Of a stretch of DNA of 21,018 nt, positions 1 to 21,018 are shown in pieces. The notes beneath the pieces were generated by a model that was not told the origin of the DNA, did no database searches, and saw only the letters and a program-made list of their open reading frames with translations. The stretch's first letter is position 1; each line of letters begins with the position of its first letter. The position numbers and the translations under genes are program-made. The DNA lies in the IMG/VR virus record IMGVR_UViG_3300037070_000962, positions 1-21,018 of that record; one strand, written 5' to 3'. This stretch comes from a virus.

Positions 1-140
1 AGAGACAGACTATCGCTATTCCTGTCATCACTGCGAGCAGCAGATTGATCGTTGGTCTCAGGAACGCTAGCGAGATTAGTGTTCGTCGTACGGATCTGAG
101 CGTGACTCCTGTGACTGTCATCGCTGAGTGCTTTAGGTAA
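1..140 (+). CDS. 3' end of a gene of unknown function, probably phage structural
   Basis: The frame with codons at positions 3, 6, 9 and so on is open from the window edge to a TAA at 138-140. It encodes the last 45 residues of a protein whose start lies outside the window. The visible part has alternating beta-type sequence (IAIPVITASSRLIVGLRN, then SVTPVTVIAECFR at the C-terminus). No domain can be named. It sits five bases upstream of the LamG/SGNH gene on the same strand, so it is probably the preceding tail or appendage gene of the same transcript. Function is inferred only from position. Confidence 0.6.
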   Translation, partial: RQTIAIPVITASSRLIVGLRNASEISVRRTDLSVTPVTVIAECFR

Positions 141-145
141 GTACT

Positions 146-1492
146 ATGAAACGCCTCACTAATCGTTTGACTAATGCGCTCACGGGTGCGCAGGGTGGTG
201 GGAGTGTTGTTCCTGAGTATAAGAGTACTGCTGCGTATAGGAACGTGGCGGCTGCGTATATTACTCTTGGTCAGAATGCTCTGCACACTGCTGCGCTAGA
301 TCCGACGCGAGAGTGGACGCTGGACGTAACGGTGTGTCGCACCACTGCTGCTGCGGCTGGGTATGTGTTTAGTAAAGGCGGATCCACCGCTGGGCAACGG
401 CAGATTGGTATCAGCACTGCTGGTGGCGGTGGTTACACTGTAGAGGTTGGTGGTGTAACTGTCATCAGTAACTTTGGCACTGAGGGGTTTACGCGCGCTG
501 TACGCATCACTGTCGTGAATAGAGATAGCGGCGGCGGTGTGATGAAGACGAGAATGATTCTGAATGGGCGTCAGGTTAGTACTGAGAATCCTGCTGGTAA
601 TCCTGGGACGTTCGTTAACAGCACTCACGACTTCTTAATTGGTGCGCGACGTAACGCGTCAAACGCGGACTCCACTAGCAACTGGGCTGCGACGATCGAT
701 GAGTTGAAGATTTTCAACGTTGCGCTTACGGACGCCGAAGTATCGCTGCTCGCGGGTGATCTACGTACGCCGAAGGTGACACGTGGAATTGTGTCATGGT
801 ACAAGCTGGGTGAAGAGCTAACTGGTACGACGGTGTATGATAGCATCGGTGGAGTGAATGGTACGCTGGTTGGTAGTGGAGTGTTGGACACTGCGCGCGT
901 ACCGAAGGCACCTATCATCACGTACGGTGATAGCATCGGTCTCGGTAGCGGTGGCACCAGCGGGTTCATGGCAAAGCTACCCCTCCGCGATCTTCACTAC
1001 AACTTCATTCGTTGTTATAGCGGACAAGGGAGCACGTACGTTAAGGGTATCTTTGACGCTGATACTGACTTGAGAAGTTGGTTTACGATTATTGAAGTTG
1101 GACGCAATGGCGTCCTAACTGATACCGGTACTATCCTCAGTGACATTCAAGGAATGGTTGCACAGCTACCGCACAATAGATGGGTGGTGATTGGTATCAC
1201 TAAGAAGTACGACGGTACGGAGGACACGCTGCCGACGCCGACTGCCAACGCGACTAAGATCGATCAGGTCAACGCGGCTGTGCAGGCATGGTGTGGTAGT
1301 AGATGGTTGGACTTGCAGGCGTACTTCCTCGCACATGGCAATGGTACGACTGACAATACTGACGTAGCACTAGGGCGATGCCCGACAACGCTGCGCGGTA
1401 ACGCTGATCTGCTGTATACGCACTTCAATGATACTGCGTATACTCACATGTCTCAGATGGTTTCTGACTACCTCGATTCGATTGCAGCATAA
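146..1492 (+). CDS. LamG-domain plus SGNH/GDSL-hydrolase protein, probable tail fibre or appendage enzyme
   Basis: A 448-residue protein with two recognisable parts. Residues about 30-205 read as a concanavalin A/LamG-like (Laminin_G_3) beta sandwich, ending in the typical strand-helix signature IDELKIFNVALTDAEVSLL (184-202). Residues about 255-445 read as an SGNH hydrolase. Block I is YGDSIG with the nucleophile Ser263, a block II glycine lies in SGQG (292-295), block III is GRN (319-321), and the block V histidine is probably His426 in YTHFND. The usual Asp three residues before that His is Leu423; Asp421 lies nearby. Family members deacetylate or de-esterify glycans, so the likely role is binding a surface polysaccharide through LamG and trimming acyl groups during adsorption. 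There is no signal peptide. ATG 146 follows AGGT at 135-138 (8-base gap). The gene ends at a strong terminator. LamG is a confident call, SGNH fairly confident, tail location inferred. Confidence 0.8.
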   Translation: MKRLTNRLTNALTGAQGGGSVVPEYKSTAAYRNVAAAYITLGQNALHTAALDPTREWTLDVTVCRTTAAAAGYVFSKGGSTAGQRQIGISTAGGGGYTVEVGGVTVISNFGTEGFTRAVRITVVNRDSGGGVMKTRMILNGRQVSTENPAGNPGTFVNSTHDFLIGARRNASNADSTSNWAATIDELKIFNVALTDAEVSLLAGDLRTPKVTRGIVSWYKLGEELTGTTVYDSIGGVNGTLVGSGVLDTARVPKAPIITYGDSIGLGSGGTSGFMAKLPLRDLHYNFIRCYSGQGSTYVKGIFDADTDLRSWFTIIEVGRNGVLTDTGTILSDIQGMVAQLPHNRWVVIGITKKYDGTEDTLPTPTANATKIDQVNAAVQAWCGSRWLDLQAYFLAHGNGTTDNTDVALGRCPTTLRGNADLLYTHFNDTAYTHMSQMVSDYLDSIAA

Positions 1493-1531
1493 AACAAAAT
1501 ACCCACCGCTAACAACGGTGGGTATTTTGTT
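1493..1531. terminator. Bidirectional intrinsic terminator
   Basis: A perfect inverted repeat: the arm at 1493-1508 (aacaaaatacccaccg) pairs over 16 base pairs with 1516-1531, with a 7-base loop (ctaacaa). The outer part of the stem is A/T-rich, giving a U-rich tract when read in either direction. It starts right after the stop of the rightward LamG/SGNH gene (1492). It also contains the end of the stop codon (complement of 1530-1532) of the leftward small gene, so it separates two convergent transcription units. Confidence 0.9.
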
Positions 1532-1781
1532 ATTTAAGAAGTTCGGCGATTGCGTAGACAATGTTACCGAGTGGATCTACTTTGCGGACACACTCTATAA
1601 CCTCGTGCTCTTGCTGCTCCAGTTCGCGTCGAAGCTCCTGTCTCCTAGCGAAGAATGTAGTAGTGGAAATCTCACGTGAGATAGAAGACTCATGTGTAAC
1701 ACAAGCCACAGTCCTCCGCTTGTATTCAGCTATAGCTTTACGTAGGTTACCCTTCCTATTACGTAGATTGGGGTCTTTCAT
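1530..1781 (-). CDS. Small basic helical protein of unknown function
   Basis: An 83-residue leftward gene, last in the leftward cluster. The N-terminal third is very basic (KDPNLRNRKGNLRKAIAEYKRR) and the middle is a likely amphipathic or coiled-coil helix (ARRQELRRELEQQEHEVIECV). No family is recognised. The ATG chosen at 1781 overlaps the upstream leftward gene by 23 bases. The frame stays open to an ATG at 1829, which would add 16 residues (99 in total) and has GAAGAA upstream. I prefer 1781 because the extra residues (SNTSRTTANTSW...) look like out-of-frame translation of the neighbour. The overlap suggests translational coupling. The charge pattern fits a nucleic-acid-binding or regulatory peptide, but that is only inference. 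Confidence 0.6.
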   Translation of the reverse strand: MKDPNLRNRKGNLRKAIAEYKRRTVACVTHESSISREISTTTFFARRQELRRELEQQEHEVIECVRKVDPLGNIVYAIAELLK

Positions 1782-2958
1782 TCTTTTTAACCACGATGTG
1801 TTCGCGGTGGTACGAGAGGTATTTGACATTATGTTCTTCAGAGAAGAGTGTCTTCTCAGCCTTTACCTTACGGTGGTTAATAACGACAGGATCGAGATAG
1901 AGTTTTGCACGACCTTTGAGAAGGGAAGAGTTCTGACCAGCGATACGCTTTGCATCCGCGGACGCCAACGTACCATTACTAACTTGGATACCACGCTTCG
2001 ACAACGCAGGCGGGATATAGTCATTACCGATCTTCATGCCATATGATTCAGCAACAAAGCGGGAGAGATTCTTGCGACTGCCGTCTTCAAACTCACCATA
2101 GATAGTGATGCCATTATTTGCGACGCGCCACTTCACACATTCAATCTCCTCCATCAGATCAACAGGCACACCGACACAGACAGTGATCTTGTTATCTTCT
2201 ATACGGATGTGCTCCTGTTTATCTAGAAGATCGGGGCGACGCTCAGCATCGGCAGTCACCATCATGATAACGTCGTTGAACTCAGACTCATGGTAGAGAT
2301 AAGTAACGCTGGACGGCTCTGCACAGTCGAAAACACCATCAGTAATGACGTAATTGAGCACATCTGCACGCTCAGCCATCGCTTCATTCATACCGACAAG
2401 TCCGCGCGTGTAGAGAATCGTCTGTAAGCTGAGCCCCTCCGTTATTATGGTGTCGTTCACCTTACCGTAGGATAAACCAGTCTTTTTATCGAAATACGCA
2501 CACTTTGGTACATATTTGGCGTGATTGCGACGGATTTTGATATGTTTCACCACTCCTGTGAGTGAAAACACAGGTAAATCGATGATTTCTGAGGGTTTTC
2601 CACTGAGATTTGAGTAGAACTCAGAGCACATTTTCTGAAGACAGATGCGCCAATCGGAGTTAGCACCGGTGTCTGGAGGTGCTTGAGGTCTGAAATTGTT
2701 CGATGTGAAGTCGTCATTCCACTCAGCGCGGCGGTGCATACCAATAAGATCACCGATGAGCTTGGAGAAAGCAACGCCAGACGTTTTGCTGACGATGATG
2801 TCGCCGCGGACGCACCAGTCGTGACGCTTAACATGCTCACAATACGCACTATCAAACAAAGCAGCGGTGGAGTGCAGCGTGCGTGGATCACTGGTCTCAA
2901 TGAACAACGCAGCTACATCCCCACCATCATAGTACTTATTTTCGGTTTTGGAGGGCAT
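1759..2958 (-). CDS. Unknown protein with degenerate HNH/AP2-like (NUMOD-type) DNA-binding segments
   Basis: A 399-residue leftward protein with no clear family. Residues about 5-95 follow the outline of phage HNH proteins with an AP2-like N-terminus: a strand-rich start (YYDGGDVAALFIE), an acidic turn before a W (FDSAYCEHVKRHDW), a strand-loop-strand and a final motif WNDDFTSNNFRP where an HNH enzyme would have DHxNxxxxDNRxxNLR. The metal-binding His residues are absent. A second similar outline is visible late in the protein (VKWRVANNGITIYGEFEDGS followed by NLSRFVAESYG). If the resemblance is real, this is a DNA-binding relative that has lost nuclease activity. The gene is preceded by its own sigma70-type promoter with a predicted transcript start at or next to the ATG, and no Shine-Dalgarno sequence is seen. 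It ends overlapping the small basic gene. Confidence 0.6.
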   Translation of the reverse strand: MPSKTENKYYDGGDVAALFIETSDPRTLHSTAALFDSAYCEHVKRHDWCVRGDIIVSKTSGVAFSKLIGDLIGMHRRAEWNDDFTSNNFRPQAPPDTGANSDWRICLQKMCSEFYSNLSGKPSEIIDLPVFSLTGVVKHIKIRRNHAKYVPKCAYFDKKTGLSYGKVNDTIITEGLSLQTILYTRGLVGMNEAMAERADVLNYVITDGVFDCAEPSSVTYLYHESEFNDVIMMVTADAERRPDLLDKQEHIRIEDNKITVCVGVPVDLMEEIECVKWRVANNGITIYGEFEDGSRKNLSRFVAESYGMKIGNDYIPPALSKRGIQVSNGTLASADAKRIAGQNSSLLKGRAKLYLDPVVINHRKVKAEKTLFSEEHNVKYLSYHREHIVVKKNERPQST

Positions 2959-2964
2959 ATGACA

Positions 2965-2992
2965 ATTATACTCATTATACGCAAGAAGTCAA
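2965..2992 (-). promoter_or_regulatory. Sigma70-type promoter for the 399-residue leftward gene, probably leaderless
   Basis: On the minus strand TTGACT (complement of 2987-2992) and TATAAT (complement of 2965-2970) are separated by 16 bases. Five of six -35 bases and six of six -10 bases match the sigma70 consensus. Counting about seven bases from the -10 element, transcription would begin near 2958, the A of the ATG, and no ribosome binding site is visible. The -35 element and spacer lie in the last codons and stop codon of the upstream leftward gene. Confidence 0.7.
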
Positions 2993-3322
2993 GCGGAATA
3001 TACCATTTGAGGTTCTATAGTCACTAGTTTTGTGTCCGCGGTCCCACGTAGCTTTGACACAGCGCGTATGCATGTAAGCGATGTATTTCCATAGATAGAT
3101 ACGTGGCGACGTGAAACCGAACAACTGACCCGCTGTAGCCATAGATAGATCCATGGTGTAAGGCTGATCCTTCGACTTCTCATAACACCACGTCCACAGC
3201 GATAGCAGCTCAACGTGCGCAGTATTCACCAGAAACCTGTGCTCCCCCGTTTTATTCGACGAGATAACAAGTTCGCTGGTGGTCGCGTCGATTCTATTAT
3301 ACACGTTGTGAGACTTTTGCAT
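2975..3322 (-). CDS. Small protein, possible degenerate HNH/AP2-type DNA-binding protein
   Basis: A 115-residue leftward gene starting at ATG 3322. The order of features resembles AP2/HNH phage proteins: beta strands at the N-terminus (SELVISSNKTGEHRFLVN), a helix leading to a Trp (VELLSLWTW), a strand-rich centre, and a C-terminal WDRGHKTSDYRTSNGIFRL that recalls the DHxNGxxxDNRxxNLR signature of HNH endonucleases. The His-Asn-His set is incomplete, so activity is doubtful. A TAGG lies seven bases before the ATG, and the predicted transcript leader is only about 12 bases. It is the first gene of the leftward unit, and the promoter of the next gene is embedded in its 3' end. An early or regulatory role is plausible from position. 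The family call is weak. Confidence 0.6.
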   Translation of the reverse strand: MQKSHNVYNRIDATTSELVISSNKTGEHRFLVNTAHVELLSLWTWCYEKSKDQPYTMDLSMATAGQLFGFTSPRIYLWKYIAYMHTRCVKATWDRGHKTSDYRTSNGIFRLTSCV

Positions 3323-3340
3323 AATTATACCTACATCAGC

Positions 3341-3368
3341 ATTATACTGCTTGACTTGGGGAATGCAA
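3341..3368 (-). promoter_or_regulatory. Leftward sigma70-type promoter
   Basis: On the minus strand TTGCAT (complement of 3363-3368) and a perfect TATAAT (complement of 3341-3346) are separated by 16 bases. The predicted start near 3334 leaves a leader of about 12 bases before the ATG at 3322. The element overlaps the rightward promoter. Confidence 0.65.
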
Positions 3369-3378
3369 GAATTATAAT
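3351..3378 (+). promoter_or_regulatory. Rightward sigma70-type promoter for the packaging/head operon
   Basis: TTGACT at 3351-3356 and a perfect TATAAT at 3373-3378 are separated by 16 bases. The predicted start near 3385 leaves about 13 bases before the ATG at 3398. Its -35 hexamer lies inside the spacer of the leftward promoter, and the leftward -35 lies inside this spacer. It is the only convincing rightward promoter found ahead of the packaging and structural genes. Confidence 0.7.
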
Positions 3379-3397
3379 AAGATGGTGGTTAAGTATT

Positions 3398-4186
3398 ATG
3401 GAAAAACGCCTGGAAACTTGTCTCTACGCTGACAATTGGCATAATCTCCTGGGGAGTATGCTAACCGACGAAGAGAAGATACAATTAGATAAAGCACCTG
3501 ATACAGCGATACTTAGCTGTTTAAAGCTAGCGAATGTGATTGGTAAGGTGCGCGCGAAGGAATTGGTGGCGTTGAGTGGTGCGTGCGCAGAGATTGATTT
3601 TAGTGGCGGACGCCGCTGTGTCATGGTTATCGACAACAAGCGTTGTAAAAGGTATAACACTCTCCCGTGTTGTGAAGATCATTATGGTGACGCTATGAGC
3701 CTATCCCCAGCCGTATTTAAAAATCAGGATCTACGGAACGCATACCTCCGTCAGCTACAGAATCCACGTAAAATCCAGCTCGACACTGAAGTTGCGCTGA
3801 TGCGTACGATGATGGAACTGATGTTGAAGAAGGTTTCCGCTGACACTGGTAACATGCCGTTGGAGTTGATTGGCGCTATCACTGCAATGTGTGAGAAGAC
3901 TTCTGTCGTTGTAGAGAAGATGAGCAAGCTAAACGCCATTACTCCCGAGAAGATCGATGAAATGATGGATAGGGTAGTCGAGATTATCTCTGAGTACCTA
4001 CCGCACGATAAGCTCCGTGAGTGTGCTGAGAAGCTGAAGATGGTGCAGATTTCGGCTCCTGGTTGTGAGATTGGCTACAATCCTGGGGATCAGGTAACTA
4101 TGATGCTTGGCGAGGAGACTCCTGTAGATTCCGAGGTAACGACCGTGCATAAGCGGGCGATGCTAGATTTGCAGAGTCGACTATGA
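3398..4186 (+). CDS. Candidate terminase small subunit (TerS) with a zinc-knuckle-like motif
   Basis: A 262-residue protein, first gene of the rightward operon. Residues 74-95 contain Cys74-X8-Cys83-X7-Cys91-Cys92-X2-His95, like the short CxxxC...C..H zinc motifs found in some phage terminase small subunits. It is followed by a long helical part (LRNAYLRQLQNPRKIQLDTE, then ALMRTMMELMLKKV) typical of TerS oligomerisation regions. Residues about 160-215 are helical too. TerS would recognise phage DNA and load TerL. Position two genes upstream of TerL supports this. The frame is open upstream to 3215, but the ATG at 3398 is preferred because the promoter ends at 3378 and GGTGG precedes it by nine bases. 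The stop overlaps the next ATG by four bases. It could instead be another packaging-region zinc protein. Confidence 0.55.
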   Translation: MEKRLETCLYADNWHNLLGSMLTDEEKIQLDKAPDTAILSCLKLANVIGKVRAKELVALSGACAEIDFSGGRRCVMVIDNKRCKRYNTLPCCEDHYGDAMSLSPAVFKNQDLRNAYLRQLQNPRKIQLDTEVALMRTMMELMLKKVSADTGNMPLELIGAITAMCEKTSVVVEKMSKLNAITPEKIDEMMDRVVEIISEYLPHDKLRECAEKLKMVQISAPGCEIGYNPGDQVTMMLGEETPVDSEVTTVHKRAMLDLQSRL

Positions 4187-4455
4187 AACGGTATCATGTG
4201 CGTAATGATGGTACCGTGCATGATATATCTACGCCGGAGAAGCTGGTTGAGTTTACTAAGGCTATGACGAAGGTCATGGTCGATCGTATTGTGGACGGCA
4301 CACCAATCAGAGTAACCAAAGAGGAAGCCTCCGCTCGTTTAAACATTTGCAAGGCATGTCCTAATTATAAAGATGGTGTGTGTAAGCTTTGTAGCTGTAA
4401 TATGCCGTTTAAAGTCGAATTAACCTCAATGACTTGTCCAGAAGGTAAGTGGTAA
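4183..4455 (+). CDS. Small zinc-ribbon-like protein
   Basis: A 90-residue protein with a C-terminal cysteine cluster: Cys56-X2-Cys59, Cys67-X2-Cys70-X-Cys72 and Cys85, ending in CPEGKW. This resembles a short phage zinc-ribbon whose usual ending is CPxGKW. The first 45 residues are helical and carry no known motif. The start ATG overlaps the stop of the TerS candidate (ATGA), suggesting translational coupling. The metal site is a strong visual call. The role is unknown, with DNA or protein binding during packaging possible from its place between TerS and TerL candidates. Confidence 0.7.
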   Translation: MKRYHVRNDGTVHDISTPEKLVEFTKAMTKVMVDRIVDGTPIRVTKEEASARLNICKACPNYKDGVCKLCSCNMPFKVELTSMTCPEGKW

Positions 4456-4457
4456 TC

Positions 4458-5840
4458 ATGGCTGATAGTCAACCAACAATCGGTAACTTTACCCTTCGCG
4501 ATGGTGAAGCTGCTGGGACTAAAACTAAAACGCTTAGATTCTCGCTGCCCGGCGTGCTAAAACCAGCAGCGTCATGTACTCTCACTTTTGATGCCAGTAG
4601 TGATGAGAATCGTATCGCGAAGAGTGTTGGTATCCTCACCACTGATAAGAGCATCTTTTTTCCGGGCGGCGTTGGTGGTTCTGTAGAAGGTTGGACGTTC
4701 ACCCCTGACTTTCATGATCCGTGCAATAACCCCGCAGGTATCTCCGAATGTGAGATGTTCGGCGAGCTTACTGGTAATTGGACTGGCGAGTATACGAAGT
4801 GTCGTGTTAAGTTTAAGTACACTCCTAACTGTGACCCACACGTCAACCTAACTTCATACAGTGCTAGTTCACCATGTTCGTCACCTACGCAGTATGGTCC
4901 GCATATCTTGCCGAAGTCGTATTTCTTTTTCGACATTGGACCCGCTAGGAAGATCGGACTCCCAGCCCCGAACCTTACCTATGTATATGTAGACGGTACA
5001 GCTTCTACCGCTGCGGAGTATGGACCGGGTAACGAGATGGCGAATCAAAGGGAGCCACTATCGTGTACTCTTGAGTGCTTGAATCTCGGTGAATTTGAGT
5101 ACATAAAACTATGCGACGGTAACCCGGCGGAGAGTAGCACGGTTGAGGCGGTGCTTGTACAGTATGGGTTCGGTGGACCTACGTATGCGTATGTCCGTGA
5201 GAGCTTCACTGGTGGTACGTTCTCAGGTATTCCCATCGGTGGTAAGATTGTAGAAGCGGACGCCGAAGAAATCTATGGTTGCTATCGCGCTGGTGCGACT
5301 CCCTGTGACTACGGGGCCGCCTACCCTGAAAACTACTACAGTCTAGGCTACTACTTAGACGCGACACTGACTGTAACTGAGGACTCCACCCCCACTGCTT
5401 GTGTACCACTTGTAGCATCACCTTTCTCAGGTTCTGACACCACAACAGGTGGGTTTGAAATTTGTGAAGGTGGAAACATGGTTGCTAATTGGGTACATCG
5501 TGAGTTCGATGTAACCCTAACGGATTCCATTACAATTATCGGTAAGAGAGCATATAGTGAGTTCACCGCTACTTTTGATGTCTCAGTTACTTTTTCTAAG
5601 AACGCCTGTGATACAATACCAACACACGTAATAAGTTGTTCCTGCACCGCTGTGGCCACTAGGACTTGTACGTATGATGGACCATATGATCCTGTTCAGG
5701 TACTGCTGGGTGAAATTACGTTTGAGTGCTCAAATCGTAAGATCAGTGTTTACGCCACCCCAAACATGACAGAGACGTTCCCGGGCTCCGGATCCATTCG
5801 CGGAGTCGTGCGCGTAATTGCGAGGCTTGGCAGTGCTTAA
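4458..5840 (+). CDS. Cysteine-rich, beta-strand-rich protein of unknown function
   Basis: A 460-residue protein, rich in Thr, Ser, Gly, Tyr and Cys, with strand-type sequence throughout and 18 cysteines by eye (for example ISCSC near residue 395). No signal peptide or membrane segment is visible, and no family is recognised. Composition fits a virion surface protein such as a head fibre, decoration or adhesin, stabilised by disulfides or metals. That is inference. It lies in the packaging block, between the zinc-ribbon gene and TerL, where a structural protein is unusual. The frame opens at GTG 4449, but ATG 4458 is preferred: it follows the preceding stop (4455) by two bases and gives a cleaner N-terminus (MADSQPTIGN). 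Confidence 0.7.
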   Translation: MADSQPTIGNFTLRDGEAAGTKTKTLRFSLPGVLKPAASCTLTFDASSDENRIAKSVGILTTDKSIFFPGGVGGSVEGWTFTPDFHDPCNNPAGISECEMFGELTGNWTGEYTKCRVKFKYTPNCDPHVNLTSYSASSPCSSPTQYGPHILPKSYFFFDIGPARKIGLPAPNLTYVYVDGTASTAAEYGPGNEMANQREPLSCTLECLNLGEFEYIKLCDGNPAESSTVEAVLVQYGFGGPTYAYVRESFTGGTFSGIPIGGKIVEADAEEIYGCYRAGATPCDYGAAYPENYYSLGYYLDATLTVTEDSTPTACVPLVASPFSGSDTTTGGFEICEGGNMVANWVHREFDVTLTDSITIIGKRAYSEFTATFDVSVTFSKNACDTIPTHVISCSCTAVATRTCTYDGPYDPVQVLLGEITFECSNRKISVYATPNMTETFPGSGSIRGVVRVIARLGSA

Positions 5841-5847
5841 TATATCA

Positions 5848-7434
5848 ATGGGGGATAGACTTCACCAGAAGCTCACGCAGAAAGCTGCGGAGCTTGGTGG
5901 TAAGTCTGACCTACCTACAATTGAATGGGCGAAGAAATATTGCCCTGAGCATACCCGTCGTTCAATGTGTGATCTACATATTGAGCTTGCGAGTACGGCA
6001 GATGAACTTCGATATACGCGTGGGCAGAATCGGTGTATCATCGCGCCACGCGGTAATGCTAAATCTACGTGGATGTCACTAATCAATCCCCTCCGCGCCA
6101 TCTGTGAAAAGACGGAGAGGTATATTCTTATTATCGCTGACACTGCTGATCAGGCTGCGAAGCATCTTGCTGCGATTAAGGATGAACTTCTCTACAACGA
6201 GGAGTTGATCGCGGAGTACCCATTGGCATGTCAGGAAGGTGATGTCTGGAACGCAGACAGAATCGAGACTAAGAATGGCGTATGCGTTGAAGCTATTGGT
6301 AAAGGCGCGAAAGCACGCGGACGCCGCTATAAGCGTTATCGCCCTACTCTTGTTATTGTCGACGATCCCCAGGGTGACGAGGACGTTGAGTCCCCGGATA
6401 CACGTACGAAGGATATGGCTTGGTTCGACAAAGCGCTCATGTATGTTGGAGACACGGATACTAACTTCTTTATTGTGGGAACAATGCTTCACAGAGAGTG
6501 TATCGTAGCACAGCTGGAGAAGCGCCCCAACTTTATCACGATCAAGCTGGCATCCATCCGTGAATGGCCGACCAACATGGATCTGTGGAATGATTGGGAG
6601 AATCTATACACCTCGTTCGTCCCTGGCGCAGCAGCTATCGCTGATAAGTTCTACATCGAGCACAAGTCTAATATGGACGCAGGCGCTGTAGTTCTATGGC
6701 CGGAGAAGGAGGATCTCTATGAGCTGATGAAGATCCGTGCAATCGGACACAGTGCATTCAACTCAGAGAAGCAGAACGATCCACGCGATCCATCTAAGTG
6801 TGAGTTTGACGAAGCTTGGGTGTCACCAGATCGTAAGGATGTGTGGTATCACTCACGCCCAGCCTCCGCTAAGTGTATCTGCGTGATGTATTGTGACCCT
6901 GCAAAGGGTGGTGAAACCAAGAAGCATGATGACGGTGCTATCGTCTCACTATTCTACGACATAGACAAGCGTCGCGCGTACGTTGAAGTACAGCTAAAGA
7001 AGCAGCCAGTCAACATGATGCTTGCGGATCTAATCAAGCTGCGTAAGATAAACCAACCTGAGTATGTTGGATTTGAAATCAACGGATTCCAGGAGCTAGC
7101 AGCGTCACAGCTTGAAGTAGAAGATCCTTTCTGCCCCATCTTTCCTATCGAAAATCGTGTTAATAAACAAACACGCATAAGTCGCTTAGGAATTTGGTTG
7201 CAAAGAGGGTTCTTCCTATTTAAAATAGGGTGTCGAGATACGCAGAAACTTATCTCACAGCTTATCGATCATCCACACGCAGCACATGACGACGGCTCGG
7301 ATGGCTTGGAAGGATGCCTTCGCGTTCTATCTAACGTCGTAGACATGAGTGAGATTGAAGTGGGCGCGGAGGTGGAAGTTACTGGTCAGATGGATGACGG
7401 TCTAGGTGATAACATTTTTCAGATAGGTGATTGA
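5848..7434 (+). CDS. terL: Terminase large subunit (TerL), packaging ATPase and nuclease
   Basis: A 528-residue protein. The N-terminal ATPase shows a terminase-type Walker A, APRGNAKST (residues 66-74), and a Walker B, LVIVDDP (168-174). The C-terminal RNase H-like nuclease shows YCDPAKGG with Asp350, YVGFEINGF with Glu410, and the acidic DDGSDGLEG (481-489). It pumps DNA into the prohead and cuts the concatemer, partnering with TerS and the portal. Length and domain order are normal for TerL. The start is uncertain: the frame opens at TTG 5818, GTG 5833 has GAGG seven bases upstream, and ATG 5848 has no clear ribosome binding site. ATG was chosen by codon preference. If 5833 is right, the protein gains five residues and overlaps the previous gene by eight bases. 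Confidence 0.95.
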   Translation: MGDRLHQKLTQKAAELGGKSDLPTIEWAKKYCPEHTRRSMCDLHIELASTADELRYTRGQNRCIIAPRGNAKSTWMSLINPLRAICEKTERYILIIADTADQAAKHLAAIKDELLYNEELIAEYPLACQEGDVWNADRIETKNGVCVEAIGKGAKARGRRYKRYRPTLVIVDDPQGDEDVESPDTRTKDMAWFDKALMYVGDTDTNFFIVGTMLHRECIVAQLEKRPNFITIKLASIREWPTNMDLWNDWENLYTSFVPGAAAIADKFYIEHKSNMDAGAVVLWPEKEDLYELMKIRAIGHSAFNSEKQNDPRDPSKCEFDEAWVSPDRKDVWYHSRPASAKCICVMYCDPAKGGETKKHDDGAIVSLFYDIDKRRAYVEVQLKKQPVNMMLADLIKLRKINQPEYVGFEINGFQELAASQLEVEDPFCPIFPIENRVNKQTRISRLGIWLQRGFFLFKIGCRDTQKLISQLIDHPHAAHDDGSDGLEGCLRVLSNVVDMSEIEVGAEVEVTGQMDDGLGDNIFQIGD

Positions 7435-7435
7435 A

Positions 7436-7990
7436 ATGTATGCTAAAGCTTCTAACGTTTTTGCTATGTGTGTGCTTTGTCTCCTCATGTGCGCGTGCGC
7501 AGCCAGAGGAGAAGCACCACGGGGCGGGGAGTTGCTGGGATGGGAGAACCGCAGTATTGCCGAATACCTCGCCGGTATCGCAGGACTCGCCTCCATCGCA
7601 GCGCTACTCATTGGAATCCTCGTCTTTAAAGCATACAGAGACGCTATCATTGCTTCCGTCGCTTGCACCTGTCTATGCATTCTTTTCCTGTGCATCCCCT
7701 CTCTCGTCACAACCTTTAAATGGACCTTTGCTATTGCAACTGGTGCTATTATTTTGGGCGGCGGGTTCTTTGGCTTTAGCCACTGGAACCTACTTAAAAA
7801 GAAGTGGGGATTGGAAGAGGAATTGGAGCAGACTCAGGTCGCTGTTAAAGTTGTGGCTGCAACCGCTGATAAATTTGAGAAAGCCAACACTCCGGACGCA
7901 ATTGTTAAAGCCAAGCTACAAGCCGTAAAAGAACAGGCGGATGCTGGCGTGCATGAACTGATCCACAACCTCCGTAAAGAGACAACTTAA
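7436..7990 (+). CDS. Polytopic membrane protein with C-terminal coiled coil, possible lysis-type protein
   Basis: A 184-residue protein with a hydrophobic N-terminus (residues 7-21, ending LMCACAARGE, a weak lipobox or signal), further hydrophobic segments at about 43-64, 68-93 and 97-116, then a charged helical or coiled-coil tail (120-184, WGLEEELEQTQVAV...). No family is recognised. A membrane anchor plus coiled coil is reminiscent of holins or inner spanin subunits. ATG 7436 lies one base after the TerL stop with AGGTGA five bases upstream, and is preferred over GTG 7427. The stop directly abuts the portal ATG. An overlapping frame beginning at ATG 7440 also encodes a signal-like sequence (see findings). 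Finding a membrane protein between TerL and portal is unusual. Confidence 0.7.
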   Translation: MYAKASNVFAMCVLCLLMCACAARGEAPRGGELLGWENRSIAEYLAGIAGLASIAALLIGILVFKAYRDAIIASVACTCLCILFLCIPSLVTTFKWTFAIATGAIILGGGFFGFSHWNLLKKKWGLEEELEQTQVAVKVVAATADKFEKANTPDAIVKAKLQAVKEQADAGVHELIHNLRKETT

Positions 7991-9553
7991 ATGGCTGCAC
8001 TAACTAAGACGGTCGCCGAGATGGTGGAGGAATCCGTCGCTCAGGCGGCTATGTCTCTTCTAAAACAAGTAGATCAGCTACTTAATCTACCAGAAGGTAA
8101 ATCCGTACTCACTGCGGAAGCGTTGTCTAGCTCGCGTGAGTATCTCGCTGGGGATGATGACATTGGTTGGATGGCTCTTAATCTTTCTGAGCAGGGGATG
8201 TATTTTGTAAACCTGTCTCAGCTAAAGCAGATTCGTGATGTTAGCCGTAAGTTATACGCGACAGGTGAAATCCTCCGTAACGCCATCGATAATCAGCGCA
8301 ACTTTGTTGTTGGTGATGGGCTTACGTATAGTTTGATTCAGCGTAGCTTTACTAACGATCCCGCCGCGCTTCTACAGTTCGCTGAGAAGCCCTCTGGTGA
8401 TCCACTCGTCGTGGACGCCATGCTAAAGTGGGAGTTGTTCTGCACTACCAATAATCTAGATGAGCGACTAAATAATTGGGAAGAGCGTGCAGAGCGAGAT
8501 GGTGAGACCATTGTTCGTATATTCGATACGAAGGATTGCCCCACTATTCGATTTGTTTACCCCGAATATTTGGAATCTAAAGATGCAAACTCTGAGTATG
8601 GTATTCAATTCAACAGCAAAGATGCTGAAAAAGCAGATAAGTACTTCATTAAGTATCCTAACTCTGACACTATCAAGCCTGTATCTGCCGACGAAATCAT
8701 CCATGACAAGCGAAACGTGGATATGGAGACTGCTCGGGGACTACCTACGGCTTACCCTGTGTTTACTAACCTTCGTCGGATTGGTAAGCTTTTTGTCAAC
8801 GTTAGCGTCCTAGCACAGATTCAATCTGCTATCGCACTTGTGCGTAAGCATGAGACCGCATCTGCTGCACAGGTTAAGAACCTCGCTAATCGTCAAGCCA
8901 GCACCACAGCTACCTCCGCTGTAACGGGGCAGTCGATTCGTAAGCGTGCTATTGAGCCCGGTACGATTCTAGATGCACCTAAGGGGCAGAGCTACGACTT
9001 CCCTGCTCATAGTGTTGCATCTAAGAACTTCCTAGATATTGCTGATAAGGAGCTTGCTAAGATTGCAGCTCGCTTCGTTCAGCCGGTTTCATGGCTTCTA
9101 GCGGAGGATGATGTTGAGCCTTTGAATCCTGGTAGCCCCACTGTTCTAAGTCTGCGTAACCATCAGCGTCACCTGTACGCTCACGTCGAGGATCTATTCT
9201 GGCGTGTGCAGACTTTGATGGGAACTAACATCGAAAAGCTTAAAGAGGAATATAAGTTCCAGGTTCACGGTCCTAATATTCCTGTTGCTAAGGCAGTCGA
9301 TCAAGCTAGAATCGATCAGATCAATCTAGAATCTGGTGCGACTTCGCCACAGTCGATCGCATCACGTAATGGAGAGGATTACACTCAGAATCGTATTCAA
9401 GTCATCCGTCATCGTCTATCTGCGATGGAGAATGAACAGCTACCCGGTGATAAGGGTAACACTGGTGGAAACTCCGGCAACGGAGGCGACGGTGTTGCTA
9501 AGAAAGAGGGTGGTATCAAAGCTCCAGGTGGAGGCGGTAACCAGAAAGTTTAG
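7991..9553 (+). CDS. Portal protein
   Basis: A 520-residue protein that would form the dodecameric ring at the capsid vertex, through which TerL packages DNA and to which the neck attaches. Supporting features are size, position right after TerL, and portal-type sequence: a helical N-terminal region with a LRNAIDNQRNFVVGDG loop (residues about 95-110), a wing-like stretch with NWEERAERDGETIVRIF, the ADEIIHDKRNVDMETARGLP segment typical of portals, then a helix-rich crown region and a flexible Gly-rich tail (NSGNGGDG, ending GGGGNQKV). The start ATG immediately follows the upstream stop. A tail rich in Gly and Lys is common in portals and probably disordered. Recognition is by pattern, not by a search. 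Confidence 0.85.
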   Translation: MAALTKTVAEMVEESVAQAAMSLLKQVDQLLNLPEGKSVLTAEALSSSREYLAGDDDIGWMALNLSEQGMYFVNLSQLKQIRDVSRKLYATGEILRNAIDNQRNFVVGDGLTYSLIQRSFTNDPAALLQFAEKPSGDPLVVDAMLKWELFCTTNNLDERLNNWEERAERDGETIVRIFDTKDCPTIRFVYPEYLESKDANSEYGIQFNSKDAEKADKYFIKYPNSDTIKPVSADEIIHDKRNVDMETARGLPTAYPVFTNLRRIGKLFVNVSVLAQIQSAIALVRKHETASAAQVKNLANRQASTTATSAVTGQSIRKRAIEPGTILDAPKGQSYDFPAHSVASKNFLDIADKELAKIAARFVQPVSWLLAEDDVEPLNPGSPTVLSLRNHQRHLYAHVEDLFWRVQTLMGTNIEKLKEEYKFQVHGPNIPVAKAVDQARIDQINLESGATSPQSIASRNGEDYTQNRIQVIRHRLSAMENEQLPGDKGNTGGNSGNGGDGVAKKEGGIKAPGGGGNQKV

Positions 9554-9555
9554 CC

Positions 9556-9945
9556 ATGTCAGAAGTGATGGATGTACTGAATGTAGTTAAGGAGTACGGT
9601 GTTATCGCTGTGATTGCAGTGTTCATGATCTACCGTGACTACCTGCGTGAAGCAGATAGAAACAAAGAGATGAAAGCAGAAAGGGCATACAGTAAAGAGC
9701 TGGTGTCCTTACTAATGCTAATCACAGAAAGATACGATAGCACCTGTAAAGCCACTACTGTAGCTATCAACGCCAACATAGTCGCCACAAAAGGCATCAT
9801 TAAGTTTTTAAAGCGACACATTGCTGATTTAGATTCGGACGACATTGAGAGTGGGGAGTTGATGCCGACGCCCCAGCTTGTGCATGATCCTCTGACTCTA
9901 AAACCACTAATGGAACAACTAACCAAAGGTAAAAAAGATGATTGA
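9556..9945 (+). CDS. Single-pass membrane protein, BhlA/UviB-holin-like
   Basis: A 129-residue protein with one hydrophobic segment near the N-terminus (YGVIAVIAVFMIYRDYL, residues about 14-30), followed by a charged helical domain (READRNKEMKAERAYSKELV) and a Pro-containing acidic C-terminus ending KGKKDD. The layout (short N-terminal end, one membrane span, cytoplasmic or periplasmic coiled coil) matches BhlA/UviB-type holin-like proteins, but this layout is not specific. It starts two bases after the portal stop and overlaps the protease gene by eight bases, so it is expressed with the head genes. It could also be a membrane-anchoring factor for head assembly. No endolysin is visible in this window. 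Confidence 0.7.
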   Translation: MSEVMDVLNVVKEYGVIAVIAVFMIYRDYLREADRNKEMKAERAYSKELVSLLMLITERYDSTCKATTVAINANIVATKGIIKFLKRHIADLDSDDIESGELMPTPQLVHDPLTLKPLMEQLTKGKKDD

Positions 9946-11044
9946 TTTCTTCGCCGTAAGCGAAGCCAAGAAAGTTGCACAGAGGCTAGGCGCTGACGGC
10001 CTACTCAAAGGTGCCCACCTTCTAGGTTTCGTGTCAAAGAATAAGCGTAAGTATGCTGCCGAAGCGGTTAAAAAGGCCGTCGAAGACAAGCTGTACAACG
10101 ATCTTAATATCTATCTCAACCATGATTACGAGGCGATCGACGCCGGTAACGGGAAGAGGGATAACAATATCTCCGATAAAGTCGGATTTGTTGTGACGAC
10201 TAGCTTTGATGAGAAGTACGGTATGATTGGGGATGTCCAATTTAACACTGGGCATCCGCAGTTTGAGTCTGTGCGCTGGTGGGTTAACAACCGTCCCGAT
10301 AAGGTCGGCTTCTCTCACGTCGCTCTACAGAAGGAAACCAAGGGCACTGTTGTTGATATCGTTAAACCGATGTCACTAGACCTAGTGTCAGCCGCCGCTA
10401 CCACTTCCGGTATCTTCACTGAAGCTGTGAAGGAGGCGGAGGAGTATACCTCTGAGGGTGTGGTTGATGATAATATTGCGTCGAATCGTGTGAACGCAAT
10501 CTGCGATGCCATGACGACTCTAATGTATCAGGTTCGCTGGCCACAGAATTACAACTACTCCTCCGTTGTAACTCCTAAGTTGACGCAGGAGGAAATCGCG
10601 GCAAAATTAATTCCTATCCTAAAGGACACAACTTCGGAGCTATCCAAAGTTGTTAAATCTACCAAATCGGAAGCTAAGGCAAATAACATGGAAATCACTG
10701 AAGTCACTCTTGAGATGCTAAAGAAGGATCGTCCTGATCTTGTCACCGCTCTCTCGACCGAGGCTGTTAGCGCTGAGCGTGCTATCGATGCTAAGGTTAT
10801 CGAAGCTGTGAAGACTCTGGACGAGAAGGCCAAGTCGAAGGTTTTCCTCACTCTAGTTCGCGAGTCTATCGTCGCTGGCAAGGATGTCACTGAGCTTGTC
10901 GCTGACCGCAAGGAAGCTACCAAGGTCGCTGTCGAATCTGCTACGATCCAGGCTCCGGAGAAGAAGGAAGAGAAGCCTGCCACTGAGGCTACCAAGGCTG
11001 TCGAAATTTCGGACGACGCCATTCTGCGCGCCGCCAATAAGTAA
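9938..11044 (+). CDS. Head maturation protease with C-terminal scaffold-like region
   Basis: A 368-residue protein. Residues about 55-165 show the pattern of phage capsid proteases: YLNHDY (59-64), a strand-turn-strand, KVGFSHVAL (122-130, with Ser126-His127 as the candidate catalytic pair), then VVDIVKPMSLDLVSAAATTS (138-157), which matches the usual V.sVDLV..PAtT motif. Residues about 190-368 are helical and rich in Lys, Glu and Ala (for example KEEKPATEATKAVE), as in scaffolding domains. A fused protease-scaffold would guide capsid assembly and then cleave scaffold and capsid N-termini. ATG 9938 has AAAGGT seven bases upstream and overlaps the previous gene. The protease assignment is by motif memory. 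The exact peptidase family is uncertain. Confidence 0.75.
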   Translation: MIDFFAVSEAKKVAQRLGADGLLKGAHLLGFVSKNKRKYAAEAVKKAVEDKLYNDLNIYLNHDYEAIDAGNGKRDNNISDKVGFVVTTSFDEKYGMIGDVQFNTGHPQFESVRWWVNNRPDKVGFSHVALQKETKGTVVDIVKPMSLDLVSAAATTSGIFTEAVKEAEEYTSEGVVDDNIASNRVNAICDAMTTLMYQVRWPQNYNYSSVVTPKLTQEEIAAKLIPILKDTTSELSKVVKSTKSEAKANNMEITEVTLEMLKKDRPDLVTALSTEAVSAERAIDAKVIEAVKTLDEKAKSKVFLTLVRESIVAGKDVTELVADRKEATKVAVESATIQAPEKKEEKPATEATKAVEISDDAILRAANK

Positions 11045-11065
11045 TAACACAAAAGGAAATTCACT

Positions 11066-11551
11066 ATGAATATTCATCGCTATGGCGGCACTCTCCTAGC
11101 TGAGGGCGCTGTTGCTCTCACTGGCGCCGTTCCCACCAATGACATTGCTAAGGGGGATCCGCTATTCTACCTTACGACCAGTGACGTTACCGCCCTAGCT
11201 CCGGCTTCGGTGTTTACATGGGACACTGATCTAGCTACCACGCAGGCTGCGTTCATCACTAAGTTTGCTGGTATGTCTGATAGCCGCAGCCGCGCTGCCA
11301 CCACGGACGCCCGCGACCTACGCGTCAGCTTCAACTGTGATCCGACCGCCGTGTACGAGTTTGAGCTGGCCGCTGCCGCCAATCTTGAGATTGGGGATTA
11401 CATCGGTATTGCGAAGGCTGCCGGTAATGCACTGACCAACAAGGTCGTCGCTGTTGCGACGCGCTCGCTCGCCATCGGGCAGGTCGTTGAGGATCTAACT
11501 TCTGGCACCAAGATCCGTGCCATTCTAGTCAACGCCCTTGGCCATAAGTAA
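11066..11551 (+). CDS. Head decoration (capsid cement) protein
   Basis: A 161-residue, Ala/Thr-rich, strand-rich protein placed directly before the major capsid gene. The N-terminus (GDPLFYLTTSDVTALAPASV) and the C-terminus (SLAIGQVVEDLTSGTKIRAI) have the look of small beta-barrel capsid-stabilising proteins encoded between protease and capsid genes. ATG 11066 follows a clear AAAGGA ribosome binding site (aaaggaaattcact). It would bind the outside of the mature capsid. Codon choice is like that of the capsid gene, suggesting high expression. The role is inferred from position and composition. Confidence 0.65.
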   Translation: MNIHRYGGTLLAEGAVALTGAVPTNDIAKGDPLFYLTTSDVTALAPASVFTWDTDLATTQAAFITKFAGMSDSRSRAATTDARDLRVSFNCDPTAVYEFELAAAANLEIGDYIGIAKAAGNALTNKVVAVATRSLAIGQVVEDLTSGTKIRAILVNALGHK

Positions 11552-11562
11552 AGGATATTAAA

Positions 11563-12756
11563 ATGAGCGAGCTACGTGATCTATTTAAGAAGTGCACTAC
11601 GGCGGAGGCTGTTAAGGCTACCTCCGATCGTATTGTCGATCTAATGCATGCCGATGAGGACACCGGCAAGCGTAAGATTAACTATGAGAAGCTGTCGATC
11701 CGCGATGTCGCGGAGGCTACTCTCGGTGACGATGTTATGCGCAAGCTGGGTAAGACCCAGTCCGAGGGTTTCCTCTCGGTTGGTTCTGAGTCGGTTGATC
11801 CTACCAACCTAAGCGCGTTTACCAACATCACCGGTAACATGATTTTCGAGGCGACCCTTGATTCGTTCAAGGCTGCTGGTCTCGTTGGTGACCAGCTCGT
11901 CACTGCGGAGTCTTCGACCCGCGATGGTGGGCGCGACACCGGGCTAGCTGAGATTGATGACGACGCTATGGTCGTCCCGGAAGCGCATGAGTTCCCGGAT
12001 GTGACGTTCGGTGAAGATTACGTCGAGATTCCTACCTCGGTCAAGCGTGGTATGAAGATCGGTATCACCCGCGAGCTGCTGTTCTTCGATCAGACTGGTA
12101 AGATCCTGGACATGGCCCGTAGCATCGGTGATCGCATGGGCGTCAACAAGGAGAAGCGCATCCTTGATATGGTCCTAGGCGTCACCAACGGCTTCATCCG
12201 CAAGGGTGTCGCTCGTAACACCTACGTCGCTGCTGGCGGTGGTGAGCCCCGTCCGAATCTGCTCGGTGGTAATGCGCTGGTGGATTGGACCGATATCGAC
12301 GCTGTGATGCAGCTGTTCGATGCGATGGGGGATGATCGTGCGACTCCTGAGCCGATCATGGTTGAGCCGAAGCAGATGCTAGTGCCCCGTGCGCTAGAGT
12401 ACACTGCTAAGCGCATCCTGAATGCGACTGATATCCGTGTCGGTAGCGATACCGCCAACACGCAGACCTACAGCACTAATCCTGCTGCTGGTGCTCTGAG
12501 TGTTATCAGCACCCCGTGGTTCACCAAGCGCCTAGTCGCTGCTGGCGTCGATCCCACCGTCGCTGCCGGTCGCTACTATGTTGGTGACTTCAAGCGTGCG
12601 TTCAAGTATCGCACCCTGTTCCCGCTACAGACCATCGCGGCTCAGCACGACAAGGACGCCTTTGAGCGTGATGTTGTCGCTCAGTTCCGTACGAGTGAGC
12701 GTGGCGTGCCGCGTATCGTTGCGCCGTGGTACGTTGCTCAGTTTAATGCCGCCTAA
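11563..12756 (+). CDS. Major capsid protein, HK97-type fold
   Basis: A 397-residue protein preceded by AAAGGA (aaaggatattaaa). The N-terminal ~95 residues are charged and helical (MSELRDLFKKCTTAEAVKAT...) and probably act as the delta or scaffolding-like domain removed by the protease. The remainder carries capsid-like segments: FPDVTFGEDYVEIPTSVKRG, a spine-helix-like ILDMARSIGDRMGVNKEKRI, and RYYVGDFKRAFKYRTLFP near the C-terminus, which is typical of HK97-like P and A domains. It builds the icosahedral shell with the portal and decoration proteins. A strong terminator follows 28 bases after the stop. Leucine is coded mainly by CTA and CTG, with no TTA noticed. Confidence 0.9.
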   Translation: MSELRDLFKKCTTAEAVKATSDRIVDLMHADEDTGKRKINYEKLSIRDVAEATLGDDVMRKLGKTQSEGFLSVGSESVDPTNLSAFTNITGNMIFEATLDSFKAAGLVGDQLVTAESSTRDGGRDTGLAEIDDDAMVVPEAHEFPDVTFGEDYVEIPTSVKRGMKIGITRELLFFDQTGKILDMARSIGDRMGVNKEKRILDMVLGVTNGFIRKGVARNTYVAAGGGEPRPNLLGGNALVDWTDIDAVMQLFDAMGDDRATPEPIMVEPKQMLVPRALEYTAKRILNATDIRVGSDTANTQTYSTNPAAGALSVISTPWFTKRLVAAGVDPTVAAGRYYVGDFKRAFKYRTLFPLQTIAAQHDKDAFERDVVAQFRTSERGVPRIVAPWYVAQFNAA

Positions 12757-12784
12757 TCCGCGTCGTTAACTTCATAAGTACACT

Positions 12785-12825
12785 GCGAAGCCTGTCTACT
12801 CTAAAGGTAGGCAGGCTTCGCTTTT
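12785..12825 (+). terminator. Intrinsic terminator after the capsid gene
   Basis: The arm at 12785-12799 (gcgaagcctgtctac) pairs with 12807-12821 over 15 base pairs, with one G-U pair and a 7-base loop, followed by tttt at 12822-12825. Ten base pairs downstream the next gene's ATG begins, with its AAGGA at 12826-12830. It probably terminates part of the transcription, so that head proteins outnumber connector and tail proteins. Confidence 0.85.
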
Positions 12826-12835
12826 AAGGAATACC

Positions 12836-13381
12836 ATGGAATCATATGCATTAGTTGTACAGGGTGGTATTCAAAACTCCGTGCAGGTGTCGCTAGTTGT
12901 TGTTCTAACTGGTGATCCTGTTCTAGATACCCCACTGATTGTTACTATCACTGATGACCTAGGTTCTAATATTGGTGGCGATGTAACCATCAATCCTGGT
13001 GAAAGCTATGGGACGACTACGTTCTCTGGAACGGTGGCTGGCATTCATACTCTTACTGCTACTCATACTGGCGGTAATGTTACGATTGTAGATCCTGATC
13101 CTATTGCTATCACCACTGTACCGATCCCCCAAGGAATTGAGCCCTCCGTTCCTAAGACGGAAGAGGAGATTCTAGCTGATCTATATGTTGTTCGTGACAA
13201 TCTTGTGGCGCAGAAGCTGAAGCTAACGCTGAAGCCGAAGCCGACTTATGAGATTGACGGGCAGCGTGTAGAGTGGACGCAGTATCTACAATACCTCGAC
13301 AAGGCTCTAATCGGTATCCGCGAGGCTATCCTAATTTACGAGGGACCATATGAAGAGGAAACGGTAGGGTTCACGCCATGA
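12836..13381 (+). CDS. Head-tail connector/adaptor-region protein with N-terminal Ig-like domain
   Basis: A 181-residue protein. Residues about 5-92 are strand-rich and resemble an Ig-like (Big-type) domain (SLVVVLTGDPVLDTPLIVTI ... GIHTLTATHTGGNVTIVD), followed by a Pro/Thr linker. Residues 108-169 are helical, with PTYEIDGQRVEWTQYLQYLD. That segment resembles the small connector-side proteins that follow capsid genes, with the pattern Y-x-I/V-D-G-x-x-V. The fusion of an Ig-like display domain to this helical part is notable, as Ig-like domains usually decorate the virion surface. ATG 12836 has AAGGA six bases upstream. The stop overlaps the next ATG. Family assignment is tentative. Confidence 0.65.
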   Translation: MESYALVVQGGIQNSVQVSLVVVLTGDPVLDTPLIVTITDDLGSNIGGDVTINPGESYGTTTFSGTVAGIHTLTATHTGGNVTIVDPDPIAITTVPIPQGIEPSVPKTEEEILADLYVVRDNLVAQKLKLTLKPKPTYEIDGQRVEWTQYLQYLDKALIGIREAILIYEGPYEEETVGFTP

Positions 13382-13791
13382 TCGATGACATGCTTCGTGA
13401 TAGTATTCTTGATGACACTGAGATCTTTGACAACACCTTCAACGGTAGAGTCATCCATCAGGTTAAAGAGAATGTGCGCCTAGACTTCACCGATAACACT
13501 GCTGTCACTAGCACTGTAGAGAAGGACAGCGTTAACTGCCTATTGCGCGGACGCAGCCGTCGTCAGAACAACAGCATCAAACAGATTCATCAACGTGACG
13601 CCTCCGTCCAAGATGACGCCTTCGACTCTGCCGACCTTGTTGTAGAAGTTCCCACTGCTGACTTTGAGTTTACCATCAACGAAGGTGATACATTCATTGA
13701 TCTAGATCGAGAGAATAAGTACAACATCATTGCGGTGGATCTAGTTACCCTTGAGACTCGATATAGAATTGCATTAAGAAAGCTATTCTAA
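13378..13791 (+). CDS. Head-tail connector or stopper-type protein
   Basis: A 137-residue acidic protein with strand-rich C-terminus (DFEFTINEGDTFIDLDRENKYNI, then a run ending YRIALRKLF). Size, position between the adaptor-like gene and the gp10-like gene, and overall look fit a neck stopper or connector (gp16/FII-like). The N-terminal MIDDMLRDSILDDTEIFDN is helical. The start overlaps the previous stop (ATGA) and the end overlaps the next start (TAATG), so the neck genes are likely translated in a coupled manner. No specific family signature is seen. Confidence 0.6.
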   Translation: MIDDMLRDSILDDTEIFDNTFNGRVIHQVKENVRLDFTDNTAVTSTVEKDSVNCLLRGRSRRQNNSIKQIHQRDASVQDDAFDSADLVVEVPTADFEFTINEGDTFIDLDRENKYNIIAVDLVTLETRYRIALRKLF

Positions 13792-14204
13792 TGTTTCTAG
13801 AAATCAATACGGAGGAGGCACGTAAACAGTTTAACGACTTCATTAAGCAAATTAATGTTAAAGCTAAGAAAAAGTTTACTGCCATCTATCGTAGAAAGAT
13901 TGACGCACTTCTCTTCAAACTAATAGCGGTAACCCCCCGTTACACTGGTGCCGCAGCGGGCGAGGCTACGGGGACGCCGATGCCTCCATCACATCCCGCT
14001 TTCGGTATGACTATTGGTAATGATGAAGGTAACTCTGGTTGGCAACTTCGTGAGATTACTGAAGGTAAGCACACTGTTTGGGTTATCGTTAATCCTATGT
14101 GGCTACCATACCTACACTATCTTGAGTATGGAACTATGCGCATTCCTGCACAAGGCTTTCTACGTTCTGCGTGGGAAGAATTTAAGATCGAGCAAGGTGT
14201 ATAA
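13791..14204 (+). CDS. HK97 gp10-like tail-completion protein
   Basis: A 137-residue protein with the outline of the HK97 gp10 family: a helical N-terminus (EEARKQFNDFIKQINVKAKK), TPRYTGAAAGEA, then a strand HTVWVIVNPMWLPYLHYLEY followed by GTMRIPAQGFLRSAWEEF, close to the family's YLEYGT...PxxFLRpA ending. Gp10-type proteins join the completed tail to the head. It overlaps both neighbours by one base. This is a fairly secure pattern match. Confidence 0.75.
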   Translation: MFLEINTEEARKQFNDFIKQINVKAKKKFTAIYRRKIDALLFKLIAVTPRYTGAAAGEATGTPMPPSHPAFGMTIGNDEGNSGWQLREITEGKHTVWVIVNPMWLPYLHYLEYGTMRIPAQGFLRSAWEEFKIEQGV

Positions 14205-14677
14205 TGCCAGATGCAGATGGTGGTATTCCTGATAGTCTAATTATCAGCGCATGGGGTAAAGCTTTCCAAGAGCTATTCCCTGATGATCTTTTGGTTGTAA
14301 AAGGTGCGACGGCTGCGCCTCTCAAAGACGTGGACGACTGGGCACAATTTCAGTTACTTAATTCTTTTGAGTTACCTCTATCTACAACGCAGAATAGCTA
14401 TCGTAGGCTTCTGTTACAGCTAAGCTGCTACAGTAAGATTCAGCAGTATAGAGCCGATAATAAGTTTGATGCACCTTGGACGCTTGCGCGTAAGTACAAG
14501 TGTTTGATGCACCGTAAAAACATACGAATAGAAAATACTTGCTTGAAGATCCAGGACAGTAAAATGATCTACATGGATCTTAAAGCGAGCGGTGACTACG
14601 CAAAAGAGATTTACCAATCGTCACCTACGCTTCAAATTCACTCTGTCGTAATTACTTCAACAGCCCTTATAGGCTAA
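14204..14677 (+). CDS. Tail terminator-like protein
   Basis: A 157-residue protein, located just before the tail tube gene, as tail terminators (gpU-like) normally are. It has the typical order of an N-terminal helix (SLIISAWGKAFQELFP), a strand-helix-strand region with YRRLLLQLSCYSKIQQYRAD, and a final pair of strands (LQIHSVVITSTALIG). Tail terminators cap the growing tail tube and set its end. It starts at an ATG overlapping the previous stop (TAATG). Assignment rests mainly on position, with weak fold clues. Confidence 0.6.
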   Translation: MPDADGGIPDSLIISAWGKAFQELFPDDLLVVKGATAAPLKDVDDWAQFQLLNSFELPLSTTQNSYRRLLLQLSCYSKIQQYRADNKFDAPWTLARKYKCLMHRKNIRIENTCLKIQDSKMIYMDLKASGDYAKEIYQSSPTLQIHSVVITSTALIG

Positions 14678-14687
14678 GGACATAAAA

Positions 14688-15212
14688 ATGCCCTCTGCAA
14701 ATCCCGCTATTACGCGCAACCTGCGCGATGCCTTTCTTTATATCTCTGATGGCTCCGGTACGCCGAAGAAGCTAAAGGTCAAGATCGACGAAGGCGACTT
14801 CGCCTTCACCATCGATCGTCCTACTTTCATCATCATGAATCGTGGTGTTATCGATTCGCGTAAGAATGGTGATGAGACTCCGTCTAGCCTAAGCTGGACC
14901 ATGAAGTTTGAGCAGTGGGAATACGATGCTGGTGAAGACACCGGTGTCTCTCCTGCTGATGCTCTACAGGGCGAGGGTGGTGCTACTGATTGGGTTTCTA
15001 CCGACGGTTGTGCTCCTTACTCTGTTGATATCACGTTTGTGCTGAAGGACCCCTGCACTGACGGGATGGCTGAGATTCTCACCTTTAGGAAGTTCCACGC
15101 TGATCAGCTAAGCTTCAAGGAAGGCAGCGAGTTTAACACTCTAGCCATCACCGGTAAGGCCCTACTGGCGAAGCCGGATCGCTCCTACGGCGCTGTTCCC
15201 ACGTTCCCCTAA
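14688..15212 (+). CDS. Major tail (tube) protein
   Basis: A 174-residue beta-rich protein preceded by AAGGA. Features typical of tube proteins are the N-terminal strand AFLYISDGSGTPKKLKVKID, the LSWTMKFEQWEY strand pair, and the C-terminal EFNTLAITGKALL, where tube proteins usually end their fold. Position between terminator and tail assembly chaperone is standard. Hexamers of it would form the tube around the tape measure. No sheath gene is adjacent, supporting a non-contractile tail. Confidence 0.75.
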   Translation: MPSANPAITRNLRDAFLYISDGSGTPKKLKVKIDEGDFAFTIDRPTFIIMNRGVIDSRKNGDETPSSLSWTMKFEQWEYDAGEDTGVSPADALQGEGGATDWVSTDGCAPYSVDITFVLKDPCTDGMAEILTFRKFHADQLSFKEGSEFNTLAITGKALLAKPDRSYGAVPTFP

Positions 15213-15225
15213 TTAGGAAATAACC

Positions 15226-15678
15226 ATGAAATTCAAGGGCGCAACCTTGAACGTTCGTGAATTCACCAACGTTGCTCTTCGTAAAAATCTAGCTATCAAA
15301 GTTGGCGCAATGCCACTTGGTATTGAAAAGGAGTACACTCAAATCTACCCACGTCCAACCCCTCCGTCTAAAACTATCCACAATGTGGGTAAGGCTCCGA
15401 CGAAGGTTGTGGATGATGAGGATGAAACCTATCTAGCGTTGCACAAGGATTGGTTCACGCTACGTAGTTTCTTTGTGTTCTGGAGTGTCATCAAGGATGA
15501 TGAGGATCTCACCTTCGATAATCCTCCGACTTCTATCAACGCGCTAAAGTCATTTGAGCAGGAATTGAAGGCGCATGGTATTAATGACGAGGACATCAAG
15601 AAGGTTATCAATACTGCTTTTGATCTAACTAAGATCACCGATGCCGATATTGAGGATACCAAGAAAAGTTTTACGTAG
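15226..15678 (+). CDS. Tail assembly chaperone, short form (gpG-like)
   Basis: A 150-residue protein, start ATG 15226 after AGGA (taggaaataacc). It is rich in Lys, Asp and Thr, with a C-terminus of helices (INALKSFEQELKAHGINDED, then DIKKVINTAFDLTKITDADI). Position between tail tube and tape measure genes and the existence of a start-less -1 extension mark it as the G part of a G/GT chaperone pair. Such chaperones coat the tape measure protein while the tube polymerises. Residues 34-70 are Pro- and Lys-rich and probably flexible. A minor fraction of ribosomes should shift into the -1 frame near 15670. Confidence 0.8.
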   Translation: MKFKGATLNVREFTNVALRKNLAIKVGAMPLGIEKEYTQIYPRPTPPSKTIHNVGKAPTKVVDDEDETYLALHKDWFTLRSFFVFWSVIKDDEDLTFDNPPTSINALKSFEQELKAHGINDEDIKKVINTAFDLTKITDADIEDTKKSFT

Positions 15679-15881
15679 AGCTTCACGAGGCTGATTCAGC
15701 GATAGCTGCTGCAAAGCAGGAGAAACTACCGGCTGGCCGAACTTCTGCATATCACGTTCTACGTATATGCGAAAGATTTGGCCAGCCTTTTTCTTGGTGG
15801 GAAGGGCTGGATCGTGAAGCTAGAATTAAATACCTAGCCTACCATAGTATACGCAATCAGGAAGATTCCTATGTTCACTGA
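15654..15881 (+). CDS. -1 frame extension of the tail assembly chaperone (gpT part of gpGT)
   Basis: The frame one base back from the short chaperone is open from 15654 (after a TGA at 15651-15653) to a TGA at 15879-15881. It contains no ATG, GTG or TTG, so it can only be made by frameshifting from the upstream gene. It encodes about 69 residues beyond the shift, containing AYHVLRICERFGQPFSWWEG and DREARIKYLAYHS, a typical T-domain sequence. The fused protein would be about 218 residues. It overlaps the tape measure start by 11 bases. T domains recruit the tape measure or tube subunits. This accounts for the otherwise empty 15679-15870 gap. Confidence 0.8.
   Translation, partial: GYQEKFYVELHEADSAIAAAKQEKLPAGRTSAYHVLRICERFGQPFSWWEGLDREARIKYLAYHSIRNQEDSYVH
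15661..15678 (+). other. Probable -1 ribosomal frameshift region
   Basis: Both frames are open between 15654 and 15678, and the zero-frame stop is TAG at 15676. The sequence is aagaaaagttttacgtag. No classical X XXY YYZ heptamer is present. The best candidate is Phe codon TTT at 15670-15672, which can slip back one base onto TTT at 15669-15671, with ACG as the next zero-frame codon. A 5-bp hairpin with a GCAA tetraloop (15706-15719) lies about 33 bases downstream. The shift is inferred from the open frames. The exact site is uncertain. Confidence 0.5.
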
Positions 15882-18800
15882 CGCAGATTTCCAGGCGATC
15901 ATCAAGATCAAGATGGATATGGATGAGGCCGATAAGGCCCTAGCTGGTGCCGCAGAGGCGGTGAAGGCATCCTTCGACAATATGGAAAAAGCTGCGCGGG
16001 AGTATACCCGTCGCATGGAGAAGCTCGCTCAGGATCGCCTAACCGTAGGTGAGATGGAGGAGAAGGCCGACGTAGAAAACCTTAACAATCGTGTTAGACG
16101 GCGGCTAGAGGAATTGGCTGGCGCAGAAAACGCAGCTAAGAAAGATGCCAAAATCCAGCGTGATCTAGCTAGGGAGAAGGGTGAGATTCTTCTAGCGGAG
16201 GAGAAGGCTAACGCGGCTGATTGGAATAACCGTGTTGCTCGTCGCGAAGCTGAACTTAAAGGCGCAGAAAACGCAGTTAAGAAAGAAGCTAAACTCGCTA
16301 ACGATCTAGCTAAGGAGAGGGGTGAAATTCTACTAGCGGAGGAGAAGGCTATTGCTGCTGATTGGAATAATCGTGTTGCTCGTCGTGAAGATGAACTCAA
16401 GGGTAGAGAGAAGGCAGAGCAAGCGGCACTCAAGAACAGCCTAGCCACCGCTGAAGCTGAGCGCAGGGAGAATCTAGCTATTCAAAAAGCTATGGCTCTA
16501 GATCACAAGGCTATGCTTGATAAGAAGCATGCTGATGATGTTGCTTACTCTAAAGAGACTCTAGCGCTAATCGACAATCAGGCTAGGCTACAGGAAGCGC
16601 TGGAAAAGAAAGCTGCGCAGGCGCATGCTGCTGTTCTAGCTGCTGATCGTAAACAAGCTAGCACTGTATCCGGCGCATCGGCTCTTCGTGTCGGCGCGGG
16701 CGCAGCTTCGTTTACTGGAAACTACGGTGCTGCTGGCGGCTTGTATGCGTTAGCGAATGTTGCACAGAATGCCGGGACTATGATCTCAACAGGTATGGCA
16801 CTTGGTGTCGGTGGTGCTGCTGCACTAGCTCTAGCGATTGGTAAGACTACCGTCGAGGGTGAGAAGCTGAACGTGGCTCTTGCTGATATGTCTACGCTAA
16901 TCACCGATGTTAAGTTCGGTAGTGAGCAGTGGGCTGAGACGATGGATCGTGTTAGTGCTTCTGCTATTCAGATTTCAAACACATTCGGATACGACGTTGT
17001 TGACGTTGTGAAGATGTTTAAGGAAGCGCTATCCAGTGGTATCGATGCGGACGAACTACAACAGTTCGGTACGGTGGCTGGTAATATGGCTACTGCGCTG
17101 GGTGTCAGTTTGAATGCCGCGTCTCATACCCTAACGTCATTCAAGGATAACTACCATCTAACCGTCAACGAACTAGCTGACGTTAATAACATCCTATTCA
17201 ATACCATCAACGTCGGTGGTGTGAACGTCGATACTCTTCTAAAGAATATCGGACGCGTTCTACCCGTTGCCAAACAGGCTGGTGTTGGTATCGAGGATTT
17301 GATGACCGCAATATCAGGTCTGTCGCGTACGATGAGTACTGCACAGTCTGTGACTGCGTTGGTTAACGTCATCAACACTCTATCCAATCCGTCTAAGAAA
17401 GCTAAGGCTGAACTGGATAAGCTTGGTATCAGTTATGGTGACGCTGCATTCCGCACTCAGACCTTCATCCAAAAGATGGAAGAGCTGCGGGATAAAACCG
17501 GAGGCACCACCGCTGCGCTAGCTGAGATTTTTCCGAATCAGTTCGGACTCCGTGGTGCCGCAGCACTAACCAGCATGATCGAGCTACTAAAGACAAACAA
17601 CGCTGAAATTAAAAACACCGAAGCCGCTCTAGCCGCAGTCGAGAAGCAGCACGACACTCTTACCTTTAAGATGGCTCGTGATTGGAACATCGTCGCAAAC
17701 GCGTTCACCACCGCTGGAGCGGCGTTGGCGGATAAGGTTGCAAAACCGATGTACACCTTCATGACTAAGTACGCTATCTTCAGCGGTACGATTTTAGGTG
17801 CGACTATCTCTGCTGTATCGAAGTCTGGTCGTGATTCAGACCAGAATGAGAAGTACCGTAAGGAGCTTCAAGACTACATTAAGATGCGTGATAAGGTTTA
17901 TGCAAACTCTGAAAAACAGGGGGATTTCACGATTGGTGATGCAAATTCGGTTTTGAATTTGACTAAGCTAATCATGCGCTACCGTGAGATGGATTTCTTC
18001 GAGCAGGAAATCGCTAAGCACGCTGAGGACGCCCGTAAGAAAATCGCTGACATACCTACAGGTTTCTTCCTTGAGTATGATCCTGAGCAGAAGGATGAAG
18101 AGTCGAAAGCCGCCGCTAAAGCTAGAGAGCGGGAGGTTATGCGCCGTGCCACCGATGAGCAGAAGGCTACACTAAAGGAGATGCAGGATGAGATTACTGT
18201 AGCTACTGAGGGCATCGATCAGTTACGTGCTCGCCTTGTTAATTCTAAGGCACTTGAAATCGATCAGCTGCGTAAGGCGCTTGAACAGGCTCGTATCGAG
18301 TACCAGAATATTGAGAAGGATGAGAAGGCAACTGAGCGGGATAAAAATATCGCAGCTGAAAAACTTGATGGCCTTGTTAAGCTGTACGAGGCAAGCAAGA
18401 AACTGAAACTAAAGCAGGTCGAGGATGAAGTTGAAGTCGTAAATAAGCAGCTTGAGATTCAGAAGGATGCCGTAACTAAATACGAAGACACTATCAAGAA
18501 GCAGCAGCTTAATGTTGATCGTATCGCCGCTGAGAAGCGCATAAAGCTTGAGGAGCAAACCTCGCAGAAGCTATATGACATAGCTCTTGAGTATGATAAG
18601 AAGATGCTAGCCTTCCGTAAAAAGAAGGAAGACCTAGATGAGAAGTATCATAACAAGCTTGACGCTATCAACGAAAAAAGCGAGATGCGGGATAGTGATC
18701 TCAATCAAGCAAACAATGATAACGCGAATGATAGTGGCGGAGGTAATCTACGGTTCCTGCGTAAGCAGGCTGAGGACCTAAAGAATCAGATGGCCAGTGC

Positions 18801-19677
18801 CGCGGCTGCTGGCAAAGATGCGCTGTATGATAAGTTGGTTCAACAGGCACATGGCCTGTATGATAAGATGAAGAGTGCAGCTATCGCTGGTGGCGACGCT
18901 CCTGGTAGATGGTCTGCCGGTCGTGGTATGTCGTTTGAGAATGTGTTCGGTAGCTTCATCCGTGATAACAACAAGACTATCAACAAGATTGCGGAGGATG
19001 GTGCTACATCGGATTATCAGAAGGATCTAAACGATATAGAGAAGGCTAAAGCAATCGCTGAGGCTACTTGGCGGTCTGACACTCAGAAGGAGTTGCTAAA
19101 ACTTAATGAGGGTACTGCCTCTCAGACCACGATCATATCCGGTGTCGGTGCTAGACTGACTGCGGAGCTTGGTTCCGCTGCGGATAAGATTGTTGCTGCG
19201 GTTAGAAACATTCGTCTCGTCGCCGGTGGCGTCACTCCCACCGCTGTCACGCCTGGAGCTACGCCTATAGATAACACTGTACCGATTCCGATTCCTGGTA
19301 TCGATGGACTACCCCCTGCTGATCCAACTGTTCCTGTACCGATTCCTGGTATTGATTTTAATGACAACATCGGTGCGGATTGGAATCAACCGTTCATGAA
19401 GAATAGTGATTGGTCTCTACCTAACACTGTTCCAGTGACCAATAGATCTTCCAGTCCTTCACTTAAGTCAGGTGGACCGGGTAACCTAAATATCGTAGTC
19501 AACGCAAACGGTAAGGATGATGCGGCTGCACTGACGGAAAAGATTCGCACTGTTGTTACGGACCATTATGAAGACAGAAATGTAATTAGACAAGTGAATA
19601 AAACCAATAAAATACCTACACGTAGCTATGCTACCGGATCATCGGCTAACACCCAACCTACCCGCAAGGCGTTCTAA
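15871..19677 (+). CDS. Tail tape measure protein (TP901 family type)
   Basis: A 1268-residue protein that sets tail length and helps eject DNA. Residues about 1-265 are coiled coil with a tandem 47-residue repeat (72-165). Residues about 330-570 match the TP901 tape measure core (for example NVALADMSTLITDVKFGSEQ, SNTFGYDVVDVVKMFKEALS and the later LMTAISGLSRTMSTAQSVTA). Hydrophobic stretches lie at about 285-325 and 605-650. Residues about 700-1000 are Lys/Glu-rich helix. The C-terminus has two copies of a TVPIPIPGID-type proline motif and ends NTQPTRKAF. The length predicts a tail of about 190 nm. The ATG lies inside the end of the chaperone extension (overlap 11 bases), indicating coupled translation. 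Confidence 0.95.
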   Translation: MFTDADFQAIIKIKMDMDEADKALAGAAEAVKASFDNMEKAAREYTRRMEKLAQDRLTVGEMEEKADVENLNNRVRRRLEELAGAENAAKKDAKIQRDLAREKGEILLAEEKANAADWNNRVARREAELKGAENAVKKEAKLANDLAKERGEILLAEEKAIAADWNNRVARREDELKGREKAEQAALKNSLATAEAERRENLAIQKAMALDHKAMLDKKHADDVAYSKETLALIDNQARLQEALEKKAAQAHAAVLAADRKQASTVSGASALRVGAGAASFTGNYGAAGGLYALANVAQNAGTMISTGMALGVGGAAALALAIGKTTVEGEKLNVALADMSTLITDVKFGSEQWAETMDRVSASAIQISNTFGYDVVDVVKMFKEALSSGIDADELQQFGTVAGNMATALGVSLNAASHTLTSFKDNYHLTVNELADVNNILFNTINVGGVNVDTLLKNIGRVLPVAKQAGVGIEDLMTAISGLSRTMSTAQSVTALVNVINTLSNPSKKAKAELDKLGISYGDAAFRTQTFIQKMEELRDKTGGTTAALAEIFPNQFGLRGAAALTSMIELLKTNNAEIKNTEAALAAVEKQHDTLTFKMARDWNIVANAFTTAGAALADKVAKPMYTFMTKYAIFSGTILGATISAVSKSGRDSDQNEKYRKELQDYIKMRDKVYANSEKQGDFTIGDANSVLNLTKLIMRYREMDFFEQEIAKHAEDARKKIADIPTGFFLEYDPEQKDEESKAAAKAREREVMRRATDEQKATLKEMQDEITVATEGIDQLRARLVNSKALEIDQLRKALEQARIEYQNIEKDEKATERDKNIAAEKLDGLVKLYEASKKLKLKQVEDEVEVVNKQLEIQKDAVTKYEDTIKKQQLNVDRIAAEKRIKLEEQTSQKLYDIALEYDKKMLAFRKKKEDLDEKYHNKLDAINEKSEMRDSDLNQANNDNANDSGGGNLRFLRKQAEDLKNQMASAAAAGKDALYDKLVQQAHGLYDKMKSAAIAGGDAPGRWSAGRGMSFENVFGSFIRDNNKTINKIAEDGATSDYQKDLNDIEKAKAIAEATWRSDTQKELLKLNEGTASQTTIISGVGARLTAELGSAADKIVAAVRNIRLVAGGVTPTAVTPGATPIDNTVPIPIPGIDGLPPADPTVPVPIPGIDFNDNIGADWNQPFMKNSDWSLPNTVPVTNRSSSPSLKSGGPGNLNIVVNANGKDDAAALTEKIRTVVTDHYEDRNVIRQVNKTNKIPTRSYATGSSANTQPTRKAF
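16084..16410 (+). repeat. In-gene tandem repeat, 141-base units, in the tape measure gene
   Basis: Two consecutive units (16084-16224 and 16225-16365) plus the first ~15 codons of a third encode a 47-residue motif of the form NNRVxRRxxELxGAENAxKK followed later by GEILLAEEKAxAADW. The DNA copies are close but not identical, with silent differences, so the duplication is not recent. The repeat keeps the reading frame and would add a length of coiled coil. Confidence 0.9.
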
Positions 19678-19680
19678 AAA

Positions 19681-20538
19681 ATGGTAGATCATAGGTATAA
19701 TGCTACGTTCTGGTATCCAGCTAACGTCGCTATCGAAGATGCAGAGTTGAGTGTAATCATGAAGGCCCCGGAGTATGGCGATAGCCTCTCCGAGGGTCGC
19801 ATTCAAACCATCACTAAGACGCGTGGAGGGGCTGTCGTGGTTTATGACCACGGCACGCCTTTCTCTAAGCAGTTGGTGATGCAGTTTAAAGACGTGATCG
19901 ACAACGAGCGCTCTGCTTTGATTGTATTCTTTGATGCAGTCGGTTGGGGTTCAGCTCCAATTAGATACAGAGATTACCACGGAACTGAATCAGTGCTCCG
20001 TGTAACCAGCGGCTCAATTCCCATTAAGAATAATGGTTATCTAAATAGGGACGCAATCACCCCCGTTGCCCTATTTGATTTCGATATTGAGTTCATGGAT
20101 GTTACGAATAATAATCTAGAAATCGAGGATTACGTGGCAACCCCTACAAGCCTATCGCTGCACATCGCAGACACGGACGCTCCCCACGCTCCTGAGACCA
20201 CCGTTCTAGTTGATATCTCTGATGGCACAAAGATCATCGATAGCCTAGCGGTAGATAGATTCGATGGAATCATCTGGCTTGGTGTCGCTAAGAACGAGGA
20301 TCATAAGTTCCTGTTCCAGGTTCAGATTCTACATGATGGCTTCACGACCAATGATGCCACTGCGGAAGAGGATACTGTTACTAAGACATGTGAGCTTAAT
20401 GGATCCTTCGCAGAAGTAAGCATCACTGCTGATCTTGTCGGTAGTGGTACTTCACAGCTTATGCGACTGAAAGCTGCTGTGTCTGTTGATGGTTACGAAC
20501 TAACGTTCCGTAGAATCTACATCGGAAAGCTTTCCTAA
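19681..20538 (+). CDS. Distal or minor tail protein
   Basis: A 285-residue protein, three bases after the tape measure stop. The first ~150 residues resemble minor tail proteins that start the tail tip: strand-rich NATFWYPANVAIEDAEL, GRIQTITKTRGGAVVVYDHG, and a VFFDAVGWGSAPIRYRDYHG segment. The second part (residues about 155-285, beginning PTSLSLHIADTDAPHAPETT) looks like an added beta sandwich, which could bind glycans or be a structural decoration. Position directly after the tape measure gene fits the distal tail protein. The second domain is not recognised. Confidence is good for the tail-tip role and low for the exact class. Confidence 0.7.
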   Translation: MVDHRYNATFWYPANVAIEDAELSVIMKAPEYGDSLSEGRIQTITKTRGGAVVVYDHGTPFSKQLVMQFKDVIDNERSALIVFFDAVGWGSAPIRYRDYHGTESVLRVTSGSIPIKNNGYLNRDAITPVALFDFDIEFMDVTNNNLEIEDYVATPTSLSLHIADTDAPHAPETTVLVDISDGTKIIDSLAVDRFDGIIWLGVAKNEDHKFLFQVQILHDGFTTNDATAEEDTVTKTCELNGSFAEVSITADLVGSGTSQLMRLKAAVSVDGYELTFRRIYIGKLS

Positions 20539-20539
20539 G

Positions 20540-21018
20540 ATGCGCCTTCTATCTCCTGAGAAAATGTCCACCCGTCGTCAGATGGGTGTTGTCATTCTTC
20601 ATAACAGTGCAGATGGATACCCACAGTGTGCCTTGGTAACTAAGGCTGGTGGTAATCAGAGCGACGCTACTGCTGTGATCTACAACGGTATCTCTGCTCC
20701 CGTTGGCTTATATCTAGACTCAGTATCCATCGAAGAAAACAGTCCATCCCCCTCCGCTGGAATGGTGCGCAGAAACGCGTCACTAGATATTATCGCTGAT
20801 GGGTTGTTCACTGCTGGATCGTGGACGCAGAAGTTCTATTCGTGTGGAGTGAATCAGGATTCATTCTACTTTAGCATCTGGACTGTGGACGCCTACAAAG
20901 CCACGAAAGAACTAACGCGGTACGGAACCTGCTACGGTATTTTCTGCGTCGATAGCGGCATGCGCTGGGCGGAAGGTAACACCACTGTCAGCGTAAACCT
21001 AATCGACATTATGCTTAC
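20540..21018 (+). CDS. Minor tail/tail-tip protein, 5' part (runs off the window)
   Basis: The frame starting at ATG 20540, one base after the previous stop, stays open to the window edge, giving at least 159 residues. GGAAAG lies about ten bases upstream of the ATG. The visible part is mixed strand and loop (MGVVILHNSADGYPQCALVT, then SWTQKFYSCGVNQDSFYFSI) with several Cys residues. No domain is recognised. Position after the distal tail gene suggests another tail-tip or hub component. Length and C-terminus are unknown. Confidence 0.75.
   Translation, partial: MRLLSPEKMSTRRQMGVVILHNSADGYPQCALVTKAGGNQSDATAVIYNGISAPVGLYLDSVSIEENSPSPSAGMVRRNASLDIIADGLFTAGSWTQKFYSCGVNQDSFYFSIWTVDAYKATKELTRYGTCYGIFCVDSGMRWAEGNTTVSVNLIDIML

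Follow-up and report, generated by a model that had tools for sequence, protein, structure and literature searches.

How does a virus express a reading frame that has no start codon and lies between a tail gene and the gene for the tape measure protein? The question is raised by a 21-kb virus record (IMGVR_UViG_3300037070_000962), the whole 21,018-nucleotide stretch of which is referred to here as the window. It contains a head and a tail module consisting of a Mu-like terminase, a lambda-type portal, a Phage_capsid_4 capsid protein, a neck protein, and then the tail genes. The terminase (5818-7434) is nearest to those of Mu-like phages, at about 33%. The capsid protein (11563-12756) has its relatives among genomes of Pirellulales and Thermoguttaceae, an indication that the host is a planctomycete. 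The region around the start-less frame is arranged as follows.

14688-15212, + strand: probable major tail protein, the upstream neighbor, named from position and conservation.
15226-15678, + strand: tail assembly chaperone, a G-type product of 150 amino acids, named from the open reading frame, its predicted fold and its homologs.
15654-15881, + strand: start-less −1 extension (T domain) of 75 codons plus a stop, an open reading frame conserved in relatives.
15654-15678, + strand: 25 nt open in both frames, in which the shift must fall, from direct reading of the sequence.
15871-19677, + strand: tape measure protein (PhageMin_Tail, E 8e-32; TIGR01760).

The tail protein has no family match in PHROGs, Pfam, or NCBIfam. 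The short open reading frame 15226-15678 lies directly 5′ of the tape measure gene, which is the gene order of the G/GT family, and the tape measure ATG at 15871 gives an 11-nt overlap with the end of the extension. The extension lies in the −1 frame relative to this open reading frame and ends with TGA (15879-15881). Direct inspection of 15654-15881 bore out the original prediction that it contains no ATG, GTG, or TTG and that a stop precedes it (TGA, 15651-15653). Its only in-frame near-start codons are ATA at 15702, 15765, and 15849, CTG at 15807, and ATT at 15825. The probability of a 75-codon open run in a given frame is about 1.5% on a first-order Markov background. Codon usage gives weak support to the extension as coding sequence, with 0.06 bits per codon as against 0.43 ± 0.19 for genuine frames and −0.51 ± 0.18 for shifted frames.

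Frame 0 ends with GAG GAT ACC AAG AAA AGT TTT ACG TAG, the TAG being at 15676-15678. As had also been predicted, none of the 25 nt of the overlap forms an X_XXY_YYZ heptamer. The sole in-register Z_ZZN of the overlap is T_TTT. Chance alone would put an active tetramer in roughly every sixth overlap (six of 256 tetramers, about seven registers), so that T_TTT by itself proves little and the relatives have to decide. The two features at this site are as follows.

15669-15672, + strand: U_UU.U (T_TTT) slip tetramer, the only in-register Z_ZZN.
15666-15672, + strand: AAGTTTT (A_AGT_TTT), one base off the canonical A_AAT_TTT of the viral relative L262.

Searches of phage records by tblastn with the chaperone, the extension, and the tail protein gave no useful match, and single-protein scans of viral contigs returned only one near-identical contig, L002/L100 (IMGVR_UViG_3300037071_000790). 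This contig bears the same metagenome dataset number and is ∼10% divergent from the window over 6.2 kb. The two differ at 16 of 633 positions in the chaperone and extension and at 85 of 525 in the tail protein 14688-15212, an abrupt step in divergence, possibly left by recombination. Relatives of the terminase are Mu-like phages with other tails; they nevertheless yielded a capsid-protein alignment that gave access to the family. With it, viral contigs and Planctomycetota genomes were reached, and a tail-protein alignment brought in further viral contigs. Profiles of the chaperone and the extension both match, side by side, in L101, L261, L262, L264, L132, L129, L272, L268, and L271. The tail-protein search of planctomycete genomes gave loci without a chaperone within 1.5-kb flanks. 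These genomes were reached by a search with the chaperone alignment, which, among 170 genomes from a single planctomycete order, matched 32, once in each. The 31 loci that were read (L289-L319 range) were drawn from this search and from a search of the phylum.

All 31 planctomycete-genome copies carry the T domain in the −1 frame, and with the window, L100, and L268 counted there are 41 −1-frame sequences. A start-less second domain in an overlapping frame, as in the G/GT family, is conserved in the relatives. L271 and L274 carry theirs in the +1 frame, and the direction of the putative shift is variable within the chaperone family. At the same Phe codon L271 (IMGVR_UViG_3300028840_005170, about 4980-4997) has TTT_T in the +1 frame. 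A further planctomycete-genome locus of 18 kb (L320) has a chaperone homolog after a Phage_capsid_4 gene and before neck and tail-protein genes. A 223-amino acid open reading frame, also downstream, has a weak tail or tape-measure match, and no long tape measure gene was seen in the 18 kb. L320 and the loci L289-L319 are possibly short-tailed, perhaps domesticated (gene-transfer-agent-like) elements.

T_TTT or T_TTC occurs at the same codon pair in 40 of the 41 −1-frame sequences, including the window and L100. The window, L100, and L264 have A_AGT_TTT. Most of the sequences have a canonical heptamer as well, among them the viral relatives L101 (G_GGT_TTT), L261 (A_AAT_TTC), L262 (A_AAT_TTT), L132 and L129 (T_TTT_TTG), and L272 (T_TTT_TTA). 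Each of the 31 genome copies has T_TTT or T_TTC, with a canonical heptamer in 24; tetramer-only copies are L290 (G_TCT_TTT), L292 (G_TTT_TTT), L296 (G_GTT_TTT), L303 (G_GAT_TTT), and L299, L300, and L319 (C_TCT_TTC). The exception is L268 (IMGVR_UViG_3300012232_000245, about 2053-2062), where A_AGT_TCC_TGA precedes a −1-frame T domain without any Z_ZZN at the site. The shift in L268 would have to occur without the tetramer, and the Ser tRNA would need a second-position G-U pair. For L264, tRNA-Ser3 might decode a doublet at GCA, an idea that was set aside; the window has no GCA at this position.

A T precedes the Phe codon in eight of eight tested sequences, compared with 18% of Phe codons in background loci. 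Codon usage by itself would give a T at the end of all eight preceding codons with a probability of about 0.001; because the lineages are related, these figures are guides and not tests. The residues read in the −1 frame just after the slip are similar in the clade of the window (KFYVEL, KFYIEL, KFYCEP, KFLIDL, and GFLIDR). On a tree of the chaperone and T domain, the sister of the window is L101 (with a support of 0.80 in a small tree and 0.31 in a larger one), and that of L264 is L262. Parsimony on the chaperone and T domain tree derives the non-canonical state from a canonical ancestor by 7 changes, an approximate count, as the trait columns were kept in that tree and support is weak at several of its deep branches. 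We infer that the canonical state is ancestral and that the first half of the heptamer was lost in the window and in about six other lineages.

The original claim that the extension arises by −1 frameshifting fits the arrangement of about 40 homologous gene pairs, and we consider it very probable that the tail assembly chaperone gene undergoes a G/GT-type programmed −1 ribosomal frameshift at a reduced slip site. Of the three slips first proposed (on TTT next to ACG, or the unusual G AAA AGT or A AGT TTT), it is the first that conservation marks out. In A_AGT_TTT only the TTT re-pairs, whereas L101, L261, and L262 have both halves of the canonical two-tRNA site. The upstream Ser codon AGT has no useful re-pairing on AAG, which argues for a one-tRNA slip on the Z_ZZN motif that is in register where the frame changes. 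The gene layout, its retention in relatives, and the conserved site are observed directly, whereas the slipping itself, its rate and single-tRNA mechanism, the stimulator, and the role of the product are predictions. Most ribosomes would end at the TAG and release the 150-amino acid chaperone. A minority would slip back one base at AGT TTT ACG, with tRNA-Phe moving from UUU 15670-15672 to perfect re-pairing on UUU 15669-15671. Reading would then continue with TAC GTA GAG, and the T domain would be appended, ending at 15881. The fusion junction is predicted to be ...KSFYVELHEADSAIAAAK if the slip follows decoding of the frame-0 TTT, and ...KKFYVEL in other registers. U_UU.U would be the remnant of an ancestral X_XXT_TTY heptamer. 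In lambda the frameshift product links tail-tube subunits to the tape measure, and by analogy the longer product here would do the same. One-tRNA slippage has been described with an empty A site (PMC8211752); the tRNA state at the slip site of the window is one that we infer.

A shift elsewhere in the overlap, either at G_AAA_AGT or by a +2 slip of tRNA-Lys from AAA (15664-15666) to AAG (15666-15668), would also enter the extension frame. However, T_TTT re-pairs better than any alternative and T_TTY alone is kept across the relatives, and we regard a shift at these other registers as improbable. The T domain could also be translated separately, with no fusion, from one of the in-frame ATA, CTG, and ATT codons (ATA 15702, for example) as a non-standard start. 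Such separate translation is rendered still less probable by the lack of an ATG, GTG, or TTG start, by a frame that is open back to the common slip site in 41 of 41 −1 sequences, and by the similarity among relatives of the residues in and just past the overlap.

Some other phages have chaperone genes in a single frame, and the two frames seen here could in principle reflect a mistake in sequencing or assembly, or decay of the gene, in which case no fusion is made. The original prediction had named an error that restores one frame as its refutation. Nevertheless, the divergent contig L100 has no indels in the chaperone gene, where 13 of 15 changes are synonymous; its overlap is identical, and its extension has 1 change in 205 nt. 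Since L100 lacks an indel here and the −1 layout recurs in about 40 distant relatives, sequencing error is discounted, and error or decay is highly unlikely. RNA polymerase slippage that adds or drops a base is equally unlikely, as the T run at the site has only four T's, far short of the run lengths linked to transcriptional slippage (A >7, T >8; PMC3711429).

Two candidate stimulators of the −1 ribosomal frameshift lie near the slip site.

15652-15655, + strand: GAGG, Shine-Dalgarno (SD)-like, a possible stimulator 10 nt before AAGTTTT that recurs in relatives.
15706-15719, + strand: GCAA-loop hairpin with a 5-bp stem, 33 nt 3′ of the slip site, with no evidence of a stimulator role.

The hairpin can be drawn where it was predicted, but a role as stimulator was not upheld. 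The downstream RNA of the window has no extra stability relative to shuffled sequences (z −0.8 to +1; −0.76 for 108 nt), and no shared counterpart of the hairpin was seen in the relatives. L261 and L262 have a better 40-nt hairpin that is not common to the family. The distance from the end of GAGG to the heptamer position downstream is 10 nt in the window, L261, L262, L132, L129, and L272, and 7 nt in L101 and L264. The Glu codon at GAGG is GAG in eight of eight sequences (probability about 0.0009 from locus codon usage), a recurrence that was spotted post hoc; codon choice at other conserved Glu columns follows usage. GAGG is weaker than a full SD sequence and is not general among the planctomycete-genome copies. 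It may aid the slip by pairing with 16S rRNA, and is the better stimulator candidate of the two.

In E. coli, U_UU.U is among the six Z_ZZN tetramers that clearly shift (Sharma 2014; PMC4066793). With the IS3 pseudoknot the ranking is A_AA.G >> U_UU.C > U_UU.U > C_CC.U = C_CC.C > A_AA.A, over a range of 0.26 to 5.6%, and tetramers without a stimulator are near background (average 0.147% versus 0.112%) (PMC4066793). Given how little unstimulated tetramers shift in E. coli, and with no prominent downstream structure in the window, the rate of shifting here could be low.

The chaperone and extension of the window have no significant match in PHROGs, Pfam, or NCBIfam, and a sequence search of solved structures gave no relevant chaperone match; a weak match to BurrH repeats in that search was disregarded. 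An AlphaFold2 model of the chaperone, built from a 10-sequence alignment (pLDDT 82), matched the HK97 tail assembly chaperone (PDB 2OB9) with a Z-score of 8.2 over 99 residues and a root mean square deviation of 3.6, and Bacillus YqbN (PDB 3KLU) with a Z-score of 5.3. Chain 5IR0 scored 4.0 and unrelated chains 2.5 and below; the Foldseek E-value for the fold match was weak (0.13). As modeled, the 15226-15678 product has the HK97 tail assembly chaperone fold. The T-domain model is helical (pLDDT 70) and gave no clear fold match. The extension had been called a typical T domain. The name is based on its position and conservation; the family libraries gave no significant match for the sequence of the window; one T-domain relative matched phrog_9001, "tail assembly chaperone," with an E-value of 0.007.

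The G/GT type of chaperone frameshift is known. What is new, judging from the aligned loci, is a member at a reduced site, in a family in which the upstream half of the heptamer appears to have been lost repeatedly. An apparently site-less frameshift is explained in this way as a canonical heptamer in reduced form, visible only when relatives are aligned, and gene finders that require X_XXY_YYZ would overlook genes like 15226-15881. More tentatively, shifting in this planctomycete-phage family might need one tRNA only, with T_TTY strongly selected, the first heptamer half dispensable and repeatedly lost, and the direction changeable at the same Phe codon (+1 in L271); we put this forward as a possibility on which we would not yet rely. 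If it is true, sites with little activity in E. coli are made to shift usefully by planctomycete ribosomes or by the upstream SD-like element. The family forms a natural series, from G_GGT_TTT and A_AAT_TTT through the reduced A_AGT_TTT, G_TCT_TTT, and C_TCT_TTC to a +1 version, which is suited to direct testing of the share of the upstream tRNA in bacterial −1 frameshifting.

The chaperone is like HK97 2OB9 and YqbN 3KLU in predicted fold but unlike them in sequence (7-8% identity) and in its planctomycete-phage lineage. E. coli dnaX likewise has an SD-like element about 10 nt before its slip heptamer; unlike the window, it combines a strong A_AAA_AAG heptamer with a downstream hairpin. The slip site of lambda is a canonical heptamer, whereas the window has only the second half of one, and no sequence similarity to lambda gpG/gpGT was detected. 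The order of tail protein, chaperone, overlapping −1 extension, and tape measure is nevertheless that of lambda, as is the predicted pair of products, one with a C-terminal T domain and one lacking it. Frameshifts in the tail chaperones of long-tailed dsDNA phages were reportedly treated by Xu, Hendrix and Duda in 2004. They have since been reviewed, with a product ratio of about 30:1 for lambda (PMC5009743). The "twoonefour" motif of PRFect was proposed by inspection from annotated phage tail-chaperone frameshifts, and AAGTTTT fits the name of that motif (two, one, four; XXnYYYY) (PMC10885494). In the slip itself there is a parallel with the Z_ZZN sites of the IS3 and IS1 families. IS3 differs in serving transposition and not tail assembly and in having a downstream pseudoknot, of which none was detected in the window; in both systems one codon re-pairs in the −1 frame, and U_UU.U and U_UU.C both occur in the chaperone family.
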